Source: Paraliobacillus zengyii
Lineage (GTDB): Bacteria; Bacillota; Bacilli; Bacillales; Amphibacillaceae
Reading direction: 5' to 3'
Length of the DNA stretch: 64,000 bases
Assembly (NCBI RefSeq): GCF_003268595.1
Contig: NZ_CP029797.1
Coordinates: 1,323,501-1,387,500 of the forward strand
Position numbers and translations under genes: made by a program
The notes under the pieces: generated by a model
Database searches by the model: none
What the model saw: the letters and a program-made list of their open reading frames with translations, nothing else
Told to the model about the DNA's origin: nothing
Part shown: in pieces, positions 1 through 64,000 of the stretch
How positions within the stretch are numbered: position 1 is the first letter of the stretch
Layout of the letters: each line of letters starts with the position of its first letter

Positions 1-528
1 GTAAATAACAGATTCAAATACTAAGCCGTGGATGAATATCGTTAATGAATTTGCGCTGTCTTCAATACTTATAAGTTTTTTAATGTACCCTTCTGTATGA
101 AGCATCCTTAATACATCCTTTGCAAAATTAAGGTTTACTTCTCGAGATTTATCCTTCGTCTCGTGGTATTCTGGGTTCATTGTTGCCATTACGGAAAATT
201 TCATCCAAATATCATTTTCCATTCTTTCTTCTTCTGTATTTGCTTGCACAATTTGTTTTATCATGCGAATTGCATTTTCAAACACATCCTGATCCTTCTG
301 CATGACCTTTTGCATTCTTTCCTCAAATCGTTGATAGATAACATCCATTGCGACCATATATATGTCTTTTTGTTTTGGAAAAAAGTATTGAACAGAACCT
401 AAAGAAAGGCCTGCTTCTTTGGCAATTTCACGTGAAGTTGCTTTTTCGAAACCTGAATGGTGAATAATGCGAAACATTGCTTCTACAATTTGATTTTTTC
501 TTTCAGCATGATCTATTTTTTTAGGCAT
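1..528 (-). CDS. TetR-family transcriptional repressor, C-terminus outside the window
   Basis: The minus strand is open from an ATG at 528 to the window edge (176 codons, no stop). An AGGAGT ribosome site lies at 535-540. Residues 1-50 form a typical TetR helix-turn-helix: MPKKIDHAERKNQIVEAMF, then SREIAKEAGLSLGSVQYFFP. The rest is a helical ligand-binding domain. It is divergent from the small exporter gene at 613, and paired palindromes sit in the 84-bp gap, so it most likely represses that gene and itself. Family assignment is firm from the HTH; the ligand is unknown. Confidence 0.9.
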   Translation of the reverse strand, partial: MPKKIDHAERKNQIVEAMFRIIHHSGFEKATSREIAKEAGLSLGSVQYFFPKQKDIYMVAMDVIYQRFEERMQKVMQKDQDVFENAIRMIKQIVQANTEEERMENDIWMKFSVMATMNPEYHETKDKSREVNLNFAKDVLRMLHTEGYIKKLISIEDSANSLTIFIHGLVFESVIY

Positions 529-540
529 AGGATAACTCCT

Positions 541-590
541 TTGATTTTTTAAGTCAGTTGTATTATAATTTTTGTAAGTCAAGTGACTTA
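541..590 (+). promoter_or_regulatory. Sigma-A promoter with two TetR-type operator palindromes
   Basis: TTGATT (541-546), a 17-bp spacer and TATAAT (564-569) form a near-consensus promoter for the exporter gene. TAAGTCA-AG-TGACTTA (575-590) is a perfect 7+2+7 palindrome covering the expected start point. TAAGTCA-GT-TGTATTA (550-565) is a weaker copy 25 bp upstream, inside the spacer. A repressor bound to both would block the promoter. Confidence 0.7.
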
Positions 591-612
591 ATAAAATGAG
601 TGAGGTAATTAT

Positions 613-1089
613 ATGGAAAACCTTTATCTTCAGTTTCTTTTTGTGTTTTTTGTAAGTATGGTTCCTTTTCTTGAAGTATTTCTAACTGTTCCAACGGCAA
701 TCATTGTTTTTAACTTTCCGCCTTTTGTAGCATTAATAGTAGCTATTCTCGGAAATGCGTTTAGTGTCTTTCTATTTATGTTTTTTGGAACTGAAATTAA
801 CAAATTATTTAATAAGATATATAATAAATTTCGAAAGAGCGAAAGTACGCCTAAGAAAATTAACCCTCGAATAAAAAGTACCTTCGATCGATTTGGTGCA
901 ATCGGAGTATGTTTTTTATCTTCTATTTTGTTTAGTAGCCAGTTAGGTGCTGGTGCAATAACAACTCTTGGGGCATCAAGAAGTCAAGTGTTTATTTGGA
1001 CAAACGTAGGAGCTAGTGCAGTAGCGGTAGTGATGGCAATATTATCTGTAGTGGCAGAAAAATTAGTTTCATCACTAGTGAATCTATAG
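613..1089 (+). CDS. Small multidrug export family membrane protein
   Basis: A 158-residue very hydrophobic protein with about four membrane segments (roughly 5-30, 36-60, 95-115, 128-150) and a basic cytoplasmic loop at 63-88. Length, the early PFLEVFLTVP motif and the layout resemble the small multi-drug export family (COG2426). The ribosome site GTGAGGT lies just upstream of the ATG. It is the only gene downstream of the TetR-controlled promoter, which fits an inducible exporter. The family name does not prove drug transport; the substrate is unknown. Confidence 0.7.
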   Translation: MENLYLQFLFVFFVSMVPFLEVFLTVPTAIIVFNFPPFVALIVAILGNAFSVFLFMFFGTEINKLFNKIYNKFRKSESTPKKINPRIKSTFDRFGAIGVCFLSSILFSSQLGAGAITTLGASRSQVFIWTNVGASAVAVVMAILSVVAEKLVSSLVNL

Positions 1090-1200
1090 TGAATTATAAA
1101 AGAAAAGTAGAGTTGAAACAAGCTTAATCCTATAATTAGGTTTGGCATGTTCCAATTTGTAGAAAGTCAATCTTGTTTGAAAAACAACTACCTTTATTGG

Positions 1201-1224
1201 TTTCACTAGCTCGAATTAGTGAAA
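1201..1224. repeat. Short inverted repeat downstream of the exporter gene
   Basis: TTTCACTA and TAGTGAAA (8-bp arms) flank an 8-nt loop. No T-run follows, so it is a weak terminator candidate at best for the exporter transcript. The rest of 1090-1260 shows nothing recognisable. Confidence 0.3.
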
Positions 1225-1260
1225 GATTCAGGATTTGATAACGTGTTGAGCAGTGCATTA

Positions 1261-1287
1261 AAAGACCTCGATATGAGGCCTTTTTAT
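1261..1287 (-). terminator. Intrinsic terminator after the XRE gene
   Basis: A 7-bp stem with one mismatch (1264-1270 with 1276-1282) and a 5-nt loop. On the minus strand it is followed by TTTT. It sits directly behind the stop of the XRE gene. The T-run on the other side means it could also stop plus-strand transcripts. Confidence 0.6.
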
Positions 1288-1490
1288 CACTTTCTAATAG
1301 AATTACTTATGAAAAGTTGATCTACTGAGGTGTCCAATACAGAGGCTAATTCAAACGCTAATTGTAACGTAGGGTCATATTTATCATTCTCAATTGCATT
1401 TATTGTTTGTCTGGATACTTTACAATGTTTAGCCAGTTCTTCCTGTGATAATTTAGCTGATTTTCTTAATTGCTTAATGTTATTTTTCAT
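1287..1490 (-). CDS. Small XRE/Cro-family HTH regulator
   Basis: A 67-residue protein that is essentially one HTH_3 domain. LSQEELAKHCKVSRQTINAI (residues 14-33) is the recognition region, followed by the usual NDKYDP turn. It starts one base after the upstream membrane-protein gene ends, so the two are co-transcribed and probably translationally coupled. In this class the regulator commonly represses its own operon; the 22-bp inverted repeat around the operon promoter is the obvious target. No effector domain is present. Confidence 0.88.
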   Translation of the reverse strand: MKNNIKQLRKSAKLSQEELAKHCKVSRQTINAIENDKYDPTLQLAFELASVLDTSVDQLFISNSIRK

Positions 1491-1793
1491 TTAATCACCA
1501 TATTTTTTTCTGTAAAAAATTAATGTTGCCAGATATATAATGGAAATCACTGTCAGCAGAACTATCGGCGAATTTACATTACTATTATCAGAAGTGTTCC
1601 CTTGAATAGTTAGATAAATTGACTCTCCAACTTCTAAAAGTAACATACCTATAACTACGATAAATGCATATGATTGAGCCTTCGTCTTGATAAAATTCCT
1701 TCTTTCATCACCCTTTTGAGAAAATGGTGCAATAAAAATCAAAATTCCGCAAACTAATAATATGACAGAATACACAATTTTAACCCAATCCAT
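1491..1793 (-). CDS. Three-segment membrane protein paired with XRE regulator
   Basis: A 100-residue protein with hydrophobic segments near 6-23, 42-62 and 76-94 and short charged loops (QKGDERRNF, FYRKKYGD tail). A GAGGAGGA ribosome site precedes the ATG at 7-nt spacing. It is first in a two-gene operon with a minimal XRE regulator, an arrangement common in Firmicutes, where the partner is often a small DUF membrane protein. I do not recognise the exact family. It could sense a membrane signal for the regulator, but nothing in the sequence proves that. Confidence 0.65.
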   Translation of the reverse strand: MDWVKIVYSVILLVCGILIFIAPFSQKGDERRNFIKTKAQSYAFIVVIGMLLLEVGESIYLTIQGNTSDNSNVNSPIVLLTVISIIYLATLIFYRKKYGD

Positions 1794-1813
1794 TTTTGCT
1801 TCCTCCTCGTTAA

Positions 1814-1881
1814 AATGTAAAAAGTATTTGACATTTATTATTATAGCAACAGAATTAGTAATGTCAAATACTTTTTACATT
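1814..1881 (-). promoter_or_regulatory. Promoter framed by a perfect 22-bp inverted repeat
   Basis: Bases 1814-1835 and 1860-1881 are exact reverse complements (22 bp each, 24-bp gap). On the minus strand the outer arm holds TTGACA (1862-1867), the gap holds TATAAT (1840-1845, 16-bp spacer), and the second arm lies just after the start point. This is the promoter of the membrane-protein/XRE operon with operator sites on both sides of its -10. Confidence 0.75.
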
Positions 1882-2024
1882 ATTTAATTATAATTAAAAC
1901 AACAATCTTTTAGAAAACAGTCAAATCACAAAAGAACTGGATGAATTAGTGGAAGTTTTATAAAATCGAGAAAGTAAAATGGAAAATAATTTAATAGAAA
2001 GCATATGTTTTAAATTAAATTGAA

Positions 2025-2155
2025 TATGGTATTATTGTTGGGAAACCCACCTTATATGAAAAAAGGTTACCAATGTACTCTCTATTTCAGGGAAGCCATT
2101 TGGGTTACATTTGGATAAAAGTAAATTTAATTCATCTTAGACCTGCGGTAATAAT
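2025..2155 (+). promoter_or_regulatory. Extended -10 promoter and leader of the hydrolase gene
   Basis: TGG-TATTAT (2027-2035) is a plausible extended -10. The resulting leader of about 110 nt contains short complementary segments (AACCCA near 2043 and TGGGTT near 2101). No strong ribosome site precedes the GTG at 2156. No known riboswitch pattern is recognised; 1882-2024 shows nothing else. Confidence 0.3.
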
Positions 2156-2980
2156 GTGAAAAAATGGGAATTAACAAAACAGTTTGATTCTTCTCATGGT
2201 ACGGTTCGTTTTGAAGTGGTTGGGCAAGGTCCTCCATTGGTATTAGTACATGGAACTCCATGGTCATCATTCAACTGGAGACATATTGTTCCGGCATTGA
2301 GTGAATGGTACACAGTTTATTATTATGATTTATTAGGATATGGTCAATCCGAAAAAAAAGAGGATCAGAATGTTTCGTTAGGTATTCAAAATGAAATTTT
2401 AACAGAACTTCTTCAATATTGGGAGTCAGATTCACCAATTATTATCGGTCATGATTTTGGTGGTACGACCGCTTTGCGAACACATTTATTAAATAAAGTT
2501 CATTTCAAAAAAATGATATTAATGGATCCAGTTGCTGTTGGACCATGGGGTTCTTCCTTCTTTTCACATGTTAATAAACATGAAGAGGCATTTAGAGGAG
2601 TTCCTTCATTTATACATAAATCGATAGTATCAACTTATATTCAAGGAGCACTTTACAGTAAAATGAGTGACGAGACAAAAGAGGGGATTACACAATATTG
2701 GTTAGGAGAACATGGTCAGCCTGCATTTTACAGACAGATTGCCCAAGCAAACCAAACTTACACAGATGAAGTGGAAAATCTTTATAATGAAATTAGTATT
2801 CCAACTTTGATATTGTGGGGAGAGAAAGATGAGTGGGTACCCATTGAAAAGGGATATGCTCTACGTGAAAAAATTAGTGAATCCAAATTCAAATCTATTC
2901 CAGATGCAGGTCACTTGATACAAGAGGAAGCTCCCGCTATCGTATTAGGGCATATCATTAAATTTTTAAATGAAACTTGA
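2156..2980 (+). CDS. Alpha/beta hydrolase with Asp nucleophile (epoxide hydrolase/dehalogenase-like)
   Basis: A 274-residue soluble alpha/beta hydrolase. HGTP at 32-35 is the oxyanion-hole motif. GHDFGG places the nucleophile at Asp100, not Ser. Asp225 in WGEKDEW and His253 in DAGH complete the triad. An Asp nucleophile is the hallmark of epoxide hydrolases and haloalkane or fluoroacetate dehalogenases, as against esterases. The residue after the nucleophile is Phe, not the Trp of classical haloalkane dehalogenases, which favours an epoxide-hydrolase-like role. The GTG start has a poor ribosome site. The substrate is unknown. Confidence 0.8.
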   Translation: MKKWELTKQFDSSHGTVRFEVVGQGPPLVLVHGTPWSSFNWRHIVPALSEWYTVYYYDLLGYGQSEKKEDQNVSLGIQNEILTELLQYWESDSPIIIGHDFGGTTALRTHLLNKVHFKKMILMDPVAVGPWGSSFFSHVNKHEEAFRGVPSFIHKSIVSTYIQGALYSKMSDETKEGITQYWLGEHGQPAFYRQIAQANQTYTDEVENLYNEISIPTLILWGEKDEWVPIEKGYALREKISESKFKSIPDAGHLIQEEAPAIVLGHIIKFLNET

Positions 2981-2993
2981 TTATGAGTGATAA

Positions 2994-3049
2994 CTTTTAC
3001 TATTATAGTAACATTGTATAAAATTATTCTAACGTAAGAATAGTAAAAG
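2994..3049. repeat. 11-bp inverted repeat after the hydrolase gene
   Basis: CTTTTACTATT (2994-3004) and AATAGTAAAAG (3039-3049) are exact reverse complements with a 34-bp gap. There is no T-run, so it is a poor terminator. Its role is unknown. Confidence 0.4.
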
Positions 3050-3064
3050 CAAAATAGATTCCAA

Positions 3065-3123
3065 TTGACAACAGTTAACTTTAATCATATACTAGCATAG
3101 GCTATTAATGCATGTGCTAGTAT
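3065..3123 (+). promoter_or_regulatory. MarR gene promoter and operator
   Basis: TTGACA (3065-3070), a 17-bp spacer and TATACT (3088-3093) form a strong promoter. Overlapping it, ATACTAGCA (3089-3097) and TGCTAGTAT (3115-3123) are perfect 9-bp inverted arms. The whole 35-bp element matches the one in front of the permease gene at 24 of 35 positions, so it reads as the operator of the MarR protein. Confidence 0.75.
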
Positions 3124-3142
3124 TTAATAGGAGGTTTTAGTA

Positions 3143-3580
3143 ATGCCTTTTGATATAGAGCAAAACTCAATCGGCTTCTTATTATCAAGAACTTTTTATA
3201 CATATCAGAAATATCTAACTAATTTACTTCGAGATTATTCTATAACTCCAGAACAATTTGGCGTAATTCATCAATTAAGGAAACATCCAGGGATATCTCA
3301 AAAAGAATTGGCAGCTTTGCATGGAAAAGATCAAACAAGTATAGGTAAAACGTTAGATCGTTTAGAAAAAAAGGAATTGATAATACGTTCTAAAGATCCA
3401 TCAGATAGAAGAGCTATTAAATTATTTATATCACCAAATGGAGAAGAGATTTATAATACTGTTTCTCCAATGGTACAAGATTTAAATAATCAACTCAATC
3501 AACTTCTAACTGACAACAAGTCAGAACAATTAATAGAATCTCTTAATGAGATATTCAACAATTTATCCAGTTCAAAATGA
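3143..3580 (+). CDS. MarR-family transcriptional regulator
   Basis: A 145-residue winged-helix protein. The HTH segment ISQKELAALHGKDQTSIGKT (about 52-71) and the wing motif DPSDRRA are typical of MarR. A GGAGG ribosome site stands ahead of the ATG. A terminator follows, and the downstream permease gene has its own promoter with a copy of the same operator. The simplest reading is an autoregulated repressor of an efflux function that releases DNA when it binds a small molecule. Confidence 0.9.
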   Translation: MPFDIEQNSIGFLLSRTFYTYQKYLTNLLRDYSITPEQFGVIHQLRKHPGISQKELAALHGKDQTSIGKTLDRLEKKELIIRSKDPSDRRAIKLFISPNGEEIYNTVSPMVQDLNNQLNQLLTDNKSEQLIESLNEIFNNLSSSK

Positions 3581-3593
3581 GCTGGAGTTTTTT
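3567..3593 (+). terminator. Terminator of the MarR gene
   Basis: An 8-bp stem with one G-U pair (3567-3574 with 3578-3585), AAA loop, then AG and a T-run. The stem includes the MarR stop codon. Confidence 0.7.
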
Positions 3594-3599
3594 ACGCTA

Positions 3600-3636
3600 A
3601 ATACATGCATAACCTATTATGTCCTATGCATGTATT
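3600..3636 (+). promoter_or_regulatory. Second MarR operator over the permease promoter
   Basis: AATACATGCATA (3600-3611) and TATGCATGTATT (3625-3636) are exact inverted arms. TATTAT (3615-3620), in the centre, is a plausible -10 with TTTACG (3591-3596) as a weak -35. The layout ATAC..GCATA..CTATTA...C...TGC..GTAT is shared with 3089-3123. Confidence 0.7.
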
Positions 3637-3673
3637 ATTACATCGTATTTTCATTATGAGAGGAATGTTATAA

Positions 3674-4765
3674 ATGGATATTTATTCAACTTTTAAGGAC
3701 TTTTTTAAAATTTTTCAAACAAAACTGGGATTGGTATTTGCTATTGGTCTTCCATTGTTTTTCACCGTTATTTGGATGACAGGTTATGATGGAGCCACGG
3801 AAAGAATTGATCAATTAACAGTTGGGATAGTTAATCAAGAAGGTGCGGATAGTGAGACAATTGCAGAGTCGATTGAGACTTATGTTCCATTTCAAACCGA
3901 ACAATATGCTGACCTAACTAAAGCACAAGAGGAAATGGATGATGGTGAATTAGTTATGATCGTTTCAATTCCTGAAAACTTTATTAATGACGCCAATGAT
4001 GGGAATTCGGAATTAACGTATTATATTAATCAAGCAAATTCAGAAATTGCCTTAGCTATTGCTGAATCATCTGTAGCACAAATAACATCAAGTATTAATG
4101 AAGGTGTATTTACAGATACAGATGACGCAATCGTAAGTACTAATATTGTAAAGACGAACAGCATAAATAATTTTGCAGTGACAATGCTTCCAATGATATT
4201 AGGGTTTGTTACGTATATTGGTGTTATGACGATGAATATACAATTTAACCTCTCATCTATGTTTATCCAAAAGAACCATACAAAATATCAAATATTTTGG
4301 GGAAGACAATTATTGCTACTACTTGTATCAATTTTTGGTTCATTAATTGTTACAAGTGTTGCCATGCTGTTCGCAGATACAGTAGCATCTTTTTGGCAGA
4401 TGTGGGGATTTCATATATTAGTTTATATGGCTAGTATAAGTGTTACACAAATGTCGTTTGCTTTATTTGGTGGTTTGGGCGCATTATTTAATACAGCTTT
4501 AGTTCCCCTGCAACTTATGACAGCAGGTAATATCATCCCAGCTGACATGCTAACAGGCTTTTACCGCCATTTAGGCAACTTTTTACCAGCATCTAATGCG
4601 ATACAAGGTTATATGAGGTTAATTTATAGTGGTGCTTCTATTAGTCCTTTTATTATGAATTTGTTGTTAATCACAGTTGTCACATTTGGCATATCACTTC
4701 TTCGTTTATATTCGAGTGAATTATCATTTAAACAGAAAATCAAAGCTAAACCAGAAACTACTTAA
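3674..4765 (+). CDS. ABC-2 type / YhgE-Pip-like membrane permease
   Basis: A 363-residue protein with one N-terminal membrane segment (about 17-37), a large extracytoplasmic domain (about 40-165) and five or six C-terminal segments (about 167-350). This is the ABC2_membrane_3 or DUF3533/SNG1 layout. No ATPase gene lies next to it, so it may work without one, as YhgE/Pip-like exporters are thought to, or borrow a distant ATPase. Expression appears MarR-controlled. Export of a toxic amphiphile is inferred from context only. Confidence 0.7.
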   Translation: MDIYSTFKDFFKIFQTKLGLVFAIGLPLFFTVIWMTGYDGATERIDQLTVGIVNQEGADSETIAESIETYVPFQTEQYADLTKAQEEMDDGELVMIVSIPENFINDANDGNSELTYYINQANSEIALAIAESSVAQITSSINEGVFTDTDDAIVSTNIVKTNSINNFAVTMLPMILGFVTYIGVMTMNIQFNLSSMFIQKNHTKYQIFWGRQLLLLLVSIFGSLIVTSVAMLFADTVASFWQMWGFHILVYMASISVTQMSFALFGGLGALFNTALVPLQLMTAGNIIPADMLTGFYRHLGNFLPASNAIQGYMRLIYSGASISPFIMNLLLITVVTFGISLLRLYSSELSFKQKIKAKPETT

Positions 4766-4830
4766 AAATTACGCAAAGCAGACTATTTATAGTTAGTTAT
4801 ATGTTTAAAAGCCAAAATATTATTTACGAA

Positions 4831-4877
4831 GGAAGTTGGGGATTTCAATTTATTGAAACTTCTCAATTTCCTTTTTG
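4831..4877 (+). terminator. Strong terminator after the permease gene
   Basis: A long stem (4831-4848 paired with 4853-4871, one bulge, some G-U pairs), a 4-nt loop and T5. Confidence 0.8.
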
Positions 4878-4960
4878 TAGTGTGAAACACTAATTTAACA
4901 TATTTTTACTTTGTGTTATCATAGGTTGTATAGAAAATACGGTGATGAAGGGGTGATCTT

Positions 4961-5488
4961 TTGAAGAAACTTCTGCTATATATGGGGTTAGTCTTAATTT
5001 TACTTGGGTGTACGAATGTAGAGAATGAAGAAGAACAAACACAGCCTGTACTTAGTTTAGAAGAACAAATAGAAGAAGTAATGAATCAACATGATTATCC
5101 ATCGCACACTATCGTAAACTATGAAATTAAAAATGATTTTATTTATGTATTCACAGATACGAACAGTTCATTAAATGTTGCAGTTCTAGAATACTCGACT
5201 GAATCAATAGAGTGGATCATGGATTACAAATCTATCGAGAAGATGTCTATACTAGATCCAGAATACGAAAACATGCCGGTTCTAACTGTTGTAAAAACCG
5301 AAGACGCTAATATAGCTAGTGTTAAAGTATTGGGAGAACCTGCAAAAGGACTTCAATATTCTAAAGAAGTTACCGATGACTACACAATAGATACTAAATA
5401 CTGGATCCACTTCACAGAAATGAAGGAAGAGTATGCTGACTTCGAAAATCAAAACCTTCCTGTTAATTCAATCGAATTTATTGAGTGA
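4961..5488 (+). CDS. Hypothetical lipoprotein
   Basis: A 175-residue protein with a short signal peptide and the lipobox LLGC at 14-17, so it should be lipid-anchored outside the membrane. The start is TTG behind an AAGGGGTGA ribosome site. The mature part is acidic and beta-rich; no catalytic motif or known domain is visible. It is a single gene between two terminators. Function unknown. Confidence 0.65.
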   Translation: MKKLLLYMGLVLILLGCTNVENEEEQTQPVLSLEEQIEEVMNQHDYPSHTIVNYEIKNDFIYVFTDTNSSLNVAVLEYSTESIEWIMDYKSIEKMSILDPEYENMPVLTVVKTEDANIASVKVLGEPAKGLQYSKEVTDDYTIDTKYWIHFTEMKEEYADFENQNLPVNSIEFIE

Positions 5489-5534
5489 AAACTTATAAAG
5501 AAGGCTATTGTGACGAAAAAAGTTAGACTTTTAT

Positions 5535-5562
5535 CGGAGTAGAAAATCTACTTCGTTTTTTT
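5535..5562 (+). terminator. Terminator after the lipoprotein gene
   Basis: CGGAGTAGA and TCTACTTCG (one G-U pair) form the stem, AAA the loop, followed by T7. Confidence 0.85.
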
Positions 5563-5682
5563 ACGCCAACCCCGTCCAAGTCGTAGTACTTATCCTGTTT
5601 CATTCTACTAGGCGTAATTGTTGAATTTAGTTTAGCGATTACAGTATTTTATTAACTATTTAACTATCTAGGGGAGATAATT

Positions 5683-6786
5683 ATGTATACAGATAACATT
5701 TGGAACAGGGTTTTAGATAAATTGAATTTTAAAGACAAAAAGCATGATCACATAACTAAAATTGGTGAAGGTGCCTGGCATTCAGTTTATAAGTTAGACA
5801 GAATAGATAGCGATGATCTTGTCATAAGAATCAAAAAAAAAATAGCTTACGGCGAGTTACAAGAATTTGATGAGAATGAGTTAATTACAGAGTATGAAGC
5901 TACTAAGGCGTATTATGAACAGGCTAATAAAAATCATCAAAACATTTGTCCTACATATTTTAGATATTTTATAGAACCCGACATAGTTTTCACAGCAGAA
6001 ACCTATATGGGAAAGGGACAGGAACTAGCATTGCTGGAACAAACAGATGGCTTTGCTTATGGAAAAAAATTAGGTCAATCTTTTAATCAAATACAAACAA
6101 GTAAGTCAGAAATAAAAGGCTTTGGAAATTTACACTGGAATGGGACGTATCTTAGTGGTGAAAATCAGCAAGAAAGCAATAAAATATGGGAGAATGATAA
6201 TAATCATTATCTTATGGTGTTAGATTCCTTAAATGAATCTAGATTGAGTTTTAATAGGGAAATAGTTAATAGAAAGATAAAAAAATTGATTGGAAACAGA
6301 AGGAATTGCGCTCAAACAATATCATTAGTAAATCGGGATATAACTCCTGAAAACTTAATATTACATTCTGGAAGAGTATCAATAATTGATCCTTCACCAA
6401 AGTTGGATTTTGACTTAAAATTCGCAGCTTATTTTGTTTTTTGCTATCAGTTTCTCTTGCCGTCATATTCCAATGCCCCAAGGTACTTACATAATACATA
6501 TGAAGAGAATAAAGGTATTCTAGGAGAAATTGCTGAAGGTTTTAAACAAGGTTATTTCTATTCTTTCAGTAAGGATGAATATATAGTTCAAGAAAAAAGA
6601 TTAATGGATGAATATATTTTATGGATGTTACTTGAAACATATGAGCATTATGAAATTCTAAATAATACGCAGCCAAGCCATAAAGTGTTACAACAAATGG
6701 GAAGTAAGGAAGTTATTCAAAATAGGCTAGATTTATACTTAAATGAGTTAGAAATATTATGTTCTTCATTTAATTATGACACATAA
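5683..6786 (+). CDS. Aminoglycoside-phosphotransferase-fold kinase (APH-like)
   Basis: A 367-residue cytoplasmic protein with the APH/choline-kinase fold. KIGEGAWHSVYKL (about 26-38) is a glycine-rich loop, followed by the VIRIKKK lysine strand. NRDITPENLI holds the catalytic-loop Asp and Asn, and IIDPSP stands where the metal-binding Asp motif lies. The usual His of HxD is replaced by Asn. A GGGGAG ribosome site stands before the ATG. Ten bases separate it from the Nudix gene, so the two form an operon. The substrate could be a small alcohol or an antibiotic; unknown. Confidence 0.65.
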   Translation: MYTDNIWNRVLDKLNFKDKKHDHITKIGEGAWHSVYKLDRIDSDDLVIRIKKKIAYGELQEFDENELITEYEATKAYYEQANKNHQNICPTYFRYFIEPDIVFTAETYMGKGQELALLEQTDGFAYGKKLGQSFNQIQTSKSEIKGFGNLHWNGTYLSGENQQESNKIWENDNNHYLMVLDSLNESRLSFNREIVNRKIKKLIGNRRNCAQTISLVNRDITPENLILHSGRVSIIDPSPKLDFDLKFAAYFVFCYQFLLPSYSNAPRYLHNTYEENKGILGEIAEGFKQGYFYSFSKDEYIVQEKRLMDEYILWMLLETYEHYEILNNTQPSHKVLQQMGSKEVIQNRLDLYLNELEILCSSFNYDT

Positions 6787-6808
6787 AACTTAAAGGGTGG
6801 ATATTCTT

Positions 6809-7303
6809 ATGCCAATATCGGATTACTATAAAAAACTTCGTGGGAAAGTGGGTACAGAATTAATATTTATGCCAAGCGTTGCGGCAATTATTAGGAATGA
6901 GGATAATGAAATTTTGTTTCAATATCCTAAAGAAAGTGAACACTGGAGTTTACCATCGGGAGCAATCGAACCAGGAGAGACACCTGCGCAAGCACTTATT
7001 CGTGAAGTTTGGGAAGAAACTGGATTGACGGTGAAACCATATAGATTAATAGGTTTATTTGGTGGCGAGGATTTTCGGTTTACCTATCCTCAAGGTGACC
7101 AAGTAGAATATAATGTGTTTGTTTTTGAATGTATAATAATTAGGGGAGAGTTAACGCCAATTGATGGTGAATCTGCTGATCTACGCTTTATTAAGGAAGA
7201 GTGCAAACCGAAACTTGCTTTACCATATCCAGAAAGTATATTTAAATCGTCTCAAGCAACTAGCGTTTATTTTCAATGGAAAGAAAACTGGCTTAATGAA
7301 TGA
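6809..7303 (+). CDS. Nudix hydrolase
   Basis: A 164-residue Nudix-fold pyrophosphatase. The Nudix box begins GAIEPGETPAQAL and continues REVWEETGL, giving the Mg-binding REVWEE helix (about 60-75). I chose ATG 6809 over an in-frame GTG at 6797 because the AAGGGTGG ribosome site (6793-6800) would overlap the GTG. Members hydrolyse nucleoside diphosphates linked to another group; the substrate cannot be read from the sequence. Its close coupling to the APH-like kinase hints at a shared small-molecule route. Confidence 0.88.
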   Translation: MPISDYYKKLRGKVGTELIFMPSVAAIIRNEDNEILFQYPKESEHWSLPSGAIEPGETPAQALIREVWEETGLTVKPYRLIGLFGGEDFRFTYPQGDQVEYNVFVFECIIIRGELTPIDGESADLRFIKEECKPKLALPYPESIFKSSQATSVYFQWKENWLNE

Positions 7304-7309
7304 TGCATC

Positions 7310-7360
7310 GAAGCAGGGGACGGTTCTTTGCTTCGGAAGCAGAGAACCGTCCCCTACTTC
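7310..7360. repeat. Double GGGGACGGTTCT palindromic repeat
   Basis: Two 25-bp units in opposite orientation (7310-7334 and 7336-7360) differ at only two paired positions and would fold into one 25-bp hairpin. Each unit is itself palindromic (GAAGCAG...CTGCTTC) around the core GGGGACGGTTCT. It lies between the convergent Nudix and methyltransferase genes and includes two bases of the latter's stop codon. Related units lie at 9254, 10705 and 17699. No T-run. Confidence 0.8.
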
Positions 7361-8060
7361 ATTTTACCCCGCCAAAGACAGCAAGTTCAAACCATTTAAA
7401 ATAACAATCTGGATGTTTAAAACCAATTTCTCTGAGCCAGTTAACCTGAATATCTACTCTTTCCAATTTGTTATCTTCTATATCAGGACGGTTGTAATAG
7501 TCCATTTCAACGTCTTGCTTATCCCTATTATTATGAATAGCAAGATGATCTATAAACAGCCCATCATATAATTTTTCTACCTCTGGAGTGGCTGAAGCTG
7601 TATGTTCAATATTTATGAAGATCCCGTCATCTGTTAAAAGATTATATATCTCTCTATAAAGTTCCTTTTTCTTTTCGTGCGGAAGGTGATGAATTGCAAA
7701 ACCGGAAACAATACAATCAATTGAATTAGGTGTTGCAAATTTTTTAATAGAATTACTAAGGTCAGCGTGGATAATGTCACAACGATTACTGTATGCATGC
7801 ATGTGCTCAGTAGCGGCTTGAATCATTGGCTCTGAATGATCTAGTAATATTGCGTGAGCATCTGGATATGTTTTAAGTAAAATTTCAGCTAAAAAGCCAT
7901 TTCCGCATCCTAAATCGATTACTTTTTTCGGGTTAGGGGAGAAATGATTAATTACTTGTAGCATAATTTTCGCTTGATCCGCGCCATAAGGAACTGCACC
8001 TCTAACTTGTTCTAGATAATGTTCTGTCACATCTTGTCTTTGCCAATTAGTAGTTGCCAT
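7359..8060 (-). CDS. Class I SAM-dependent methyltransferase
   Basis: A 233-residue Rossmann methyltransferase. VIDLGCGNGFL (about 47-57) is motif I, LLDHSEPMI the acidic post-I strand, and SGFAIHHLPH motif IV. The C-terminal region (HTASATPEVEKLYDGLF) is the variable substrate lid. The gene stands alone, convergent with the Nudix gene, with a repeat hairpin between them. Whether the substrate is a small molecule or an RNA cannot be decided. Confidence 0.85.
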   Translation of the reverse strand: MATTNWQRQDVTEHYLEQVRGAVPYGADQAKIMLQVINHFSPNPKKVIDLGCGNGFLAEILLKTYPDAHAILLDHSEPMIQAATEHMHAYSNRCDIIHADLSNSIKKFATPNSIDCIVSGFAIHHLPHEKKKELYREIYNLLTDDGIFINIEHTASATPEVEKLYDGLFIDHLAIHNNRDKQDVEMDYYNRPDIEDNKLERVDIQVNWLREIGFKHPDCYFKWFELAVFGGVK

Positions 8061-8293
8061 TGCCTCGCCTCCGTTTTAAATAGTTTTAAAATTTCTACTA
8101 GCTTATAATGAAACAAGTAACGAGTCAACCATATTTTGTTAATTATAATTATCGAAATTTTCTATCGGTTGATAAAAAGTACTGAATCATGGTATAAGTG
8201 TTATTGAAGCAGAGATATCTTTGCTTTTTATTTTTGTGGATTACATCAAGATTTATCATGATGAGTTAATAATGAGGGGATTTGAATTTAGAT

Positions 8294-9250
8294 ATGAAAG
8301 ATAATTTTTGGCTTGATTTACCACGGCCATTTTTTATATTGGCACCAATGGAAGATGTGACAGATGTTGTTTTCCGTCATGTAGTTAGTAAAGCAGCTAG
8401 ACCGGATGTTTTTTTTACAGAGTTTGCAAATACGGTAAGTTATTGTCATCCACAGGGACACCAAAGTGTGCGTGGTCGTTTAGCTTTTACAGAAGATGAA
8501 CAACCAATGGTGGCTCATATATGGGGAGATGAACCCGAGTATTTTCGACAAATGAGTATTGGAATGGCAGAAGAAGGTTTCCGTGGGGTGGATATCAATA
8601 TGGGTTGTCCTGTCCAGAATGTAGCAGCAAATGGAAAGGGATGCGGTCTTATCCGTCGTCCAGAAGTTGCCGCAGAGATAATCCAAGCAGCAAAAGCAGG
8701 TGGATTGCCTGTTAGTGTGAAAACAAGACTTGGTTACACCGATGTAGAGGAATGGCGCGAATGGCTTAAACACTTATTGGAACAAGATATCGTTAATCTA
8801 TCGATCCATCTTCGTACAAAAAAAGAAATGAGTAAGGTGGATGCGCATTGGGAACTAATTCCCGAGATTAAAAAACTTCGTGATGAGGTGGCACCAAATA
8901 CACTTTTGACAATCAATGGGGATATTCCAGATCGTCAAACGGGCTTGGAACTTGTTGATAAGTATGGTGTTGATGGGGTTATGATTGGACGTGGTATTTT
9001 CACAAATCCATTCGCCTTTGATGAGCATGCGAAAGAGCCTACTAGTGAGGAATTACTGGATCTATTAAGGTTGCATCTTGACCTCCATGATCACTATTCG
9101 AACGAACTTGAACCTCGTCTATTTAAACCACTTCGTCGCTTTTTTAAGATCTATGTTCGAGGATTTAGAGGTGCAGGTGAATTAAGAAATGAATTGATGG
9201 AAACAAAGACAACAGATGAAGTACGTACATTGCTCGATAACTTTGAGTGA
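8294..9250 (+). CDS. tRNA-dihydrouridine synthase, YfjN/DusC-like
   Basis: About 318 residues of an FMN-dependent Dus enzyme, which reduces uridine to dihydrouridine in the tRNA D-loop. Visible are the N-terminal [11 protein letters not shown] motif of the TIM barrel, DINMGCPVQ with the catalytic Cys, VKTRLGY with FMN-contacting residues, NGDIPDR, and GVMIGRGIF phosphate-binding residues, plus a helical C-terminal tRNA-binding domain. I prefer ATG 8294 (MKDNFW), which resembles the start of B. subtilis YfjN as I remember it. An in-frame TTG at 8282 lies only 1 nt after GAGGGGA. Confidence 0.9.
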
Positions 9251-9251
9251 A

Positions 9252-9285
9252 AAGGAAGCAGGGGAGGACGTTTCTCTGCTTCCTT
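9252..9285 (+). terminator. Hairpin after the dus gene, derived from the GGGGACGG repeat
   Basis: AAGGAAGCAG and CTGCTTCCTT are perfect 10-bp arms with four further pairs and a 6-nt loop, followed by a T-rich stretch. The inside reads GAAGCAGGGGA...TTCTCTGCTTC, a degenerate copy of the dispersed repeat. It probably serves as the dus terminator. Confidence 0.6.
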
Positions 9286-9478
9286 GTTTATATCCTTCAT
9301 CAAATCTTTAGTAGTTTCAAGAGTAAAAACGGAGATATACTAAATGTTCTAACTTTGAGCAATTATATTTAAATGAAGAACATACGTTCCTTATCTTGAT
9401 TCATTACGGTACAATCTAGTAGGATAATTTTCTTTTAGGGAGCGGTCGGCTAACCCCACTTAAAAGGGGATGATGCTT

Positions 9479-9574
9479 ATGGGTATGTATGAGAGTTTCG
9501 TGGTGCTGATTAGCTTTGGCACTTTCTTGATTGCATTACTCGCATTGACCAATTCTATGATCAATAAAAAATAG
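9479..9574 (+). CDS. Type I toxin, putative holin-like small membrane peptide
   Basis: A 31-codon ORF with an AGGGGA ribosome site 8 nt before its ATG. It begins MGMYESFVVLISFG, continues with a single hydrophobic helix and ends NSMINKK. This matches the TxpA/BsrG-type holin-like toxins of Bacillus and relatives (M-x-x-Y-E-S start, one transmembrane helix, basic tail). Two in-frame ATGs lie just upstream (9470, 9473), but 9479 fits both the family N-terminus and the ribosome site. The antisense RNA starts beyond the toxin 3' end and covers it. Such peptides depolarise or disrupt the membrane when the antitoxin RNA is lost. Confidence 0.8.
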   Translation: MGMYESFVVLISFGTFLIALLALTNSMINKK

Positions 9575-9706
9575 ACCTCCCTATTTACCCGTAAAGTGAT
9601 TAGGTGAGGTCTGCTCCTAACAAGGATAGCCGATCCCTCTGGGGGGAACTGATTATCTAGGGCCACAGTTGGTAGCTGTGGTCTTTTATAGTTTTCTGCT
9701 AATCTT
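9566..9706 (-). ncRNA. Antisense antitoxin RNA of the type I toxin locus
   Basis: On the minus strand TGG-TATAAT (9713-9721) is a perfect extended -10, giving a start near 9706. The transcript runs back over the toxin 3' untranslated region and ends at a hairpin made by AGACCTC/GAGGTCT (about 9573-9612), followed by ATTTTTTA, which overlaps the toxin stop codon. The RNA would be about 140 nt and fully complementary to the toxin mRNA tail, as in TxpA/RatA. Confidence 0.7.
9660..9687 (+). terminator. Terminator of the toxin mRNA
   Basis: GGCCACAG (9661-9668) and CTGTGGTC (9676-9683) form an 8-bp stem with a 7-nt loop, followed by TTTT. With it the toxin mRNA tail covers the antisense RNA 5' region. 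From 9722 to 9874 nothing further is recognised. Confidence 0.8.
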
Positions 9707-9874
9707 AAATAAATTATACCATATTGATATTGAAATATAAATTATGTAATGCTTCATGTTCTAAAGATGTACAGGCGTTAGTTTTTCTCTTATTTATAAT
9801 ATATTTATCGCAACTGTTATTTCATTCTATTTCGATTAAAAAAATTAAAATGCAAAAAACTTAAGAGTAGAGTC

Positions 9875-10645
9875 TCAATCCTTTATTCCGACAACTCGAA
9901 TCCTTTTATAATCCGCTAACCATTTACCATTCTTATATAAGACTTCTTTTAAGTTGTTTTCTGCCTCGGTGATTATAAATTGCTTTGTCTCGTTCGTCTC
10001 ACTTCCAAACATATTACCTGCGAACATCTCAATCCAATTTCTTAATCCATTTTCCCCATCTAAAGGTGTTGGCCGTTCAAAATGTTGAGCAAATACCACT
10101 CTAAAACCTGCTTCTTCCATTAAAATTGAATATTCAGCTATACTGGGAAAGTACCACGGGAAATTTTTAGGCTCATATTCCATTCCTAGTACGTTAAACT
10201 GATTGATAATCTCATTAGTTATTAACTGTACATTTCCTTTACCACCAAACTCCGCAACAAATCTCCCACCTGCCCTCAGACTATTGTAAATGCAACGCAA
10301 GGCGTGCTCGGGTGGTTTTACCCAATGAAGCGTAGCGTTAGAGAACACAGCATCAAATTCATCGTTGTATTTCAAGTCTGTTGCATCGTCAACACTAAAC
10401 GTTAGATGGGGATATTTTGCCCTTGCTTGATTGATCATGTTAGCTGATTTATCTATTCCTACAACATTAACCTGATTGTTAGATAATTTATTTGCCAGGT
10501 CTCCAGTTCCACAACCAATGTCAAGGATGTGTTCATTTTTAACTGGTGCCAATAACTCTACTAACCCACTTCCAAATTGAGATACAAATACATGCTTCTC
10601 ATCATATAAATTAGCATTCCAATTATCTGAATTACTTTTCATCAT
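9875..10645 (-). CDS. SAM-dependent methyltransferase, trans-aconitate methyltransferase-like
   Basis: A 256-residue class I methyltransferase. HILDIGCGTGDLA (about 39-51) is motif I, NVVGIDKSANMI the ribose-binding acidic strand, and AVFSNATLHWV motif IV. The NATLHWV signature and the length resemble trans-aconitate 2-methyltransferase/YxbB-like proteins. An AGGAGAG ribosome site lies 7 nt before ATG 10645. It stands just downstream of the BmrA-like gene on the same strand, with a dispersed repeat between them. The true substrate is unproven. Confidence 0.82.
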   Translation of the reverse strand: MMKSNSDNWNANLYDEKHVFVSQFGSGLVELLAPVKNEHILDIGCGTGDLANKLSNNQVNVVGIDKSANMINQARAKYPHLTFSVDDATDLKYNDEFDAVFSNATLHWVKPPEHALRCIYNSLRAGGRFVAEFGGKGNVQLITNEIINQFNVLGMEYEPKNFPWYFPSIAEYSILMEEAGFRVVFAQHFERPTPLDGENGLRNWIEMFAGNMFGSETNETKQFIITEAENNLKEVLYKNGKWLADYKRIRVVGIKD

Positions 10646-10704
10646 AATTGCTCTCTCCTAATACCAAATTTAATAACTGAGAAAGTAGGATCCCTGCTGT
10701 TAAA

Positions 10705-10729
10705 GAAGCAGAGAACCGTCCCCTGCATC
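10705..10729. repeat. Dispersed GGGGACGGTTCT repeat unit
   Basis: A 25-bp unit, minus-strand core GGGGACGGTTCT. It is identical over all 25 bases to the unit at 17699-17723 and lies 2 bp past the stop codon of the BmrA-like gene. Confidence 0.75.
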
Positions 10730-10731
10730 CA

Positions 10732-12471
10732 TTATTGAGTCAATTGCTGTTCGGAAAACTCTCTATAGAGCTGATGTGATTGAACGAGTTCTTGGTGCGT
10801 GCCAATTCCGGTTATTTTACCTTTTTCAATAAAAATAATTTTATCAGCATTTATTATGGTTGATAACCGGTGAGCGATAACAAAGGTTGTTCTGCCCTCC
10901 ATTAAACGAGCTAAAGCTTGTTGAACGATTCCTTCCGATTGGCTGTCGAGACTTGCAGTTGCTTCATCCATCATTAAAATTTTTGGATCTCTCAGAAATG
11001 CACGAGCGATTGCAATTCGTTGTCTTTGACCGCCAGATACTTTCACCCCACGTTCGCCAACCTCTGTGTCAAGATCTTTTGGAAACTCTTTGATAAAATC
11101 TGCAGCATAGGCCATTTTCGCAACTTCCCACAGACGCTCGTCGGTAATATCTGTTCGATCTTCTAATCCGTAACAAAGATTTTCACGGATCGTACCTGCC
11201 ATCATCGGACTATCTTGAGAAACATACCCGATTTGACTTCTCCAGGAACGCATAGACAGCTCTTTAATAGGTGTGTTTCCAATTGTAATCACGCCTGTTG
11301 TAGGGACGTAAAAGCGTTCAAGAAGTCCGAACATTGTTGTTTTCCCGCCACCGCTTGGACCTGCAAAAGCAACCATCATTCCTGGCTGCACGTTAAAGGA
11401 GATATCTTTTATGACAGTTTCCTCTTCACTGTATGAGAAGGATACGTTACTAACATTGATGGCTTGATTGGCGATATCTAGGTCTTTTCCTTTTTGGCCT
11501 TCTTCTTCGTCAATTTTTAATATATCAATAATGCGTTCCGTGGCACCCATTGCTTTTTGTAATTGGGTAAAAAACATGGCGAAAGATGTAATCGGAAAGA
11601 TGATTTGGAAAAGATAGAGTAAAAAGGCAACAAGCGAGCCAGTGGTCATCGTTCCATCTGCTACTCGAATTCCACCGTAACCAATAATAACGACTATAAC
11701 GACCATGACGACAAGATACATCAGTGGAGCAATCAGTGAAAAAACGAGTCCTTCTCTTAATCCAAAGGAGAAAAGCTTATTAATTCTAGATAGACCTTTC
11801 TTTTCCTCTGTGTTTTCTGCATTGGAAGCTTTCATTAATCGGATTTCACTAAGTGTTTGCTGGACACTTCCTGTAAAACTTGCTGTTTCATCTTGCAAAC
11901 CACGCGATATTTTCGACATTTTCCTTCCAAGTGGCACCATAAAAAGAACAGTGATTGGAACAGCAATTAACATTAATAACGTCATTTTCCAATCCATAAA
12001 TAGCAAAATCGTAACAGCACCAATTATGGTAATAATGCCGCCAATAAATTGTGGAAAGTGTTGGGAAATTAAGTCTTTGACAATTCCAGTGTCATTAACA
12101 ACACGACTAACCGTTTCCCCGCTTTTATTTTTGTCATAATAATTTACTGGTAAGCGTAAAAGCTTGAACCACATTTTTTCTCTAAGATTGGCGACTATTT
12201 TTTGCCCGACATATGCCAGGGCATACATGGATAATCCATCGGTGACTGCCTGTAAAATAAAAACGAGTATGATGATCCCAATTAGAAAAACATTTAATGA
12301 TTCCATTGAAAAGCCATCGACCATTTCTCTTGTCAGGAGTGGAATGGAAAGCCCTACTAGTGTGGTAACGAGACTTCCAACTAATCCTAGAGTTAGTGCG
12401 ATTTTTGGTATTTTAGTAGATAGTATAAGAGAGAGAAAAGGTTTTAAAGTATTTGTTTGTTTCTTTGTCAT
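10732..12471 (-). CDS. bmrA: BmrA-like multidrug ABC exporter (half-transporter)
   Basis: About 579 residues: six membrane segments (first 310 residues) fused to one ATPase domain. GPSGGGKTT (Walker A), SQDSPMMAGTIREN (Q-loop region), VSGGQRQRIA (signature), ILMMDEATASLD (Walker B) and AHRLST (switch His) are intact. Length and motifs fit BmrA/YvcC, which works as a homodimer to export amphipathic drugs. ATG 12471 has AAGAAGG 11 nt upstream; the longer GTG start at 12483 would overlap that site. The regulator is not evident. Orthology to BmrA is likely but not proven. Confidence 0.85.
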   Translation of the reverse strand: MTKKQTNTLKPFLSLILSTKIPKIALTLGLVGSLVTTLVGLSIPLLTREMVDGFSMESLNVFLIGIIILVFILQAVTDGLSMYALAYVGQKIVANLREKMWFKLLRLPVNYYDKNKSGETVSRVVNDTGIVKDLISQHFPQFIGGIITIIGAVTILLFMDWKMTLLMLIAVPITVLFMVPLGRKMSKISRGLQDETASFTGSVQQTLSEIRLMKASNAENTEEKKGLSRINKLFSFGLREGLVFSLIAPLMYLVVMVVIVVIIGYGGIRVADGTMTTGSLVAFLLYLFQIIFPITSFAMFFTQLQKAMGATERIIDILKIDEEEGQKGKDLDIANQAINVSNVSFSYSEEETVIKDISFNVQPGMMVAFAGPSGGGKTTMFGLLERFYVPTTGVITIGNTPIKELSMRSWRSQIGYVSQDSPMMAGTIRENLCYGLEDRTDITDERLWEVAKMAYAADFIKEFPKDLDTEVGERGVKVSGGQRQRIAIARAFLRDPKILMMDEATASLDSQSEGIVQQALARLMEGRTTFVIAHRLSTIINADKIIFIEKGKITGIGTHQELVQSHQLYREFSEQQLTQ

Positions 12472-12737
12472 GCTAATAAGCACCTTCTTTTTATGTAATT
12501 TTTAAATCATGTATAAAATAATGTAGGTGAACGAAAACGTAAGGATAGTCAGTGTGATAGGTACTAATTATTATATGGTATTTGAGGAAAAAATTATGGT
12601 ACAGTAAACGTAAGCGAAAATATGGAGAAACGTTAAAGTTAAACTTACAATAACAGAAAGAATAGCGATAAACAATATAAAAGATGGGTAATTAAGGTAA
12701 ACATATTAAATAACTTTTGAGCTAGGAGAAACCAAAC

Positions 12738-13442
12738 ATGGAGAAAATTATGATTGTGGAAGATGACATGAAAATTGCAGAATTCTTATCTTCCTATATG
12801 AAAAAATATGGATATCAAGTCACAGTTGCTAAAGACTTTGAACGGATATTGGACACATTTCGTGATGTGCAGCCTAAGCTTTTATTACTAGACATAAACC
12901 TACCAAGTTATGATGGGTATTATTGGTGTAGGCAAATTAGGAAAGAATCGATTTGTCCGGTCATTTTCATTTCGGCTCGAACAGGTGAGATGGATCAGGT
13001 CATGGCATTGGAAAATGGCGGGGATGATTTTATTACGAAGCCTTTTCATCCCGATATTGTCATGGCGAAAATCAGAAGTCAGATGCGCCGAGCATATGGT
13101 GAATATGCAACGAAGTATGAAGAAAGAGTGGTTACTCAAGGAGACTTGCACTTTTATCCTGAGCGGTTGGAACTTCGATTTAAAAATGAAGTGACTGCCT
13201 TAACAAAAAAAGAAACTGACATCATCGAAACGTTGCTGGAGCGTTATCCTCGGGTTGCTGGTAGGCAGGATTTATTGGAGAAACTTTGGGATGACCAAGC
13301 CTATGTAGATGAAAATACGTTGAATGTTAACATTACGCGCGTTCGAAATAAGTTTCAAGCGTTAGGGATAGAAAATGCAGTAGAGACGGTTAGAGGCGCA
13401 GGATATCGTTTAAACGTGACTTGGATTGATGAGGAATTATGA
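12738..13442 (+). CDS. yxdJ: Response regulator of a Bce/Yxd-type peptide module
   Basis: A 234-residue OmpR-type regulator: receiver domain 1-120 with phospho-acceptor Asp52 (LLLLDINLP) and Lys in TKPFHP, then a winged-helix domain 130-230. It overlaps the kinase gene by ATGA, so the two are coupled. The gene order RR-HK-ATPase-permease-YxeA matches B. subtilis yxdJKLM-yxeA, and BceRS-like systems are built the same way. It should activate the transporter genes through the TTACA-N4-TGTAA palindrome at 14423-14444. No copy of that site was found in 12472-12737. Confidence 0.88.
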   Translation: MEKIMIVEDDMKIAEFLSSYMKKYGYQVTVAKDFERILDTFRDVQPKLLLLDINLPSYDGYYWCRQIRKESICPVIFISARTGEMDQVMALENGGDDFITKPFHPDIVMAKIRSQMRRAYGEYATKYEERVVTQGDLHFYPERLELRFKNEVTALTKKETDIIETLLERYPRVAGRQDLLEKLWDDQAYVDENTLNVNITRVRNKFQALGIENAVETVRGAGYRLNVTWIDEEL

Positions 13443-14440
13443 GACTATTTCTTCGTGAACATCTGATTCTCATTGTGTTTCAACTCATTCAATGCTTGAT
13501 GATTCCTACACTATATTGGCTTGATGGCTATCGTGGGACAGGTGTAATCATCTACGCTATTTTTCTATCCCTCGTGTTTTTAACAGCATTTCTCATCTTT
13601 CGGTACGTGAGTCGAAAAAAATTCTATCAAAGGTTACAAAATCCACTGGAAACAATGGTCGAATCACTCGAGACTACGGAACAAACACCAATATCCGAAG
13701 CACTCGATCGGTTGCTTCTGACACAGTATTGTTTGTACCAGGAAGAACTTCAACAAGCAGAAGATAGACAGGATGAGCATTTGTTGTTTATGGATCGCTG
13801 GGTTCACCAAATGAAAACACCACTTTCTGTTATTGAATTAACTGCACAAACGTTGGATGAACCTGAATCATCTAGCATTCGTGAGGAAACAGATCGGATG
13901 CGCAGTGGCTTAAATACTGTGCTTTATATGGCGAGACTTCGAACAATTGCAGAAGACTTTCAGATTAAGCCAGTCCTCCTATCCAAGCTAATCCATGAAG
14001 TGAATCAAGAAAATAAGCGTTTTTACATCCGACATCAAGTGTATCCGCAATTAAAGGAACAAAGGTCAGGTATAACAGTCGAGACGGATGAGAAGTGGCT
14101 TTTTTTCCTATTAACACAACTTGTACATAACGCTGTCAAATATTCTACTGGAAAAGCGAAGCATCTTCTCCTGACCGTTTATGAGAGAGATGAAGAGGCG
14201 ATTCTTGAAATAAAGGATTTTGGAGTTGGTATTCCAGTTGTTGATAAGAAACGGGTTTTCAAGAAATTTTATACCGGGGAAAACGGCCGGAATTACCGGG
14301 AATCAACAGGTATGGGGCTTTACTTGGTAAAAGAAGTGGCTGAAAAGCTAGAGCATGGAATTGAACTAGAAACAGAGGTGGGAGAGGGAACGACGATTCG
14401 AATCATTTTTTCAACTACACAAAACCTTACAACGATGTAA
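13439..14440 (+). CDS. yxdK: Intramembrane-sensing histidine kinase, BceS/YxdK type
   Basis: 333 residues. Two membrane helices (about 8-28 and 36-56) with almost no extracellular loop, so it cannot bind a ligand itself. His123 lies in WVHQMKTPLS, the BceS-type H-box. The ATPase domain has NAVKYS (N box) and STGMGLYLVKE (G2 box). In this family the kinase senses transport flux through the partner BceAB-type permease. The upstream overlap with the regulator gene and downstream transporter genes support that. Confidence 0.88.
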   Translation: MRLFLREHLILIVFQLIQCLMIPTLYWLDGYRGTGVIIYAIFLSLVFLTAFLIFRYVSRKKFYQRLQNPLETMVESLETTEQTPISEALDRLLLTQYCLYQEELQQAEDRQDEHLLFMDRWVHQMKTPLSVIELTAQTLDEPESSSIREETDRMRSGLNTVLYMARLRTIAEDFQIKPVLLSKLIHEVNQENKRFYIRHQVYPQLKEQRSGITVETDEKWLFFLLTQLVHNAVKYSTGKAKHLLLTVYERDEEAILEIKDFGVGIPVVDKKRVFKKFYTGENGRNYRESTGMGLYLVKEVAEKLEHGIELETEVGEGTTIRIIFSTTQNLTTM

Positions 14441-14491
14441 GGTTAGTGAAAGCATAATCGATAGTTTAAGGCTGCGTGCTTCGGCTATACT
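14423..14491 (+). promoter_or_regulatory. Putative response-regulator operator and transporter promoter
   Basis: AACCTTACA-ACGA-TGTAAGGTT (14423-14444) is a perfect 9-bp inverted repeat containing TTACA-N4-TGTAA, the motif I recall for BceR-like regulators. The kinase stop codon lies inside it. Downstream a poor -35 (AGTTTA, 14463-14468) and a good -10 (TATACT, 14486-14491, 17-bp spacer) fit an activator-dependent promoter for the ATPase gene. Confidence 0.65.
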
Positions 14492-14522
14492 TGTTGTAGA
14501 AACTTAGCAGAGGAGAATGATT

Positions 14523-15287
14523 ATGCTCACACTTACAAATGTAAGTAAGATTTACGAAGGAAAAGTGGCCTACCGTGCACTTACAGATATTAGTTTAGAA
14601 ATAGAAACAGGTGAATTTGTTGCGATTATGGGTCCATCTGGTAGTGGAAAAACGACATTACTAAATATTATTTCCACCAACGATGCACCTACTACTGGAC
14701 AAGTTGAAGTAGAAGGGAAAAATCCACATGAGCTGAAGAAAGATGCGTTAGCTAAATTCCGTAGAACCGAACTTGGATTTATTTTTCAAGACTTTAATCT
14801 GCTGCATACACTAACTGTCGAAGAAAATATCGTCTTACCACTTACGCTAGATGGTGCGCGTGTAAAAGAGATGAAAGAAAAGGCACATAAAATCGCGGAG
14901 AGTCTTGGTATTACTGCAATTATGAGTAAACGCACCTACGAAATATCAGGAGGTCAAGCACAGCGGGTAGCCATTGCTAGGGCGATGATTCATCATCCAA
15001 AGCTACTGTTAGCCGATGAACCAACTGGTAACTTAGATTCAAAAGCATCAAAGGATGTCATGAATATGCTTGAAGACATTAATAAGCAGGAACAAACGAG
15101 CTTATTGATGGTCACACATGATCCCCAAGCAGCAAGCTATTCTGACCGAGTTGTCTTTATCCAAGACGGAAAGTTGCATTCCGAAATTCATCGTGGGGAG
15201 AGTAGACAAGCATTCTTTCAGAAAATAATTGACATGCTTTCCTTGATGGGAGGCGATGGAAATGACTTTTCGTCAGTTCGCGTTTAA
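14523..15287 (+). CDS. yxdL: BceA/YxdL-type ABC transporter ATPase
   Basis: About 254 residues, MacB/LolD-like ATPase of a peptide detoxification and sensing transporter. GPSGSGKTT is Walker A, ISGGQAQRVAIARA the signature, LLLADEPTGNLDS Walker B with the family-specific TGNLDS, and MVTHDP the switch His. AGGAG (14511-14515) fits ATG 14523 better than the in-frame ATG 14517. The last 26 bases overlap the permease gene. It should bind the permease and, through it, the kinase. Confidence 0.9.
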   Translation: MLTLTNVSKIYEGKVAYRALTDISLEIETGEFVAIMGPSGSGKTTLLNIISTNDAPTTGQVEVEGKNPHELKKDALAKFRRTELGFIFQDFNLLHTLTVEENIVLPLTLDGARVKEMKEKAHKIAESLGITAIMSKRTYEISGGQAQRVAIARAMIHHPKLLLADEPTGNLDSKASKDVMNMLEDINKQEQTSLLMVTHDPQAASYSDRVVFIQDGKLHSEIHRGESRQAFFQKIIDMLSLMGGDGNDFSSVRV

Positions 15288-17166
15288 TAATGTATTGCGT
15301 AATAAACGGCTGTATATAGCCTACTTACTTAGTAGTATGTTCACAGTAATGGTATTTTTTACTTTTGCTATTTTTGCATTCCATCCAGCATTTTCAGATA
15401 CTTCAATCAATAAAAATATACTACTGGGAATGGGTGTTGCGGGAGCAATCATTTATGTGTTTTCTTTCTTCTTTGTCCTATACTCGATGAGTTCCTTTTT
15501 ACAATCGAGAAAGAAAGAGTTTGGCTTGTTAATCATGCTTGGAGCCTCGAATAAACAAATTCGTCTGATGGTGTTTTTGGAAAATATCTTAATCGGCTTT
15601 TTCGCAACAGTCGGTGGGATTCTAATCGGCTTGGTATTTGCAAAAGGCATTCTTTTGATTGCTGAAAACGTATTAATTATTAGTGAGACACTGGATTTTT
15701 ATTTTCCTACACTAGCAATTGTTGTGACGTTTGTTAGCTTTATCTTTCTATTTTTCTGTATATCGATATTTGTTTCGTTTGTTCTACGTACGAAAAGATT
15801 AGTTAATTTAATGAAAGGGGATAAACAGTCTAAAGGCGAACCAAAAGCATCTGTTATGCTATCGGTGCTCGCAGCATTCCTACTTATCACGGGATATATT
15901 ACTGCAACATTGGTTGAGGGTATTTATGTTGTCTATGCGATGATTCCGGTTATTTTAGTAGTATCGCTTGGAACTTATCTCTTATTTACCCAATTAAGTG
16001 TATATATTATCCGCCTATTAAAAAATAATAAATCAATCTTTTGGCGTAAGACAAATATGCTCTTATTTTCTGACCTGTCCTTTCGATTGAAGGATAACGC
16101 AAGGACATTTTTTATGGTGGCTATTATTTCTACAGTTGCTTTTAGTGCTATTGGTTCTTTATTTGGATTCCAATCGATAATTAATGGAACAAAGGAAAAT
16201 AATCCTTATTCCATTACGTATAGCCCGTTTCTTAATGACGGTCAAACGTTAATTGAGGAAGATACGAAGACAATTAATGCTATCTTGCAGGAGGAAAACA
16301 TCGATGCAAAGATGGAAACGCTTGAGCTGAACTTTTTTGAGATAGCTGATGGGAATGTATTAATCTTAAGCGCTTCTGACTACAATCGCTTTGCAACACT
16401 TAATGGTGACAAGGAACTACACCCGGAGGAAGATGAGGCCATTGTAGTGGAACAAAGTGGTGAGGGTCAGATCGCGGAGGAGGGCCCAAAAGCTAGTCAA
16501 GTGTTAATGGAAGCAAGTATTCAACTAGAAGACGAACAAGAAATTCAACCTATAAAAGTAGTAGAATCAGATGTATTACCATCATCAACAAATGGGTATT
16601 ATGTGGTGAATAACTCGGTTTTTGAGCAACTTGGATCACCTGTAAGCAAGGATCATCGTGTCGCATGGAAAGCGGAAGAAGGGCAAACGGATCAAATAAT
16701 TGAGGCAGGCAGAAAGATAACTAACTTGGATGGCGATTTACAATATAAAACGTTCATCAATGAATATACAATTTATGAAATTAACAAAGCATACGGACCG
16801 ATTCTTTTTATTGGCTTGTTTATTGGAATTGTCTTCTTTGTTTCCGCTGGTAGCTTTCTATATTTTCGTTTATTTACAGATCTGGATGAAGAAAAGCGCA
16901 AGTTCCAGGGTATTGCAAAAATTGGATTAACACAATCCGAGCTTCAAAAGGTAGTCAACAGACAAATCGCGATTCTATTCTTCTCACCAATTGTTGTAGC
17001 GTTACTTCATGGTGCTGTAGCACTTACTGCTTTATCCCGTTTGTTCAATTACAATTTAACAGTAGAATCTTCACTAGTATTAGGAAGTTTTGCTTTGATA
17101 CAAGTGGTCTACTTCTTGATTGTCCGATTTTTTTATGTCAAGCAAGTAAAGAGAATGGTCTTTTAA
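15262..17166 (+). CDS. yxdM: BceB/YxdM-type permease with large extracellular domain
   Basis: About 634 residues with ten predicted membrane segments in the FtsX-like 4+2+4 layout. A large extracytoplasmic domain (about 305-515) lies between segments 7 and 8; in this family it recognises peptide antibiotics or their lipid complexes. GGGAGG (15248-15253) is 8 nt before ATG 15262. B. subtilis YxdLM responds to LL-37 while BceAB handles bacitracin; which applies here cannot be read from sequence. Confidence 0.88.
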   Translation: MTFRQFAFNNVLRNKRLYIAYLLSSMFTVMVFFTFAIFAFHPAFSDTSINKNILLGMGVAGAIIYVFSFFFVLYSMSSFLQSRKKEFGLLIMLGASNKQIRLMVFLENILIGFFATVGGILIGLVFAKGILLIAENVLIISETLDFYFPTLAIVVTFVSFIFLFFCISIFVSFVLRTKRLVNLMKGDKQSKGEPKASVMLSVLAAFLLITGYITATLVEGIYVVYAMIPVILVVSLGTYLLFTQLSVYIIRLLKNNKSIFWRKTNMLLFSDLSFRLKDNARTFFMVAIISTVAFSAIGSLFGFQSIINGTKENNPYSITYSPFLNDGQTLIEEDTKTINAILQEENIDAKMETLELNFFEIADGNVLILSASDYNRFATLNGDKELHPEEDEAIVVEQSGEGQIAEEGPKASQVLMEASIQLEDEQEIQPIKVVESDVLPSSTNGYYVVNNSVFEQLGSPVSKDHRVAWKAEEGQTDQIIEAGRKITNLDGDLQYKTFINEYTIYEINKAYGPILFIGLFIGIVFFVSAGSFLYFRLFTDLDEEKRKFQGIAKIGLTQSELQKVVNRQIAILFFSPIVVALLHGAVALTALSRLFNYNLTVESSLVLGSFALIQVVYFLIVRFFYVKQVKRMVF

Positions 17167-17216
17167 AGAAGTATAGATCAATTGTTTCTGAATTGTAAAA
17201 AAAGGAGAGGGAGAAA

Positions 17217-17564
17217 TTGAATAAAAAAGTAAGAAACAGTGTTATTGCTGTTGTAGTTATCTTCGTTAGCTTTTTGGTTATTTTTCCGAAAGAAGAAATG
17301 GCTCGTATCAATCCCTTCCTTAATGTTGGAAAAGTTTATGTCCAAATCAATGAAGAGCCTGTTGTAGATGAAGGAAGATATTACTATGATTTAACTGGCT
17401 ATCATGAAGACGGAGACAAAACAGAATTAGCTTTCAGTGCAGGCAAAGATTTAAAGGAAAATGCATTTTTAAAGATAGCCGCAAAAGGTGCCTTTGTGAA
17501 AGGTTGGGAAGAAGTGCAGGCAGAAGAATTGCCTGAGGATGTAAAAAATAAGTTTGATAATTAA
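17217..17564 (+). CDS. yxeA: YxeA-family (DUF1093) small exported protein
   Basis: 115 residues with one N-terminal membrane helix or uncleaved signal (about 8-24), then an extracytoplasmic domain with the YYYDLTGYHEDG motif seen in YxeA. TTG start behind GGAGAGGG. It closes the yxd-like operon, 50 bp after the permease and just before a strong terminator, as in B. subtilis. Its role in the module is not understood. Confidence 0.8.
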   Translation: MNKKVRNSVIAVVVIFVSFLVIFPKEEMARINPFLNVGKVYVQINEEPVVDEGRYYYDLTGYHEDGDKTELAFSAGKDLKENAFLKIAAKGAFVKGWEEVQAEELPEDVKNKFDN

Positions 17565-17574
17565 TTTCATAGCT

Positions 17575-17608
17575 AAGACTTCAATCAATTTTGATTGAAG
17601 TCTTTTTT
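17575..17608 (+). terminator. Terminator of the yxd-like operon
   Basis: A perfect 14-bp stem (17575-17588 with 17591-17604), 2-nt loop and T-run. Confidence 0.9.
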
Positions 17609-17698
17609 GTTTGAAGTTTATATACAGCTTTTTATTATGTGAAACGACATATTATAAACTAATCTGTGGTTTCATCACATTTTTTGTTATAGTGAAAA

Positions 17699-17723
17699 GA
17701 AGCAGAGAACCGTCCCCTGCATC
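17699..17723. repeat. Dispersed GGGGACGGTTCT repeat unit in MFS leader
   Basis: Identical over 25 bp to 10705-10729 and in the same orientation. It ends 3 bp before the GGAGGAGA ribosome site of the MFS gene, so a hairpin here could touch translation. Confidence 0.75.
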
Positions 17724-17738
17724 TTTGGAGGAGATACG

Positions 17739-18947
17739 ATGACATTATTACTTTTACTTATTATTTATTTGGCTTTTATTAGCTTAGGGTTACCTGATTC
17801 GTTATTAGGAGCCGCATGGCCTGTAATGCAACAGGATCTGGGTGTTCCGCTTGAGACAGCTGGGTTGATATTTATGACAATTGCAAGTGGTACGATTGTT
17901 TCCAGTTTAGCTAGTGGAAAAGTTCTTAAACGATTTGGAACGGGAAAGGTCACGTTTTTTAGTGGCTTAATGACAGCAAGTGCTTTGCTGGGCTTTTATT
18001 TTTCTCCATCGATCAGTTGGTTAGTTGTATGTGCAGTTCCGCTTGGCTTAGGTGCAGGAGCTGTGGATACCGCATTAAATAATTATGTTGCTGTAAATTA
18101 TAAGGCGCACCATATGAGTTGGTTACATAGTTTTTGGGGTGTAGGAGCTACCTTTGGTCCGATCATCATGGCGAAATTTATAGCGGGACAAAATACGTGG
18201 AGAACTGGTTATCTTGCCATTTCAGGGATTCAATTTGGGTTAGCTATTATTATTCTGTGTTCGATACCATTGTGGGTTATTGTTTCGAAAAAAAGCGATA
18301 TAACGTTGAATGATCATTCGGAAGATATCACTGATATACCAGTTGATGAGAATGCGAAACATGTAAAGCCTCTGAAGATTAATGGAGTGAAATTTGCAAT
18401 GTTGACCTTCTTATTTTATTGCGGAGTTGAATCTACGATGGGACTTTGGGGAAGTAGCTTTCTCGTAAATGTTAAGAATTTGCCAGCATCGGTTGCAGCA
18501 CAGTGGGTTTCTTTTTATTGGGGAGGATTAACAATTGGTAGATTTATAACCGGGTTTGTTACGTTTAAGATGAGTAGTCGCATGCTTATTCGAACAGGTC
18601 AAATTATCGCATTATTTGGTGCCACGTTACTTTTACTGCCTTTACCTTCTATTTTATCGCTTACAGGCTTTATTTTGGTTGGGTTTGGTTTAGCACCTAT
18701 ATTTCCATGTATGTTACACGAAACACCAGCACGTTTTGGAAAGACACATTCTCAGTCAATCATGGGCTATCAAACGGCCTTAGCTTATACAGGTAGCACA
18801 TTTATTCCACCTATTCTTGGTTTTCTTTCATCCTATACAACAATAGGAATCTTCCCGTTTTTCATAGTTATTTGTATTGTAATGATGCTTTTTAACTCAG
18901 AACAATTAAATTCGCTATTAAGAAAAAAGGTTCACGCATCCAATTAA
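17739..18947 (+). CDS. Major facilitator superfamily transporter
   Basis: 402 residues, 12 membrane segments with a charged central loop (about 185-208, SDITLNDHSEDITDIP). The loop between segments 2 and 3 carries the weakly conserved GKVLKRFGTGKV motif. Acidic and polar residues in GLPDSLLGAAWP (segment 1) and DTALNNYV (segment 4) resemble FucP-like sugar/H+ symporters more than drug exporters. GGAGGAG precedes the ATG. The substrate is unknown. Confidence 0.8.
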   Translation: MTLLLLLIIYLAFISLGLPDSLLGAAWPVMQQDLGVPLETAGLIFMTIASGTIVSSLASGKVLKRFGTGKVTFFSGLMTASALLGFYFSPSISWLVVCAVPLGLGAGAVDTALNNYVAVNYKAHHMSWLHSFWGVGATFGPIIMAKFIAGQNTWRTGYLAISGIQFGLAIIILCSIPLWVIVSKKSDITLNDHSEDITDIPVDENAKHVKPLKINGVKFAMLTFLFYCGVESTMGLWGSSFLVNVKNLPASVAAQWVSFYWGGLTIGRFITGFVTFKMSSRMLIRTGQIIALFGATLLLLPLPSILSLTGFILVGFGLAPIFPCMLHETPARFGKTHSQSIMGYQTALAYTGSTFIPPILGFLSSYTTIGIFPFFIVICIVMMLFNSEQLNSLLRKKVHASN

Positions 18948-19097
18948 ACAATAACTTCTACCAGCATACTTTTAGTGGTTTACATAAAGCATTATCAAGT
19001 AATGGCTCTCCACCTTTTTGTGAGTAATTTTAATGAATTCCTCTATATTGTGCAAACTAGGTCTAAACATTTTTGCCATGGAGGAGAGCAGCCAATA

Positions 19098-21230
19098 GTG
19101 AATAATATTAATCGATATGAACTTACAAGAACAGATCAAACAACTGATAATTACACATTAGTTATTTATCTCAATGATGATCAAACTGAATTTGCAAAAG
19201 AATTAGGTCACATACCAGATTCAAAAATGAATTTAGTTACACAAGCTAAACAAATAGCAAAAAATCGTTATCCAAATCTAAAAGTAAGTATAGTTAAGGT
19301 TATGATTGGTGGAATGGTAATTACCGCTTTCCCTTTGATGAATAATGATGCATCACCCGTAGAAGCGGCCGAATTAAAGCCTACTAATGATGTTGAAAAA
19401 TCTGAGTTAATTTACTACGAGGTGAGAGCTGGAGATTCGTTGTGGACGATTTCAAGAGAATTTAACACTTCAATTGATGATATTAAACGTGCAAACAAGC
19501 TCCCATCAAATACGTTACAACTCAATCAACAGTTAATCATCCCAAAAGCATTTCATACGATTGGAACAGGTGATTACTTAACGGTACTGGCCAAAAACTA
19601 TCAAACTTCAGTCCAAGCCATTAAAGAAGCTAATGGTCTAACAAATGATGCAACAAAATTAGGACAAACCCTGCTTATACCTAGATTAATTAATGATCAA
19701 TCAACAACCCCAAACCCTGTTGCAAACACGTCAATTCTGTACACGGTCGTATCAGGAGATAGTTTATCTGTAATCGCAAAGAATAACGGAACGACAGTTG
19801 AAGCACTAAAAAGTGTGAACAATTTATCAACGGATATTTTGAGTATAGGTCAAGTGATAGCAATACCAAGTGTAACAACCACACCAGATCCGGTAGAAGA
19901 GACAAAGCAAGAGGCTAAAACGTACACGGTCGTATCAGGAGATAGTTTATCTGTAATCGCAAAGAATAACGGAACGACAGTTGAAGCACTAAAAAGTGTG
20001 AACAATTTATCAACGGATATTTTGAGTATAGGTCAAGTGATAGCAATACCAAGTGTAACAACCACACCAGATCCGGTAGAAGAGACAAAGCAAGAGGCTA
20101 AAACGTACACGGTCGTATCAGGAGATAGTTTATCTGTAATCGCAAAGAATAACGGAACGACAGTTGAAGCACTAAAAAGTACTAATAATTTATCAACGGA
20201 TATTTTGAGTATAGGTCAAGTGATAGCAATACCAAGTGTAACAACGACACCAGAACAGGTAGAAGAGACAAAGCAAGAAGCTAAAACGTACACGGTCGTA
20301 TCAGGAGATAGTTTATCTGTAATCGCAAAGAACAACGGAACGACAGTTGAAGCGCTAAAAAGTACTAATAATTTATCAACGGATATTTTGAGTATAGGTC
20401 AAGTATTAACTATTCCAAGTCCAACAATAGAAGCTCCAATAGCAGAACCTGTAGAAGAAGTGCGGTCTACCTTTTCTTATTCTGTGCGATCGGGTGACAA
20501 CCTGTCTCTTATCGCAAATAGGTTTGGTGTAACAGTCCAAAATATCCTTATTGAAAATCAATTGAGAAGTGATGTACTACAAGTAGGACAGAATTTGTCG
20601 ATACCAAATGGAATTAGCACGCCTGACCAAGTAAATAATAATTCCATTACCCATATGACACATACGGTTCAATCTGGTGATAATATGTGGAACTTAAGCA
20701 TCCTTTACGGTATTCCACAAAGTGAATTGCTTCGAGTCAATAACTTAACAACAACTAGTATGTTAGTAATTGGTCAACAATTAACCGTTCCTGTACACAA
20801 CATTGCTGTAAAATCAGTCGTTAGTGAAAACCATGGGGAATATCTCGATTGGTGGACAGAAGCTCAATATGTGTTTGGAATAGGCAAGACAGCAACAGTT
20901 ATTGACTTTGTAACAGGTGAAACCTTTGCGATTACACGTACGATTGGTGCCAATCATGCCGATTCCGAAACAGTCACGAGTAATGATTCAGCAATTGCAA
21001 AGTCAGTTTGGGGTGGTTATTCCTGGACGCCACGAGCAGTACTTTTGGAGATTGATGGAAGAACAATTGCTGCTAGCATGAGTTTTATGCCACATGAGCG
21101 GGAATACATTCAGAATAACGGAATAAATGGTCATTTCGATGTTTACTTCGGAAACAGCACTCGCCATGTAGATGGTAAACCTGACCTATCACACCAGACA
21201 CAAGTTGAAAAAGCAGCAGGCATTCGCTAA
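19098..21230 (+). CDS. Multi-LysM cell-wall binding protein
   Basis: About 710 residues from a GTG behind GGAGGAGA (19080-19087); the reading frame is open further upstream but lacks a ribosome site. An N-terminal cytoplasm-like region (1-70) precedes one hydrophobic segment (about 72-90, VMIGGMVITAFPL). Eight LysM domains follow; the third to sixth are near-identical 61-residue repeats (VVSGDSLSVIAKNNGTTVEA). The C-terminal 145 residues (from about ENHGEYLDWWTEAQYVFG) form a domain I do not recognise, with conserved-looking His and Asp residues. There is no NlpC/P60 or amidase motif. It probably binds peptidoglycan or the spore cortex. Confidence 0.8.
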   Translation: MNNINRYELTRTDQTTDNYTLVIYLNDDQTEFAKELGHIPDSKMNLVTQAKQIAKNRYPNLKVSIVKVMIGGMVITAFPLMNNDASPVEAAELKPTNDVEKSELIYYEVRAGDSLWTISREFNTSIDDIKRANKLPSNTLQLNQQLIIPKAFHTIGTGDYLTVLAKNYQTSVQAIKEANGLTNDATKLGQTLLIPRLINDQSTTPNPVANTSILYTVVSGDSLSVIAKNNGTTVEALKSVNNLSTDILSIGQVIAIPSVTTTPDPVEETKQEAKTYTVVSGDSLSVIAKNNGTTVEALKSVNNLSTDILSIGQVIAIPSVTTTPDPVEETKQEAKTYTVVSGDSLSVIAKNNGTTVEALKSTNNLSTDILSIGQVIAIPSVTTTPEQVEETKQEAKTYTVVSGDSLSVIAKNNGTTVEALKSTNNLSTDILSIGQVLTIPSPTIEAPIAEPVEEVRSTFSYSVRSGDNLSLIANRFGVTVQNILIENQLRSDVLQVGQNLSIPNGISTPDQVNNNSITHMTHTVQSGDNMWNLSILYGIPQSELLRVNNLTTTSMLVIGQQLTVPVHNIAVKSVVSENHGEYLDWWTEAQYVFGIGKTATVIDFVTGETFAITRTIGANHADSETVTSNDSAIAKSVWGGYSWTPRAVLLEIDGRTIAASMSFMPHEREYIQNNGINGHFDVYFGNSTRHVDGKPDLSHQTQVEKAAGIR
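19740..20425 (+). repeat. Four tandem 183-bp LysM-coding repeats
   Basis: Units start at 19740, 19923, 20106 and 20289, each 183 bp (61 codons). The first two look identical; the third and fourth carry scattered changes (for example GTGAAC to ACTAAT), and the fourth is truncated. Recent in-frame duplication is implied. Confidence 0.9.
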
Positions 21231-21245
21231 AATCCTGCTGCTTTT
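21209..21245 (+). terminator. Terminator of the LysM gene
   Basis: AAAAGCAGCAGG and CCTGCTGCTTTT form a perfect 12-bp stem that includes the 3' end of the gene. The T-run is short and lies within the stem. Confidence 0.65.
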
Positions 21246-21375
21246 CGTTATGGATAAGAGTAAATAGGTATAGTATTAATCGTTTAACAACAACTTGTAA
21301 TAAAACCCATGTTAGGAAGTTCCATTTACTTTTCACTTGATCATGATAGTCTATAAATATAGTGAGGTGTCCTAC

Positions 21376-23409
21376 ATGATTAGTGGAAGAATGATTCATA
21401 TAATAAAGTATCTTGAAGGAAAAGAAGAATCTAGTTTTCGTGAATTAGGTCAAGAGTTAGGTATAAGTGAACGTAAGATTCGTTACGATATTGATAATAT
21501 CAATGAACATTTAAAGTCGATTAAGTCAGATCTAATAATTAAAAAAAGTAAAGGTAAGTTAGTAATTCCTAGCACATTAACCTATATTGATCTTCAGGAA
21601 GAAGAAAATTATTTTTTTAACCAAGCAGAAAGAACAAATATCATATCTTTCTTAATTTTTTTTAATATTGATAGTTTGAATTTGAATAAGCTGTCTGATC
21701 AGTTTATGGTCTCACGTACGACATTAAAAAATGATTTATTCTTGATCGAGTCAGATATAAAGCAAAAAGGATTTATTTTAGAATACGATCGTGGCTTTCA
21801 TCTTATAGGTAATGAAACAAGCATATTGAATGAGCAGGTAAGACTATTTCGAGAGTATATCGAATATTTTGAGTCAGAAGATAAATTTTCATATAGTTAC
21901 CAGCATTCTATACTAATAGAACTAGAAAAAGCATTTAAACAAGTTAATGTTTTTAAAATTAACGACTGGACGAAGAGTTTATTAAAGCAAATAGGTTGGG
22001 TATTAAATGATGATTCTTATTATTGGTATTTGGCCAATATATTTGTTTTTATCTGGTATGTTAAAAATAAAGTTGAAAACCCATTGAATGGTACTAATCT
22101 GAAGTTTGCACCTTTTTTTAATAAAAAAATTATTTCAGATCTAGAAGAAATAATAAATTACAAACTGAATGATGATGAATTAGATATTTTGGTGAGCTTT
22201 GTGTTTTTTACTAGTAAATATACTAGTTTAAATGAAGAATTGGACTTAATAACTACAGAAAAAACGGTGAACGAGCTTGTAGCACAAATGTCTGTCCGCT
22301 TAAATAACAGTTTTGAGCAAGATTCTATATTATACAAAGGTCTCTTAAATCATGTAGCACCGTTACTTCACAGGATTCGCAGTAGCGTTCAAATTTATGA
22401 TGAAGTTTTTGATGTTATTCCTCTAGAACATGCGTACATCAAAGAAGCGGTTAAAGAGTCAATCGTAGGTGTGGAGCTATTGAATGAAATTCACAATGAA
22501 AATGAAATTACACTTATAGCAATTCACTTTTTAGCGAGTATGCAGCGGACAACAACCTCACAATATAAGAATGTTTTACTTGTATGTGGATTGGGTTATG
22601 GTGTTATCGCTATGGTTAAGGACAAATTAAATAGTACGTATCAAATTAATTACGTAGAAACTATCCCGTTATATATGTTGAAGGATTTTAATGATTGGGA
22701 TAACGTTGATTTAGTTATCACCACTTCTAAATTAGCATTGGACAACGATAAACCTATGGTGAAAATTAATGCTGTTATGAATGAATCTGACTTTACTAAT
22801 TTGGAGATGGCAGGTTTGTCTAAAAAGAATATCCTTACCAATTACTTCTCTATTAATAGAAGATTAGACTTTTTAGATAATAATACGAAGACAAAGGTAA
22901 TGGATATAATTAAAGACGAACTCGGTTATTCTCATGTGAGAATTCCGGAAAAGAAGTTGACCTTAAGTGACTTAATAGGTATTGATGCGATTCAAATTAT
23001 CAGGAAAGAAATAGAATGGCGTGAAGCTGTCAAACTAGGTGGAGAAGTCTTGTTTGAGAGTGGCTTTATTGATAATGAATATATGGAGAATATAATAAAA
23101 ATTCAAGAACAATTAGGTTTTTATTCAGTAAAGGATAAAGAATTTGCACTACTTCATGGCAATAACAATAAATTAGTGAAGGTTAGCAGTGTCAGTCTCC
23201 TAATATGTAAGGAATCTATTTCATTTGGAGATAAACAGGCAAAAATTATATTTTTATTGGCTAGTAAAGACAAAAAAGAGCAGATACCAGCAGTTATTGG
23301 ACTTACAAAGATGACGTATCAAACAGATTTTATTGCACAATTAGAAAGTGCAGAAAGCCCCATTGAAGCAGTTAAAATTATTAGAGCGTATGAAAAGAAG
23401 GTTGAATAA
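21376..23409 (+). CDS. PRD-domain PTS regulator (MtlR/BglG type activator)
   Basis: About 677 residues from ATG 21376 (GTGAGGTG ribosome site). Two N-terminal helix-turn-helix domains, then two PTS regulation domains (the second contains LLNHVAPLLHRI and IAIHFLA). An EIIB-like domain has Cys404 (VLLVCGLGYG), and a C-terminal EIIA-like domain has His594 (FALLHGN). This is the domain order of MtlR/LicR-type activators, whose activity is set by PTS phosphorylation. It has its own terminator and stands in front of the PTS operon, which it should control. Confidence 0.88.
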   Translation: MISGRMIHIIKYLEGKEESSFRELGQELGISERKIRYDIDNINEHLKSIKSDLIIKKSKGKLVIPSTLTYIDLQEEENYFFNQAERTNIISFLIFFNIDSLNLNKLSDQFMVSRTTLKNDLFLIESDIKQKGFILEYDRGFHLIGNETSILNEQVRLFREYIEYFESEDKFSYSYQHSILIELEKAFKQVNVFKINDWTKSLLKQIGWVLNDDSYYWYLANIFVFIWYVKNKVENPLNGTNLKFAPFFNKKIISDLEEIINYKLNDDELDILVSFVFFTSKYTSLNEELDLITTEKTVNELVAQMSVRLNNSFEQDSILYKGLLNHVAPLLHRIRSSVQIYDEVFDVIPLEHAYIKEAVKESIVGVELLNEIHNENEITLIAIHFLASMQRTTTSQYKNVLLVCGLGYGVIAMVKDKLNSTYQINYVETIPLYMLKDFNDWDNVDLVITTSKLALDNDKPMVKINAVMNESDFTNLEMAGLSKKNILTNYFSINRRLDFLDNNTKTKVMDIIKDELGYSHVRIPEKKLTLSDLIGIDAIQIIRKEIEWREAVKLGGEVLFESGFIDNEYMENIIKIQEQLGFYSVKDKEFALLHGNNNKLVKVSSVSLLICKESISFGDKQAKIIFLLASKDKKEQIPAVIGLTKMTYQTDFIAQLESAESPIEAVKIIRAYEKKVE

Positions 23410-23419
23410 CAAGATAGGA

Positions 23420-23450
23420 GGCCAGGAATAAATTTGTTCCTGGTCTTTTT
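23420..23450 (+). terminator. Terminator of the PRD regulator gene
   Basis: GGCCAGGAA and TTCCTGGTC pair around a self-complementary centre, followed by T5. Confidence 0.8.
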
Positions 23451-23576
23451 CTATGGCTTTTTTCTCACTATTTTGTTACTAAAAACCGCTTAGAAATGTA
23501 GCTATATGTCTATTCGTGTCGTTTTTTGGATGTAGGATAAGTTTTTGTAAAAAGTTCTTTCGAATTCTTTAAATTG

Positions 23577-23590
23577 TGAGAACGGTTACA
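23577..23590 (+). promoter_or_regulatory. Catabolite-responsive element (cre)
   Basis: TGAGAACGGTTACA fits the CcpA consensus TGWNANCGNTNWCA at every position. It lies 120 bp before the EIIA gene. Directly after it ATCAAG-N5-CTTGAT (23590-23606) is a further inverted repeat that could bind the PRD activator. No clear -35/-10 pair and no sigma-54 motif was found in 23451-23709. Confidence 0.75.
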
Positions 23591-23709
23591 TCAAGTTATT
23601 CTTGATACATAGACACAGAGGGAACAATAATGAATGCGCAGTCATTACTCGGTCTTTACTTACTCAATTGAACTGATAGTAGTTTATGTTATTCCCGAGG
23701 AGGAGAGAA

Positions 23710-24171
23710 ATGGAACAGATAAACACAGTAGATTTTTTGGTTGTATCGAATATTGATGTGGCAACCAAAGAAGAGGTGATTAGCGAATTAATAACCAATT
23801 TAGATGTTAAAAACTATTTGTCTAGTAAAGAAGTTTTTTTGAAAGATGTTATTGATAGAGAAAATGAAATTCCAACATATATAGGACACGAAATTGGCCT
23901 GCCTCATAGCCAAAGTGATGGAGTGAAGTCATCGACGGTTACAGTAGGTAGACTCGTTAATCCTATCAAGTGGACGGATGATGGTGAGTTAGTAACTACC
24001 GTGTTCCTAATAAGTGTACCGAAACAAAATGAGGATAATTTACATTTGAAGATTCTTTCAAAACTTGCAAGATTGTTAATGCATGAAGACTTCAGAGCTG
24101 AAGTTGAAAATGCGGATGAAAATGTTCTTATTGAACTTCTCAATCAAAAAGTGAAGGAGGAAATAAAATGA
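23710..24171 (+). CDS. PTS fructose-family EIIA component
   Basis: 153 residues of a mannitol/fructose EIIA domain. It accepts phosphate from HPr on His66 (IGHEIGLPHSQSD). GAGGAGGAG precedes ATG 23710, which I prefer to the longer upstream TTG. It overlaps the EIIC gene by ATGA. EIIA, EIIC and EIIB are separate proteins, not one fused FruA. The sugar is unknown. Confidence 0.9.
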   Translation: MEQINTVDFLVVSNIDVATKEEVISELITNLDVKNYLSSKEVFLKDVIDRENEIPTYIGHEIGLPHSQSDGVKSSTVTVGRLVNPIKWTDDGELVTTVFLISVPKQNEDNLHLKILSKLARLLMHEDFRAEVENADENVLIELLNQKVKEEIK

Positions 24172-25232
24172 AACATCTTAAATATTTTCAGAAACATCTG
24201 ATGACAGCTACTTCTTATATGATTCCTTTCGTTGTTGCTGGTGGTATCCTCTTTGCCCTATCTGTCATGTTAAGTGGGGAAGCAGCAGTTCCAGATGGTG
24301 GATGGTTATCTAAATTAAACCAAATTGGCTCAGCGGGTTTGACATTATTCATTCCAATATTGGGTGGTTTTATCGCATTCAGTATAGCGGATAAACCTGG
24401 TTTAGCTCCAGGTATGATAGGTGCTTTTCTTGCTAATGAGATTGGTGCTGGATTCATTGGTGGTATTATCGCAGGTTTCTTAGCAGGGTATGTTGTTCAA
24501 CAATTGAAGAAAATTAAATTGTCTTCTTCATTTAGAACGTTGGGTACAATTTTTATTTATCCATTAGGTGGTACGATTATTGTCGGATTTATCATGGTTT
24601 TCTTAATAGGTGAACCAATTGCATTATTTATGGAATGGATGACTGCATCACTAAATGGAATGTCAGGATCTGCGAAGGTTCCATTAGGTGGCGTGTTAGG
24701 GGCTATGATTGCATCTGATATGGGTGGTCCAATCAATAAAGTAGCTGCAACTTTCGCACAAACACAAGTAGATACACTACCATTCTTAATGGGTGGAGTT
24801 GGTGTAGCAATATGTATACCACCAATTGGTTTAGGCTTAGCAACACTAATTTTCCCAAGGAAGTTTAATAGTTTGGAAAGAGATTCAGGTATTGCGGCAC
24901 TCTTTATGGGTGGAGTAGGAATTACAGAAGGAGCAATTCCATTTGCGACTGCTGATCCACTAAAAGTAATTCCATCTATCATTATGGGAGCTGTAGTAGG
25001 AAACATATCAGCATTCTTATTTGGTGTATTAAATCATGCCCCATGGGGAGGATTGATCGTCTTACCAGTTGTTGAAGGACGGTTTGGCTATATTATTTCC
25101 GTTCTATTAGGTGCACTAGTAACAGCTATTGCATTAAGAATACTGAAGAAGGATGCAGTAGAAGACGAACAATCAACTGAAAGTAACGATGATGATTTCG
25201 AAGACTTAGATATTTCAATTGACCAACTATAA
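24168..25232 (+). CDS. PTS fructose-family EIIC permease
   Basis: 354 residues, about nine membrane segments, beginning KHLMTATSYMIPFVVAGGIL, the usual opening of fructose-type EIIC. The motif GVLGAMIASDMGGPINKVA is strongly conserved in the family, and GGVGITEGAIPFA is the substrate-site GITEGAIPF signature. An acidic cytoplasmic tail ends the protein. It forms the membrane channel of this PTS. Confidence 0.92.
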   Translation: MKHLKYFQKHLMTATSYMIPFVVAGGILFALSVMLSGEAAVPDGGWLSKLNQIGSAGLTLFIPILGGFIAFSIADKPGLAPGMIGAFLANEIGAGFIGGIIAGFLAGYVVQQLKKIKLSSSFRTLGTIFIYPLGGTIIVGFIMVFLIGEPIALFMEWMTASLNGMSGSAKVPLGGVLGAMIASDMGGPINKVAATFAQTQVDTLPFLMGGVGVAICIPPIGLGLATLIFPRKFNSLERDSGIAALFMGGVGITEGAIPFATADPLKVIPSIIMGAVVGNISAFLFGVLNHAPWGGLIVLPVVEGRFGYIISVLLGALVTAIALRILKKDAVEDEQSTESNDDDFEDLDISIDQL

Positions 25233-25252
25233 AATGAGGGGAGTTTTATAAT

Positions 25253-25561
25253 ATGAAATTCGTTGCTGTAACATCTTGTCCGAGTGGGGTCGCACATACG
25301 TATATGAGTGCAGAATCTTTAGAACTATCGGCTAAAAAATTAGGGATTGATATAAAGGTAGAAACACAAGGTTCTTCAGGTATAGAAAATCGTTTGAATG
25401 AAGCTGAAATAAAAGAAGCAGCATGCGTGATTCTAACAAACGATGTGGAAATTAGAGAAATGGATAGGTTTAAAGGGAAAAAGGTTGTTCAAATGGGAGT
25501 TTCAGATATTATCAAAAAATCTGATCCTTTATTAAGAAAATTAAAAGCAACTTTTGAATAA
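25253..25561 (+). CDS. PTS fructose-family EIIB component
   Basis: 102 residues. Cys9 in VTSCPSGVAHTYM is the phosphorylated residue, and the sequence is a complete fructose-type EIIB. A GAGGGGAG ribosome site precedes it. Fructose-type EIIB usually phosphorylates its sugar at C1, a hint that the product is a 1-phosphate, though family members differ. Confidence 0.92.
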   Translation: MKFVAVTSCPSGVAHTYMSAESLELSAKKLGIDIKVETQGSSGIENRLNEAEIKEAACVILTNDVEIREMDRFKGKKVVQMGVSDIIKKSDPLLRKLKATFE

Positions 25562-25594
25562 AAAATATAAATATAATTATTGGAGGACAATCAA

Positions 25595-26863
25595 ATGAAA
25601 TTATCGATAAAAAAAACAGTAGAAGGATTACTAGAATTACAAAAAAGTGGAAATAGTGCAACTATTCTTGGTATTGGACCAATGTCTAAAAACTGTTTGC
25701 AAGCTAGTTTAGAGCTTTCTAATGATGATGATTATCCAGTAATGTTCATAGCAAGTCGTAATCAGGTTGATATGGATGAGCTTGGTGGTGGATATGTAAA
25801 TGGATGGAACCAGTTCACTTTTGTAGAAGCAGTAAAAGAAGTTGCAGAGAAAATAAATTACAAAGGTCTATATTATATTTGTCGAGATCATGGTGGACCG
25901 TGGCAACGTGATAAAGAAAGAAATGATCATCTTCCAGTTGAGAAAGCAATGGAAATGGGTAAGAAATCGTATATTGCGGACATTGAATCAGGATTCGATC
26001 TATTAATGATTGACCCAACGAAAGACCCTTTTGAAATTGGCAAGGTTATTCCTTTAGAAGTTGTATTGGAGAGAACGGTAGATTTAATTGAATTCTGTGA
26101 AAAGGAAAGAAAAGCGCGTAACCTTCCTGAAATTGGCTATGAAGTCGGAACCGAAGAAACAAATGGTGGCCTAACAACAACTGAAACTTATGAAACGTTT
26201 ATTAAACGCTTAAAAGTAGAATTAGAGAAACGTGACTTACCAATGCCAACATTTATTGTAGGGCAAACTGGTACACTTGTAAGAAAAACCGAGCAAGCTG
26301 GAAAATTTAACTTTAGCAACGCTTATGATTTAGCACAAATGGCCAAACGCTATGGTGTCGGTCTAAAAGAGCACAACGGAGATTATTTAGATGATGTGTC
26401 ATTACTAGAACACATCCCATCAGACATAGCAGCTACAAATGTTGCACCACAGTATGGAACAGAAGAAACAAGAGCTTATTTAAAATTAGCGGCACTTGAA
26501 GAGAAATTAGCTGAGAATGAATTAGTAGTGAACAAGTCAAATACAAGAGCTGTTTTGTTAGAACACGCAATTAATAGTGAACGTTGGAGAAAATGGATGA
26601 TTGGTGATCAAAGGAATCTGACTACTAAAGAGATAATAGAAGATCCTAAACTATCAGGTGAGATATTAGATATAGCTGGTCACTATACATTCAATGATGA
26701 TGAAGTAAAAGTCGAAATTGAAAAAATGTATATCAATTTAAGCAAAGTAAATGTAGATGGACAGCGTTATGTTATTGATCATATTAAACGCCCAATTAGA
26801 GATTATGCAGAGTGTTACAATTTAAAAGGAGCTACGACAAGAATTAAAAATAGTGTGAAGTAA
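25595..26863 (+). CDS. GatZ/KbaZ-like protein (tagatose-bisphosphate aldolase non-catalytic subunit family)
   Basis: 422 residues from ATG 25595 (GGAGG 8 nt upstream). Segments line up with GatZ/KbaZ: CRDHGGPWQRD with GGDHLGPN, YEVGTEET with VIGTEVP, and KEHNGDYLDD with EAHSTDYQ. The His, Asp and Glu residues there suggest a metal site. In E. coli GatZ supports the aldolase GatY, but no GatY/KbaY gene is present here. Some distant relatives act as ketose 4-epimerases on their own, so an independent epimerase or aldolase in this sugar pathway is plausible. Family call good, function inferred. Confidence 0.7.
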   Translation: MKLSIKKTVEGLLELQKSGNSATILGIGPMSKNCLQASLELSNDDDYPVMFIASRNQVDMDELGGGYVNGWNQFTFVEAVKEVAEKINYKGLYYICRDHGGPWQRDKERNDHLPVEKAMEMGKKSYIADIESGFDLLMIDPTKDPFEIGKVIPLEVVLERTVDLIEFCEKERKARNLPEIGYEVGTEETNGGLTTTETYETFIKRLKVELEKRDLPMPTFIVGQTGTLVRKTEQAGKFNFSNAYDLAQMAKRYGVGLKEHNGDYLDDVSLLEHIPSDIAATNVAPQYGTEETRAYLKLAALEEKLAENELVVNKSNTRAVLLEHAINSERWRKWMIGDQRNLTTKEIIEDPKLSGEILDIAGHYTFNDDEVKVEIEKMYINLSKVNVDGQRYVIDHIKRPIRDYAECYNLKGATTRIKNSVK

Positions 26864-26927
26864 CGTGAAACGTTTGAAATAAATCCTTTAAATTGTTAAT
26901 TATCTAGTAAACTTATAAATCTAAATG

Positions 26928-26957
26928 GAAAGCCAGTCAATGATTTGATTGGCTTTC
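26928..26957 (+). promoter_or_regulatory. Hairpin just before the transketolase ribosome site
   Basis: A 13-bp stem (26928-26940 with 26945-26957, one G-U pair) with a 4-nt loop. There is no T-run; the AGGGGGAC ribosome site follows within a few bases. It may stabilise or attenuate the mRNA between the PTS part and the transketolase gene. Confidence 0.5.
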
Positions 26958-26974
26958 TAAAGGGGGACATTCAA

Positions 26975-28969
26975 TTGTTCGATCATATTGATCAAAAAGC
27001 AGTAAATACCATTCGTACGTTAAGTATAGATTCTATTAACAAGGCAAAGTCTGGACATCCAGGACTGCCGATGGGTGCTGCACCTATGGCATATGTTTTA
27101 TGGACCAATTATTTAAAAATAAATCCATCAACTTCAACAAATTGGGTTGATAGAGATAGATTTATCCTTTCTGCAGGACACGGATCGGCTATGTTATATA
27201 GTTTACTACATTTGTCTGGATATAAAGTTAGTATTGCTGATTTAAAGCAATTTAGACAATGGAATAGTAATACGCCAGGTCATCCTGAAGTGCATCATGT
27301 CGACGGGGTAGAAGCAACAACTGGTCCATTAGGGCAAGGGATCTCAATGGCAGTTGGAATGGCAATGGCTGAGGCACACTTAGCAGCAACGTATAATAAG
27401 CCAGATCACAAGATTGTTGATCACCATACGTATGTACTTTGTGGAGATGGCGATTTAATGGAGGGCGTTTCACAAGAAACTAGTTCCATGGCGGGACATA
27501 TGAAACTTGGGAAACTCATTGTTTTATATGATTCGAATGATATATCTTTAGACGGACCCACTTCCAAATCTTTTACAGAGGATGTAGGTAAAAGATATGA
27601 AGCGAATGGTTGGCAATATATTTTAGTCGAGGATGGAAATGATATGGATGCCATTTCAGAGGCTATCGAGACCGCGAAAAATGAGGAAGGAAAACCGACA
27701 TTAATTGAAGTCAAAACCATTATTGGATATGGAGCAAGTAAGCAAGGAACAGCGGCCGTACATGGTGCTCCGCTTGGGGAAGAAGAAGCAATGAAAGTAA
27801 AAGAGTTCTATGGTTTTGATAAAGAGAAATCATTTTATGTACCTGAAGATGTAAAAAAAATATTCAAAGAAAGAATTACTTTAAAGGGACAAGCAGAAGA
27901 AGATAAATGGCATGCACTATTCGCTAATTATAAAGAAGAGTTTCCATTATTAGCTTCACAGTTTGAAGCGGCATGTAATGACACATTACCACATGACTGG
28001 GATGCTGGACTACCAGTTTATGATATAGGTCAAGGTTCTGCTAGTCGTGTTTCTAGTAAAGAAACAATTCATGCGCTTTCAAAGGTATTACCTAACTTTT
28101 GGGGTGGGTCAGCTGATTTATCATCTTCCAATAATACAATGGTTGCTGGTGAAAAAGATTTTCGACCAGGTCAATATGAAGGGAGAAATATTTGGTTTGG
28201 TGTAAGAGAGTTTGGTATGACTTGTGCACTAAATGGGATTGCCTTGCATGGTGGAACGAAAGTATATGGTGGAACATTCTTCGTATTTGTTGACTATTTA
28301 CGTGCTGCCTTACGCTTAGCTGCTATCCAGAAAACACCAATCACATTAGTTTTGACACATGACTCAATTGCTGTGGGAGAAGATGGACCGACACACGAAC
28401 CTGTTGAACAGCTATCTAGTGTGCGATCTATACCTAATGTACAGCTATTCAGACCAGCTGATGGAAATGAAGTAGTGGCTGCTTGGAAAATTGCAATTAC
28501 TTCTAAAGAAACACCAACAGTTTTAGCATTAACGCGTCAAAACTTACCTGTTATAGAAGGGACAAAAGAAAAAGCACATCTTGTTGCAAAAGGTGCTTAC
28601 CTACTTTCACCTGCTAAGAAGGAAGTACCAGATGGCATTATCATTGCCACTGGATCAGAAGTGAATTTAGCTATTGAGGCTCAAAAACGCTTGGGCTTAA
28701 AAGGGGAAGATGTAGCGGTCGTCTCTATGCCAAGTATGGAAGTGTTTGAACAACAGGATGAAAGTTATAAAGAACAAGTCCTGCCAAGTGATGTTCCAAA
28801 GCGGTTAGTAGTAGAAATGGGATCCAGCTTTGGATGGGATAAATATCTTGGACTAAAAGGAAAAGCCGTGACTATTGATCGCTTTGGCGCAAGTGCCCCT
28901 GCAGACAAAATTTTAAGCGAATACGGGTTTACCGTTGAGAATGTTGTGCGCGTCTATAAATCAATATAA
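26975..28969 (+). CDS. tkt: Transketolase
   Basis: About 664 residues, a full-length thiamine-diphosphate transketolase. [12 protein letters not shown] is the N-terminal active-site segment, GDGDLMEG the cofactor Mg site, [11 protein letters not shown] carries the catalytic Glu, and [16 protein letters not shown] is the conserved Pyr-domain motif. TTG start with AGGGGGAC 7 nt upstream. It moves two-carbon units between ketose and aldose phosphates. Its position in a PTS operon suggests a copy dedicated to the imported sugar, probably besides the housekeeping tkt. Confidence 0.93.
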
Positions 28970-28971
28970 AG

Positions 28972-29011
28972 AAGTAGAAGGTTTAAGGCATATGTCTTAA
29001 ACCTTCTACTT
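28972..29011 (+). terminator. Perfect 16-bp hairpin after transketolase
   Basis: 28972-28987 pairs exactly with 28996-29011 around an 8-nt loop. There is no T-run, so it may act as a partial terminator or 3' stability element rather than end the operon. Confidence 0.55.
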
Positions 29012-29047
29012 ATTGTACTAACACGAACCTTTAAGGAGGATGAGTAA

Positions 29048-29761
29048 GTGATAAATTTATTATTTGATGTTGATGACACATTGTATGATCAATTAAAACC
29101 ATTTGAAGATGCGTATCAAGAGGTTTTTGGGGAATTTAATTTTGACTTAGCGATTGATATCTTATTTGTAAAGAGTAGATACTATAGTGATGAAGTATTT
29201 GATCTGGTTACTAACGGTGAAATGGACAAAAAGTTTATGCATGTGTATAGAATTAGTAAAGCATTTGCCAGTATGGGAATAGATATTTCCAAAAAAGATG
29301 CTTTATTATTTCAATCCACTTATCAACGAAATCAAGCGGAAATAGTAATTGATCCGGAAATGAAAAAACTACTTGACCATGCAGTTGCTAAAGGAATAAC
29401 GCTTGGGATAATTACGAATGGACCTGCTGTACACCAAGCGAATAAGGTGAAGCAATTACAATTAACTAACTGGATTAATGAAAACAATATCTTTATCTCT
29501 GGAGAATTAGGTATTTCAAAGCCTGATAAAGCGATATTTACCTATGTAGAGAATAAGATGGGGATTTCACCAGAAGTAACCTTTTATATTGGAGATTCTT
29601 ATAGAAATGATGTTGTCGGTGCTAAAGAGGCTGGATGGAATTCTATTTGGGTTAATAGAAGAAAATACGAAATACCCAGTGGAAGCAAGCATTTGGCGGA
29701 TTATATAATAGATGAACAGTCTACCCCTAGTGCAATAATAAATTCTATTATAGGGAATTAA
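29048..29761 (+). CDS. HAD-superfamily phosphatase (YjjG/SDT1-like)
   Basis: 237 residues. DVDDTLYD (7-14) gives the nucleophile and acid, IITNG motif II, KPDKAIF the motif III Lys, and YIGDSYRNDVVGA motif IV. The helical cap at 15-95 makes it HAD subclass IA, near nucleotidases and sugar phosphatases. GTG start behind AAGGAGGA. It follows transketolase by 78 bp with a hairpin between. It could dephosphorylate a dead-end sugar phosphate of this locus or a nucleotide. Confidence 0.82.
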   Translation: MINLLFDVDDTLYDQLKPFEDAYQEVFGEFNFDLAIDILFVKSRYYSDEVFDLVTNGEMDKKFMHVYRISKAFASMGIDISKKDALLFQSTYQRNQAEIVIDPEMKKLLDHAVAKGITLGIITNGPAVHQANKVKQLQLTNWINENNIFISGELGISKPDKAIFTYVENKMGISPEVTFYIGDSYRNDVVGAKEAGWNSIWVNRRKYEIPSGSKHLADYIIDEQSTPSAIINSIIGN

Positions 29762-29795
29762 GGAAGTAGAATCTAATATGATGGAGGGACAATCC

Positions 29796-30326
29796 ATGAA
29801 AAGAATAGCAATCGATATGGATGAAGTTATAGCTGATGCTTTATCTAAACATGTATCACTTTACAATCAAAAGTATAATGAACATATTACAAGTAAAGAT
29901 TTAAATGGAACAAATTTAACTGATTTACGTCCTGAATTAAAGGAAGAAATAGATAGATTAATAGCAGATCCTTTATTCTTTCGTGACTTAGGTATCATTA
30001 AAGATAGTGTTAAGGTAATAAGAGAATTAATGGAGCATTATCAAGTTTTTATTGTCACAGCCGCTATGGAGTTCCCGCCATCTTTTAACGCTAAATATGA
30101 ATGGTTAAAAGAGCATTTTGGCTTCTTAAATGATTTGAATTTCGTGTTTTGTGGTGATAAAAGCATTATAAATGCAGATTATCTTATTGATGATAATGTT
30201 CGCCATTTTAAACATTTTATTGGGCAAGGAATCGTGTTTACATCTCCACATAATATCAATGAAACAGGCTATGTTAGGGTAAGTAATTGGAAAGAAGTAA
30301 GGGAGTATTTTTTAGAGAATAAATAA
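29796..30326 (+). CDS. 5'(3')-deoxyribonucleotidase-family HAD protein
   Basis: 176 residues. IDMDEVIAD (nucleophile Asp7, Asp9) and the VFCGDKSIINADYLIDDN segment fit the NT5C family (PF06941), which removes phosphate from deoxynucleotides in eukaryotes and is poorly understood in bacteria. ATG 29796 has GGAGGG 7 nt upstream; an earlier in-frame ATG overlaps that site. It is probably co-transcribed with the preceding phosphatase gene. Confidence 0.8.
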   Translation: MKRIAIDMDEVIADALSKHVSLYNQKYNEHITSKDLNGTNLTDLRPELKEEIDRLIADPLFFRDLGIIKDSVKVIRELMEHYQVFIVTAAMEFPPSFNAKYEWLKEHFGFLNDLNFVFCGDKSIINADYLIDDNVRHFKHFIGQGIVFTSPHNINETGYVRVSNWKEVREYFLENK

Positions 30327-30545
30327 ATTAAGCTGCAACACAATTATAATGCGCTATTGGATGCAGTTATGCTTTAAAGTGTTACAATGTAAAAAACATA
30401 TGACTGACTTTATTTCGGCTTCTAGAGGGTATAATAGAAATCTAATTGATAAAGTAAAAAAAAGTAGCCGGTAATCTTATTAAAATACAAGAAATTCAGG
30501 CATAATAGTTAACAGAATGAAAGTTGAAAGGGGACCTAGATAGAT

Positions 30546-31397
30546 ATGCAAAAAATTATTTTAACGACAGAAAGCGGTGCTGATGTACCAGAAGAATTAG
30601 CTGCCAAATACGACATAAAGGTTGTTCCAATGCACGTGATCATGGATGGACAGGATTATTTAGATGGATCATTACCTGTACAGGAGATTTATGATCATTA
30701 TGACCGCACGAAAAAAATCCCTTCAACAACATCCACAAATGCACATGAATACACTGCTTTTTTTACTGAGATTAGAAAAGACCATCCTGATTGTACAATT
30801 ATACATATTGGTTATACATCAAAAGCCTCATCATCTTTTCAAAATGCGATAATTGCATCAGAAGATTTTGATAATCTTTTTCTAATTGATGCGTTAAATG
30901 TTACCGGAGGATTAGCTGCAATTGTACTTTATGCGGCTGACTTGTTAGCTAAAGATCCTATGATCAAACCCGAAGAATTAATAGAAAAAATTGAGTCGAT
31001 CGTTCCTAAAGCAAGGCTGGCATTTGTGCCAGGTAGATTAGACTTTTTGAGAGCTGGTGGGCGTGTTAGTAATGTCGCTTATATCGGTGGTGCCTTGCTA
31101 AAGATAAAACCACGAATTGAATTAGTAGAGGGTAAACTTGTATCAACAAAAAAATATCGTGGGAAGATTAATATAGTCGCAGAAAAACTTGTCGAAGATT
31201 TTTTAAATGATTATAACATTGACAGAAAACAGCTTTATTTCCAATACTCGATCGGACTTGATGAGACAATTAAAGAACGGATGAATAAAGTTGCAAAAGA
31301 TGCAGGTTTCAAGGATATTATTTGGGTACAAGCAGGTGCTATGATTTCTACTCATGCTGGACCTGGTGGCTTCGGTATAGCTGGATTAGAGATGTAA
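30546..31397 (+). CDS. DegV-family fatty-acid binding protein (FakB type)
   Basis: 283 residues of the DegV fold. It starts IILTTESGADVPEELAAKYD, with STTSTNAHEY and IHIGYTSKASSSFQN lining the lipid pocket and GRLDFLRAGGRVS the conserved arginine loop. FakB proteins present fatty acids to the kinase FakA for phospholipid synthesis; no fakA lies here. RBS AAGGGGACC. Several paralogues per genome are usual, so the ligand is open. No structure was recognised in 30327-30545. Confidence 0.88.
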   Translation: MQKIILTTESGADVPEELAAKYDIKVVPMHVIMDGQDYLDGSLPVQEIYDHYDRTKKIPSTTSTNAHEYTAFFTEIRKDHPDCTIIHIGYTSKASSSFQNAIIASEDFDNLFLIDALNVTGGLAAIVLYAADLLAKDPMIKPEELIEKIESIVPKARLAFVPGRLDFLRAGGRVSNVAYIGGALLKIKPRIELVEGKLVSTKKYRGKINIVAEKLVEDFLNDYNIDRKQLYFQYSIGLDETIKERMNKVAKDAGFKDIIWVQAGAMISTHAGPGGFGIAGLEM

Positions 31398-31421
31398 AAA
31401 TAATTAATGTGCATCATAAAT

Positions 31422-31463
31422 AAAAAGTAGATCTCATTTTAATAGAAGATCTACTTTTTGTTT
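31422..31463 (+). terminator. Terminator of the degV-family gene
   Basis: A 13-bp perfect stem (31422-31434 with 31447-31459), 12-nt loop, then GTTTTT. Confidence 0.85.
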
Positions 31464-31493
31464 TTCTGTAGATTAGAAACTAGAGTAAAATAA

Positions 31494-31532
31494 CTATGGT
31501 TTACGGGTAAGGATGTGTTCCTCTTTATTCAT
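31494..31532 (-). other. Possible 12-codon leader peptide or micro-ORF
   Basis: On the minus strand a GAGGAGTGA site stands 5 nt before ATG (31530-31532), followed by MNKEEHILTRKP and a stop. A plausible -10 (TACAAT on the minus strand) lies upstream. The ribosome site is unusually good, but 12 codons prove nothing. Confidence 0.25.
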
Positions 31533-31560
31533 TAAATCACTCCTCTAAGTTGTATATTGT

Positions 31561-31605
31561 AAGCAAAACATTCGTTCCTATAATAGTTTTGCTTGTGCTA
31601 TAATC
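31561..31605. promoter_or_regulatory. Inverted repeat and promoters before the DUF4317 gene
   Basis: AAGCAAAAC (31561-31569) and GTTTTGCTT (31586-31594) are exact inverted arms around a TATAAT (plus strand, with TTGTAA 16 bp upstream). A second TGC-TATAAT extended -10 follows directly. It may be a regulated divergent promoter. From there to 31723 nothing else is recognised. Confidence 0.4.
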
Positions 31606-31723
31606 TAGTAAGATAATGATATCTAGTAAGTTATCCAAGTGATCGAATAGCCATAAAGCGCGTGGATATACAATTAAAAAAATAGAAAAAATGGTAGAAA
31701 CGGTAAAAGGAGCGGGACAAACG

Positions 31724-32905
31724 ATGAACAAAAAAGATATCGCAAATATTCGAAGACAATTTAAAGTAGGGAATGACTTACTTAAAATAACCGATATTTA
31801 TAATGTTTACATTATGAAGGAATCAAGTGAAATATATCATGAGCAAAGCCAGCCTTTTGAATTATTAGATGAAGATCAGCAAGAATTATTTTTAAATAAT
31901 TTCAAAAAAGTACTGACAGGTCAATTAGACGAAAAGTTATTTGAATTAAAATTTCAACGAGAAGTGGAGAATAGTAGTCAACTTATTCTTCATCAAGGGT
32001 TATTGAGCAGTGAGGTAGAGGACTGGAAAGCACAGATGCTTCTTCTAGTGGAAAAAATGCTCCAAGATAAACAATATGAAAATGATGTTGTCGTTACATT
32101 CATTCGGGCTGAATATTTAAAGCCAATGAAACGAAGTAGTGAAGAGTCGGAGCAAAGTGATCGTGATACTGTCTATTCACATGCGTTTATCTTATGCAGT
32201 ATTAATAATACTCAAGAGCCAAAAAAGGAATTGCAATTTGATTATGTCGAGAAAGAATTTAGATATAATGTAAAAGTTGATCCAGTTATCAACCTTAATA
32301 CGCCAGTTGCCGGATTTTTATTCCCTTGTTTTTCCGATAATGCAGCTGACGTCAATCACATTTTATATTTATCAGGTAAAGCACATGAACCAGATCCAGA
32401 GTTCATTGAAGAAGTGTTAAATGCTGAGGAGACGATGACTGCACAAGAAGATAAAATCGTTTTTGAGGAAATTGTTAAAGATGTAACTGGAAATCAATTA
32501 AATACAGCAACACTCGCAAATGTTTATGAAGAAATTAATCGCGTAATCCAGGATAACGAAGAGGATGAGCCACCAAAGTTAGACCGTCAAGATGTTGAAC
32601 GAGTTTTAAAAATGAGTGGGGTAGAAGAGGTGAATACGGAAAAGGTAGAAGCAGCTTTTAATAAGGTTATTGATGACAATAATTATGAGCTTAAAGCAAG
32701 TAGCATCTTACCAAAATATAATTCCAAATCTATCAAAATTAGTACGAAGATTGCTAACATTTCACTAAGCCCGCAGGATCTAAAATACGTTAGGCAGGTT
32801 AACTTTAATGGTAAACTGTGCATTATGATTGAAGTAGAAGAAGACACAATAATCGAAGGATTCACGATGATTCCAGAAGCGTTTGGGAATAATCAAGAGT
32901 CGTAA
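31724..32905 (+). CDS. DUF4317-family protein
   Basis: About 393 residues from ATG 31724 with AAAGGAG upstream. It opens MNKKDIANIRRQFKVGND and contains FLFPCFSDNAADVNHILYLSG, both typical of the DUF4317 family found in Firmicutes. It is soluble and acidic, with no signal or catalytic motif visible. Function unknown. Monocistronic, closed by a terminator shared with the convergent chemoreceptor gene. Confidence 0.75.
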   Translation: MNKKDIANIRRQFKVGNDLLKITDIYNVYIMKESSEIYHEQSQPFELLDEDQQELFLNNFKKVLTGQLDEKLFELKFQREVENSSQLILHQGLLSSEVEDWKAQMLLLVEKMLQDKQYENDVVVTFIRAEYLKPMKRSSEESEQSDRDTVYSHAFILCSINNTQEPKKELQFDYVEKEFRYNVKVDPVINLNTPVAGFLFPCFSDNAADVNHILYLSGKAHEPDPEFIEEVLNAEETMTAQEDKIVFEEIVKDVTGNQLNTATLANVYEEINRVIQDNEEDEPPKLDRQDVERVLKMSGVEEVNTEKVEAAFNKVIDDNNYELKASSILPKYNSKSIKISTKIANISLSPQDLKYVRQVNFNGKLCIMIEVEEDTIIEGFTMIPEAFGNNQES

Positions 32906-32906
32906 C

Positions 32907-32950
32907 AAAAAAGGAAACCTCATCTTGTTTAAGATCAGGTTTCCTTTTTA
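32907..32950. terminator. Bidirectional terminator between DUF4317 and chemoreceptor genes
   Basis: AAAAAAGGAAACCT and AGGTTTCCTTTTT pair, with an inner ATCTT/AAGAT stem. A-run on one side and T-run on the other serve both convergent genes. Confidence 0.88.
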
Positions 32951-32953
32951 TTT

Positions 32954-34270
32954 TTAGACTTTAAATTTATTAATCTCTATATTTAACTCTCCAGCTAATT
33001 GGTGTAAATCATTTGTCGCTTGTGAGATTATCTCTGTTGCATTTAATTGTTCTTGTCCTGAAGCTGAAATTTCTTCTGTACTTGCAGCAAATTCTTCTGC
33101 CGTTTTGGTCATGTCTTGCATCTGGATAGAGATTTGTTTCGACTTTTGATTAACTGTTTCAGCTGATGTTGCAGTATGTTTAAAACTTTTAACAATGCTA
33201 TCATAAGCCGTTTTGATTTTTTCAAAAGTAGATGTTGTAATCTTAAGGTCATCTTTTTGTTCTTGAATTAGTGCAGTTGATTTACTAATATTTGTAACCG
33301 AAGCAGCTGATTTTTCTGTTGTTTTTGTAATCAAACTCGCTATTTCTTTCGCTGCTGTGGCTGATTTATCAGCGAGGTCTCTAACTTCCCCTGCGACGAC
33401 GTTAAATCCTCTACCGGCATCTCCTGCTCTGCTTGCTTCTATTGAGGCATTTAACGCTAATAGTTTTGTTTGTTCTGCAATAGAATCAATAACTGTAACA
33501 ATTCCCCCTACTTGTTTAATCATTTCACTAAGCTCATTAATTGAGTTATTTGCAAGCATGGACACTTCTATATTTTCATCCATTTTTGCAGTCTGTAAAT
33601 CAATAGACTTTTGTCCCTCTGAAACAGCATCTATAGAAGAAACGGCATAATCTGATCCACGAGAAGCTTCATTCGTCATTTCTTCTATTAGGTTAACAAC
33701 CTCCAACAAGGTTGCATTACTATCATTAATTGTTTGTGCGTGCACGGTGTTTTCTACGGCAATACCATTAATCGTAGTTACAACCTGTGTAATGGATTGG
33801 ACATTTTCTTCTGTATTCTTACTAAGACTACTAGAATGAGAGGAAACCGTAGATGAAAAATCCTGTAATCGGATCGCCATCTCTCTTAATACTTTTCGAG
33901 TTTGTCCTAGTGCTGCTGCCATTTTACCAATTTCGCCTTCCTTTTTTTGAATTGCTTCAAGGAATGCTTCATCATCTTGTAAATCTAAGCTTGCTGTTTT
34001 CTCGGCAACTTCTGTCATTTGCAAAATAGGTTTTGAAATAATTCTTCCTAATATATACGAAAGTATTACACCAATAATAAGCGAAACAGCAAGTCCAATT
34101 ATAATAGTATTTGGAATCATAAAACCTGGAGTTGCAGCCATATCTCCTGTAGCCTCTGTAGTAGCATCATTAGTTGAAGTCATAAAAAGCGAACTTCCAA
34201 CATTAATTGCTGCAACAATAATCGAGTTAATTAAGGATAGTATAATAATTTTCGTTGATATTTTTTTCAT
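32954..34270 (-). CDS. Methyl-accepting chemotaxis protein with minimal sensor loop
   Basis: 438 residues: TM1 (about 7-29), an outer loop of only about 25 residues, TM2 (about 53-76), HAMP (78-130), then a long coiled-coil signalling domain. The hairpin tip [21 protein letters not shown] and [14 protein letters not shown] are intact. With no periplasmic domain it cannot bind a ligand in the usual way; it may sense membrane state or partner proteins. Its neighbour is an HD-GYP gene on the same strand 55 bp away. Confidence 0.9.
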
Positions 34271-34325
34271 ATAAATTCCTCCGTTGTATGTAAAGTATGT
34301 TGTTTTATCAATTGGATTTATAAAA

Positions 34326-35288
34326 CTAAATAATTGCTTGGTTGTGAGTAAGTATATCTTTCTCTCTATGATTTTGATCCTTATTGTAAGTAGTTTGAAA
34401 TTTTTCTGCTTTTAATACTGTTACAAAAGCATTTACTACAATTGGATCAAACTGTGTTTCTTTATTTTTAGTAAGTTCCTTTAAAACTTCTTCCCAATCA
34501 GCTTGTCTTCTATAGACTCTTTTTGAAGTCATCGCATCGAATGAATCAGCTACAGCCATTATCCTTGCTTCCAGTGGGATGTTATTTCCCTTTAATCCAT
34601 GTGGATATCCTTTACCATCATAGCGTTCGTGATGATGTAAGATCATGTTTAGAATACCGCTAGATTCAAATCTATTAATATGTTTAACAAGGTTAAAGCC
34701 AATAAGCGGGTGTTGTTTTATCTGATTATATTCTTGCTCAGTTAATTTAGCTGGTTTATTTAATGTGTGTTCTGAAACTCCAATTTTCCCGATATCATGG
34801 AGTAGACCTCCGAAGTAAATATTGTCACAGGCACTATTACTAAGGTTCATTTCTTTTGCGATTTTTCTGGAATAAGTGGCGACATTATGTGAATGCAATG
34901 CCGTATATTCATCTCTTGAATCTAAAGATTTAGCTAAGCTATTAATCAAATCTATTGTATTCCTTTTTTCATTAAGATACTTTTCGATTAAGGTCATTAT
35001 CAAAGCAGATACTACGAAAGATGAGAACCAATGAAACAAAAACATATGTGGGTTCCATTCTGAAACGGTAAAATTACTTATGTACGAGATAAGGCCACTT
35101 GAAATTACTTGGATCCAAATTTTACGAAAAGACAAAGCGGAAAGAACAAGTATTGATAAATTTATTGCAAAAATAACATCTCTCTGTGTAATAAACTGAT
35201 CTGTAAAATAGTAAAATGGTAACGCGATGATAATTAGCCATCTATAGACTAACGTATTCTCTAAAAAAAATGATGATTTCGATTTCAA
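34326..35288 (-). CDS. Membrane HD-GYP domain protein, likely c-di-GMP phosphodiesterase
   Basis: 320 residues. Four or five membrane helices (about 13-115) are followed by an HD-GYP domain: [14 protein letters not shown] gives the HD metal ligands, [12 protein letters not shown] the GYP motif, and [15 protein letters not shown] the third metal motif. HD-GYP enzymes hydrolyse c-di-GMP. It is a natural counterpart of the GGDEF protein at 44387. It is encoded upstream of the chemoreceptor gene in the same direction and may share its transcript. Confidence 0.87.
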
Positions 35289-35585
35289 TCTGTTGCAACT
35301 CCTCTATATTGTTTTTACTCTCTGTAGATAACTTATTGAATGAAACTTAAAATAACCTTTAAAAAATAGTTCTTTCTGCACGTGTTAATATATCTATTAG
35401 CTAAAATGAGCAGAAACAAGTCCCATAATTCATTGAGATTAAAGGTTTTTTAACGAAAAATATAGTGCGATAATATTATATTTTAAAACAATAAAATGCA
35501 TTTTATGATTTAAATGAATTAGGTTTGGAGAAAAAATATTTTAAATGAACATGTTATTTCCCTTTTAGAAATATTCAGATTTTTA

Positions 35586-35614
35586 TTGATTATCTATTGT
35601 GGGTTTGTTATATT
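35586..35614 (+). promoter_or_regulatory. Promoter of the riboswitch-serA transcript
   Basis: TTGATT (35586-35591), 17-bp spacer, TATATT (35609-35614). It would give a leader of about 430 nt carrying both riboswitches. Bases 35289-35585 are AT-rich with nothing recognised. Confidence 0.55.
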
Positions 35615-35641
35615 ATCCTTGTACCTAACAAAGTAATAATC

Positions 35642-35839
35642 CTCGTATATTCTCGGTAATATGGTCTGAGTGTTTCTACCTGGTTCCCAAATTAAAGAAC
35701 TAGACTACGAGTTAAAGTAAGGTTGTTGGTTTTTGTAACTTCCTTTTGATGTTCTGCATGAGTCGATGCTTGGCATTGGATTCTTTAACTTCCGTATGTC
35801 TAGAGGTGGAAAATATTCTGCATATTCTAGGCTTTTTTT
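35642..35839 (+). promoter_or_regulatory. Guanine riboswitch with terminator
   Basis: Aptamer 35642-35711. P1 is CTCGTA/TACGAG, L2 contains AATATGG, J2/3 is TTTCTACC, P3 is CTGGTTC/GAACTAG. The specificity base before TACGAG is C, the guanine/hypoxanthine type, where adenine switches carry U. One J1/2 base differs from the usual form. A terminator follows: stem 35798-35804 with 35826-35832 and T7 (35833-35839). AGTTAAAG after P1 and CTTTAACT (35783-35790) may form the alternative pairing. Guanine binding should favour termination. Confidence 0.85.
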
Positions 35840-35871
35840 ATTGAGATACGAGTAAAAAATAAAAGACAAGT

Positions 35872-35977
35872 CTATGTGTGACTGGCGAAACGCGGATAAC
35901 CGTGAGGGAGCACATAGTGTTTTAGCCGTTCGCCTGGGCAGAGGTAAGGGAATTATTTCTCTTACCTCTTTCTGTTT
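35872..35977 (+). promoter_or_regulatory. ZTP (pfl) riboswitch with terminator
   Basis: P1 is CTATGTG (35872-35878) with CACATAG (35911-35917), enclosing TGACTGGCG and GGATAACC...GGGAGCA. The 3' domain CCGTTCGCCTGGGCA is the ZTP-riboswitch signature. A 12-bp terminator (35940-35951 with 35958-35969, then TTCTGTTTTT) follows at once. In known cases ZTP/ZMP binding prevents termination, so genes for purine and one-carbon supply are switched on. Confidence 0.85.
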
Positions 35978-36054
35978 TTAAAAAAGGGGGATAGTTGGCT
36001 ATTACGCATTACGTCTTGTTGAAATGGAAGATAAGATCATGAGGAGGAATAAAT

Positions 36055-37251
36055 ATGAACACAATTACATTAGAAAAAATGAATACAATAAAAACATTAA
36101 ATCCTATATCTGAAAATGGGCTCAAAGTATTTAGAGATAATTATAAATTAGATGATGAAAATGACAATCCTGATGCGATCGTCGTTCGTAGTTTTAACAT
36201 GCATGATGGAACGTTTGGTGATAACTTAAAGGCGATTGCTCGAGCAGGTGCGGGTGTTAATAATATCCCAGTCGACAGTTTTACAAATAAGGGTGTTGTT
36301 GTATTTAATACACCTGGTGCTAATGCGAATGCTGTAAAAGAACTTGTATTGACTACCTTAATGGCTTCATCTCGTAATCTTTTTGCTGGAATTGATTGGA
36401 CCCGAACATTAGATGGAAAAGGTGAAGACATTCCGAAGCTTGTTGAAGCAGGGAAAAAACAGTTTGTTGGTGAAGAAATTAAAGGGAAAACACTAGGTGT
36501 GATTGGTCTGGGAGCAGTTGGTGCACTTGTCGCAAATGATGCACTTCAATTAGATATGGATGTTATTGGTTTTGATCCATTTATTTCTGTTGATACAGCA
36601 TGGAATTTATCACGGAATGTAAAACGGGCAATGACGATTGAAGAATTGTTTGCTAGTTGCGATTTTATTACGGTCCACGTTCCATTCACTGACGGAACGG
36701 GTGGTATGTTTAATGAAGACACATTTAAATTAATGAAATCAGGTGTCCAAATTCTTAACTTTTCACGCGGTGAGCTTGTTAATGAAAAAGATATGGCAGT
36801 TGCTCTTGAAAGTGGTAGAGTAGGTAAATACATTTCCGATTTCCCAAATGAAAATATACTTAAGATGAAGAATGTTGTTCCAATTCCACATCTTGGTGCA
36901 TCTACGAAAGAGTCAGAGGAAAATTGTGCAATTATGGCTGCACGTCAGATAAAAGATTTTCTCGAAACAGGGAATATTAAAAACTCTGTTAATTTTCCGA
37001 AAACATACCTTCCTTACACAGGGAGAAAGCGAATAACAGTATTTCACAAAAACGTTCCAAATATGGTTGGACAAATTACTTCCGTACTATCTACCTTCCA
37101 TTTAAATATTGCTGATATGGTTAATAGAAGCCGAGGAGAGTATGCATATACAATGGTTGATATTGAGGACAATGTGGATGGTGATATTATTCCAAGCTTA
37201 ACAGAAAAAATCAATCAAATTATGGGTATTGTTACGACTCGTATTATTTGA
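36055..37251 (+). CDS. serA: D-3-phosphoglycerate dehydrogenase (short SerA with ACT domain)
   Basis: 398 residues. It oxidises 3-phosphoglycerate to phosphohydroxypyruvate, the first step of serine synthesis. GLGAVG (151-156) is the NAD-binding loop, Arg238 (FSRGELVN) and His279 (IPHLGAST) are the catalytic residues with Glu266 between, and residues 325-398 form an ACT domain. A GAGGAGG ribosome site precedes the ATG. The tandem guanine and ZTP riboswitches tie it to purine and folate status: serine feeds glycine and one-carbon units for purine synthesis. serC and serB are not adjacent. Confidence 0.9.
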   Translation: MNTITLEKMNTIKTLNPISENGLKVFRDNYKLDDENDNPDAIVVRSFNMHDGTFGDNLKAIARAGAGVNNIPVDSFTNKGVVVFNTPGANANAVKELVLTTLMASSRNLFAGIDWTRTLDGKGEDIPKLVEAGKKQFVGEEIKGKTLGVIGLGAVGALVANDALQLDMDVIGFDPFISVDTAWNLSRNVKRAMTIEELFASCDFITVHVPFTDGTGGMFNEDTFKLMKSGVQILNFSRGELVNEKDMAVALESGRVGKYISDFPNENILKMKNVVPIPHLGASTKESEENCAIMAARQIKDFLETGNIKNSVNFPKTYLPYTGRKRITVFHKNVPNMVGQITSVLSTFHLNIADMVNRSRGEYAYTMVDIEDNVDGDIIPSLTEKINQIMGIVTTRII

Positions 37252-37304
37252 GTTTGTTGTTAATACAATATAATTATTTCCCGGGATATAATTGGAAAGA
37301 AATC

Positions 37305-37355
37305 ACTTGCATATCATAATGTCATACATAGACAGTGTTGTTATGCAAGTTTTTT
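37305..37355 (+). terminator. Terminator of serA
   Basis: ACTTGCATA and TATGCAAGT are exact arms with further internal pairing (TGTC/GACA), then T5. Confidence 0.8.
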
Positions 37356-37514
37356 AATGTTTTCTAAATAGAGGGTTTTTACCGTTCTTTTGCCACATTC
37401 TTATAGTAGGATATTTTTATAAACAATGCGTATGGACATAAACAGTACTTTTATTACGTCACTGTTTCTTGTTTCTATCTATTGTTTAATGAAAAGTGAA
37501 TGAGGGTGTGTTTT

Positions 37515-38186
37515 ATGGAAAAAGACTTCACATCTGTAGATAAATTATTTTCAACTATTAAAGTTACGTCGAATGCTAATAACAGACCTGTTACTATACA
37601 CGGAAGTGCAAAAGAATTAAGGTGCATTGGGGTTGGAACGGATGCCGCCGTTTTTCAATTACTTTCTGTTCCAACCCATGCGTTTAAGTTATATGCGGAT
37701 GATAAAAGAATGAAAATAGAAACCGAAGAAAGTGTTTATCAACGATTAGAAGGCTCGCGTTTTTTTTCGAAATGCTATGGTAGTACGGATAGATATTTAG
37801 TAGTGGATTTTGAATCAGGCATTACTTTGTATGACTGTCTTTTACAAGGCATTCCTATACCTAAGCAAGTAATGGATGATGTTGAAGAAGCACGGAAATT
37901 TGCGCGTGAAGCTGATCTTAATCCGAGGGATATTCATTTTAAAAATGTGATTTTACAGAATGGAAGAGCGAAAATAATTGATGTTTCTGAATATCTGGAG
38001 CAGGGTGATGACTCGCGTTGGGAGCATTTAAACCTAGCATATAACGAACACTATCATCTCATCAAGGGTAAGGCAATTCCTTCTTGGATATTGGAGACTA
38101 TTCCAAAATGGTATAACCAACGCTACTATAATTCATTTGATGATTTTATGAAAGGTATCCTTAAGTTAAAGATGTTTTGTAAATAG
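37515..38186 (+). CDS. Protein-kinase-like protein
   Basis: About 223 residues from ATG 37515 (GAGGGTG ribosome site; an earlier in-frame ATG at 37500 overlaps it). CIGVGTDAAVFQL is a glycine-rich loop, AFKLYA the ATP Lys, LNPRDIHFKNVIL a catalytic loop with Asp and Asn, and IIDVSEY stands for DFG. It resembles small Bacillus kinases such as YrzF. Catalytic residues are mostly present, but the substrate is unknown. Confidence 0.7.
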   Translation: MEKDFTSVDKLFSTIKVTSNANNRPVTIHGSAKELRCIGVGTDAAVFQLLSVPTHAFKLYADDKRMKIETEESVYQRLEGSRFFSKCYGSTDRYLVVDFESGITLYDCLLQGIPIPKQVMDDVEEARKFAREADLNPRDIHFKNVILQNGRAKIIDVSEYLEQGDDSRWEHLNLAYNEHYHLIKGKAIPSWILETIPKWYNQRYYNSFDDFMKGILKLKMFCK

Positions 38187-38195
38187 AATCAGGTG

Positions 38196-38237
38196 AACAA
38201 GTAACTTGCACATCATAGTCGAAGTTACTTGTTTGTT
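38196..38237 (+). terminator. Terminator after the kinase-like gene
   Basis: AACAAGTAACTT and AAGTTACTTGTT form a perfect 12-bp stem followed by TGTTT. It may also serve the minus-strand lipoprotein pseudogene. Confidence 0.8.
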
Positions 38238-38238
38238 T

Positions 38239-38687
38239 CTATTGGTCTTGATTTCCATTTCCTGATACAATTGTGAATGATTCTTCCTCGCCATTTTCAA
38301 AAATTTGAATAACTTCATAGTCTTTATCGAATTTTACACTATATAGAAGGTTATATTTTAAGGTCTCATCAGTATAATCATCGGTTTTTACTTCCTTATA
38401 GTTAAGTTTTAGAACTTCTCCATCTCCTTCAACACTAAGTCGGTAAAATGAATCGCTTCTTCGCCTTGGGTAACGTTTTTTCCGTTAATCATTACAAATA
38501 TATTATCTTCCCCAGCAGTATAAAGATAGTTGCCATATGTACCTGTATTACTTTCAAAAAAATCACGTGCATCAGCCTCTAGATTTGATATTTCCACTTC
38601 TGAATAAGACAATTCTGATTCAGATTCTGAGTTGCAACCAACTAAAAACAAAAATAATAAGCTATAAACGAACCAAAGTTTTTTCAT
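38239..38687 (-). pseudogene. Lipoprotein gene broken by a single frameshift
   Basis: The first part (38687 to about 38446) encodes a lipoprotein with lipobox FLVGC at 14-18, an acidic Ser/Glu spacer, and a segment ending NGKNVTQGEEAIHF. In the original frame it stops at 38409. In the next frame the sequence runs on as FYRLSVEGDGEVLKLNYKEV through FENGEEESFTIVSGNGNQDQ to a stop at 38239. The break falls at a run of four T (minus strand, 38445-38448); one more T would restore a protein of about 148 residues. It is either a recent loss, a slippage site or an assembly error. Confidence 0.75.
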
Positions 38688-38881
38688 GATTCTTCTTCTC
38701 CTTTAGAATACACGCAAGTATGCGGATTTAGTTAAATTAAAAAAGGCAGAAAATTATTTGTACTTAGTTTACCATATTAACTGTAAGATTAGACCAATTT
38801 ATTGGAAAAGTTAGTAGCGATTGTGGTTAATATGTTCAGTTGATTTCATTTGATACAATAGATATAGATGGGGTGATGTTA

Positions 38882-39433
38882 ATGAAACGTTGTGATTGGG
38901 TGAATGATGATCCATTATATATCGATTATCATGATAATGAATGGGGCGTTCCTGAATACAATGACCAGAAGTTATTTGAATTAATTATACTAGAAGGGGC
39001 GCAAGCAGGTCTGAGTTGGTATACAGTACTGAAAAAAAGAGAACATTATCGCGCTGTGTTTGATCATTTTGATCCAGATAAAATCGCGAAATATAATGAG
39101 AATAAGAAAGCGGAATTGTTACAAGATCCAGGAATTATCCGAAATAAATTAAAGGTTCAGGCAGCTATAACGAATGCTAAGATTTATTTGGAGATAATTG
39201 AAGAAGAGGGAAGCTTTTCTGACTACATATGGTCATTTGTCGATGGTAAACCAATTATAAACAGTTGGGAAAATATTAGTGATGTGCCTGCAACAACAGA
39301 GATAAGTGACAAAATGAGTAAAGCATTAAAGAAGAGAGGCTTTAAATTTGTTGGACCAACGATCTGTTATGCTTTTATGCAAGCTAGTGGAATGGTAAAC
39401 GACCATATTACATCATGTATTTGTTATAAATGA
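38882..39433 (+). CDS. tag: DNA-3-methyladenine glycosylase I
   Basis: 183 residues. It removes 3-methyladenine from alkylated DNA. With the start at ATG 38882 (GGGGTGA upstream), the zinc ligands fall at Cys4, His17, His175 and Cys179, the positions I recall for E. coli TAG, which supports this start over the longer frame. CDWVNDDPLYIDYHDNEWG and ILEGAQAGLSW are family hallmarks. Single gene. Confidence 0.93.
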   Translation: MKRCDWVNDDPLYIDYHDNEWGVPEYNDQKLFELIILEGAQAGLSWYTVLKKREHYRAVFDHFDPDKIAKYNENKKAELLQDPGIIRNKLKVQAAITNAKIYLEIIEEEGSFSDYIWSFVDGKPIINSWENISDVPATTEISDKMSKALKKRGFKFVGPTICYAFMQASGMVNDHITSCICYK

Positions 39434-39534
39434 AGTTTCTTGTAGTCTTTTGTTATAATCCTCCCACAAATAGATGAATAAAGATTCTTTTTTATAGAAG
39501 GATAAAGATATTACTATATGTGGAGGATGGACAA

Positions 39535-40350
39535 ATGAATAAGAAGAGCTGTAGCTGGTTAGTTTTTATAATGGGCTTACTCGTAATTTGGACTACAACT
39601 GGTGTAATAAGCTATGCGCAGCCAAGTCAAGAAAACTTACCAGAACCAGAAGGTGGGTCGGAATTATCGGAGCGCGTTCGTTATCCAGTTTCCAATATTA
39701 TTTTACAAGAGCGATATCCTGAAACGATTGTCTTAAGTGGCGATCAATCCGAGAATAGAATTGCGCTAACGTTTGATGATGGGCCAGATCCACGTTTTAC
39801 GCCACAGATTTTAGATGTATTGCAAGGGTATAATGTTAAAGCGACGTTTTTTCTGATGGGTGCAAGGGCAAAAGCGTACCCCGAGCTTGTACAGCGGATA
39901 ATTGCTGAAGGTCACATTATTGGTAATCATACATATTGGCATCCGAACCTTGTAGAAGAAGGGGATATTCCCACACTTGAGAATGAAGTTAACCGAACCG
40001 AAGCTACTTTAACGGAGCAAATCGGTTATCGAACGAAATTATTTCGTGCGCCATATGGTTTTTTAAATAATGAATTAGTTGAGAAACTGGAGGATATGAA
40101 TTACTCGGTGATTGGTTGGTCAGTTGATTCATTAGACTGGCAAGAGGCTGCGCCAGAAGTGATCACTTATAATGTGTTAAGTAATATTCATCCAGGTGCA
40201 ATTGTCCTTATGCACGATGGCGCTGATTCGGAGGGTGACCGAACCAACACGATTGAAGCGCTTCGCCAACTAATACCAACACTGAAAGATGAAGGTATGG
40301 AATTTGTTACAGTTCCAGTGTTAGTAGATGTTTCTTATAAACAAGATTAA
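39535..40350 (+). CDS. Exported polysaccharide deacetylase (NodB domain)
   Basis: 271 residues with a signal peptide or anchor (about 8-28, ending SYAQP). The NodB domain at 72-265 has TFDDGPDPR (Asp81, Asp82), NHTYWHPNL (His132, His136 as metal ligands), LFRAPYG, and HPGAIVLMHDG with the catalytic His. These enzymes remove acetyl groups from peptidoglycan GlcNAc/MurNAc or chitin-like polymers. GGAGGAT precedes ATG 39535. Peptidoglycan is the likeliest substrate. Confidence 0.9.
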   Translation: MNKKSCSWLVFIMGLLVIWTTTGVISYAQPSQENLPEPEGGSELSERVRYPVSNIILQERYPETIVLSGDQSENRIALTFDDGPDPRFTPQILDVLQGYNVKATFFLMGARAKAYPELVQRIIAEGHIIGNHTYWHPNLVEEGDIPTLENEVNRTEATLTEQIGYRTKLFRAPYGFLNNELVEKLEDMNYSVIGWSVDSLDWQEAAPEVITYNVLSNIHPGAIVLMHDGADSEGDRTNTIEALRQLIPTLKDEGMEFVTVPVLVDVSYKQD

Positions 40351-40368
40351 ATTAGTAGATAAACAAAC

Positions 40369-40402
40369 AGCCCCTTCGCAGCTATTTGGAGGGGCTTATC
40401 TT
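40369..40402 (+). terminator. Terminator of the deacetylase gene
   Basis: AGCCCCT and AGGGGCT form a stem with two more pairs inside, then TATCTT. A TGC-TATAAT extended -10 at 40443-40451 starts the next transcript. Confidence 0.6.
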
Positions 40403-40566
40403 GGAGATTCAATTATAAAGAGGTTATGCTGCATTTATTTTCTGCTATAATCTAGTGAAAGGTACCATTACTTTGAGCTACAGAAGTTTAATCGCTTTAA
40501 GACGCGAGTAGTTAAATCAGGCGAAAAGTAACGTATCGTTAGTCGCACAACAAAGGAGCAAATCTC

Positions 40567-40770
40567 ATGAAGTTTGGTATACGAAAACCGAGTCTAAAAA
40601 AGAGGATTTCAGCTAGAACAAGTGTAAAGAGGCAATTAGTTCATCGCGCAGGTTTAAAGATGCCAAAAGGAACTAGTTGGGCAAGGAATCCAAAAAAATA
40701 TGCATACAATAAAGTCCATCAAAAAACATCTTTTGATATTTTTAAACTAATTAAGAAACTATTTAAGTAA
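40567..40770 (+). CDS. Small basic conserved hypothetical protein
   Basis: 67 residues, strongly basic. MKFGIRKPSLKKRISART at the start and NPKKYAYNKVHQKTSFDI in the middle match a small protein I have seen in many Firmicutes, often near phage genes. RBS AAAGGAG. No phage genes surround it here. Function unknown; nucleic-acid binding would suit the charge but is only a guess. Confidence 0.65.
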   Translation: MKFGIRKPSLKKRISARTSVKRQLVHRAGLKMPKGTSWARNPKKYAYNKVHQKTSFDIFKLIKKLFK

Positions 40771-40841
40771 GGTTGATATACTCACTGTGGTGAAGTACGC
40801 GTTAGTGCTGATGGTTCAGTTTGAAATGCTGAATCCCTACT

Positions 40842-41225
40842 TTATGTTTTTTGCAATTTTTTAATTCCTCTATAGGCTTTTGAACTTTTTGTTTTTATAA
40901 AGTCCCAGGTCGATTGGACAAAATTCATTACTTCATTATGCTTATACTTGTACAACATGATGGCTACTAAAGAAACTTCGCTTGTAATGTATAGCCAAAT
41001 CCCTAATTTAAGTCCGTTTATAAATTGCGCTTCGCTTCTTAGGAATGCGTACAGAAACCAGTTAAATATTGCTAAAGAATAGAGTGTTAGATTAAGTACA
41101 CTAGCTACAATTAAATTTGTGTGAAGGTTGATATGTGTTACTTTCATCGTATAAGTTACATATTTATAACTCGCAAAAAAAGCAGCTCCTAAACTAATAA
41201 TATATATACTGTATGCTAAAATCAT
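40842..41225 (-). CDS. Hypothetical membrane protein
   Basis: 127 residues with four predicted membrane helices (about 4-20, 36-60, 70-90 overlapping polar turns) and a basic C-terminal tail (KTKSSKAYRGIKKLQKT). AGGAGG ribosome site on the minus strand. No family recognised; the gene stands alone. Confidence 0.6.
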   Translation of the reverse strand: MILAYSIYIISLGAAFFASYKYVTYTMKVTHINLHTNLIVASVLNLTLYSLAIFNWFLYAFLRSEAQFINGLKLGIWLYITSEVSLVAIMLYKYKHNEVMNFVQSTWDFIKTKSSKAYRGIKKLQKT

Positions 41226-41432
41226 AAGTGAATTCCTCCTTGTTTTTACTAGTATGGTAGCTTAGTAGTTTTTTTATACCCAGTTTATAAAATTATTAGT
41301 CATTATCTATCTTATGTACGTTTTAAATATGTATTCTATACTTTTTGTAATTTTTTCATGTTTAGTTTGCATTTTTTGAAAATTTTAAGTTATGCTATAT
41401 ATGACAGTACATAATAGTACATGGGAGGGTTT

Positions 41433-41708
41433 ATGATGGATAAAATTGAAGTTGGTGAAGTATTTACCATTATTGATGAGCAAGAATTGGAACAAACAGT
41501 AGAAGTATTGGCGAATGTTACGTTAGAGGGAACGGATTATCTTGCTGTAAGTTTTCTAGCAGATCTAGAAGAGGAAGAGGAAGGCGATATTGATATCTTT
41601 TTCCTTAAAACAGATGAAGACGGTGACTTAACTGCTATTGAAGATGACGCGGAATTTGATAAAGTTTCTGAAGCATTTGATGAAATTTTAGATGATGAAG
41701 ACGAGTAG
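41433..41708 (+). CDS. DUF1292-family acidic protein (YrzB-like)
   Basis: 91 residues, strongly acidic. IEVGEVFTIIDE and YLAVSFLADLEEEEEGDIDI resemble the DUF1292/YrzB family common in Bacilli. GGGAGGG fits ATG 41433. Soluble, function unknown; in other genomes the relative sits with ruvX and mltG-type genes, which are not present here. Confidence 0.75.
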   Translation: MMDKIEVGEVFTIIDEQELEQTVEVLANVTLEGTDYLAVSFLADLEEEEEGDIDIFFLKTDEDGDLTAIEDDAEFDKVSEAFDEILDDEDE

Positions 41709-41730
41709 GTAAGAATAGGCATAAAAAAGG

Positions 41731-41766
41731 CGCTCAGACAAAATGTCTGAGCGTCTTTTTTTATCT
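41731..41766 (+). terminator. Terminator of the DUF1292 gene
   Basis: CGCTCAGACA and TGTCTGAGCG (10-bp stem, AAA loop) followed by a T-rich tail. Confidence 0.9.
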
Positions 41767-41802
41767 TATCATCTTGAATTAAGTGCTTTATATCCATTAT
41801 AA

Positions 41803-43068
<1,266 letters not shown>

Positions 43069-43098
43069 TTTTTTTAACCTCCTTTCATCATACTTCTT

Positions 43099-43107
43099 TA
43101 TTCTATG
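43099..43107 (-). promoter_or_regulatory. Sigma-K-like -10 of the collagen-protein gene
   Basis: CATAGAATA on the minus strand fits CATANNNTA. The -35 dinucleotide AC is not at ideal spacing, so this is a partial match supporting late mother-cell expression. Confidence 0.4.
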
Positions 43108-43318
43108 AAAGAAGTAATGATTATGAGAGGGTAAATCTCTTGTAAAAGTGCTTGTTTTTAAAAAATGTGTTGCCCGTTTGTTCTGCTAACGATTATACTA
43201 TATCAAATATAGTTAATTAGTTTATGAGTAGTTAAAAAATGATTTCAATCCTCTTAGCTATCTTTATATTAATTCCTGTTAGATCCCCTAATCCGCGTTT
43301 TAATAATGATAAAACCCA

Positions 43319-44155
43319 TTAAAAATACATGTTGCTTTTCTTCCATATTTTATACCGTCTTTTATCCATTGCAATCATTTGTTTATAAACATTTTTATCG
43401 GGTAGTTTTTTAAAAAGATCATAAGCTGGTCGTCCTTTAGCATCATTTGTATTGACTTCAAATAACCAGAGATTTCCGTTTCGATCGAGACCAAAGTCAG
43501 CACCAATGTCGACAAATGGATATTGACTATCAAGAACTTCAGAAATGGCGAATGTGGCATTTGCTAGCGTTCTTAACACTTTATTTCCTTTTGAGTATCG
43601 AAATAAATGTTGCAGTACGAATTCCGTTTCTACTACGCCACCACCATTTGTGAAATGATTAGAAACAATGGATTTCTCCCCACCAATGCGGGTTAAATCC
43701 CCTGCGTAAAGCCATTGACCATGTTCATCTCGTTGTAGATGGACACGAATGTCAAACGCCCGTGAATTAAAAGCGATAGTAGGTGCCTGTTGTTGAATGA
43801 TGGCAAGCGTATTTTGATAGTATTGGGCCAATTTTTGCCACAAGGCTTGCTTCGTAGGGAGTGTTTCTTCTGATCCGTTCTGTTGTTTTACGTGATAGCC
43901 GTTATAAAAAGGCGTAATCCGTGTGATATGCAAACCTGCCCATGTATGGACTGGTTTTACATAAAAGGGAATAGACCTAGAGGTGAATTGATCAAACGAT
44001 TGGATGGAAAAAATAGCAGTATAAGGCATTTGAAAAGGTAAATCATATTGGGCTAATAACTTATACATTTCCCACTTATTGAAAAACAGGCGTTGCTTAT
44101 CAAAGGTCACTTCTGTACTAGGCGCAATCCTATTTTCAAAATTGTTACCGTTCAT
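43319..44155 (-). CDS. YheC/YheD-family ATP-grasp spore coat protein
   Basis: About 278 residues, ATP-grasp fold. FYVKPVHTWAGLHI carries the ATP Lys, FDIRVHLQRDEHGQWLYAGD a middle strand pair, FVDIGADFGLDRNGNLWLFEVNTND the Mg-binding Glu and Asn. YheC/YheD are endospore coat-associated proteins of unknown reaction. This one is shorter than the usual 360-450 residues, lacking the N-terminal region. ATG 44155 has AAAGGGC 9 nt upstream; GTG 44164 would be too close. It neighbours the collagen-protein gene, fitting a spore-surface role. Confidence 0.8.
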   Translation of the reverse strand: MNGNNFENRIAPSTEVTFDKQRLFFNKWEMYKLLAQYDLPFQMPYTAIFSIQSFDQFTSRSIPFYVKPVHTWAGLHITRITPFYNGYHVKQQNGSEETLPTKQALWQKLAQYYQNTLAIIQQQAPTIAFNSRAFDIRVHLQRDEHGQWLYAGDLTRIGGEKSIVSNHFTNGGGVVETEFVLQHLFRYSKGNKVLRTLANATFAISEVLDSQYPFVDIGADFGLDRNGNLWLFEVNTNDAKGRPAYDLFKKLPDKNVYKQMIAMDKRRYKIWKKSNMYF

Positions 44156-44386
44156 TTTGCTCACGCCCTTTCAATTTAAGATAATACTATATAGATATGG
44201 AATAACTAAATAAATGGTTCCTCTATTTTATGCTTAAGAGTATATCGGTATTCAGAACTACATGTTAATATAGAAGGTAATAGTACGAACAAAAAATAAT
44301 AGAGAAAAGTGATCAGGTTATACAGCGTGTATCTCTTTTAGATCTAACATACTTGTTCCCATTCTAGCTTTAAAGGAGTAACCACA

Positions 44387-46009
44387 ATGGACCTAAAGAA
44401 ATATAAACATTTACTGTTAAATAATATAAAAAAACAAATAATTGCTTGGTTTGAGAGTGATAATGAAGCGAATATACCGAATGAGGAAGTGTATCGTTTT
44501 CTTCATTCGATAAAGGGAACTTCTGGTACGTTAGAATTAGAAGGGTTGTACCAACTTTCATCTGAATTAATTATCGAAGTAAAAGAAGAAGAAGATAGGC
44601 ACTGGCTCGTAACTGAATTAAGGGAATATTTGTATCCTTTAATCCAATTGAGTTATCACTATGAACATTTTGAAGAGGAAGCGGATATCGAGCCAACGAA
44701 TGCCTGGTTAGAAAGAGCGCCGCTCATTCATATTATTGGTGACGATGTTTCGATGCTAATTATTCTAAAGGACGCATTAGAAAAACAAGGTTGGATGGTT
44801 CTAACCAATACAGATCCTGAAAAAGCAACGAATCAATATTTCGACCTTTTACCAGATTGTTTAGTAATTGATCTCGATATGTCGATGAAGAATGGATTTG
44901 AATTATTAGAAGATATTCATGAACATAATAAGAGACAATTTGTACCAAAGGTAATCCTTAGTGTGAATAGTAATAGAGAAGAAAGAATCGCAGCATTTAA
45001 AACAGGTGCAGATGATTTTATGAAAAAGCAAATCGATATAGAAGAATTTATTGTGAGAATTAACCGGCATTTACAGAGGAAACAATTATTTGATCAGTCT
45101 GTTTCAATTGATGAATTAACGCAAGTATATAATAGAAAGCAATTACAGGATGTTTACCAAAGACAAGCAGATCAGTTTGTTGTGAAACAGCAACCATTTA
45201 GCATAGTAATGCTTGATATTGACCATTTTAAACAAGTTAATGATACCTATGGACATTCAGTAGGCGATAAAGTACTGTACGATTTTGCGCAGTTTTTGGT
45301 GAAAAACGTAAAAAAAGCAGATACAGTTTTTCGCTATGGTGGAGAAGAATTTATCATTTTATTCGCTGGCATTTCTTATCAAGAGGTACAAGAGAAAATA
45401 CAAGGAATGATAGATGATTATGCTACAGTAAAACATCGTGCGAACGAATCTTATTTTTCGCTTACTTTTTCAGGAGGTGTATATACTGTGCAAGACCAAG
45501 CAACAGATTTATCAGTTGCGCTAGAACAAGCAGATCAAGCGTTATACAAGGCAAAGGAAAATGGCAGAGCACGGGTTGAAATAGGGAATGATACGCTACA
45601 AGAAGTTTCAAAGAAAAAGATATATGTATCTGTCATTGATGATGATGGCATAATCAGGACGATTCTAACAAAAATACTTAACAATATTAAGCTTGTACGT
45701 GTTGAATTAGATATTGAAGTTTTTGAGAATGGTGCAGCATTCTTTGAGAAGAAGCGACCTGAAGTTAAAGGGAAACATTTCATTATATTAGATGGTGTCA
45801 TGCCTGTCATGGATGGAATAGAGGTTCTTCAAAAATTAAAAAGTCAAAAACATGCTGCAAATTTCAATATTATGATGTTAACCAGTCGAAAAAGTGAAAA
45901 TGATATTGTTCGTGCATTAGCTTTGGGTGCAGATGATTATTTAACAAAGCCGTTTAGTATTAACGAATTGCAAGCGAGAATTCAACGCTTACTTCAAAGG
46001 ATTGAGTAA
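44387..46009 (+). CDS. Hpt-REC-GGDEF-REC diguanylate cyclase
   Basis: 540 residues in four domains. Hpt at 5-100 with phospho-His40 (FLHSIKGTSGTL). Receiver 1 at 112-230 with Asp162, but Ser in place of the usual Pro after it. GGDEF at 236-400 with MLDIDHFKQVNDTYGH and an active GGEEF (318-322); the inhibitory RxxD site is KKAD, so feedback inhibition may be weak. Receiver 2 at 411-540 with Asp469 (FIILDGVMPVMDG) and Lys521. Phosphate can thus enter by the Hpt or either receiver. First gene of the polysaccharide operon, 2 bp from the next. Confidence 0.9.
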   Translation: MDLKKYKHLLLNNIKKQIIAWFESDNEANIPNEEVYRFLHSIKGTSGTLELEGLYQLSSELIIEVKEEEDRHWLVTELREYLYPLIQLSYHYEHFEEEADIEPTNAWLERAPLIHIIGDDVSMLIILKDALEKQGWMVLTNTDPEKATNQYFDLLPDCLVIDLDMSMKNGFELLEDIHEHNKRQFVPKVILSVNSNREERIAAFKTGADDFMKKQIDIEEFIVRINRHLQRKQLFDQSVSIDELTQVYNRKQLQDVYQRQADQFVVKQQPFSIVMLDIDHFKQVNDTYGHSVGDKVLYDFAQFLVKNVKKADTVFRYGGEEFIILFAGISYQEVQEKIQGMIDDYATVKHRANESYFSLTFSGGVYTVQDQATDLSVALEQADQALYKAKENGRARVEIGNDTLQEVSKKKIYVSVIDDDGIIRTILTKILNNIKLVRVELDIEVFENGAAFFEKKRPEVKGKHFIILDGVMPVMDGIEVLQKLKSQKHAANFNIMMLTSRKSENDIVRALALGADDYLTKPFSINELQARIQRLLQRIE

Positions 46010-46011
46010 CT

Positions 46012-47058
46012 ATGCTAAGTGGAGAACTTTTTGCTTTATCGGTATTAACCGTTTTTATTTTCGTGTTATTGACTTTTCTTTTAGGTTATTTACTAATTAG
46101 AAAAGCACGAGAAAATAGAAGTCGTAAGCGAATTAAACAGTATAAAGAAAATTATAAAGCCTCGGTCTATGACTATTTAGTTACGGGTGATTCCTCCCGA
46201 TTACTTCGTCCAAGTGGGAAAGAAAGAAAATTGGCGATAGAGGAACTGTTAAGTGATTTCTCAAATGTATTAGAAGGGGAAGATGAAAAGAAAAATCTCT
46301 CCAACTATGCAACACTTTACTTAACCGAGACATATCGTAGTTATCTAAAAAGCAGACAGTGGAGTAAACGGATGAATACATTGTTTCTTATCGAAGACTT
46401 ATATATGGATGGATTAGCCGAAGATGTCAAGAAAAACATAGTGGATCATCCGAGAGTGACGAAGGAAGAAGTTGTCCAAGCTTTATCTATATTAGCACGT
46501 TTTAAAAATTCAGAACTTTATTATTATATCGATTTAAAAAGCGAACAACTTTTAGAATTTGATCTTCGTACTATTCTTCGCAGGGTAGAAGATGATGAAT
46601 TTAACGTTTTTTTAGATAATTTTAAAAAAGAAGCACCTGCGCTTCAATATGCAGTAGTAGAAAAAATAGGGAACTCGAAAGATATAGAATCTATTTCCTT
46701 TTTAGAGTCGATCTATCAAGAATATAAAGGTGAAATAAAAATACGTGCATTAAAAGCTATTGTAAAGATTGGATATGTAAATGATATAACGGACTATTTA
46801 CCTTTATGTGAATCTAGCTCATGGCAAGAAAGAATGCTTGTTGCCAGGTTGTTGAAAATAGAACAAGATCAACGTTCACAAAACTGCTTAAAAAAGTTAC
46901 TTCATGATGAATCCTGGTGGGTAAGGTCACAAGCAGGGGAGAGTTTAGCTAGTTTTCAAGATGGTTTCGAAATTTTAACAACTATTACACAGGAAAGTCA
47001 GGATGCGTATGCACGTGATATGGCGAATGAATGGTTGAATAAAGGAGTTATCACTTAA
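46012..47058 (+). CDS. Membrane-anchored HEAT-repeat protein
   Basis: 348 residues. One N-terminal membrane helix (about 5-28), a basic segment (KARENRSRKRIKQYKEN), then helical HEAT-like repeats to the C-terminus (VEKIGNSKDIESISFLESIY, KAIVKIGYVNDI, LHDESWWVRSQAGESL). HEAT solenoids are protein scaffolds; between a cyclase gene and a processive synthase gene it is a good candidate for linking the two at the membrane. Its last codon abuts the GT2 start, implying coupling. Confidence 0.8.
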   Translation: MLSGELFALSVLTVFIFVLLTFLLGYLLIRKARENRSRKRIKQYKENYKASVYDYLVTGDSSRLLRPSGKERKLAIEELLSDFSNVLEGEDEKKNLSNYATLYLTETYRSYLKSRQWSKRMNTLFLIEDLYMDGLAEDVKKNIVDHPRVTKEEVVQALSILARFKNSELYYYIDLKSEQLLEFDLRTILRRVEDDEFNVFLDNFKKEAPALQYAVVEKIGNSKDIESISFLESIYQEYKGEIKIRALKAIVKIGYVNDITDYLPLCESSSWQERMLVARLLKIEQDQRSQNCLKKLLHDESWWVRSQAGESLASFQDGFEILTTITQESQDAYARDMANEWLNKGVIT

Positions 47059-48462
47059 ATGGATTTGCAAACAATTATCCAACTCTATGCGTGGGGAATT
47101 GCAATTTATATGATTATTGTAATTACCTTTTATACGGTTATTCTTTTTTTCTCAACGCTTCAAGTGAGAAAACAATATCGCCTAAATCGAACGGAGCCAT
47201 ATGAAAACTATCTAGATGAGAGTTTTACAAGACCTATTTCTGTTATAGTGCCTGCATATAATGAAGAAGCTGGTGTTGTCCAAAGTGTCCGATCATTGTT
47301 GACGATAAATTATCCCGAATTTGAAATTATTGTTGTAAATGATGGTTCAAAAGATCAGACATTAACGATTATGCTTGAGAAATATGAAATGGTTAAAATC
47401 GATAAAGTAGTTAGAAAACAACTTCAAACAGAAGAGGTACAGGCTATTTATCAATCTAAAATCCTTCCAAATTTATATATGATAGATAAGAAAAATGGAG
47501 GAAAAGCAGATGCATTAAATGCAGGGTTAAATGTATCGCATTATCCTTATTTTTGTTCGATAGATGGTGATTCAGTCTTAGAAAGTGATGCTTTTTTGAA
47601 AGTAATGAAGCCCATTATAGATTCAGGAGAGGATGTAATTGCATCTGGCGGTAGTGTACGAATTGCAAATGGGTGTGATATCCGAAATGGTAGTTTAGTT
47701 AAAATCGGTCTTTCCAATGCGCCAATTGTTGTCATGCAAGTAATTGAGTATTTGCGTGCTTTTTTAATGGGAAGAATTGGTTTAAGTCGCCATAATTTGT
47801 TGTTAATTATCTCTGGAGCATTTGGTGTTTTCTCAAAGCACTGGGTTTTAGAGGCGGGTGGTTATAAGCGCAATACGGTTGGAGAAGATATGGAGTTAGT
47901 AGTACGCCTGCATTGTTTGATTAAAGAAAAAGGTTTAAAAAAGAAAATAGTTTATGTTCCTGATCCAGTTTGTTGGACAGAAGTGCCAGAAAGTTTTGGT
48001 GTATTACGAAGTCAAAGAAGACGCTGGCATAAAGGACTTTTTGAAAGTTTATGGAGTCATCGCAAAGTTACTTTCAATCCTAAGTATGGGGCAATTGGGT
48101 TTGTCTCGTTTCCATATTTTTGGATCGTAGAGTTTTTTGGGCCAATTGTCGAACTCTCGGGTTATCTGTTCATTCTATTCACTCTCTTTAGTGGTGGCGT
48201 GTATATTGAATTCGCTATTTTATTATTTTTATTATCTGCACTTTATGGTTCTGTTTTTTCAATGGCATCTGTTTTATTAGAAGAATGGAGTCTGCGTAAA
48301 TATCCAAAAGTATCAGATATCGTTAAGTTATTTTTATTTGCTCTAACAGAAACGCTTTGGTATCGCCCACTTACGGTTCTTTGGAGATGTGAAGGGATAT
48401 GGCAAATTATCCGCCGTGACCATAGTTGGGGCGAAATGAAAAGAAAAGGTGTATCGAAATGA
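47059..48462 (+). CDS. Processive family-2 glycosyltransferase (polysaccharide synthase)
   Basis: 467 residues. One N-terminal membrane helix (about 10-33), a catalytic domain (55-340), and about four C-terminal helices. All processive GT2 motifs are visible: VVNDGSKD, SIDGDS (DxD), GEDMELVVRL (general base) and QRRRWHKG (Q-x-x-R-W). This resembles BcsA/IcaA-type synthases, which extrude a polymer as they build it. No PilZ domain is fused, so c-di-GMP control must come through a partner. ATGA overlap with the next gene. Confidence 0.9.
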   Translation: MDLQTIIQLYAWGIAIYMIIVITFYTVILFFSTLQVRKQYRLNRTEPYENYLDESFTRPISVIVPAYNEEAGVVQSVRSLLTINYPEFEIIVVNDGSKDQTLTIMLEKYEMVKIDKVVRKQLQTEEVQAIYQSKILPNLYMIDKKNGGKADALNAGLNVSHYPYFCSIDGDSVLESDAFLKVMKPIIDSGEDVIASGGSVRIANGCDIRNGSLVKIGLSNAPIVVMQVIEYLRAFLMGRIGLSRHNLLLIISGAFGVFSKHWVLEAGGYKRNTVGEDMELVVRLHCLIKEKGLKKKIVYVPDPVCWTEVPESFGVLRSQRRRWHKGLFESLWSHRKVTFNPKYGAIGFVSFPYFWIVEFFGPIVELSGYLFILFTLFSGGVYIEFAILLFLLSALYGSVFSMASVLLEEWSLRKYPKVSDIVKLFLFALTETLWYRPLTVLWRCEGIWQIIRRDHSWGEMKRKGVSK

Positions 48463-51400
48463 AAAAGCTATCAATTAAAGGTCCACGTCTATTTATTCTC
48501 TATATTGTATTGTTACTTATTGTACTTACTAGTCCATTTTGGCTTTGGCAGCTAAAGCCCGCAGAAGAGCTTGATATATTAATTGTCGATAAAACCGTTC
48601 CGAATTTATCCTATCAGGAGCATCAAGGTCTTACTTGGATTTTAAATAACAATAAATATCAGAAAACAGATGGAACTGACTATGTAATGGGACAAGATTA
48701 TGTAGGGTTTCACCCAACAAGTAATCAAGAATATACGATTAGTAATTTACCTGAAGAACTTGATGGATATCCATTGATTTATTTAACTGATCTGTATGGG
48801 GTTTATGAAGATGAATTCTATGGTGCAAATGAAACTGGTGATCAATCAGAATTAATCTATGGTGGCTTACAAGATGAGGAAGTAGACAGATTAGAAGAGA
48901 CGTTGTATGACAATGGCAATACACTTATTGCAGAATTTAATACATTTGCAAGCCCGACAGAACCTGCTATTCAAGATAGAATGTATAATCTATTAAATAT
49001 TAAATGGAGTGGCTGGATGGGGCGGTATTTCTCTGATCTAACGAATACGGAAGTGCCAAACTGGGTAAAAGAAAACTTAGCGAATCAAGGACAAGAGTGG
49101 GACTATCAAGGTTCTGGGTTTGTCTTTATTAATAGCGAGGATTTTGTCCATGTGGTCTCAGAAGATGGGCTCACGGCAGAAGGTATCCAACTTGAATCAA
49201 CAGAAAACGGTGAAGCCTTTTTTGGCAAGGAAATTCGTACAAGTTATGGCTATTGGTTTGACGTGATCGCTGCAAATGATGAGGAGGAAGTTTTAGCTAC
49301 CTATTCACTTCCTGTAAAGGAGAACGAACAGGCTACGCTTGAATCTTTTGGTATTCCAACGCAGTTTCCAGCAATTGTGCAGCAACAAAATGCTAGCTTT
49401 ACGACGTATTATTTTGCAGGAGATTATGCAGATCAAGCAGAAGTCCCTGGAATATATCAAACTGAAGGATTAGGCTTTCTACGTAAGCTCCAAGGTAATC
49501 AAGACTTTTATTGGGATGCTTATGTACCATTAATGAAATCGGTTCTGAATCAGGTAGACGAAAAAACAGTCGAACAAGAACCAGTTAGTATTGTCGAGAA
49601 TAATGGTATACAAACAAATGCGCAAACAGGTTCTTCCTATATTCAACTATACAAGGATGGCGAATGGGAAGATTTTTTAATTAAAGGTGTAAATATGGGC
49701 ATCACAAAAGCGGGGTCTTTTCCTGGTGAAACAGCTATTACGAAAGAGGAATACTTTAGCTGGTTTCAACAAATAGGCGATATGAATGCCAATTCCATTC
49801 GAGTTTATACAATTCATCCACCAGGATTTTATGAAGCGTTATATGCGTATAACCAACGTGCAGAGAACCCATTATACGTATTTCACGGTCTGTGGGTGAA
49901 TGAAGAAGATATGTTGAGCGCCCAGGATGCTTTTTCACCTGAAATAGTCGAAGATGTGGAAGCAGAAATAGAGCGAGTAGTTGATGTCATTCATGGTAAT
50001 GCGGACTTACCAGAACGCCCAGGACATGCCTCTGGTAGCTATACAAAGGATGTTTCTCCCTATATATTAGGGATTATTTTTGGAACAGAGTGGGACCCAT
50101 ATGTTGTGCAAAGTACAAATGATAAATGGGAAGGGATGTCGCAGTTAGCTGGCGAATTTGTGGAAACAACAGTTGCTTCTCCATTTGAGATCTGGCTTGC
50201 TCAAATGATGGAATATACGGCTGCATATGAAACAGAGCAATATGATTGGCAACATGCGCTTAGTTTTACCAATTGGGTTACAACTGATTTACTGGATCAT
50301 CCAGTTGAACCATTAGAACAAGAAGATCTCGTTTCGATTAATCCGAATCATATAAGTACAACGGATCAGTTCACAAGTGGTATGTTTGCTTCTTATCACG
50401 TTTATCCGTACTATCCTGATTTTTTAAACCTAGATCCTGACTACACCAATTACTTGGATCAGACGGGTGAAAAGAATAACTATGCGGGCTACTTAAATGA
50501 GTTAAGACAAGCACATCAAATGCCTGTTCTTGTAGCAGAGTTTGGTGTACCTGCTTCACGTGGTCTAACCCATCGAAATGTGCACGGTATGGATCAAGGA
50601 TTTCTATCAGAAGTAGAGCAGGGCAATAGTAATCAAAAACTATTTGAGTCAATTGTACAGGAAGATTATGCAGGGGGTCTGGTATTTTCTTGGCAGGATG
50701 AGTGGTTCAAGCGAACATGGAACACGATGGATTATGATAATCCAGACAGAAGGCCTTACTGGAATGACGCCCAAACAAATGAACAACATTTTGGTTTGCT
50801 GAGCTACGATGCAGGTACGTTAGATACGGCTATTTATGCTGATGGGAATACCGGAGACTGGGAGCGAAAAGGGATAGATCCAGTCTATCAAGCTTCTGAT
50901 TCAGAATCATTCTTAAATCAATTATACGTAGACGCAGATGAAGAAAATCTCAACATTCGCATCGATTTAGAAAGACCAATTGATTGGGACAAGGATGATC
51001 TCTATCTTGCATTTGATACGATTGAAGCGCAAGGACAAACTGATTTAGCTCTAGGTAACGACCAACAAGTCTCGTTTGATTTTGCTACAGATTTTAAATT
51101 GGAGTTACCAAATCCAGAAGAAGCGCGGCTAGTTGTCGATAGTTATTATGATGTATTTTACTATCAATATGGCGAAGATTTAGAAATGATTGAAGCAAAT
51201 GAATATGCCAAGCAAAAAGATAATGGTGTCTTTCATCCGATTCGTTTAGCTTTAAACAAGGAGTTAATCGTTCCTACGAAGGATGTTACATTACCGTTTG
51301 AATCTTATGAGACAGGAAAACTTCTTTTCGGAAATGGCAACCCAACTAGTGAAGATTATTATTCTTTAACCGATATAAGCATTAGTGCAGATAAAATGAT

Positions 51401-51677
51401 GCTAGAAATACAGATTCCATGGCTATTATTAAATGTAAAAGATCCAAGTTTAAAAGAGGTAATTGGTGATATATATAACGGTGGTTTAGCAAGTAGCAAT
51501 TTCATTGATGGAATAACAATTGGAATGGTTGCATTGGAGAATGAAGAAGTAATCCAGCAAGCTGAAGCGTATTATGAATGGGACACTTGGAATCAACCCA
51601 CCTATCATGAGCGTTTAAAACCGTCCTATTATATCATGCAGGAGCTATATCAAACTATTCAATTGGTGGAGGAATAA
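48459..51677 (+). CDS. Membrane-anchored glycosidase-like protein of the polysaccharide operon
   Basis: About 1072 residues from ATG 48459. One N-terminal membrane helix (about 10-28), then an extracytoplasmic region. The central part (about 400-770) looks like a clan GH-A TIM barrel: GVNMGITKAG near its start, Glu544 in FGTEWDP as candidate acid/base and Glu694 in VAEFGVPAS as candidate nucleophile, 150 residues apart. The C-terminal about 280 residues are beta-rich, of unknown family. A hydrolase next to a synthase (as BcsZ beside BcsA) trims or releases polymer. The exact family is unknown to me. Confidence 0.72.
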   Translation: MKKLSIKGPRLFILYIVLLLIVLTSPFWLWQLKPAEELDILIVDKTVPNLSYQEHQGLTWILNNNKYQKTDGTDYVMGQDYVGFHPTSNQEYTISNLPEELDGYPLIYLTDLYGVYEDEFYGANETGDQSELIYGGLQDEEVDRLEETLYDNGNTLIAEFNTFASPTEPAIQDRMYNLLNIKWSGWMGRYFSDLTNTEVPNWVKENLANQGQEWDYQGSGFVFINSEDFVHVVSEDGLTAEGIQLESTENGEAFFGKEIRTSYGYWFDVIAANDEEEVLATYSLPVKENEQATLESFGIPTQFPAIVQQQNASFTTYYFAGDYADQAEVPGIYQTEGLGFLRKLQGNQDFYWDAYVPLMKSVLNQVDEKTVEQEPVSIVENNGIQTNAQTGSSYIQLYKDGEWEDFLIKGVNMGITKAGSFPGETAITKEEYFSWFQQIGDMNANSIRVYTIHPPGFYEALYAYNQRAENPLYVFHGLWVNEEDMLSAQDAFSPEIVEDVEAEIERVVDVIHGNADLPERPGHASGSYTKDVSPYILGIIFGTEWDPYVVQSTNDKWEGMSQLAGEFVETTVASPFEIWLAQMMEYTAAYETEQYDWQHALSFTNWVTTDLLDHPVEPLEQEDLVSINPNHISTTDQFTSGMFASYHVYPYYPDFLNLDPDYTNYLDQTGEKNNYAGYLNELRQAHQMPVLVAEFGVPASRGLTHRNVHGMDQGFLSEVEQGNSNQKLFESIVQEDYAGGLVFSWQDEWFKRTWNTMDYDNPDRRPYWNDAQTNEQHFGLLSYDAGTLDTAIYADGNTGDWERKGIDPVYQASDSESFLNQLYVDADEENLNIRIDLERPIDWDKDDLYLAFDTIEAQGQTDLALGNDQQVSFDFATDFKLELPNPEEARLVVDSYYDVFYYQYGEDLEMIEANEYAKQKDNGVFHPIRLALNKELIVPTKDVTLPFESYETGKLLFGNGNPTSEDYYSLTDISISADKMMLEIQIPWLLLNVKDPSLKEVIGDIYNGGLASSNFIDGITIGMVALENEEVIQQAEAYYEWDTWNQPTYHERLKPSYYIMQELYQTIQLVEE

Positions 51678-51679
51678 AT

Positions 51680-52048
51680 GTGAAAAAGATTTTATTAGCA
51701 GAGGATGAAGAAGTCCTTCGTATGTTGATTGTTGATACGATTGAAGATGGTGACTTTGAAATAGATGAAGCGGCCGATGGCAAAGAAGCATTAACGAAAA
51801 TTGCTGAAAATGATTATGACCTACTTATATTGGATTATATGATGCCACAAGTTACGGGAGTGGAAGTAATAGAAGAAGTACGAAAGAATCCATTAAAAAA
51901 TAGTGTTAAAATCCTGATGTTATCAGCAAAAAATCAGCAATATGAACAAGAGAAAGTATTAGCAGTTGGAGCTGATTACTTTATGGCTAAACCGTTCAGT
52001 CCATTAGCCTTATTAGATAAAGTAGAGGAAATTTTAAATGAAAATTAA
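51680..52048 (+). CDS. Stand-alone response-regulator receiver protein
   Basis: 122 residues, one receiver domain: EDEE acidic pocket, LLILDYMMP phospho-Asp (about 53), MAKPFSP switch Lys. There is no output domain. GTG start behind GGTGGAGGA. It overlaps the hybrid-kinase gene by 11 bp. A CheY/Spo0F-like shuttle between the kinase's phosphate and the Hpt domain of the cyclase is the natural role. Confidence 0.88.
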   Translation: MKKILLAEDEEVLRMLIVDTIEDGDFEIDEAADGKEALTKIAENDYDLLILDYMMPQVTGVEVIEEVRKNPLKNSVKILMLSAKNQQYEQEKVLAVGADYFMAKPFSPLALLDKVEEILNEN

Positions 52049-54914
52049 AGGTTATTTAGACCAAAGTTTATCCTTGCAATTTGTTGGTTTAATGGCTCGC
52101 TTTCTCCTCTTTATCATAATTGGAGCGGTTATTATTACGATTGGTTATATCCAGTTAAATGCATATCACGCAGCCCAAGATGAAACACTCGAGCGAAAAG
52201 AAACGATTATCCAACGAATTGATACGAGTTTTAATCAAGCATTTTTCGATTTTAGAGGCTATTTTGCCTATAATAATGAGGTATTAAAAGATAGTGGATA
52301 TGCACAGGAAGATAAATTACGTTCCTTTATAGCAGATTTTCAAGAAGTAGCGGTAACAAATGAAGACTTTATTTTTATTGAAAATGTTAGAGAGTTTTTG
52401 TCGTACTATTATACTGATTTAATCCCTGTTATGATTGCTGATTATGAACAAGGAAATGTCGACGAGATTCAAACTATTGCGAATGATGGCGTGACAAATA
52501 AGCTAGAAATTTTTCAGGAAGAAGTACGTAGCTATCGGTTGAAAGTCGATGGTCAAATTGAATCGAATTATAAATTACATGCTGAGCGTAATGGGTATGT
52601 GTTGCTGGTGGTCGGACTTTATTTAGCAGGCATTATTTTTCTGTTATTCAGGATGACACGGACAATGTTTATCAATATTGGTAGACCGATAAGTGAATTT
52701 GCAGGAGTGGCTAATGAAATTGCTACTGGTAAAGATGCCGATATGAATTTTATGAGTGATCGAAAAGATGAACTGGGTCAATTGTCAGATGCCTTTAAGA
52801 AGATGGTTAAAACTTTACAAAGTAAGGAACAGGATCTTCTGGGCCAAAATGAAGAATTGATCGCACAGCAAGATGAATTAGAAGTGCAAAAAGAAGAGTT
52901 AGAAAATGTACTTATTCATTTACAACAAAGTGAAAATAACTTGAAGCTTCGAAATGAATTTGTCAAAGGAATTTCAAATTCATTAAATAAACAAACAGTA
53001 TTACAAGAAATAATCGTGAATATGTGTAAAGTAACAGAAGCAGATCAAGGTATTATTTCATTTTTAGAAGAAAAAGATTTTGCTTCCTATGGCGTATCAA
53101 AAGCTGGAGAAGTGCAATTTCTTGCTAATCTAGATAATGGTTTACATGAAAGATTAATGCAGTCCAAAAATAGTTTTACCGTTACACGTGAATTAGAACA
53201 AGATGAGAAAGGTCTTCATGAAGGAAAAAGTTATGCTTATGATTTATATTTCCCTGTAATAGATGTGGAAAATGAAGTCGGAGCAGTACTTGTTTTAAGT
53301 CGTTATGGAACACCTTTTCCTACGGATAAAATTGAAGAGTACGAAGGGTTTACTAAACAGATTTCAATTTCGTTGGAAAATATACAAATGTACGATAAAA
53401 CAGAAGGTGATCGCAAACGCAATCAAGCTATTTTAAATACTGTATTAGAAGGCATTCAATTGGTAGACTTAAACGGGCAAACAGTTCAAGTAAACCAAAA
53501 ATTACGCTCGGTCTTTAGTTGTCAAGATTGGAATGCAGAAATTATCGGTCTGTCAGCTGCTGAATGGACAAATGAAATGGTAGCACACGTAGAAGATAAA
53601 GAAGCATTTAAGGCATTTTTCTCAAGAGCGATAGAAGCTGAAGAAATGGATGACTTCTTCCAGTATACGTTACAAAACAAAAACGAAATTTATAAAGTAT
53701 ATGCAACTAGTTTATTTGATGAAGAAGAGAAAATTGGTACTGTTTTTGTGCACCGAGATATTACAAAAGAAGCAGAAATTGATCAAATGAAGTCGGAATT
53801 TGTTAGCACGGTGAGTCATGAGTTACGAACACCATTAGCTAGCATTTATGGCTATACAGAGTTAATGCTGAATCGTACATTAAAGCCAGAAAAACAGAAG
53901 AAATACCTGACAACCATTTATCAAGAAACAACACGTTTAACTTCTTTAATAAATGACTTTCTTGATGTGCAGCGTATGGAAGCAGGAAAACAGAGCTACG
54001 CAAAAAAATATGTTGATCTAGTAAAAATAATTGATAAAGTAGTCGATACGCAACAGATAAACGCGTCACTTCATCACTTTAACGTAATAATTGATTCTGA
54101 CCATACCATGGTGCTTGGTGATCAAGATAAGCTGGAACAAGTATTTACCAATCTTATCAGCAATGCCATCAAGTACAGTCCAGATGGTGGAGAAATAGCT
54201 ATTCAGTTATATCAAGACGGAAACTATCTTAAAACTGCAATTAAAGATGAAGGCTTAGGAATTCCTAAGGATGCATTGGCTAACCTATTCGCTAAATTTT
54301 ATCGTGTTGATAATTCTGATCGCAAGACAATAGGTGGAACAGGACTTGGCCTTTCAATTGTGAAGGAGATTAGCCATGCACATGATGGGGATGTAGCTGT
54401 TTCTTCTGAGTACGGTAAAGGTAGTACATTCACGCTATCCTTACCATTAGTTGAGTCGATAGCTACTACAGAGACTTCTCCTGAAAATGAAGTAGTAGAA
54501 AATGCCTTTACTGTTTTTGTGGTGGAAGATGATTATAGTCTTGCTACTTTGATTGAACAGGAATTGATGGAAAATAAATTCTCTGTTTACCACTATACTA
54601 AGGCACTAGATGCTATCAATCAATTGAGTCATCATATGCCAGATGCAATTGTACTTGATTTAAATCTTGAAAAAGGTGAAATGGATGGTTGGGAGTTTAT
54701 GGGTGAACTGAAGAAAATGGATGCTAAATATAGTGATATTCCGATTATTATATCTTCTGCCCTTGAAGAAAAGGATAAAAGCTTTGCACTCGGAGCTATT
54801 GATTATCTAGTAAAACCTTATAAAGCAAGTGATTTATCTAGAACAATTCTACAAATTTTATTGATGAAAGAAAAACGTGGTCAAATTTTTATCCCAGATG
54901 CGGATAAGAAATAG
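52038..54914 (+). CDS. Hybrid sensor histidine kinase
   Basis: 958 residues. TM1 (about 18-40), an extracytoplasmic helical domain (about 41-188), TM2 (about 190-208), HAMP (210-265), coiled coil, GAF-like domain (about 310-450), PAS (about 465-580), HisKA with His594 (VSHELRTPLASIYGY), HATPase (NAIKYSP, GTGLGLSIVKE), and a C-terminal receiver (about 832-950) with Asp874. With the receiver protein and the Hpt-bearing cyclase it completes a His-Asp-His-Asp relay. Last gene of the operon; a strong terminator follows. Confidence 0.9.
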   Translation: MKIKGYLDQSLSLQFVGLMARFLLFIIIGAVIITIGYIQLNAYHAAQDETLERKETIIQRIDTSFNQAFFDFRGYFAYNNEVLKDSGYAQEDKLRSFIADFQEVAVTNEDFIFIENVREFLSYYYTDLIPVMIADYEQGNVDEIQTIANDGVTNKLEIFQEEVRSYRLKVDGQIESNYKLHAERNGYVLLVVGLYLAGIIFLLFRMTRTMFINIGRPISEFAGVANEIATGKDADMNFMSDRKDELGQLSDAFKKMVKTLQSKEQDLLGQNEELIAQQDELEVQKEELENVLIHLQQSENNLKLRNEFVKGISNSLNKQTVLQEIIVNMCKVTEADQGIISFLEEKDFASYGVSKAGEVQFLANLDNGLHERLMQSKNSFTVTRELEQDEKGLHEGKSYAYDLYFPVIDVENEVGAVLVLSRYGTPFPTDKIEEYEGFTKQISISLENIQMYDKTEGDRKRNQAILNTVLEGIQLVDLNGQTVQVNQKLRSVFSCQDWNAEIIGLSAAEWTNEMVAHVEDKEAFKAFFSRAIEAEEMDDFFQYTLQNKNEIYKVYATSLFDEEEKIGTVFVHRDITKEAEIDQMKSEFVSTVSHELRTPLASIYGYTELMLNRTLKPEKQKKYLTTIYQETTRLTSLINDFLDVQRMEAGKQSYAKKYVDLVKIIDKVVDTQQINASLHHFNVIIDSDHTMVLGDQDKLEQVFTNLISNAIKYSPDGGEIAIQLYQDGNYLKTAIKDEGLGIPKDALANLFAKFYRVDNSDRKTIGGTGLGLSIVKEISHAHDGDVAVSSEYGKGSTFTLSLPLVESIATTETSPENEVVENAFTVFVVEDDYSLATLIEQELMENKFSVYHYTKALDAINQLSHHMPDAIVLDLNLEKGEMDGWEFMGELKKMDAKYSDIPIIISSALEEKDKSFALGAIDYLVKPYKASDLSRTILQILLMKEKRGQIFIPDADKK

Positions 54915-54979
54915 ATCCTTTAGTAAAGATGGTTGATGATTTATACAAACATTAATCTTTTAGAAAAAAGTATAAAAAG

Positions 54980-55033
54980 AACGCAGATACTGCAAATGGA
55001 CATGATGTCATTTGGTTAGTATCTGCGTTTTTT
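54980..55033. terminator. Bidirectional terminator after the polysaccharide operon
   Basis: AACGCAGATACT and AGTATCTGCGTT (12 bp) with inner CAAATG/CATTTG pairs, then T-run; A-rich on the other side, serving the convergent acyltransferase gene. Confidence 0.9.
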
Positions 55034-55043
55034 ATTTGATAAG

Positions 55044-55751
55044 TTATAAATGTTTCTTTATTTGTGTTAAAACTTCTGATGCTAGTTCGCTTGTATCTTT
55101 GAAGTCGCGTGAATCAATTGGATCAGAGTAGTGAACAGCAACTTTCGCTGGTGTATTGCCACCTTTTTTACCAATTAATTTATACGAGTCTTTAAAGGTA
55201 ACGGGGATTACCTTTACGCCTGCCTTAAGTGCAATTCGTAGACTGCCTGATTTAAAATCACCAATCTCTGGCCCTTTGCTTCGCGTTCCTTCTGGAAAAA
55301 TCGCGAGAGGATGTCCTGATTTTAAACTTGCAATAGCCTGATTAATTGCCTTAAGCGAGTTACGTGCATTACCTCTATCGATAAATACGCACCCTCGTTC
55401 TTTCATCCAATAACCCAATAACGGAATTTTCTCCATTTCTTTTTTTGCAACAAAGGCCATTGTTTGTGGTGCTGTCGAATATAAAATTGGAATATCCATA
55501 TTACCTTGATGATTTGCAACATATAAGACAGGTTCATCTAACGGAATATTTTCCGTACCTGTTACGGTTAAGTCAGCACCTGAAATTTTAATTAATTTTT
55601 TAGTGCATTTTAATATTATTTTATCCATAAGCATTAATTTTTCTTTGTTTTTACCAGCTTTATTTAATTTATTTATAGCAAATGATTTATTTGCCTTACT
55701 TAAAATATAACCCCACATATAACCTTGAAATACTAGCGTTCGCATAGGCAT
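55044..55751 (-). CDS. plsC: 1-acyl-sn-glycerol-3-phosphate acyltransferase
   Basis: 235 residues. It adds the second acyl chain to lysophosphatidic acid in membrane phospholipid synthesis. NHQGNMD (H-x4-D catalytic pair), VFIDRGN, and FPEGTRSKG are the three PlsC blocks. A hydrophobic N-terminal part anchors it to the membrane. AAAGGAG lies 9 nt before the ATG. Monocistronic. Confidence 0.9.
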   Translation of the reverse strand: MPMRTLVFQGYMWGYILSKANKSFAINKLNKAGKNKEKLMLMDKIILKCTKKLIKISGADLTVTGTENIPLDEPVLYVANHQGNMDIPILYSTAPQTMAFVAKKEMEKIPLLGYWMKERGCVFIDRGNARNSLKAINQAIASLKSGHPLAIFPEGTRSKGPEIGDFKSGSLRIALKAGVKVIPVTFKDSYKLIGKKGGNTPAKVAVHYSDPIDSRDFKDTSELASEVLTQIKKHL

Positions 55752-56074
55752 AGTATTATTCTCCTTTTCATGTTAGCTATTCTACTGCCATCATACAAGA
55801 AATATCGACGCGTAATAAGTCACAAATGCTCATGTTTTAGATGACATATGTCATGTATCGTATGGTTTATTTGAATAAAAACCTTGTTCATTTGAAGCAG
55901 ACAGAAAAATTAATTAAAAGCGGAACTAGTGACTTTGGAGTTTAACATTTTATTTTATTGTAAAAGTAGTGTTAAGTTTATTCGTTTATTTACTTTTATC
56001 TGTAATTTTTTCCTAATGTTATTGTAAAAAAAACCACTATGTGGGAAAATACGTATATATAGAGGGGTGATTGA
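55752..56074. other. Intergenic region with a 14-bp palindrome
   Basis: The only structure seen is ATGACATATGTCAT (55841-55854), a perfect palindrome about 90 bp upstream of the acyltransferase gene and 220 bp before the kinase gene. It could be an operator. No clear promoter was assigned. Confidence 0.4.
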
Positions 56075-57328
56075 ATGATATTTAATTTTGACGAATTATT
56101 GATTAATTTTTTGTTTATATTTATACCGTACTTTATATTTCAAACATTCTGGCTTGATAAAGGAAAATCAAATCATAAATATACTGATTTTATAATTGTT
56201 ATTTTACTCAGTTTAACTATTACATTTTGTATGGCTCACCCAATTAGGTTTTCAGACGGGATTATTTTTGATTTAAGACAAATTCCATTTATAATAGGAT
56301 TGTTTTATTTTGGTTGGCGTTTCGGTCTAGTGTTATATTTAACAATACTGGTTAATCGGCTTTTTATTGGTGGCGAAGGTTTTTATATCACTTTTTTAGT
56401 TACTACATTTATGTTAATTTTCATATCACTATTTAAAAATAAATATGATTGCTTTGGTATCAAAGGGAAGATAACATCACTTACTGCAGCCGCTATTTTT
56501 TCATCTATAGCTATTGTTCTATTATCTCATGCAACGATTCAACCCCTATCTTTTGAACAGAACCTTACCTCAATAAATTTCATTATCATTCAAGGTTTAA
56601 GTATGCTTATATTCGCATATATCATACAAAATTCAATACAAGTTATAAAAATTCGAGAAGAATTACTAGAAACAGAGAAATTGAAGGTCGTTAGTGAATT
56701 GGCTGCAAGCGTATCACATGAAGTCCGTAATCCGATAACTATAACAAAAGGCTTTTTGCAATTGCTTATGACGCCAGATCTTTCAAATCAAAGCAGAATG
56801 AGTTATGCTGCTTTGTCATTAAAGGAATTGGAACGAGCAGAAAATATTATAACGGATTATTTATCTATTACAAAAGCAAAACCTGATAGTTACGTTGTTT
56901 CTACGATGGAGTCAGATATTGAATATGTTGTCAGTGTATTATCGCCTTACGCAGCCATACATAATGTCGATATAATAACTAAATGTAATAACCAATTAGT
57001 TGTGAAGTATAATCAAAATCAGCTGCAACAAAGTTTTATAAACATTGCTAAAAACTGTATAGAGGCCATGCCAGACGGTGGTGTGTTATCGATTGAAACA
57101 GGAGTTAATAAAAATAATGTTATTGTTTCTATCAAGGATAGTGGTTGTGGCATGACTAAAAAGCAACTAACAAAACTTGGAACACCTTACTTCACTACAA
57201 AAGAAACTGGGACGGGCTTAGGTATGACAGTTAGTTATAATGCGATTCATCAGATGAATGGAACGATTAAGGTATACAGTACAATAGGAACGGGCACGGA
57301 ATTTAATATTACATTACCGGGTGCGTAA
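56075..57328 (+). CDS. KinB-like membrane sensor histidine kinase
   Basis: 417 residues. Five or six membrane helices (about 8-185) with the 5TM LytS-like pattern RQIPFIIGLFYFGWRFGLVL, then HisKA with His215 (ASVSHEVRNPI) and HATPase (KNCIEAMPDGG, GTGLGMTVSYNAIHQMNG). Size and layout match B. subtilis KinB, which feeds phosphate to Spo0F at the start of sporulation. No regulator is adjacent, as is usual for sporulation kinases. GAGGGG ribosome site. The link to sporulation is inferred. Confidence 0.82.
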   Translation: MIFNFDELLINFLFIFIPYFIFQTFWLDKGKSNHKYTDFIIVILLSLTITFCMAHPIRFSDGIIFDLRQIPFIIGLFYFGWRFGLVLYLTILVNRLFIGGEGFYITFLVTTFMLIFISLFKNKYDCFGIKGKITSLTAAAIFSSIAIVLLSHATIQPLSFEQNLTSINFIIIQGLSMLIFAYIIQNSIQVIKIREELLETEKLKVVSELAASVSHEVRNPITITKGFLQLLMTPDLSNQSRMSYAALSLKELERAENIITDYLSITKAKPDSYVVSTMESDIEYVVSVLSPYAAIHNVDIITKCNNQLVVKYNQNQLQQSFINIAKNCIEAMPDGGVLSIETGVNKNNVIVSIKDSGCGMTKKQLTKLGTPYFTTKETGTGLGMTVSYNAIHQMNGTIKVYSTIGTGTEFNITLPGA

Positions 57329-57385
57329 GTAATTATGTAATAATCGCTATAAAAATTCCAATTGATGCAAAAAAATAGAAAAAAC

Positions 57386-57533
57386 TTGCATTTAAAAAAA
57401 TCCCATGCTATAGTAAAGAAGTTATTTGTGTTTGGTGTGTAAGGAGTAAGTATTTAAACTTTTCGCCTTTGATATCTAATTGAGCATTGATAGTAATAAA
57501 TTGTGGAATATATCCACATAGGAGGAAACAAAC
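57386..57533 (+). promoter_or_regulatory. Promoter and long leader of the cold-shock gene
   Basis: TTGCAT (57386-57391), 17-bp spacer, TGC-TATAGT (57409-57414): an extended -10 promoter. The leader of about 113 nt is long, as in csp genes whose 5' RNA folds differently in the cold. AGGAGG precedes the ATG. Confidence 0.7.
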
Positions 57534-57734
57534 ATGCAAGAAGGTACAGTAAAATGGTTTAACGCAGACAAAGGTTTTGGTTTCATCGAAATTGACGGAG
57601 GAGAAGACGTATTCGTTCATTTCTCAGCTATCCAAGGCGAAGGATTTAAATCACTTGACGAAGGTCAAAAAGTTACATTCGAAACTGAAGAAGGCCAACG
57701 CGGACTTCAAGCTACTAATGTAAACAAAGCGTAA
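57534..57734 (+). CDS. csp: Cold-shock protein (CspA family)
   Basis: 66 residues, a single cold-shock domain. KGFGFIE is RNP1 and VFVHFS RNP2; the start [14 protein letters not shown] is typical of Bacillus CspB/C/D. It binds single-stranded RNA and DNA and keeps mRNA unfolded in the cold. Strong promoter, long leader and strong terminator indicate high expression. Which paralogue cannot be decided. Confidence 0.95.
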
Positions 57735-57747
57735 TAGCTTTATAATG

Positions 57748-57777
57748 AAAGGACTCTATTCTGTAGAGTCCTTTTTT
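57748..57777 (+). terminator. Terminator of the cold-shock gene
   Basis: AAAGGACTCTA and TAGAGTCCTTT (11-bp stem, 5-nt loop), followed by more T. Confidence 0.9.
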
Positions 57778-57789
57778 ATTTGTGAAAAG

Positions 57790-57838
57790 GGGCCAGGACC
57801 TGTTAAGCGACAATTTGTCGCTTAACAGGTCCTGGCCC
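57790..57838. repeat. Perfect 24-bp inverted repeat (hairpin element)
   Basis: 57790-57813 and 57815-57838 are exact reverse complements with a 1-nt centre; arms begin GGGCCAGGACCTG. A-run and T-run flank the stem, so it would also work as a bidirectional terminator. It is much longer than ordinary terminators here. Confidence 0.85.
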
Positions 57839-57864
57839 TTTTTTGCTTTTCTGATAGACGCTTT

Positions 57865-58131
57865 AATCCAGCGGAGTGCCCGATAATCCGGCGGAAGAGG
57901 GCCATAATCCGACGGAGCGCATGATAATTCGGCGGAAGGGAGCCATAATCCGACGGAGCGCACGATAATCCGGCGGAAGAGGGCCATAATCCAGCGGAGT
58001 GCCCGATAATCCGGCGGAAGAGGGCCATAATCCGACGGAGCGCATGATAATTCGGCGGAAGAGGGCCATAATCCGACGGAGCGCATGATAATTCGGCGGA
58101 AGGAAGCGATAATCCGACGGAGCACAAGATC
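57865..58131. repeat. GC-rich 41-bp tandem repeat array
   Basis: About 13 half-units of alternating 20 and 21 bp, giving a 41-bp composite period repeated about 6.5 times. Half-unit A is like AATCCGACGGAGCGCATGAT; half-unit B starts AATTCGGCGGAAGAGGGCC. GC content is far above the surrounding DNA. As 41 is not a multiple of 3, all three minus-strand frames stay open, so the ORFs there are artefacts. No gene and no unique spacers. Confidence 0.88.
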
Positions 58132-58150
58132 ATTTTTTACCGATCGACCT

Positions 58151-58190
58151 TTGACAAAAAAAGTGAGTTTGTTATAATGAACATGTTCAT
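58151..58190 (+). promoter_or_regulatory. Promoter and TetR operator for the TetR-CocE operon
   Basis: TTGACA (58151-58156), 16-bp spacer, TATAAT (58173-58178). ATGAACATGTTCAT (58177-58190) is a perfect 14-bp palindrome abutting the -10, well placed for autorepression. A related half-site CGTTCAC lies at about 58202. Confidence 0.75.
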
Positions 58191-58269
58191 AAGAAAAACA
58201 CGTTCACAAAATGAATCAATTTTACCAACAATAAGTAGAAGATAAATGCTAGTAGAAAGGGAAGCGAAG

Positions 58270-58965
58270 ATGAACAGTGAAAAGAAGGAAATACAACGAG
58301 CAAGGATGTGGCGTTATTTTCTTGATGCAGCAACGGAAATGATTGAGCAGGATGGAATGGACCATGTCACGATTCGCAAAATTGCAGATCGAGCTGGCTT
58401 CACAAGCTCTACTGCTTATAATTATTTTAAAGATCTTTCCCATTTAAAATTTTTTGCATCGATGCGTTTTACAACAGACTATATAAATGATTTACCAGAT
58501 TATTTAAGTAAAGGTGAAAATACGATAGAGAACTGGTTATACTCATGGGAATGTTTTTGTAAGCATTCTTTTGAAAGACCGGAGATTTATGAAATTATTT
58601 TTATGGAAGATCTAGGTGGATCTGTGGATGACTTATTAGAAGATTATTACAAGATATACAAAGAAGATTTAATTGGGTTACCCGAAGAAATTAAACCAAT
58701 TGTATTGGAATTAAATTTTTCTAAAAGAAGTAGCCTCTATTTAAAAGATGCTGTAGAAGAAGGATTTATTTTAGAGGAAGATGTTGATCTATTAGCTGAT
58801 ACAACATTGATGATTTGGAAGGGTATGATGAATACCGTGTTAAATCGACGCAGAAGGTATACCAAGGAAGAAGCTGTCCAAAAGACGCTTTCTTTTGTTT
58901 ATGATTATGTCCGACGTGTCGTTGTAACAGATAAACAAAAAGAAATTAATTACACCATAAGATAA
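58270..58965 (+). CDS. TetR-family regulator
   Basis: About 231 residues from ATG 58270 (AAAGGGAAG upstream). An earlier ATG at 58246 is possible. HTH at about 18-60: EQDGMDHVTIRKIADRAGF, then SSTAYNYFKDL. The remainder is a helical ligand domain. It is 18 bp upstream of the hydrolase gene behind a shared promoter, so it probably controls both in response to a hydrolase substrate or product. Confidence 0.85.
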   Translation: MNSEKKEIQRARMWRYFLDAATEMIEQDGMDHVTIRKIADRAGFTSSTAYNYFKDLSHLKFFASMRFTTDYINDLPDYLSKGENTIENWLYSWECFCKHSFERPEIYEIIFMEDLGGSVDDLLEDYYKIYKEDLIGLPEEIKPIVLELNFSKRSSLYLKDAVEEGFILEEDVDLLADTTLMIWKGMMNTVLNRRRRYTKEEAVQKTLSFVYDYVRRVVVTDKQKEINYTIR

Positions 58966-58983
58966 GACGAGAGGTTGTGCAAA

Positions 58984-61035
58984 GTGGTTTTTAATATTAA
59001 AGATTCAGATAAACGTACAGTGAAAACAGATTATCCAAGAAAAATTGAAAAGATAGAACATGTATGGATTCCAATGTCTGACGGTGCTAAGTTAGCTGCG
59101 ACAATCTGGCTTCCAACAGATGCAAAAGAGAAACCGGTACCAGCTATTTTGGAATACATTCCATATCGAAAAAATGATTTTACCGCTATCCGAGACTCAG
59201 CAAGACATCCTTATTTTGCCGGCCATGGTTATGCAAGTATACGTGTTGATATTCGTGGTTCAGGTGACTCTGATGGCATTTTACTTGATGAGTACATCAA
59301 ACAAGAACAAGATGATGCATTGGAGATCTTCGATTGGGTTGTTAAACAAGACTGGTCAACAGGTTCAATTGGAATGATCGGTAAATCGTGGGGTGGATTT
59401 AATGGTTTGCAAGTCGCAGCAAGACAACATCCTGCATTAAAAACAATTATTACACTAGATTCCACAGATGACAGATATGCAGATGATGTGCATTATCGTG
59501 GTGGTAACGTGTTAGCTTCTGACATGCTTTGGTGGTCATCCACTATGTTTGTTTATAATGCAAGACCACAAGATCCACAAGTAGTAGGTGAAAGCTGGAG
59601 AGAAAACTGGTTGGATCGACTTGAAAACACGCCGCCATTAGTTGAAGAATGGATGAGACACCAACGGAGAGATGCTTATTGGAAGCATGGATCGATATGT
59701 GAAGATTATTCAGCTATTCAAATCCCTGTATTTGCGATTAGTGGTTGGCAAGATGCTTATACGAATACCGTTTTCCGTCTGCTCGAAAACTTGCCAAAAG
59801 AGAGTAAAGGATTAATTGGCCCATGGGCACATGAATATCCAGAAGTTGCGACACCAGATCCAGCTATTGGCTTTTTACAAGAGTGTTTGCGTTGGTGGGA
59901 TCAGTGGTTAAAGGGAATTGATACTGGAATAATGGATGAACCAAAATTAACTTCGTGGATCCAAGATAGCGCATTACCACAAGTAACCTATACAGAACGC
60001 CCAGGTAAATGGGTAGGTGATACATCATGGCCATCTACAAATGTAAAAGATAAATCATTGTGGCTAAAAGATGGAAAGCTAATGAATGAAGCTAGGGAAG
60101 GCGAGAAAGTTCTGATACCAAGTGTGCAAGAACATGGTTTTTATACAGGTGTATTCTGTCCGTTCGGTCAACCTGGTGATTTGCCTGGCGATCAGCGTCT
60201 TGAAAACGGGAAATCAGTTGTTTATACTTCCGATCCACTTGAAGAAACAACCGAACTATTAGGACATCCTATATTTCATGCAGAGATTTCATCAGATCAA
60301 GAAAATGCACTGTTAAATGTTCGGCTCTGTGATAAAGCACCAACTGGAGAATCAACGTTAATTAGCTGGGGGATGTTAAATCTGACACATCTTTCGTCAC
60401 ATGAGCATCCAGAAAAACTGGTACCCGGCAAGAAGTATAAGGTTGAAATTAAATTGGATGCTCTAGGACAAAACTTACCTAAAGGACATCAACTTGAAGT
60501 AGCAATTTCACCAACCTCTTGGCCACAAGCTTGGCCGTCAGCAAAACCGGTTACGCTCACACTTTATAGTGGGAAAGAGACAAGGTTAACGATACCTGTA
60601 CGAACACCGCAAGCTGAAGATGTTAACGCTGGAAACTTTGAAGCACCAGAAACAGCAGAAATAATGGAAAAAGAAGTACTTCGTGAAGAAAAGCGTACGC
60701 GTGAAGTAAGACATGATCTGATTAACGGTGTATGGAAATTAGAAGACTTTTCTGATGAAGGGGAACGAAGACTGCCACATAACGGTATAGAATATGGTAG
60801 TACAAATGCAAATACATTTACAATTGAAGAAAATAGGCCATTGTCTGCACATGTAAAATGTGATTGGGAATTGAAATTAGGTAGAGCCGAATGGCAAACG
60901 AAACTAGTTAGTAGTAGTGAAATGACTAGTGATGAAAAGACTTTCTATCTGACTAATACATTGACAGCTTATGAAAATGAAGAAGAGGTATTTCATAAAC
61001 AATGGAAAACAGAAATTCCAAGGGATTTTGTTTAA
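58984..61035 (+). CDS. CocE/NonD-family (S15-like) hydrolase
   Basis: About 683 residues from GTG 58984 (GAGAGG 9 nt upstream). Alpha/beta hydrolase with Ser135 in GKSWGGFNG as nucleophile. SGWQDAY is a candidate for the acid and GPWAHEYP for the His. A jelly-roll domain (about 330-560) follows, as in X-Pro dipeptidyl-peptidase and cocaine esterase. There is no signal peptide. Family members cleave esters or N-terminal acyl-Pro peptides; the substrate here is unknown. The TetR gene in the same operon suggests induction by a small molecule. Confidence 0.83.
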   Translation: MVFNIKDSDKRTVKTDYPRKIEKIEHVWIPMSDGAKLAATIWLPTDAKEKPVPAILEYIPYRKNDFTAIRDSARHPYFAGHGYASIRVDIRGSGDSDGILLDEYIKQEQDDALEIFDWVVKQDWSTGSIGMIGKSWGGFNGLQVAARQHPALKTIITLDSTDDRYADDVHYRGGNVLASDMLWWSSTMFVYNARPQDPQVVGESWRENWLDRLENTPPLVEEWMRHQRRDAYWKHGSICEDYSAIQIPVFAISGWQDAYTNTVFRLLENLPKESKGLIGPWAHEYPEVATPDPAIGFLQECLRWWDQWLKGIDTGIMDEPKLTSWIQDSALPQVTYTERPGKWVGDTSWPSTNVKDKSLWLKDGKLMNEAREGEKVLIPSVQEHGFYTGVFCPFGQPGDLPGDQRLENGKSVVYTSDPLEETTELLGHPIFHAEISSDQENALLNVRLCDKAPTGESTLISWGMLNLTHLSSHEHPEKLVPGKKYKVEIKLDALGQNLPKGHQLEVAISPTSWPQAWPSAKPVTLTLYSGKETRLTIPVRTPQAEDVNAGNFEAPETAEIMEKEVLREEKRTREVRHDLINGVWKLEDFSDEGERRLPHNGIEYGSTNANTFTIEENRPLSAHVKCDWELKLGRAEWQTKLVSSSEMTSDEKTFYLTNTLTAYENEEEVFHKQWKTEIPRDFV

Positions 61036-61059
61036 AAGAATTTCCGAGGAAATAAAAAA

Positions 61060-61086
61060 TAGTAAGCATCTAATCGATGCTTACTA
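61060..61086 (-). terminator. Terminator of the GbsR-like gene
   Basis: TAGTAAGCATC and GATGCTTACTA (11 bp, 5-nt loop). On the minus strand a T-run follows, so it ends the regulator transcript. Confidence 0.75.
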
Positions 61087-61093
61087 GTAAATC

Positions 61094-61633
61094 TTACTTT
61101 TCATCTTTTTTAGGAACATGATTGAAGATGTCATGTGATTCAAATAAATCGACTAAACGTTCAATCCACTCAAAATATTCTTGGGACTTTTCGGATTCAT
61201 CGATAAGTATTTGTGCTTGTTGTTTTGCTTCAGCATCTAGCGTTTGATCTTGAAGTGCTTTCTTTAAGTCTAGCTTATTCTTTTGTTCAGAATGTTTGTT
61301 GCGTTGCACAACTTTCTTCCAGTTAGATGTGAATAGAGAAATGAAATTCTGATAATAATCTGGATCGACCGTATAAAAGTCTTTGCGAGAACCTTTAATA
61401 AAAACTTTCTCAGCAAGATTCAGATCGACCATTTCTCTTAATACTTGACTCATTCTGGTTTTGCTCATACCAGTTTTGTCCGCTAGTGTACCCAAGTCAA
61501 GTGGCTCGCCTGCAAAATAAATGAAGGCATAAACACGACCAATCGTACCAGGGAAACCATAAGATTTCATATTTTCAGCTACTTGCTCTATCGTGCGATT
61601 ATAAACTGTTTCTAAATAGTGATTATTTTCCAT
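61094..61633 (-). CDS. GbsR/OpcR-type regulator of osmoprotectant uptake
   Basis: 179 residues of the MarR-like GbsR family. FPGTIGRVYAFIYFAGEPLDL is the family N-terminal signature, GTLADKTGMSKTRMSQVLR the HTH, and GSRKDFYTVDPDYYQNF the wing and aromatic region. In B. subtilis such regulators (OpcR, GbsR) repress opuC, opuB or gbsAB and sense choline or related compounds. It is divergent from the opuC-like operon. ATG 61633 is better placed to AGAAGAG than the upstream TTG 61642. Confidence 0.88.
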   Translation of the reverse strand: MENNHYLETVYNRTIEQVAENMKSYGFPGTIGRVYAFIYFAGEPLDLGTLADKTGMSKTRMSQVLREMVDLNLAEKVFIKGSRKDFYTVDPDYYQNFISLFTSNWKKVVQRNKHSEQKNKLDLKKALQDQTLDAEAKQQAQILIDESEKSQEYFEWIERLVDLFESHDIFNHVPKKDEK

Positions 61634-61736
61634 CAATACCAACTCTTCTAAATTTAGTTAGTAACAGATTAGCATAGTTGGAACAAAATAGGAAGTGTCT
61701 GATCGTGTCGGAAAACAGAGAAAAATGAAGTAAATG

Positions 61737-61840
61737 TATAAACGTAAATGTTGTACACGTTATAAACTTAATATTTTATAAAGTTTGTGCAATTATAAGT
61801 TTATACGGTGTTTTATTCTTTTACAGATCAACTATATAAT
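61737..61840 (+). promoter_or_regulatory. Promoter region of the opuC-like operon with TATAAAC repeats
   Basis: TATAAACTT (61761-61769) and AAGTTTATA (61797-61805) are 9-bp inverted arms; a third TATAAAC lies at 61737-61743. TATAAT (61835-61840) is the likely -10 with TTTATT (61812-61817) as weak -35. These are candidate binding sites for the divergent GbsR-like protein. Confidence 0.5.
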
Positions 61841-61895
61841 TGTATGAGTGAAAGCACGTGGAAAATTACTTTTTGAAAGATGAGGGGGAGAACTC

Positions 61896-63017
61896 TTGAT
61901 TCAATTAAAACAGATAAACAAAGTTTACGATGATGGTTTTCAAGCATTAAAAAATATTGATCTTACATTTGAAGAAGGCAAAATTAATGTATTAATCGGT
62001 CCAAGTGGTTGTGGTAAAACAACAACAATGAAATTACTTAACAAGTTAACAGAACACACGGATGGCCAAATTTTGATTGATGATAAAGATATCAATGATA
62101 TAAATCCGATACAGCTTCGCCGACAAATGGGATATGTAATTCAAAGCATTGGTTTATTTCCACACATGACGATCTACGATAATGTAGCAACAGTTCCAAA
62201 GCTACTAAAGTGGGATAAATCACGTACTAGAAAACGGGTAGAAGAGTTACTAAATATGGTGGATTTGGCACCAGAAACTTACATGAAACGTTATCCTTCC
62301 GAATTAAGTGGAGGACAGCAACAACGAATAGGTGTTATTCGAGCGCTTGCTGCAGAACCTTCTACAATTCTTATGGACGAGCCCTTTAGTGCACTAGATC
62401 CAATCAGTAGAGAACAACTACAGGATGAACTCGTTCGCCTTCAAAAAGAAATCAAGAAAACAATTGTATTTGTAACCCATGATATGGATGAAGCAATCAA
62501 GATTGCAGATCAAATCATTCTAATGAAGGGTGGCGAAATTGTACAAAAAGGATCCCCAGAGGAGATTCTAACTAACCCAGTTAATGACTTCGTTAAAGAA
62601 TTCATTGGATCAGACAGACTTGGTAAAGCTAAAAAACTACCATCTTTAGCTGAACTTCTCGTAACAGAGACTATTACACTTTCTCCCGATTTAACTATGG
62701 AAAAAGCAATAGAAGAAATGGTTGCCAACAATGTTGCAGAACTGCCAGTTGTCGATGGTCAAGAGAATTATTTAGGTGTACTAAGTCTTTATAAGGCTTT
62801 AGCAAATAAAGAGGCACGCCTATCAGAAATAGTTGATAATTCAGTCATTACTATCTATGAAACAACTGATCTTAATTTAGCGATGGGTGACTTAAGTAAA
62901 TCAAAATCTATCATTCCTGTTCTTTCGGAAGATAAGAAATTTGTTGGAATTATTGAAAACAGTACATTGTTCAAAGCTCTTCATCAAATATATGAGAGTA
63001 AGAGTGGTGTGGCATAA
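61896..63017 (+). CDS. opuCA: Glycine betaine/carnitine/choline ABC transporter ATPase (OpuCA type)
   Basis: 373 residues. Walker A GPSGCGKTT, IQSIGLFPHMTI Q-loop, LSGGQQQRIGVIRA signature, ILMDEPFSALDP Walker B and THDMDEAI switch His. Two C-terminal CBS domains (about 255-365) are present, typical of OpuA/OpuCA and used to sense ionic strength. TTG start behind GAGGGGGAG. Stop and next start abut. It powers uptake of compatible solutes under salt stress. Confidence 0.9.
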   Translation: MIQLKQINKVYDDGFQALKNIDLTFEEGKINVLIGPSGCGKTTTMKLLNKLTEHTDGQILIDDKDINDINPIQLRRQMGYVIQSIGLFPHMTIYDNVATVPKLLKWDKSRTRKRVEELLNMVDLAPETYMKRYPSELSGGQQQRIGVIRALAAEPSTILMDEPFSALDPISREQLQDELVRLQKEIKKTIVFVTHDMDEAIKIADQIILMKGGEIVQKGSPEEILTNPVNDFVKEFIGSDRLGKAKKLPSLAELLVTETITLSPDLTMEKAIEEMVANNVAELPVVDGQENYLGVLSLYKALANKEARLSEIVDNSVITIYETTDLNLAMGDLSKSKSIIPVLSEDKKFVGIIENSTLFKALHQIYESKSGVA

Positions 63018-63659
63018 ATGGAAATAATTTTAGATTACATTGATTTTTGGCAGAGAAAATATGATTCTATACTTGGTTATACCTATGAACATATTTTGAT
63101 TTCCTTTACGGCTATCCTAATTGCTATTGTTATATCTGTTCCATTAGCTATTTATATGACGAAAATGAAAAACGAAAAGCTGAAAAATATGATATTTAAT
63201 ATCGCTAATATTTTTCAAACAATACCTACGATTGCCTTATTAGCAATCATGATACCTATTTTAGGAATTGGTTTTAAACCAGCTGTCGTAGCGCTTTTCT
63301 TATATGCGCTCCTACCTTTGTTACGGAATACGTATGCTGGGGTCCAGTCGATAGATCCAGGTATTGTCGAGGCTGCTAAAGGAATGGGTTTTAATACGTT
63401 TCAACGTTTGTTTAAGGTAGAGTTACCTGTTGCATTACCTTATATTATGTCAGGTATTCGCGTTACAACAGTTTATGTAATCAGTTGGACAACTTTAGCT
63501 GCTGTAATTGGTGCTGGTGGTTTAGGTGGACTAGTACTTGCTGGTATTGGGTTTAATGATAAAGAAATGATTTTTACCGGAACGATACTAGCAATTGGTA
63601 TCGCGCTATTACTAGATTTTGTTTTTGCAAAAATTGAAAAAGGCCTTTCTAAAGCCTAA
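63018..63659 (+). CDS. opuCB: Osmoprotectant ABC transporter permease (OpuCB type)
   Basis: 213 residues with five or six membrane helices. The EAA loop VEAAKGMGFNTFQRLFKVELP (split as EAAKGMG and RLFKVELP) contacts the ATPase. ISWTTLAAVIGAGGLGG is a family hallmark. The ATG follows the ATPase stop without a gap. The second permease (OpuCD) would lie beyond the binding protein, outside the window. Confidence 0.9.
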   Translation: MEIILDYIDFWQRKYDSILGYTYEHILISFTAILIAIVISVPLAIYMTKMKNEKLKNMIFNIANIFQTIPTIALLAIMIPILGIGFKPAVVALFLYALLPLLRNTYAGVQSIDPGIVEAAKGMGFNTFQRLFKVELPVALPYIMSGIRVTTVYVISWTTLAAVIGAGGLGGLVLAGIGFNDKEMIFTGTILAIGIALLLDFVFAKIEKGLSKA

Positions 63660-63692
63660 AATAAATAAAAATGAAAAAGGGGACAATACATT

Positions 63693-64000
63693 ATGAGAAA
63701 GATGTTATTTGCAAGTTTATTCGCAGTATTAATGTTAGCACTAGCAGGATGTGGAGATAGTGAATCAGCTGATGGTGGAACAACACTTGAATATGGTGCA
63801 CAATCCTATACAGATCCGAAAATTATGAGCCAAATTGTTAAATTATTAGTAGAAGACCAAACAGATCACGAAGTAAATATTACAGAAGATATTCAAGCAA
63901 GCCCACAAATTATGGCTGCTTTAGATCGTGAAGAGTTTGATATTGCAACACTTTATTCTGGTGAAGTATACAATAACCACTTTGATGAAGATGAAGTAGA
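63693..64000 (+). CDS. opuCC: Osmoprotectant-binding lipoprotein (OpuCC type), 3' end outside the window
   Basis: 102 codons before the window ends. The signal peptide with lipobox LALAGC (Cys at 20) marks a lipid-anchored binding protein. The mature part opens LEYGAQSYTDPKIMSQIV and continues ITEDIQASPQIMAALDREEF, as in OpuCC/OpuBC. AAAAGGGGAC precedes the ATG. It delivers betaine-type solutes to the permease. Confidence 0.88.
   Translation, partial: MRKMLFASLFAVLMLALAGCGDSESADGGTTLEYGAQSYTDPKIMSQIVKLLVEDQTDHEVNITEDIQASPQIMAALDREEFDIATLYSGEVYNNHFDEDEV

Follow-up and report, generated by a model that had tools for sequence, protein, structure and literature searches.

ZTP riboswitches were reportedly validated by Kim et al. 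2015. Combinations of such a switch with another aptamer are described in the survey of Sherlock et al. 2022 (PMC9481103), which is based on RefSeq 80 and environmental sequences and whose logic-gate table includes ZTP/glycine, guanine/PRPP, and ZTP/THF-I pairs as well as several NOT A AND B gates. The closest published case to the leader presented here is the ZTP/glycine tandem of Bacillus and Oceanobacillus, which, according to the survey, stands before the gene initiating serine synthesis, a function shared with the gene here. Both arrangements have a similarly described gene product and a ZTP ON switch as one of two serial switches. However, in the published tandem glycine comes after ZTP and the logic is A AND NOT B, whereas here guanine comes before ZTP and the predicted logic is NOT A AND B. 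The guanine/PRPP tandem (PMC5912903, as summarized in PMC9481103) also joins a guanine aptamer to a second purine-pathway signal, but its aptamers share one terminator and form an IMPLY gate, whereas in our leader each has its own terminator and the two matches lie 140 nt apart. In the account of the same survey, the ZTP/THF-I tandem combines ZTP with another one-carbon signal as gate, but differs from ours in partner, order, and logic. A further known tandem places an OFF switch before an ON switch, with the logic predicted here but other ligands and genes.

ZTP switches before such a gene, the ZTP/glycine tandem, the component parts, and the type of logic are already known. As far as could be checked, what is new is the pairing of guanine with ZTP, the gene that it precedes, and the apparent origin from a cassette. 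The pair is absent from the logic-gate table of PMC9481103, and no description of it was found in literature searches, a mention in Kim et al. 2015 being possible. An earlier note on this DNA, made from the sequence without database searches, had known of no such pair on serA, and the table and the searches agree with it.

The serial guanine/ZTP leader and its gene

The window, that is, the whole stretch of DNA that was analyzed, comprises 64,000 nt of the Paraliobacillus zengyii genome (GCF_003268595.1, NZ_CP029797.1, 1,323,501-1,387,500, forward strand; the host genome is denoted G000). The entire window was scanned on both strands with the covariance models of 4227 Rfam families, and three matches exceeded the gathering score, namely RF00167, RF01750, and a distant cspA-type match. 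The cspA thermoregulator match (57357-57777; 81.9 bits, gathering score 78) may be a cold-shock coding sequence and not an RNA element. A collagen-like protein of 421 aa with GPTGPT repeats is encoded at 41803-43068 on the minus strand. The other two Rfam matches stand before one gene, here called serA2, and the features of this locus are:

35541..35582, strand not assigned: degenerate inverted PurBox-like pair (9/13 and 11/13), directly upstream of the promoter; weak in the window, with better pairs in some relatives
35586..35614, +: promoter-like site TTGATT-17-TATATT, ahead of the two switches (scan and by eye)
35623-35727, +: guanine-type purine aptamer, RF00167 (71.3 bits, gathering score 37, E 1.3e-10)
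35642-35647 with 35706-35711, +: P1 of the guanine aptamer
35700..35803, +: predicted antiterminator, formed between 35700-35717 (P3/J3-1/P1 3' strand) and 35783-35803
35798..35839, +: intrinsic terminator of the guanine switch, hairpin 35798-35832 plus seven U, -11.1 kcal/mol
35868-35946, +: ZTP (ZMP) aptamer, RF01750 (58.2 bits, gathering score 39, E 7.4e-07)
35940..35979, +: intrinsic terminator of the ZTP switch, 13-pair hairpin 35940-35969 (pattern scan)
36042..36047, +: Shine-Dalgarno sequence AGGAGG (from the sequence)
36055..37251, +: serA2, short 3-phosphoglycerate dehydrogenase (PGDH) paralogue, 398 aa (ORF and profile matches)
37305..37355, +: likely serA2 3' terminator (acttgcata...tatgcaagtttttt), by eye

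The serial guanine/ZTP leader on a second PGDH gene is genuine. The earlier note had read from the letters two different aptamers in series before one gene, each with its own intrinsic terminator, and had proposed a check with the RF00167 and RF01750 models. Both models match above their gathering scores, and the hairpins at 35798-35832 (with its U run) and 35940-35969 provide one terminator per aptamer. The specificity position, which discriminates guanine from adenine, is C as the note had stated (35705, in the J3/1 motif GAC). Moreover, the three-way junction and the equivalents of U22, U51, and C74, core positions that are also named so in PMC9295807, are intact. With 140 nt and no listed ORF of at least 80 aa between the matches, the leader agrees with the spacing that PMC9481103 gives for tandem gates (at most 300 nt between the aptamers and no ORF). 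The window ZTP site is the sole ZTP match in the host genome.

The serA2 product matches PF02826 and PF00389 (PGDH-type 2-hydroxyacid dehydrogenase), but reaches only 249.5 bits against the TIGR01327 cut-off of 454. The gene had been called serA in the earlier note, a name that is right as to the type of enzyme but not as to canonical SerA, for which this paralogue is too low in score. The full-length SerA of the host genome is encoded elsewhere (G000:C1:3711074-3712648, L214; TIGR01327 690.5 bits, above the cut-off) behind a T-box leader (RF00230, 120.3 bits). The window gene thus represents the second, short PGDH of the genome and presumably encodes an active enzyme. As full-length SerA lies behind a T-box elsewhere, the gate would govern this second branch and not all serine synthesis, which narrows the note's proposal that serine synthesis as such is switched. 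In four inspected relatives (L160, L166, L169, and L172), a SerC-like ORF (by eye; shortened in L172) separates the ZTP switch from serA2, which supports a role of serA2 in serine synthesis. The six other purine-type sites of the host genome precede genes for xpt, purE, guaA, an adenine deaminase, a pbuG-type permease, and an MFS protein (genes assigned by eye), so that serA2 would join the purine regulon. The aptamer before the MFS protein gene carries U at the specificity position.

Predicted promoter and expression platforms

The promoter scan listed five plus-strand sites at or before 35614, the last being 35586-35614, and no plus-strand site between 35614 and 36806. Because its 16 sites overall barely exceed shuffled sequence (mean 10.7, sd 2.9), the choice of 35586-35614 rests on recurrence in relatives, as a similar site was recognized by eye in the other four leaders that carry the tandem. 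Transcripts initiated no later than 35614 would traverse both terminators. Within 35280-37500, the terminator pattern scan found four terminator-like sites, compared with 1.1 in shuffled sequence, an additional weak hairpin at 35763-35779 being listed among its results. It missed the guanine terminator, which was revealed by folding, and as it accepts loops of 3-8 only, the hairpin at 37305..37355 is not in its list. The likely terminator past serA2 suggests a single-gene unit.

In the minimum-energy fold of the free window RNA, 35700-35717 pairs with 35783-35803, the last six bases of which also begin the 5' arm of the terminator; the antiterminator is present and the terminator is absent. 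When P1 and P3 of the aptamer are enforced, the terminator arm is released and the terminator forms, at a cost of 7.0 kcal/mol. The direction assigned in the earlier note, termination in the presence of guanine, is consistent with these folds, in which the terminator is in competition with a pairing that engages the 3' strand of the aptamer, and the platform is predicted to have the layout typical of a guanine OFF switch. Enforcing the aptamer gives the terminator in all five tandem leaders, at costs of 7.0 (G000), 0.1 (G011), 4.1 (G125), 1.0 (G015), and 2.6 kcal/mol (G016), and a hairpin with a U-rich tail follows the guanine aptamer in each of them. The free fold contains the antiterminator instead of the terminator in two of the five (G000 and G011). 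In the minimum-energy free folds of G125, G015, and G016, the terminator coexists with a shorter antiterminator, and exclusivity in these leaders thus requires the longer pairing that opens P3. Judged by minimum-energy folds, exclusivity of aptamer and platform holds in the window and G011 and fails in the other three.

The pairs of P1, P2, and P3 are standard across the five leaders save two cells in G016. P2 pairs change among the leaders, for example between G-U, G-C, and A-U (n = 5, no statistical test). Most leaders have standard pairs in place of the window's outer eight terminator pairs, including a change from A-U to G-C in G125, the exceptions being one G-G (G125) and one A-C (G016). 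The inner pairs are mostly unmappable, because the inner stem differs from leader to leader. In all five leaders, J1/2 reads UAU and not the common UAA, and L3 is enlarged; UAU is also present in the guaA aptamer of the host genome (L004). The motif TACGAG of the P1 3' strand is repeated at 35847-35852, directly past the guanine terminator, where it could pair with the P1 5' strand. It could be a further partner in the switch, but its position is 3' of the terminator.

The first two bases of the ZTP terminator are also the final two of P3 as modelled by Rfam, and the hairpin adjoins the rest of P3. No separate antiterminator was seen for this switch, and the fold of the stretch contains P3 and the hairpin together, pseudoknots being outside the folding model. 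As only two bases are shared and the fold holds both structures, the ON direction is taken from knowledge of the family. In the F. ulcerans switch, as reported in PMC7484762, the terminator forms without ZMP and is blocked by ZMP binding, and the survey in PMC9481103 predicts ON for ZTP switches before a gene of serA2-like function. Read-through on ZTP/ZMP, as proposed in the earlier note, would fit this family behavior, but the local fold does not display that direction. A hairpin below -10 kcal/mol follows the ZTP aptamer in all 76 named relatives scanned. Over these 76 loci, the 5' arm of the terminator (window 35940-35952) is near-invariant and the 3' arm is variable, hinting at a second role for the 5' strand.

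Recurrence among relatives and likely source of the guanine half

A survey of serA leaders, suggested in the earlier note, was run on 80 named loci, the host family, and an order sample, and it found ZTP to be common and the guanine partner to be rare. The named loci are the best 80 of 161 named serA2 relatives and were scanned with all Rfam families at the gathering score. ZTP lies upstream of serA2 in 76 of these 80. The remaining four are L081, which is cut by a contig end, and L094, L099, and L113, the ZTP-less serA2 loci of B. wudalianchiensis, B. badius, and B. aerolatus. A glycine riboswitch occurs besides ZTP at three of the 80 loci (L052, L062, and L102), so that the published ZTP/glycine arrangement recurs here, and a purine riboswitch was found at none of the 80 at the gathering score. 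A ZTP switch before serA2 is ordinary; the guanine switch is the rarity.

In the host family, a ZTP site was found in 53 of 159 genomes and serA2 (E <= 1e-60) in 32 of 159, all within the 53. The 66 listed family ZTP sites, i.e., the window and 65 loci scored with the purine covariance model R1, include five with an intact purine aptamer upstream (G000, G011, G015, G016, and G125), which belong to five genera. Each of the five purine aptamers exceeds the gathering score, those of the four relatives scoring 67.7-75.3 bits with R1, and serA2 lies downstream in every case. The counts use R1; a purine pattern search missed one of seven known sites (L005). A ZTP pattern search recognizes 65 of the 87 order loci placed by Rfam, and a lack of ZTP by that pattern is weak evidence. 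In G010, a relic that scores 22.3 bits with R1 (L162; L019 1195-1264) precedes the ZTP aptamer by about 240-300 nt. It lacks the 5' half of the guanine aptamer and retains the 3' half and the antiterminator strands before ZTP and serA2. BLAST aligns it to the window leader with E 3.1e-6, and it is absent from the Rfam matches at E <= 0.5. ZTP sites were found in 147 of the 397 genomes of the order sample. Outside the family, none of the 87 order sites examined among the matches listed has a purine aptamer near ZTP (flank about 1-1.5 kb, less in L316). The other genome of the host's genus (n = 1) has neither a ZTP site nor serA2. The guanine part, which is missing or decayed in close relatives, is thus not strongly kept. 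In G013, a SAM riboswitch lies downstream of serA2 (L158 1214-1322, minus strand).

A tree of SerA2 proteins comprised 41 rows (29 family and 12 named), excluding L181 with its internal stop, two family genomes without the locus, and the other 68 named loci. On this tree, the relic and the five intact bearers need at least three changes, a number as low in 2 of 500 shuffles, which indicates that they are clustered. The tree does not show a single origin of the tandem, the six bearers forming one group in 0% of bootstrap trees. The window SerA2 groups with the protein of L039, a named locus with ZTP only (support 95/77), and stands away from the remaining five bearers. The history of the tandem may comprise a single origin with losses, two gains, or transfer.

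With the guanine leader (35621-35850) as query, BLAST gave matches in 153 of the 397 order genomes. At the best 29 loci besides the window's own (L185-L213), a gene for a lipoprotein-like member of the phosphorylase superfamily follows in 29 of 29. The one such nucleosidase-like protein tested matches PF01048, passes TIGR01704 (MTA/SAH nucleosidase) with 74.9 bits against a cut-off of 73.8, and lies below the other cut-offs. Many Bacillales have a conserved guanine riboswitch before a lipoprotein nucleosidase-like gene, and the matches listed in the literature search contain no published guanine riboswitch before a nucleosidase gene.

The window guanine aptamer has a mean identity of 91% to the 29 nucleosidase aptamers, a value biased upward as these are the best BLAST hits to the window leader, versus 66% to the six other purine aptamers of its genome. 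The corresponding values for the five tandem leaders are 80-91% versus 63-66%. Furthermore, promoter stretches (by eye), antiterminator strands, and terminator resemble one another in the tandem and nucleosidase leaders, but the latter are single switches on another gene, with a purine aptamer and no ZTP in six of six loci scanned by Rfam. The difference in identity, about 91% versus 66%, indicates that the guanine aptamer was probably transplanted. Since ZTP-only relatives (e.g., G014 and G017) have a similar promoter immediately before the ZTP switch (by eye), the guanine unit would have been inserted between promoter and ZTP or have arrived with a similar promoter. In sum, the cassette is probably a nucleosidase leader, possibly with its promoter, transplanted onto an older ZTP leader; the opposite transfer, from serA2 to the nucleosidase gene, may also have taken place. 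The possibility that the guanine leader is left over from a deleted intervening nucleosidase gene was rejected, as tblastn found no nucleosidase ORF up to 2.5 kb upstream in the 80 named serA2 loci. It is also opposed by G017, where the nucleosidase gene and serA2 lie on different contigs. At E <= 1e-50, all five tandem genomes, the window's included, lack a nucleosidase, which is uninformative because only 8 of 159 family genomes have one, two of them at 42-44% identity.

PurBox pairs were scored with a 13-letter sequence taken to be the consensus, at a threshold of at least 21 of 26 and with expectations from first-order Markov shuffles. Pairs at this threshold occur in 25 of the 29 nucleosidase leaders (0.33 expected), in 4 of 13 chosen family ZTP-only serA2 leaders (0.05 expected), in 0 of 76 named serA2 loci (0.68 expected), and in 0 of the five tandem leaders, whose best score, 20, is also that of the window. 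An initial listing had left out the family loci L164, L167, L171, L173, and L174 and four named loci. As the tandem leaders have no pair of 21 or more, PurR control of the window is only a possibility. PurBoxes are described in PMC8789054 as 14-bp boxes with a central CGAA and spacers of 16-17 bp. Tentatively, and with more doubt than confidence, we suggest that a PurR-controlled promoter, guanine riboswitch, and terminator moved whole from a nucleosidase gene to a place before an already existing ZTP-serA2 leader. The result would be a gate with three inputs (PurR/PRPP, guanine, ZTP), and the PGDH under its control would be set apart for supplying one-carbon units in connection with purines.

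Proposed mechanism and alternatives

A single transcript from the promoter at 35586 would face two serial decisions. With guanine or a close analogue bound, the aptamer would keep the P3/P1 3' strand, leaving the 5' arm of the first terminator free, and transcription would stop. Without guanine, this strand would pair with the terminator arm, and RNA polymerase would continue. In the absence of ZMP/ZTP, the hairpin adjoining the ZTP P3 would then form and stop transcription, and ZTP binding would permit read-through into serA2 mRNA. Expression of serA2 would thus be limited to low guanine and high ZTP (NOT A AND B). The earlier note's AND-type gate keeps its two serial inputs, but would more exactly be NOT guanine AND ZTP, the ZTP-ON half being adopted from the family. 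Serine from the second PGDH would feed one-carbon units, and also glycine, into de novo purine synthesis, and full-length SerA behind its T-box would provide serine for protein synthesis. The guanine cassette would have joined the old ZTP leader through a transplanted lipoprotein nucleosidase leader. The observed aptamers, terminators, recurrence, and cassette similarity fit such a transplanted, serial guanine-OFF/ZTP-ON gate on serA2, and we consider this explanation probable as a whole, its putative ligands, directions, physiology, and direction of transplant being those of the steps above.

The guanine part could also be an inert passenger, a leaky leader carried in with its promoter, ZTP alone regulating the gene. 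This would suit its presence at only 5 of 66 family ZTP sites, the half-deleted relic (L162/L019) and the absence in close relatives, by which loss is seen to be possible, and the terminator retained in the free fold of three of the five leaders. However, five genera share the binding-core positions, P1-P3, the antiterminator strands, and a strong terminator, and the relic scores 22.3 bits versus 67.7-75.3 for the four intact relatives, which makes a passenger unlikely. Recognition of another purine by the first aptamer, namely 2'-deoxyguanosine, xanthine, or hypoxanthine, is suggested by the UAU J1/2 and the enlarged L3 of all five leaders. We judge it improbable, as the U22, U51, and C74 equivalents are kept and J2/3 has no insertion, unlike the xanthine variants described in PMC9295807, and as UAU is shared with the genome's guaA aptamer (L004). 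More improbable still is an OFF function of the ZTP switch, resulting in NOT guanine AND NOT ZTP. OFF ZTP switches are predicted before moeA according to PMC9481103, and the local fold does not enforce exclusivity; but the terminator adjoins P3 with a slight overlap and no antiterminator of its own was observed, the same survey predicts ON before a gene of the same function, and a gene supplying one-carbon units should be induced by ZTP.

The serial guanine-OFF/ZTP-ON leader would be a further member of the small set of natural riboswitch gates with two inputs, and its two separable terminators render it easily tested. If the transplant reading is true, logic gates grow by transplantation of cassettes, with the likely source and the decay both visible. 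The series of ZTP-only, guanine plus ZTP, and decayed guanine plus ZTP leaders, together with a likely donor, makes the origin of tandem gates testable. For the organism, the gate would link serine supply to purine status through RNA alone, and the possession of two PGDHs, one behind a T-box and the other behind guanine/ZTP, suggests a rationale for it.
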